9,897 nucleotides of DNA from Caldisericota bacterium (GTDB taxonomy: Bacteria; Caldisericota; JANLFM01): positions 1 through 9,897 of the forward strand of contig JANLFM010000036.1 of the NCBI GenBank assembly GCA_024655865.1, read 5' to 3'. The notes under the pieces are model-generated. The model did not search any database and was not told the DNA's origin. It worked only from the letters and a program-made list of their open reading frames with translations. The first letter of the stretch is position 1. Each line of letters starts with the position of its first letter. Shown one piece after another: positions 1 to 9,897 of the stretch. Both the position numbers and the translations under genes were made by a program.

Positions 1-24
1 TGCCGGGGAAAAGTCTCCCCGGCA
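1..24 (+). other. GC-rich stem-loop upstream of livH
   Basis: A perfect 9-bp inverted repeat, TGCCGGGGA and TCCCCGGCA, encloses a 6-base loop. No run of T follows it, so it is not a standard intrinsic terminator. In liv-type operons a binding-protein gene often precedes the permease genes, and hairpins at such junctions can protect the upstream mRNA or cause partial termination. That role is inference here, because the upstream gene lies outside the window. The stem could extend further left. The livH Shine-Dalgarno (34-44, AAAGGAGGTGA) follows 9 bases after the stem and stays outside it. Confidence 0.6.
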
Positions 25-48
25 TCCCTGGTTAAAGGAGGTGACTTT

Positions 49-975
49 GTGGATTTAGGCACGGTTTTCAATTTTCAGCAACTGGTAAATGGCCTCCAAT
101 TAGGTGCAATTTATGCACTGATTGCACTCGGCTATACCATGGTTTACGGGATCATTCGCCTGATCAACTTTGCTCATGGAGATTTTTACATGATTGGAGC
201 TTATAGCGTTTACTTTTTTGGTGTCTATTTCCTCACCGCTCATACAGGGATTAATCCCATTTTAGTTTTTACCATGGCGATTATTATTTCTATGGCAGCT
301 GGTGCCCTAATCGCAGTGCTTGCAAACCAAATTGCTTATAAACCATTACGTTACAGGCCCAGGCTCTCTGCCTTAATTACTGCTGTGGGAGTTTCCATGT
401 TCCTGGAGTACTTTTTTTCCTCTCTTCCTTTTATTGGTCCCTCCTATCTGGCTTTTCCTAACGATGCTATTATTCCCCGGACGGAGTACCTTTTGGGTGG
501 TGTACACCTCAACAATTACCAAATAATTGACTTGGGTGTAGCGATATTGCTTATGGCCTTTCTCACTTGGTTTGTACGAGGAACCATGACTGGAAAAGCA
601 ATGAGGGCTGTTTCTCTCGATAAGGATGCTTCTAAATTAATGGGCATAGATATAGAGAGGATCATAATGATAACTTTTTTGATTGGTGGGGCATTTGCGG
701 GTGTGGCTGGTCTCTTGGCCGGAATTACTTATCCTCGCATTAACCCTTACATGGGTATTCTTCCTGGTTTGAAAGCTTTTGTAGCTGCTGTACTGGGAGG
801 AATTGGGATAATTCCTGGAGCTATGCTGGGAGCTTTCCTCTTAGGCATTGCCGAAGTTTTTGCTACCAGTTTTAATTCCTTGTTAGGAGAGGGGATTGCC
901 TTTGCTATCCTAATTCTGGTTTTGATCTTTAGACCTCAGGGCTTATTAGGTGAAAAGACCGCAGAAAAGGTGTAG
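49..975 (+). CDS. livH: LivH, branched-chain amino acid ABC transporter permease
   Basis: This is one of the two integral membrane subunits of a HAAT-family importer for leucine, isoleucine and valine or related amino acids. The 308-residue protein matches the usual LivH length. It is strongly hydrophobic, with about eight membrane segments. It shows the family N-terminus (LQLGAIYALIALGYTMVYGIIRLINFAHGD), an ATPase-contact loop near FLIGGAFAGVAGLLAG, and the C-terminal hallmark FRPQGLLGEK. The GTG start at 49 is chosen because a near-perfect Shine-Dalgarno (AAAGGAGGTGA, 34-44) sits 7 bases upstream of it. It is the first visible gene of livHMGF. The exact substrate cannot be read from the permease, since related systems carry amides, urea or aromatic compounds. 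Confidence 0.95.
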   Translation: MDLGTVFNFQQLVNGLQLGAIYALIALGYTMVYGIIRLINFAHGDFYMIGAYSVYFFGVYFLTAHTGINPILVFTMAIIISMAAGALIAVLANQIAYKPLRYRPRLSALITAVGVSMFLEYFFSSLPFIGPSYLAFPNDAIIPRTEYLLGGVHLNNYQIIDLGVAILLMAFLTWFVRGTMTGKAMRAVSLDKDASKLMGIDIERIIMITFLIGGAFAGVAGLLAGITYPRINPYMGILPGLKAFVAAVLGGIGIIPGAMLGAFLLGIAEVFATSFNSLLGEGIAFAILILVLIFRPQGLLGEKTAEKV

Positions 976-983
976 GTGATGCT

Positions 984-2009
984 ATGAAATTTTGGACTTT
1001 TTTCAAAAAAAGCACTCCCCAGTTCTTCTTATACTCTTTAGCCTTTTATTTGATCATTCTTCTCCTGAGCCAATTTAACATCATCAGCGGTTACCCTCTT
1101 TTAATTATTGAAATTTCCTTAATTTATGTAATTCTGGCTGCTAGTCTCAATTTAATCAATGGATTTACTGGGCAGTTTTCTATAGGGCATATGGGTTTCG
1201 CCGCGGTAGGCGCCTACGTCTCAGGAACACTAACGACCCTGATTTGGAAACTGAACGTGGATCAGCCTATTTATCAAACCGTACCCCTCTTTGTTGTGGC
1301 GCTTCTTTTGGGTGGAATAGCTGCGGCTTTGGTAGGCTTTTTGATTGGTCTCCCCACATTGCGCCTTAGAGGAGATTATTTGGCTATTGTCACCTTGGGA
1401 TTTGGGGAAATTATCCGCACGATCATTAACAATATCGATTACGTAGGCGGGCCTCGGGGTCTCTTGGGGATCCCACAGCTCTCTAACTTTACTTTGATTA
1501 CTATTTTTACAGTTCTGACGCTTTATGTGCTCAGAAGCCTGATTTTTTCTAGCCATGGCAGGGCCTTTATCTCAGTACGCGAGGACGAAGTGGCTTCGGA
1601 ATTAGTCGGAGTAAACACCACGAGATACAAAGTTATGGCCTTTACCATTGGGGCCTTTTTCGCGGGAATCGCCGGAGGGCTTCTCTGCCATCTGATCCAG
1701 ATTGCTCATCCTACCCAATTTGGGTTCCTGCCTTCTTTTATGGTTTTGGTAATCGTTTATCTGGGAGGAATGGGAAGCCTTACTGGTTCAGTAATCGCTG
1801 CTTTTCTTCTTACCATATTGGAGAAATACCTCTTGCCTATGGGCCTTCAAGCGCTGAGCAATTGGACGCTTCCTGCCTTTGGCTTTCAGGTGGGAGTCGA
1901 ATGGCGCATGGTGGTCTATGCACTTCTTTTGATCGTTATGATGTTATTCCGTCCTGAGGGCATTATGGGAATGAAAGAAGCCAAATTCATGATGCCGGAG
2001 GAACATTAA
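984..2009 (+). CDS. livM: LivM, branched-chain amino acid ABC transporter permease
   Basis: This is the second membrane subunit of the importer and would pair with LivH. The 341-residue protein is hydrophobic throughout. Family motifs include LNLINGFTGQFSIGHMGFAAVGAYVSG, the cytoplasmic stretch LPTLRLRGDYLAIVTLGFGEIIR, and the C-terminal LLFRPEGIMGMKE. The ATPase-coupling loop is near VREDEVASELVGVNTTRYKVMAFTIGAFFAGIAGG. It begins 8 bp after livH, with AGGTGAT overlapping the livH stop codon as its ribosome-binding site, which suggests translational coupling. It lacks the long N-terminal extension of enterobacterial LivM, as is common outside that group. Confidence 0.95.
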   Translation: MKFWTFFKKSTPQFFLYSLAFYLIILLLSQFNIISGYPLLIIEISLIYVILAASLNLINGFTGQFSIGHMGFAAVGAYVSGTLTTLIWKLNVDQPIYQTVPLFVVALLLGGIAAALVGFLIGLPTLRLRGDYLAIVTLGFGEIIRTIINNIDYVGGPRGLLGIPQLSNFTLITIFTVLTLYVLRSLIFSSHGRAFISVREDEVASELVGVNTTRYKVMAFTIGAFFAGIAGGLLCHLIQIAHPTQFGFLPSFMVLVIVYLGGMGSLTGSVIAAFLLTILEKYLLPMGLQALSNWTLPAFGFQVGVEWRMVVYALLLIVMMLFRPEGIMGMKEAKFMMPEEH

Positions 2010-2010
2010 G

Positions 2011-2787
2011 ATGGATGACCCGGTTTTGACTGTTCAGAGCTTAACTCATTTCTTTGGAGGCCTGAAGGCTGTTTCTAATTTTGAATTGGAGCTTCCTCCG
2101 GGTGTTATTTGGGGGATCATCGGACCCAACGGAGCAGGGAAGACGACGGTTTTTAACTTAATAACTGGGGTCTATCGTCCTTCTCAAGGAAAGATATTTT
2201 TTTTGAAGCAGGATATAACCAATTTAAAACCTCACAACATTATTCAAAAAGGAATTGCCCGTACCTTTCAAAACATCAGGCTTTTTGGCAATGTTTCCGT
2301 ATTGGACAACGTACGTATTGGGCTGCATTTGAATTACAATAGCTCTATCTGGGAGACTATATTGCGTACCAGAAAGTTTTCCCAAGAGGAGAAGAAAATA
2401 AGAGAGGAAGCAATGGAGCTTCTCTCCCATTTTAATCTTTGCTCTCGCTGGGAAGAGAAAGCTCGCAATTTGCCCTATGGAGAGCAGAGAAGGTTGGAGA
2501 TAGCCAGGGCTCTGGCCACCAGGCCTAAACTTTTGCTTTTGGACGAGCCAGCAGCGGGAATGAACCCTAAAGAAGTGGATGCCCTCATGGAGCTAATTTA
2601 TCAGATTCGGCAGGAGTTTAATTTGACCATTCTCTTGATCGAGCACCAGATGCGTTTTGTGATGCGCATTTGCGAGCACATTAAGGTTATGGATTTTGGA
2701 GAAACAATAGCAGAGGGTCCTCCGGCGGAAATCCAGAATAATCCCAAGGTAATAGAGGCTTATTTGGGCAAAGGAGGAATACATTAA
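2011..2787 (+). CDS. livG: LivG, branched-chain amino acid ABC transporter ATPase
   Basis: This is a cytoplasmic ATPase subunit, 258 residues, the normal LivG length. Visible motifs are Walker A GPNGAGKTT (38-46), the Q-loop at Q87 (ARTFQNIRLF), Walker B KLLLLDEP (173-180) and the H-loop histidine H212 (LIEHQM). The ABC signature is the variant LPYGEQRR (154-161) rather than LSGGQ; this is typical of LivG and is not a defect. The C-terminus (GPPAEIQNNPKVIEAYLG) is also typical. The ATG lies 1 base after the livM stop, with GGAGG inside the end of livM. It would form a heterodimer with LivF. Confidence 0.96.
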   Translation: MDDPVLTVQSLTHFFGGLKAVSNFELELPPGVIWGIIGPNGAGKTTVFNLITGVYRPSQGKIFFLKQDITNLKPHNIIQKGIARTFQNIRLFGNVSVLDNVRIGLHLNYNSSIWETILRTRKFSQEEKKIREEAMELLSHFNLCSRWEEKARNLPYGEQRRLEIARALATRPKLLLLDEPAAGMNPKEVDALMELIYQIRQEFNLTILLIEHQMRFVMRICEHIKVMDFGETIAEGPPAEIQNNPKVIEAYLGKGGIH

Positions 2788-3497
2788 TGTACGCTTTGGA
2801 GATCCACGACCTTCATGTCTCCTATGGAGGAATCAGGGCCCTTAAAGGGATAAGTTTTACTGTGGAACCTGGAAAAATCGTGACCATTATTGGGGCGAAT
2901 GGTGCCGGTAAATCCACTACTTTAAGAGCAATTTCTGGTTTAATTCCCAAACAATCCGGCAGGATAGTCCTATACGGTGCGGATATTACCCATACCCCAG
3001 CGCATAAAATCGTGGCAATGGGTGTCGCTCATGTACCTGAAGGAAGAAGGGTGTTCTCCACCTTGACCGTAATGGAAAACCTGGAAATTGCCACCTACAC
3101 TCGTAAAAATGCCGGGGAATTTAACGAATCTTTAGACCTCGTGTTCTCGCTTTTTCCCCGTTTAAAAGAGAGGAGAAAACAACTCGCTGGAACTCTCTCT
3201 GGAGGCGAACAGCAAATGTTAGCTGTAGCCAGGGCATTAATGACCAGAGGAAAGCTAATGCTTCTCGATGAACCCTCCATGGGACTCGCTCCAGTACTCG
3301 TAGATGAAATTTTCCGAACGATTAAAAAAATTAACGAGATGGGAACAACGATCCTGCTTGTTGAACAAAATGCTCGTATGGCTTTAGAAAATTCTCATTA
3401 TGCCTATGTCCTTGAAGTAGGAAATATTGTTTTGGAAGGACCTAGCTCTGAGGTAAGGGAGAACCCAAAGGTAAAGGAGGCCTATTTAGGAGGATAA
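2787..3497 (+). CDS. livF: LivF, branched-chain amino acid ABC transporter ATPase
   Basis: This is the second ATPase subunit, 236 residues, full length. It has Walker A GANGAGKST (36-44), the LivF hallmark HVPEGRRVF (82-90), a canonical signature LSGGEQQ (137-143) and Walker B LMLLDEP (157-163). Q194 (LLVEQN) stands at the H-loop histidine position, as is normal for LivF. The start overlaps the livG stop by one base (TAATG), with AGGAGG upstream. It is the last gene of the liv operon, and its stop lies one base from the stop of the converging mog-type gene. Confidence 0.96.
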   Translation: MYALEIHDLHVSYGGIRALKGISFTVEPGKIVTIIGANGAGKSTTLRAISGLIPKQSGRIVLYGADITHTPAHKIVAMGVAHVPEGRRVFSTLTVMENLEIATYTRKNAGEFNESLDLVFSLFPRLKERRKQLAGTLSGGEQQMLAVARALMTRGKLMLLDEPSMGLAPVLVDEIFRTIKKINEMGTTILLVEQNARMALENSHYAYVLEVGNIVLEGPSSEVRENPKVKEAYLGG

Positions 3498-3498
3498 T

Positions 3499-3969
3499 TT
3501 ATTCATGTCCCTTTCCTGCCATCATTTCTAAGGCGTGAGGTAGAATTTTAAACAAAGCCTCCATGCCATCTTTTACTGCATTCAAGCTTCCTGGTAGGTT
3601 AACAATTAAGGTGCTTCCTTTGAGTCCGGCCTCCGCTCTGGAGAGAGACGCACGGGAAGTTTTTTTCAACCCTTCCCACCTAATGAATTCGCTAATCCCA
3701 GAGGCCCTTTTTTCCAGAATTTCTAAAGTTGCTTCTGGAGTAACATCCCTTGGAGATAAACCAGTGCCTCCTGTAGTAAGGATTAAATCCACACGGTTAA
3801 CCCACTCTTTAAGCTTATCCTCGATCAGTTTTTTCTCATCCGGGAGAATCTCTTTAAAGGGGACTTCCCAACCATTTTCCAACAAAACCCTCTTTATGTA
3901 TTCTCCGCTTTCGTCAATCCGTGTTCCCTTAAAGCAGCTATCGCTAACTGTCAGTACTGCGGCTTTCAT
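3499..3969 (-). CDS. MogA/MoaB-family molybdopterin adenylyltransferase
   Basis: The 156-residue protein belongs to the MoCF-biosynthesis family shared by MogA, MoaB and the MoeA core. Such enzymes transfer AMP from ATP to molybdopterin, activating it for metal insertion by MoeA. It shows the N-terminal VSDS (8-11), TTGGTG (65-70), RDVTPE (74-79) and the LPGS loop. D44 (LPDE) and D75 (RDVTP) align by eye with MogA's conserved aspartates. It is shorter than E. coli MogA (195 aa) and close to MoaB length. The names MogA and MoaB are used inconsistently in anaerobes, so I give no symbol. Its ATG overlaps the stop of the MOSC gene (ATGA). It is last in the tup-moe-moa operon. Confidence 0.93.
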   Translation of the reverse strand: MKAAVLTVSDSCFKGTRIDESGEYIKRVLLENGWEVPFKEILPDEKKLIEDKLKEWVNRVDLILTTGGTGLSPRDVTPEATLEILEKRASGISEFIRWEGLKKTSRASLSRAEAGLKGSTLIVNLPGSLNAVKDGMEALFKILPHALEMMAGKGHE

Positions 3970-4403
3970 TTTTCTTGGACCTCGATTTTGTCCCCTACTT
4001 GGATTTCTCCGCCTTCCAGTACTTTGGCGAAAATTCCTTCCCTAGGCATAATGCAATCTCCCACAAGTTTTCTGATTTCGCAGCCTAAGTGGCACTCTTT
4101 TCCTTTCTGGGTTATTTCCAGAAGGACGTTCCCTATTTTGATTTTTGTCCCTACACTTAAAGCCAAAAGATCGATCCCTGAGGTAGTAATATTTTCTGCA
4201 AAATCGCCCGGAGAAAGGACAAGACCTAAAGAACGCATTTTCTCAATACTTTCTTGAGCTAAGAGACTTACTTGTCGATGCCAGTTTCCAGCGTGAGCAT
4301 CTCCCTCTAAACCAAAATTTTTTAAGATCTTGGCTTTGCCGATGTTGCTTTTTTTGGTACCTTTCTTTTCAGAAACATTTACTGCTACAACCTTTCCAGC
4401 CAT
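3966..4403 (-). CDS. Small MOSC-domain protein, cofactor-associated
   Basis: The protein has 145 residues and is essentially one MOSC domain, the fold of the C-terminal domain of eukaryotic Moco sulfurase and of YiiM-type proteins. Conserved elements are GLEGDAHAG (31-39), GDFAENI (66-72), the cysteine-containing KECHLGC (102-108), GDCIMPREGIFAKV (115-128) and GG-IQVGD (131-138). Cysteines 104, 108 and 117 are candidate sulfur or metal ligands. The ATG at 4403 is preferred over an in-frame start at 4451, because AAGGAG lies 6 bases before it and the longer start would run deep into moaC. It sits 1 base after moaC and overlaps mog (ATGA). Small MOSC proteins commonly sit beside or fuse to MoaC or MogA in anaerobes, but their activity is not settled; a role in cofactor sulfuration or carriage is inference. 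Confidence 0.9.
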   Translation of the reverse strand: MAGKVVAVNVSEKKGTKKSNIGKAKILKNFGLEGDAHAGNWHRQVSLLAQESIEKMRSLGLVLSPGDFAENITTSGIDLLALSVGTKIKIGNVLLEITQKGKECHLGCEIRKLVGDCIMPREGIFAKVLEGGEIQVGDKIEVQEK

Positions 4404-4404
4404 T

Positions 4405-4878
4405 TTACTCTCCTTGGAAAATTCCACTTTTACCTCCGCTTTTAAAAACAAGGCGCAAATCAGATATTCGGATTCTCTTTTCTTGAGCCTTGCACATGTC
4501 GTAAACGGTTAAAGCGGCTACGCTACAAGCTACTAACGCTTCCATTTCCACTCCGGTAACAGACATTGTACGCACATAGCTTTCAATTTCTACGCAGGTC
4601 CTCTCTTCATCTAGGTCGAGTTTCACCTCTATGAAACTAAGCGGAATGGGATGACAAAGCGGGATTAGTTCCCATGTCCTTTTAGCTGCCTGGATTCCGG
4701 CGATCTGAGCAACGGTAAGAACATCACCTTTTTTCATCTGGCCCTCTTTTATGGAGTTAAAGGTAGACGGAGAGAGAAAAACAGAGGCCCTGGCTTTGGC
4801 TTCTCTAAGTGTGCTTTCTTTAGAGCTCACATCCACCATTTTAGCCTTTCCGCTTGAATCTAAATGGCTCAAATTCAT
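4405..4878 (-). CDS. moaC: MoaC, cyclic pyranopterin monophosphate synthase
   Basis: MoaC converts 3',8-cyclo-7,8-dihydro-GTP, the MoaA product, to cyclic pyranopterin monophosphate in the cytoplasm. The 157 residues match the family length and E. coli MoaC almost throughout: MVDVSSKE (14-21), KKGDV (49-53), IAGIQAAKRTWELIPLCHP (59-77), TGVEMEALVA (108-117), YDMCKA (126-131) and the C-terminal KSGGKSG. The catalytic-region residues K50, D127 and K130 are present. ATG at 4878 is chosen over an upstream in-frame TTG (4884), because AGGAGG lies 6 bases before it. It starts 2 bases after the moaA stop. Confidence 0.97.
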   Translation of the reverse strand: MNLSHLDSSGKAKMVDVSSKESTLREAKARASVFLSPSTFNSIKEGQMKKGDVLTVAQIAGIQAAKRTWELIPLCHPIPLSFIEVKLDLDEERTCVEIESYVRTMSVTGVEMEALVACSVAALTVYDMCKAQEKRIRISDLRLVFKSGGKSGIFQGE

Positions 4879-4880
4879 CT

Positions 4881-5843
4881 TCAACCTCCTATCTGTGCCA
4901 TAAACCTCTGGGTCGAAAAGGAAAGGTCCTTTTCTTTAGGTTTTAAGCTTAAAGCCTCCAGAATTTTCAAACGAAGAGCAGAAGAGTCTAAATACGGTCT
5001 CAGTGCAGATTTCAGGTTTACCCCCTGGTGAGAAAAAAGACAGGGAAGAATTTCGCCGTCTGAGGTTAACCTCAGACGGTTGCATTTGGGGCAGAAATGG
5101 TCGCTGAAGGCTGCAATCAGGGAAAAACTTCCTTTGGCATTTGGTAATTGAAAAGATTTTTGGGCTGGCCCGTTTCCAGGTGTAGAGCTCGTTTCTTTGA
5201 ATTCGGTGAGGGAAGAGATTTTCTCAAGGAACTCATGGGCAGACAAGAACGAATCTTTTCCTAATAATCTCCCCAAGGGCATGTACTCAATAAAACGTAC
5301 TTCTACAGGGAACTCGGTTATAAGTTTGAGAAAAGGGATAGGATCTTCATTCCACCCTTTAAGAAGTACTGTGTTAATTTTGATAGGATGAAATCCCACC
5401 TCCATCGCTTTTTGCAAACCCTCTAAAGCTTTGTTGATATCTCCTCTGCGCGTTATCAGCTTATAATTTATGGGATCCAGTGAGGGAAGACCAATATTGA
5501 TTCTTCTAATACCGGCCAATTTCAGGGGTTCCGCTAAATCTTTAAGCATAGTACCATTCGTGGTTATGGTGACTTCTTCAAGCTGTGGAATGTCTCTGAG
5601 ACATTGAACTAAATCCAGTATTCCTTTTCGAAGGAGCGGCTCTCCTCCAGTCAGTCTGACCTTTTTGAGGCCCATAAGGGCCATTTCTCTTACTATTGCG
5701 CAGATTTCCTCGATCCGCAGGATCTCTTCGTGAGGTAAAAGAGGCACCCCCTCGTCTGGCATGCAAAAAATACAACGCAGATTGCACCTATCCGTTAGGG
5801 ATATTCTCAGATAATCTATAGTGCGATCGAATTTGTCTTTCAT
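4881..5843 (-). CDS. moaA: MoaA, GTP 3',8-cyclase (radical SAM)
   Basis: MoaA carries out the first step of pterin-cofactor synthesis, radical rearrangement of GTP to 3',8-cyclo-7,8-dihydro-GTP. The 320 residues contain the radical-SAM cluster motif C20-x3-C24-x2-C27, the GGEP SAM-binding motif (66-69), and the substrate-side [4Fe-4S] ligands C251-x2-C254-x13-C268. The double glycine at the extreme C-terminus (QIGG, 317-320), needed for MoaA activity, is intact. All catalytic features are present, so the enzyme should be functional. The ATG at 5843 shares its A with the moeA stop (TGATG) and has GGAGG 7 bases upstream; an in-frame TTG just before it is less likely. Confidence 0.97.
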   Translation of the reverse strand: MKDKFDRTIDYLRISLTDRCNLRCIFCMPDEGVPLLPHEEILRIEEICAIVREMALMGLKKVRLTGGEPLLRKGILDLVQCLRDIPQLEEVTITTNGTMLKDLAEPLKLAGIRRINIGLPSLDPINYKLITRRGDINKALEGLQKAMEVGFHPIKINTVLLKGWNEDPIPFLKLITEFPVEVRFIEYMPLGRLLGKDSFLSAHEFLEKISSLTEFKETSSTPGNGPAQKSFQLPNAKGSFSLIAAFSDHFCPKCNRLRLTSDGEILPCLFSHQGVNLKSALRPYLDSSALRLKILEALSLKPKEKDLSFSTQRFMAQIGG

Positions 5844-7063
5844 CAATGATCCTCCGGTAAATGGATTAAATGGACAAGAACCTCCTCCCCCCTTTTCAGG
5901 AAATCCTGCTCTTCCGGTATCAAAGCTAAAGCGTCAGCAGCTGCCATAGAAGTTAAGATAGCTGATCCTTGAGCGCCTGCAAGGTAAGCGTAAATCTGGT
6001 CTTTCTTTTCTAATCTCACTCTTAAAAACTGGAGCCTTCCCCTGCTTTCTTTGATGTAATCCTCCCCCATTAAGACTTTGAGCTGAGGGCGGAAAAGGTG
6101 GATAAAGCCCATCATTTTTCTTATTGCTGGACGCACGTACTCTTCAAAACAAATTATTGAGGTCGCAGGATTTCCTGGAATACCGAAAACCGGTTTTCCG
6201 TCCCAGGACCAAAAAGCCATAGGATTTCCTGGGCGCTGTCTAACTTTCCAGAAGTGGAGTTTAGCTCCCAGGTCTTCGAGGGCTTCTTTAACAAAATCAT
6301 ATTCCCCTAAAGAGACTCCGCCAGAAGTTATGATCAAATCGCACTTTAGCCCTTCCCTGAGGGCTTTTAGAATGGATTCCTTATCGTCAGGGACCCTTGG
6401 AAAAAGGAAAGGCTTGGCTCCGGCTTTTTTAACTTGAGCTTGGAGAGTATAGGAGTTGGCGTCCCTGATTTTCCCTGGAACTAATTTCTCCGTTATTCCT
6501 AAGAGCTCATCTCCCGTGGTGATCACGGCTACTTTTAAAGGAGGATAGACTGGGACTTCCCCGAGCCCTAAAGTAGCAAGGATACCAATCTCTTCTTCTT
6601 GAATCACCTGTCCCTTTTTCAAGACAAGATTACCTGCTTTGATGTCCTCTCCTGCTCTTCTGATATCCGTTCCCTTTGGAACGGGTTTTAGAACTAAAAC
6701 CGAACCGTTTTCTAAAACGGTAAGCTCCTTCCTCACAACGGTGTCAGCTCCAGCAGGAATTGGAGCTCCGGTCATGATCTTTATCGCCTTTCCTTGAACG
6801 ACTTCAGCTTCCCCATACATTCCGGCTTTTAGATCCTGAATGATTTCTAAGATAGCGGGGTTTTCCTCTGTGGCTTTAGAAATGTCCTCTGCTCTGACAG
6901 CAAAGCCATCCATGGCTGAGTTGTCGAAAGGAGGGACGTCTCCCGGAGAGAAAATATCCTCTCCCAAAACTAGCCCATAAGCCTCCTCGAGTTTGACCCT
7001 CCTCGTTGGAAGAGGATGGCAATTGTTTAGAACAATTTTTAGTGCTTCCTCATAGCTGATCAT
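5843..7063 (-). CDS. moeA: MoeA, molybdopterin molybdenum (or tungsten) transferase
   Basis: MoeA inserts molybdate or tungstate into adenylylated molybdopterin, releasing AMP and mature cofactor. The 406 residues fit MoeA. Motifs in order are PPFDNSAMDGFAV (44-56), TGAPIPAGADTVV (98-110), TTGDEL (182-187), RDANSYTL (200-207), TSGGVSLGEYDFV (246-258), RPGNPM (277-282) and FGIPGNPAT (293-301), followed by the C-terminal domain IV. The ATG at 7063 is chosen because GGAGG lies 5 bases upstream; an in-frame start at 7093 has no comparable site. It overlaps the end of tupC by 14 bases. Tungsten-using organisms often carry two moeA copies; only one is here, next to tungstate transport, so it may be the tungsten-specific version. 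That specificity cannot be read from sequence by eye. Confidence 0.96.
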   Translation of the reverse strand: MISYEEALKIVLNNCHPLPTRRVKLEEAYGLVLGEDIFSPGDVPPFDNSAMDGFAVRAEDISKATEENPAILEIIQDLKAGMYGEAEVVQGKAIKIMTGAPIPAGADTVVRKELTVLENGSVLVLKPVPKGTDIRRAGEDIKAGNLVLKKGQVIQEEEIGILATLGLGEVPVYPPLKVAVITTGDELLGITEKLVPGKIRDANSYTLQAQVKKAGAKPFLFPRVPDDKESILKALREGLKCDLIITSGGVSLGEYDFVKEALEDLGAKLHFWKVRQRPGNPMAFWSWDGKPVFGIPGNPATSIICFEEYVRPAIRKMMGFIHLFRPQLKVLMGEDYIKESRGRLQFLRVRLEKKDQIYAYLAGAQGSAILTSMAAADALALIPEEQDFLKRGEEVLVHLIHLPEDH

Positions 7064-8159
7064 TTGCTCCTCCTTCATCTTCTGAAAAGACATGAACAGC
7101 AGTGGCTTTAAACGTAGCCACTACGAAATCGCCGGGCTTTAAATTTAGATCGAAGACAGAGCGCCTGGTGATTAAAACCTTGAGGGTAAAACCGCAATCT
7201 AAAGTAGCTTTAGTTACCGGCCCAAATGAATCTAACGAGGTTATAGTTCCAGGTAATTGGTTGCGGGCGGAAACTCTTTCCAGGGCTACCCCGTCCTTCT
7301 TTAAAGTAATTTCCTCGGGGCGAATGCAGGCGATTACCTTTTTTCCTGGGGGAAATGGAGCAATAGCTTCTAAGGTTTTATCCCCAGCCTTCAAGCTCAC
7401 AAGGTTATTTTCCTGTGAGCAAACCACAGCAGGAATTAGATTTTCTGTGCCAACAAACTTAGCCACTTTGGCGTTGCTCGGTTTGAAGAAAACCCTTTCC
7501 TTATTTCCCACCTGGAGTATTTTTCCCTGATCTAAGACAGCGATCCTGTCGGAAAAGAAATAGGCTTCTTCCTGATCGTGAGTTACATAAACGCAGGTCA
7601 TGCCAATCTGTTTTAGAATTCTGTATAATTCAGGTTTTAACTTGTCCTTTGTTAGAGGATCGAGGGAAGCTAAGGGTTCGTCTAGCAGGAGCAAGAGAGG
7701 ATGGAAGACCAGGGCTCTGGCCAGAGCCATTCTCTGGGCTTCTCCCCCAGAGATTCTCCGTGCTGAATGATTTTTTAAATGCTCAATTCCTAAAAGCTCC
7801 AGGGCCTCTTCCACTTTCCTTTTTAATTCTTTTCCCTTTACTCCACGAATTCTCAACCCATAGGCCACATTTTCAAAAACAGTGCCTTGGAAAGGTAAAG
7901 GTTCCTGAAAGGTCATGGAGATCAAACGCCGAACAGATAAAGGAGCGGGAAAATGTACCTGTTGCCCTTGCCAGAATATTTCTCCCTGTTGGGGTTTAAT
8001 CAAAAAAGCTAAAAGTTTCAGAATCGTGCTCTTTCCGGACCCGGTAGGACCAAGTATTGTGAGGATTTCTCCGCAATTTATATCTAACGTCTCAATCTCA
8101 AGAATTTTCCTTTTTTCCAGAACAACCTCTATGTTTTTCAGTTGCATTAAGGGATTCAT
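7050..8159 (-). CDS. tupC: TupC, tungstate ABC transporter ATPase with C-terminal TOBE-like domain
   Basis: This is the ATPase subunit of the tungstate importer. In 369 residues it shows Walker A GPTGSGKST (37-45), the Q-loop at Q85 (MTFQEP), signature ISGGEAQR (136-143), Walker B LLLLLDEP (155-162), a D-loop (SLDP) and the H-loop H194 (VTHD). From about residue 228 there is a TOBE-like regulatory region ending in PGTITSLDSFGPVTKATLDCG and LITRRSVFDLNLKPGDFVVATFKATAVHV. Such domains bind oxyanions in ModC-type ATPases and can inhibit transport when internal oxyanion is high; that role is inference. ModC and WtpC are alternatives, but position after tupA and tupB supports TupC. The ATG overlaps the tupB stop (ATGA) with only a weak ribosome site, so translation probably depends on coupling. 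Confidence 0.92.
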   Translation of the reverse strand: MNPLMQLKNIEVVLEKRKILEIETLDINCGEILTILGPTGSGKSTILKLLAFLIKPQQGEIFWQGQQVHFPAPLSVRRLISMTFQEPLPFQGTVFENVAYGLRIRGVKGKELKRKVEEALELLGIEHLKNHSARRISGGEAQRMALARALVFHPLLLLLDEPLASLDPLTKDKLKPELYRILKQIGMTCVYVTHDQEEAYFFSDRIAVLDQGKILQVGNKERVFFKPSNAKVAKFVGTENLIPAVVCSQENNLVSLKAGDKTLEAIAPFPPGKKVIACIRPEEITLKKDGVALERVSARNQLPGTITSLDSFGPVTKATLDCGFTLKVLITRRSVFDLNLKPGDFVVATFKATAVHVFSEDEGGANDQL

Positions 8160-8851
8160 GACAATCTTCTCTGCTGTAAATAAGTAAAGAGCAAATTTAG
8201 AAGGAGGGCGATTAGAAGGAGGATGAGACCTAAAGCGATGGCCAAACTGTACTCACCCTGTCTGGTTTCAAGAACAATGGCCGTGGTTAATACCCTTGTT
8301 TGCCCTTTGATATTTCCCCCTACCATCATTACCGCTCCCACTTCAGAGATAATGGAGCCAAATCCGGCAGCTAAGGCAGAGAGGATGATTAGCTGTCCCT
8401 CTTTGAGCAATTTAAGAAGATATTGAAATCCGCTAGCTCCTAGTGCCAGGATCTGATATTTCAATTTTTCCTCTATGCTCTGGATTCCCGCCATAGTTAC
8501 CCCCACCACTAAGGGCAGAGCGATGATAATCTGGGCAATGATCATCGCCCAAGGTGTGTAGAGCAAATTGAAGCTTCCCAAAGGTCCTGAACGCGCCAGT
8601 AAAAGGAAAACGAATAAGCCCACGACGACAGGAGGGAATCCCATACCAGTATTGACCAAAGTAACAATCAGGTTCCTTCCTGGAAAACGATGCAACCCCA
8701 AGAACACTCCAAAAGGGATTCCTAAAATTACAGCAATCAAGATAGCTAAACCTGAAACCTCTAAGGAAAGAAACAAGATCTGTATAAGTTCAGGATCTAA
8801 ACTTAAAATCAGGCGAAAAGCGGCTTTTATTCCTTCCCAAATGATATCGAT
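8156..8851 (-). CDS. tupB: TupB, tungstate ABC transporter permease (apparent ATC start)
   Basis: This is the membrane subunit of the tungstate importer, with about five membrane segments. The ATPase-contact (EAA-like) loop is ALGASGFQYLLKLLKEGQLIILSALAAGFGSIISEVGAVMMVGGNI. The first possible TTG start (8776) would give only 206 residues and cut off IWEGIKAAFRLILSLDPELIQI, which looks like the normal N-terminus of TupB-type permeases. The frame stays open up to the tupA stop, but holds no ATG, GTG or TTG upstream. A strong ribosome-binding site (GGAGG, 8859-8863) lies 7 bases before an ATC codon at 8851, giving a 231-residue product of normal family length. I therefore annotate an ATC start. 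A base error converting ATG to ATC would look the same. The 3' end overlaps tupC (ATGA). Confidence 0.88.
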   Translation of the reverse strand: MDIIWEGIKAAFRLILSLDPELIQILFLSLEVSGLAILIAVILGIPFGVFLGLHRFPGRNLIVTLVNTGMGFPPVVVGLFVFLLLARSGPLGSFNLLYTPWAMIIAQIIIALPLVVGVTMAGIQSIEEKLKYQILALGASGFQYLLKLLKEGQLIILSALAAGFGSIISEVGAVMMVGGNIKGQTRVLTTAIVLETRQGEYSLAIALGLILLLIALLLNLLFTYLQQRRLS

Positions 8852-8858
8852 GCTTATT

Positions 8859-8863
8859 CCTCC
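8859..8863 (-). promoter_or_regulatory. tupB ribosome-binding site
   Basis: GGAGG in the short tupA-tupB gap, within AAGGAGG. It is 7 bases from the ATC codon at 8851, which is ideal spacing, but about 80 bases from the first TTG at 8776. It is the main evidence that translation starts at a non-standard codon. Confidence 0.8.
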
Positions 8864-8866
8864 TTC

Positions 8867-9682
8867 TTAAGGGGTGAATAAGTGAAATAATGCTTCTCCA
8901 TACTTATCTTTGCCAAAATTGCCAATAAGCTCTAAGGTTTGAGGAGAGGTTATCCAGGAGTAAAAAAGCTGAGCCTCCTTGGAATGGACCTTGGGAAACT
9001 TTTGTTCGTTTATTAAGATCACGGAATAAATGTTGAGCAGATCTCTGTTTCCTTGAGAAATTGGTATAAGGGAAAGAGTGTTCTTCTGAGCTAGCCAGGT
9101 GCTCCGGTCAGTAAGTGTGTACGCGCCCTTTTCTGAAGAAATGCGTAAGGTTTCCCCCATGCCTTGCCCGGAGACAAGATAAGTCATTGCAGCTTGAGTA
9201 GGGGTAATGGAAATTTTCCCCCAAAGAGCCAATTCTTTAAGGTGTGTCCCAGATTGATCCCCCCTGGAGACAAAGATCGCACCTTTAGTATGGGCTATTT
9301 TTGTCAAGGCTTGGTACACGTCATACCCCTTAACTTGGGCTGGATCTGCAGGCGGCCCTACCAAAAGAAAATCATTGTAGCAGATTTCCTGTCTTTTGGA
9401 TCCATACCCAGCATTCATGAGCTCCATCTCTTTAGGTTTGTTGTGGACCAAAAGCACATCCGCATTGCCCCTTTGACCCATGGCGATGGCCTCACCAGTT
9501 CCCACGGCTACTACTTGGACTTTGATGTCATACTGGCTTTCGAATTTGGGGATCAAAAAATCCAGAAGGCCAGAATCTTGGACCGAGGTGGTGGTGGCCA
9601 GGATGAGTGTTTTTTGGCTCTGGCAAGAGAAGAGAGAGAAAATCAAGATTGAAATGAAAAACAGACTTAGAGCTTTCCTCAT
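8867..9682 (-). CDS. tupA: TupA, tungstate-binding lipoprotein
   Basis: This is the extracytoplasmic binding protein of the tungstate importer, 271 residues. A signal peptide (MRK, then a hydrophobic stretch) ends in the lipobox LFSC with the lipidated cysteine at C20, so the protein is probably membrane-anchored. The mature part has the TupA ligand motifs TTTSVQDSG (30-38) and VSRGDQSGTH (138-147), plus VGTGEAIAMGQRGNADVLLVH (60-80). These mark TupA rather than ModA, which lacks the TTTS and SRGD pair. The ATG at 9682 is chosen: a GTG directly before it (9685) and a TTG at 9700 are in frame, but the latter lies inside the riboswitch tail, and the signal peptide begins naturally at MRKAL. Its ribosome-binding site is part of the riboswitch closing stem. 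Confidence 0.95.
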   Translation of the reverse strand: MRKALSLFFISILIFSLFSCQSQKTLILATTTSVQDSGLLDFLIPKFESQYDIKVQVVAVGTGEAIAMGQRGNADVLLVHNKPKEMELMNAGYGSKRQEICYNDFLLVGPPADPAQVKGYDVYQALTKIAHTKGAIFVSRGDQSGTHLKELALWGKISITPTQAAMTYLVSGQGMGETLRISSEKGAYTLTDRSTWLAQKNTLSLIPISQGNRDLLNIYSVILINEQKFPKVHSKEAQLFYSWITSPQTLELIGNFGKDKYGEALFHLFTP

Positions 9683-9689
9683 CACAGTT

Positions 9690-9693
9690 CTCC
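9690..9693 (-). promoter_or_regulatory. tupA ribosome-binding site within riboswitch P1
   Basis: GGAG, within GGAAAGGAG, lies 7 bases before the tupA ATG at 9682. The same four bases are the 3' strand of riboswitch helix P1, so forming P1 would hide the site. This suggests ligand-dependent repression of translation, as described for E. coli moaA. Confidence 0.8.
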
Positions 9694-9791
9694 TTTCCAA
9701 ATTCCGGGAGGCGGAAAAATTACTTTTTCCACCCTCAGCCTGTTTTCAGGCATCGCCCGTAAGTTCCCGGGGGGAGCCTCACGGGTCGGAG
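9690..9791 (-). ncRNA. Moco/Tuco-type riboswitch in the tupA leader
   Basis: The leader resembles the molybdenum-cofactor riboswitch (Moco RNA motif) of E. coli moaA. Read on the minus strand, the shared parts in order are: P1, CTCC (9791-9788) with GGAG (9693-9690); a P2-like helix, CCGGGA (9770-9765) with TCCCGG (9709-9704); a hairpin GCCTG-AAAA-CAGGC (9751-9738); a 7-bp hairpin GGAAAAA/TTTTTCC with a GUAA tetraloop (9730-9713); and the conserved tail GCCTCCCG then TTTGGAAAGG (9712-9691), which nearly matches the E. coli moaA leader. E. coli closes P1 with CACC/GGTG, so the pairing is kept while bases change. It precedes tungstate and pterin-cofactor genes, the expected context. Whether it senses Moco or the tungsten form (Tuco) cannot be told by eye. 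Confidence 0.88.
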
Positions 9792-9797
9792 TCATTT

Positions 9798-9820
9798 TTG
9801 GATAGGATATCAAAGTCCAA
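9798..9820. repeat. Inverted repeat over the promoter -10 region
   Basis: TTGGA-N13-TCCAA forms a 23-bp interrupted palindrome centred on GATATC and covering the candidate -10 of the tup operon. A repressor site is possible. The arms are only 5 bp, so chance is a real alternative. Confidence 0.25.
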
Positions 9821-9833
9821 GGGGTTTTTTCAA
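9804..9833 (-). promoter_or_regulatory. Candidate sigma-70 promoter for the tup-moe-moa operon
   Basis: TTGAAA (9833-9828, five of six matches to -35) and TATCCT (9809-9804, four of six to -10) are separated by 18 bases. Transcription would start near 9797, a few bases before the riboswitch P1 strand at 9791, which is the expected arrangement. The -10 is not strong, so the call rests partly on position. Confidence 0.45.
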
Positions 9834-9840
9834 GGTAGAT

Positions 9841-9853
9841 TTTCCTGAGGAAA
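9841..9853. repeat. Short palindrome between divergent genes
   Basis: TTTCCT-G-AGGAAA is a perfect 13-bp palindrome with a single central base. It lies 7 bp upstream of the candidate -35 of the tup operon, about 50 bp before its likely start site, and about 24 bp before the divergent ATG at 9877. It could be a protein-binding site shared by both genes. No known operator is recognised. Confidence 0.3.
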
Positions 9854-9876
9854 CTTTTTAAGAGGAGAACCAGAGA

Positions 9877-9897
9877 ATGAAAGGTCCCATTTTCCCC
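9877..9897 (+). CDS. Start of a divergent gene, truncated by the window edge
   Basis: An ATG at 9877 opens a frame MKGPIFP that runs off the window. GGAG (9864-9867, within AGAGGAGAAC) lies 9 bases upstream, an acceptable ribosome-binding site. Seven residues are too few to identify a product. The ATG with its site and the otherwise unexplained DNA upstream of the tup promoter make a divergent gene likely but unproven. Confidence 0.38.

Follow-up and report, generated by a model that had tools for sequence, protein, structure and literature searches.

Genomic Context of the Leader RNA

The stretch of DNA analyzed here (the window) is the entire 9897-bp contig C29 of a 1.82-Mb MAG (96% complete, 2.9% contamination). 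Its minus strand carries a Moco RNA motif followed by genes for oxyanion uptake and pterin cofactor synthesis. The uptake genes encode a tupA-like oxyanion-binding protein (8867–9682, with the ATG at 9682–9680; NF041772, E 3.1e-57), a tupB-like permease (8156–8866, start codon uncertain) and a tupC/wtpC-like ATPase (7050–8159), the latter two named from protein-family matches. They are followed by moeA (5843–7093, likewise a protein-family match), moaA (4881–5846; TIGR02666), moaC (4405–4884; TIGR00581), a gene for a MOSC-domain protein (3966–4403) that matches the MOSC half of NF011069, and one for a mog/moaB-type molybdopterin adenylyltransferase-like protein (3499–3969; TIGR00177); the TIGR matches all score above their cut-offs. 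From tupABC to mog, the genes are tightly packed or overlapping on one strand and end at 3499, beyond which lie convergent genes for a branched-chain-amino-acid-type (liv-like) ABC transporter, named from sequence only. A previous sequence-only reading of the window had placed tupABC, moeA, moaA, moaC, the MOSC gene and mog on a single transcript under one aptamer, which is supported by the protein families; the Shine–Dalgarno sequence lies in helix P1 of the aptamer.

The transporter resembles the TupABC systems of E. acidaminophilum, D. alaskensis and C. jejuni. Among solved structures, the best match of the window TupA is 5my5, which we take to be TupA of D. alaskensis. The oxyanion-site residues are kept as well: T30–S33 (TTTS), H80, R140, T146, and D192 are invariant in alignment A1 and correspond to the ligand-binding TTTS, His, Arg, Thr, and Asp of D. 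alaskensis TupA (PMC5517513). The latter protein binds tungstate with a KD of 6.3 pM and molybdate with a KD of 6.1 nM (PMC4139814, PMC5517513). However, the window proteins score below the NCBIfam equivalog cut-offs, both for TupA (193.9 vs. 400 bits for NF041772) and for TupB (182.8 vs. 320), and the name tungstate is therefore given by homology only.

The window is collinear almost end to end with contig C62 of the same MAG (L003 1438–11246) at 73% identity, and with the same-genus genome G001 at 69% identity. Its G+C content is 44%, compared to 48–53% in the other contigs sampled. The contig probably stems from a sister species that was co-binned into the MAG, and statements on the genome of the window therefore rest on relatives. 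At NCBI, the corresponding contig of G001 is labeled Caldisericota and that of G004 Coprothermobacterota. C62 additionally has a codirectional MoeB/ThiF-like gene (L003 11299–12144, minus strand) whose end lies about 38 nt ahead of the riboswitch; the window differs at this position.

Structure of the Riboswitch

In the Rfam search, the minus strand of the window matched RF01055 at 9803–9674 with 51.0 bits (E 4.4e-10), the gathering score being 36. The match is full length (model positions 1–135 of 135), and RF01055 is the sole Rfam family with a match at E ≤ 1 in the window. This confirms the Moco-type riboswitch that the sequence-only reading had proposed at 9690–9791, a range identical to the span from P1 to P1; the whole match extends 12–16 nt farther on either side. 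Helices P1, P2, P4, and P5 and the core AGGG...CCUCCC...GGAAAGG are all present, and the RNA lies upstream of Mo/W cofactor and transport genes, as do members of this family.

The 5′ strand of P1, CUCC (9788–9791), pairs with GGAG, giving four strong pairs with mismatches farther out. P2 (CCCGUGAG/CUUACGGG, 9756–9785) has 8 bp and an apical UCCC/GGGA, and spans 30 nt. It is followed by the P3 hairpin GCCUG-AAAA-CAGGC (9738–9751), which emerges from the RF01055 alignment, the fold, and the comparison of relatives alike. P4 (9709–9734) consists of 7 bp, GGAAAAA/UUUUUCC, which the fold extends to as many as 11 pairs, and is capped by a GUAA tetraloop at 9723–9720. P5 (CC/GG) with its loop occupies 9697–9708 and is succeeded by the Shine–Dalgarno sequence AAAGGAG (9690–9696), of which GGAG (9693–9690) is the 3′ strand of P1. 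The elements noticed earlier by eye, i.e., P1, a P2-like helix, two hairpins, one of them a GUAA-capped 7-bp stem, thus all recur in the RF01055 alignment and fold, and the conserved tail CCUCCCGGAAUUUGGAAAGGAG agrees with the Rfam consensus tail. The window RNA deviates from the common form of RF01055, which has a GAAA tetraloop on P4 and an 11-nt receptor for it in P2, in that its loop is GUAA and its P2 lacks the receptor. Receptor-less forms with loops other than GAAA are nevertheless accepted members of the family, the module being a variant rather than a defining feature (PMC2408646).

Directly ahead of the aptamer lies a sigma-70-like promoter (9804–9833), composed of TTGAAA (9833–9828), an 18-nt spacer and a TG-extended TATCCT (9809–9804). 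The site has 9 of 12 matches, one such site being found against 0.2 expected in shuffles. The spacing in C62 and G001 is similar, as judged by eye.

The predicted fold of the window RNA reaches −47.7 kcal/mol; its z score against dinucleotide shuffles is −3.58, and one of 200 shuffles does as well. When 29 relatives are aligned, 24 pairs are predicted, and 18 of these show compensatory changes. The outer pair of P5 provides a clean example, as CCUCCC with GGAAAGG is replaced by CCUGCC with GCAAAGG, a C-G/G-C swap. The match score, the fold compared to shuffles and the compensatory pairs indicate that the motif is real, and the window RNA is a genuine Moco-type riboswitch that belongs to an already known class. 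The shortness of P1 and its mismatched outer pairs could point to a motif that arose by chance or has decayed and lost its regulatory function, but this is extremely improbable in view of the score of 51 bits, the conservation of the RNA before tupA in related genomes and the rebuilding of P3 from differing sequences. G001 has a third, weak match to RF01055 (C46, 25.8 bits, positions 74–112), which was put down to a chance GC-rich hairpin.

P3 and the Tetraloop in Related Moco RNAs

Among 72 RF01055 matches, the gap between P2 and P4 is bimodal: it measures either 5–6 nt, without P3, or 21–37 nt, with P3, and no intermediate lengths occur. With an insert of 22 nt that carries P3, the window RNA differs from the P3-lacking "Tuco" variants, with which it shares the core and the tie to tungstate-type metabolism; the P3-lacking relatives found here all have 5–6 nt. 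When the inserts that form P3 were compared in 14 distinct RNAs, several of which are related, nearly all folded better than shuffles (combined p 2.4e-14), with different pairs at each position.

Eight distinct P3-containing RNAs lie before tupA, namely those of the window, C62, G001, G003, and G004, and those of the Actinomycetota MAGs L089, L098, and L101. In the window's family, the RNA and tupAB are kept together in the four genomes with a P3-containing RNA, with the cofactor genes behind them in C62, G001 and, as far as partly seen, G003. In one class of Actinomycetota, P3 inserts are present in all eight Moco RNAs; the gene behind the RNA is tupA, tupB, moeA, or one resembling formate dehydrogenase, a name given from the sequence. 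A wider RF01055 search around these genomes returned only the three genomes of that class. In L101, two different P3-containing Moco RNAs (3645–3783 and 7282–7413) occur in one 8.7-kb locus, before tupA and tupB, respectively. P3-lacking RNAs are found before tupA as well. Within the window's phylum, none of 19 RNAs linked to AOR genes has P3 (11 directly before AOR, 8 before a ferredoxin-AOR pair), where AOR denotes genes that cluster by BLAST with a member of PF01314.

The loop of P4 varies with the length of P2. Among 67 distinct RNAs, those with a long P2 have a GAAA or AAAA loop in 46 of 46 cases, while a short P2 goes with a GCAA, GUAA, GCGA, or GUGA loop in 20 of 21 (Fisher p 3.6e-16, kinship among the RNAs being ignored). 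This pattern extends the observation, made in 2008 on four RNAs, that Moco RNAs with a GCAA loop are receptor-less (PMC2408646). The window RNA resembles these in having a GNRA loop other than GAAA and no 11-nt receptor, but its loop is GUAA. Short-P2 RNAs exist both with P3, at tup genes, and without P3, at AOR genes, so P3 and the loop/receptor module vary in part independently.

Predicted Mechanism of Control

In the window, part of the Shine–Dalgarno sequence of tupA (9696–9690) belongs to the 3′ strand of P1, and 7 nt separate this sequence from the ATG at 9682. The RBS of E. coli moaA likewise lies within P1; repression has been proposed to act through it, and expression drops when cofactor is made (PMC2408646). 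Both RNAs belong to RF01055, have P1–P5 including P3 and stand ahead of cofactor-synthesis genes, but the window RNA controls tupABC first. Transcription termination was ruled out as a mechanism, as no terminator was found on the minus strand from the aptamer to tupA. E. coli moaA shares the placement of the Shine–Dalgarno sequence in P1, which makes a translational OFF switch the best-fitting mechanism, and the P3-containing RNA most probably acts as such on tupABC-moeA-moaA-moaC-MOSC-mog, judging from its sequence and fold.

In this model, plentiful metal-pterin cofactor would bind the P2–P5 core and stabilize P1, which would sequester the Shine–Dalgarno sequence and shut off translation of the importer. 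Translational coupling, assumed along the whole operon, would extend the shut-off to the overlapping cofactor genes downstream. When cofactor is scarce, the 5′ strand of P1 would pair elsewhere, i.e., its UCCG with CGGA of the P5 loop, opening the Shine–Dalgarno sequence so that uptake and synthesis could resume. Fold predictions for the window RNA yield two near-isoenergetic states of this kind, −47.2 kcal/mol with P1 forced and −47.7 kcal/mol with UCCG:CGGA forced, the latter leaving the Shine–Dalgarno sequence partly open; the slight lean to the alternative fold is within model error and concerns the isolated RNA. By fold energies, P1 is the favored state in C62, G003, and G004. All five members of the window's family carry the CGGA within the P5 loop; at the three other CGGA matches, the overlap is with the P5 strand.

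Metal Use and Ligand Specificity

All five genomes of the window's family encode both AOR-type (PF01314) and xanthine-oxidase-type (PF02738) enzymes; neither gene type was found in the three Actinomycetota genomes. ModA is absent from all eight genomes examined in these two groups, compared to its presence in 11 of 14 control genomes. In G000, the PF13531 proteins comprise two TupA copies and one PstS-like protein, and no others. The same genome has five MoCoBD_1 genes, by which a host using tungsten only was ruled out. One importer may thus serve both metals.

Probing in vitro is limited by the instability of the metal-pterin cofactor. The division of Moco RNAs into P3-containing and P3-lacking ligand classes rests solely on gene neighborhoods. 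P3-including RNAs were found exclusively with MPT or Moco genes, and were assigned to Moco, and P3-lacking RNAs to Tuco; tungsten users were recognized by their tupA/tupB homologs (Regulski et al., 2008; PMC2408646). The sequence-only reading had leaned to a tungsten-cofactor ligand on account of the tungstate genes and had named P3 as the discriminator. As P3 is present, this lean fails by that very feature, and a Tuco ligand deduced from gene content alone was dropped, TupA being able to bind molybdate and Mo-type enzymes being encoded. The P3-lacking Tuco subgroup does not accommodate the window RNA. Neither does the Moco subgroup fully, since the RNA has P3 but does not stand with MPT/Moco genes only: it directly precedes tupA, the tungsten marker of Regulski et al. 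(2008) itself, and therefore contradicts the 2008 rule on P3.

Since the importer may serve both metals, gene content cannot decide on the ligand. Our best guess is Moco, with about an even chance, and the lean is due to P3. The xanthine-oxidase-family genes in all five family genomes and the absence of P3 from the AOR-preceding RNAs of the same phylum point the same way, although the TupA-type transporter, the 2008 marker of tungsten metabolism, counts against it. Should P3 not decide the metal, the switch could be specific for Tuco, abundant Tuco repressing tungstate uptake and pterin synthesis. The position of the RNA directly before a TupABC-type importer with the oxyanion residues conserved (PMC5517513), the AOR-family genes throughout the family, the recurrence of P3-containing RNAs before tupA/tupB in the Actinomycetota class and the lack of ModA in the eight genomes are consistent with this. 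We nevertheless consider it rather unlikely, given the 2008 correlation of P3 with Moco (PMC2408646), the lack of P3 in 19 of 19 AOR-linked RNAs of the window's phylum, and the presence of Mo-type enzymes next to a TupA type that can bind molybdate (PMC4139814). Less probable still is repression by Moco or Tuco without discrimination. It would suit one importer for both metals, as suggested by G000, in which TupA is the single recognizable type of Mo/W-binding protein (PstS accounting for the third PF13531 match) and both metalloenzyme families are present, but the P3-containing RNA of E. coli does discriminate against Tuco (PMC2408646).

A broader proposal, which we regard as possible but doubtful, is that P3 does not set metal specificity, that P3-containing RNAs with a short P2 and a GUAA or GCAA loop sense Tuco or both cofactors, and that the 2008 rule would fail for this subgroup in at least two phyla. 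Here, P3 coincides with a tungstate-type importer, and the genomes concerned lack ModA and, in the window's lineage, encode both W- and Mo-type enzymes, which parts two predictors that once agreed. This makes the RNA a useful test case of whether P3 carries metal specificity.

Other Genes Preceded by Moco RNAs

Several other RNAs of the comparison precede genes of a different kind. In a Thermoanaerobaculaceae MAG (L131 2988–3132, minus strand), a P3-containing Moco RNA with a GUGA loop lies before a TonB-dependent-receptor-like gene adjoining tupA; the receptor-like protein is a candidate for the outer-membrane step in Mo/W uptake. P3-lacking RNAs in L050 and L051 (3001–3121 in both) precede a gene whose product, a small membrane protein, is similar to the S component of ECF transporters, a possible new importer of Mo/W or pterin. 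In family f3 (L027, L030, L041–L043, and L045–L048), P3-lacking RNAs stand before a BtuF/MolA-like binding-protein gene, and this system is likely another type of Mo/W importer. Lastly, P3-lacking RNAs are found upstream of aldehyde dehydrogenase genes in L025, L026, L055, and L071; these enzymes possibly act as a metal-free substitute for AOR when cofactor is in short supply.
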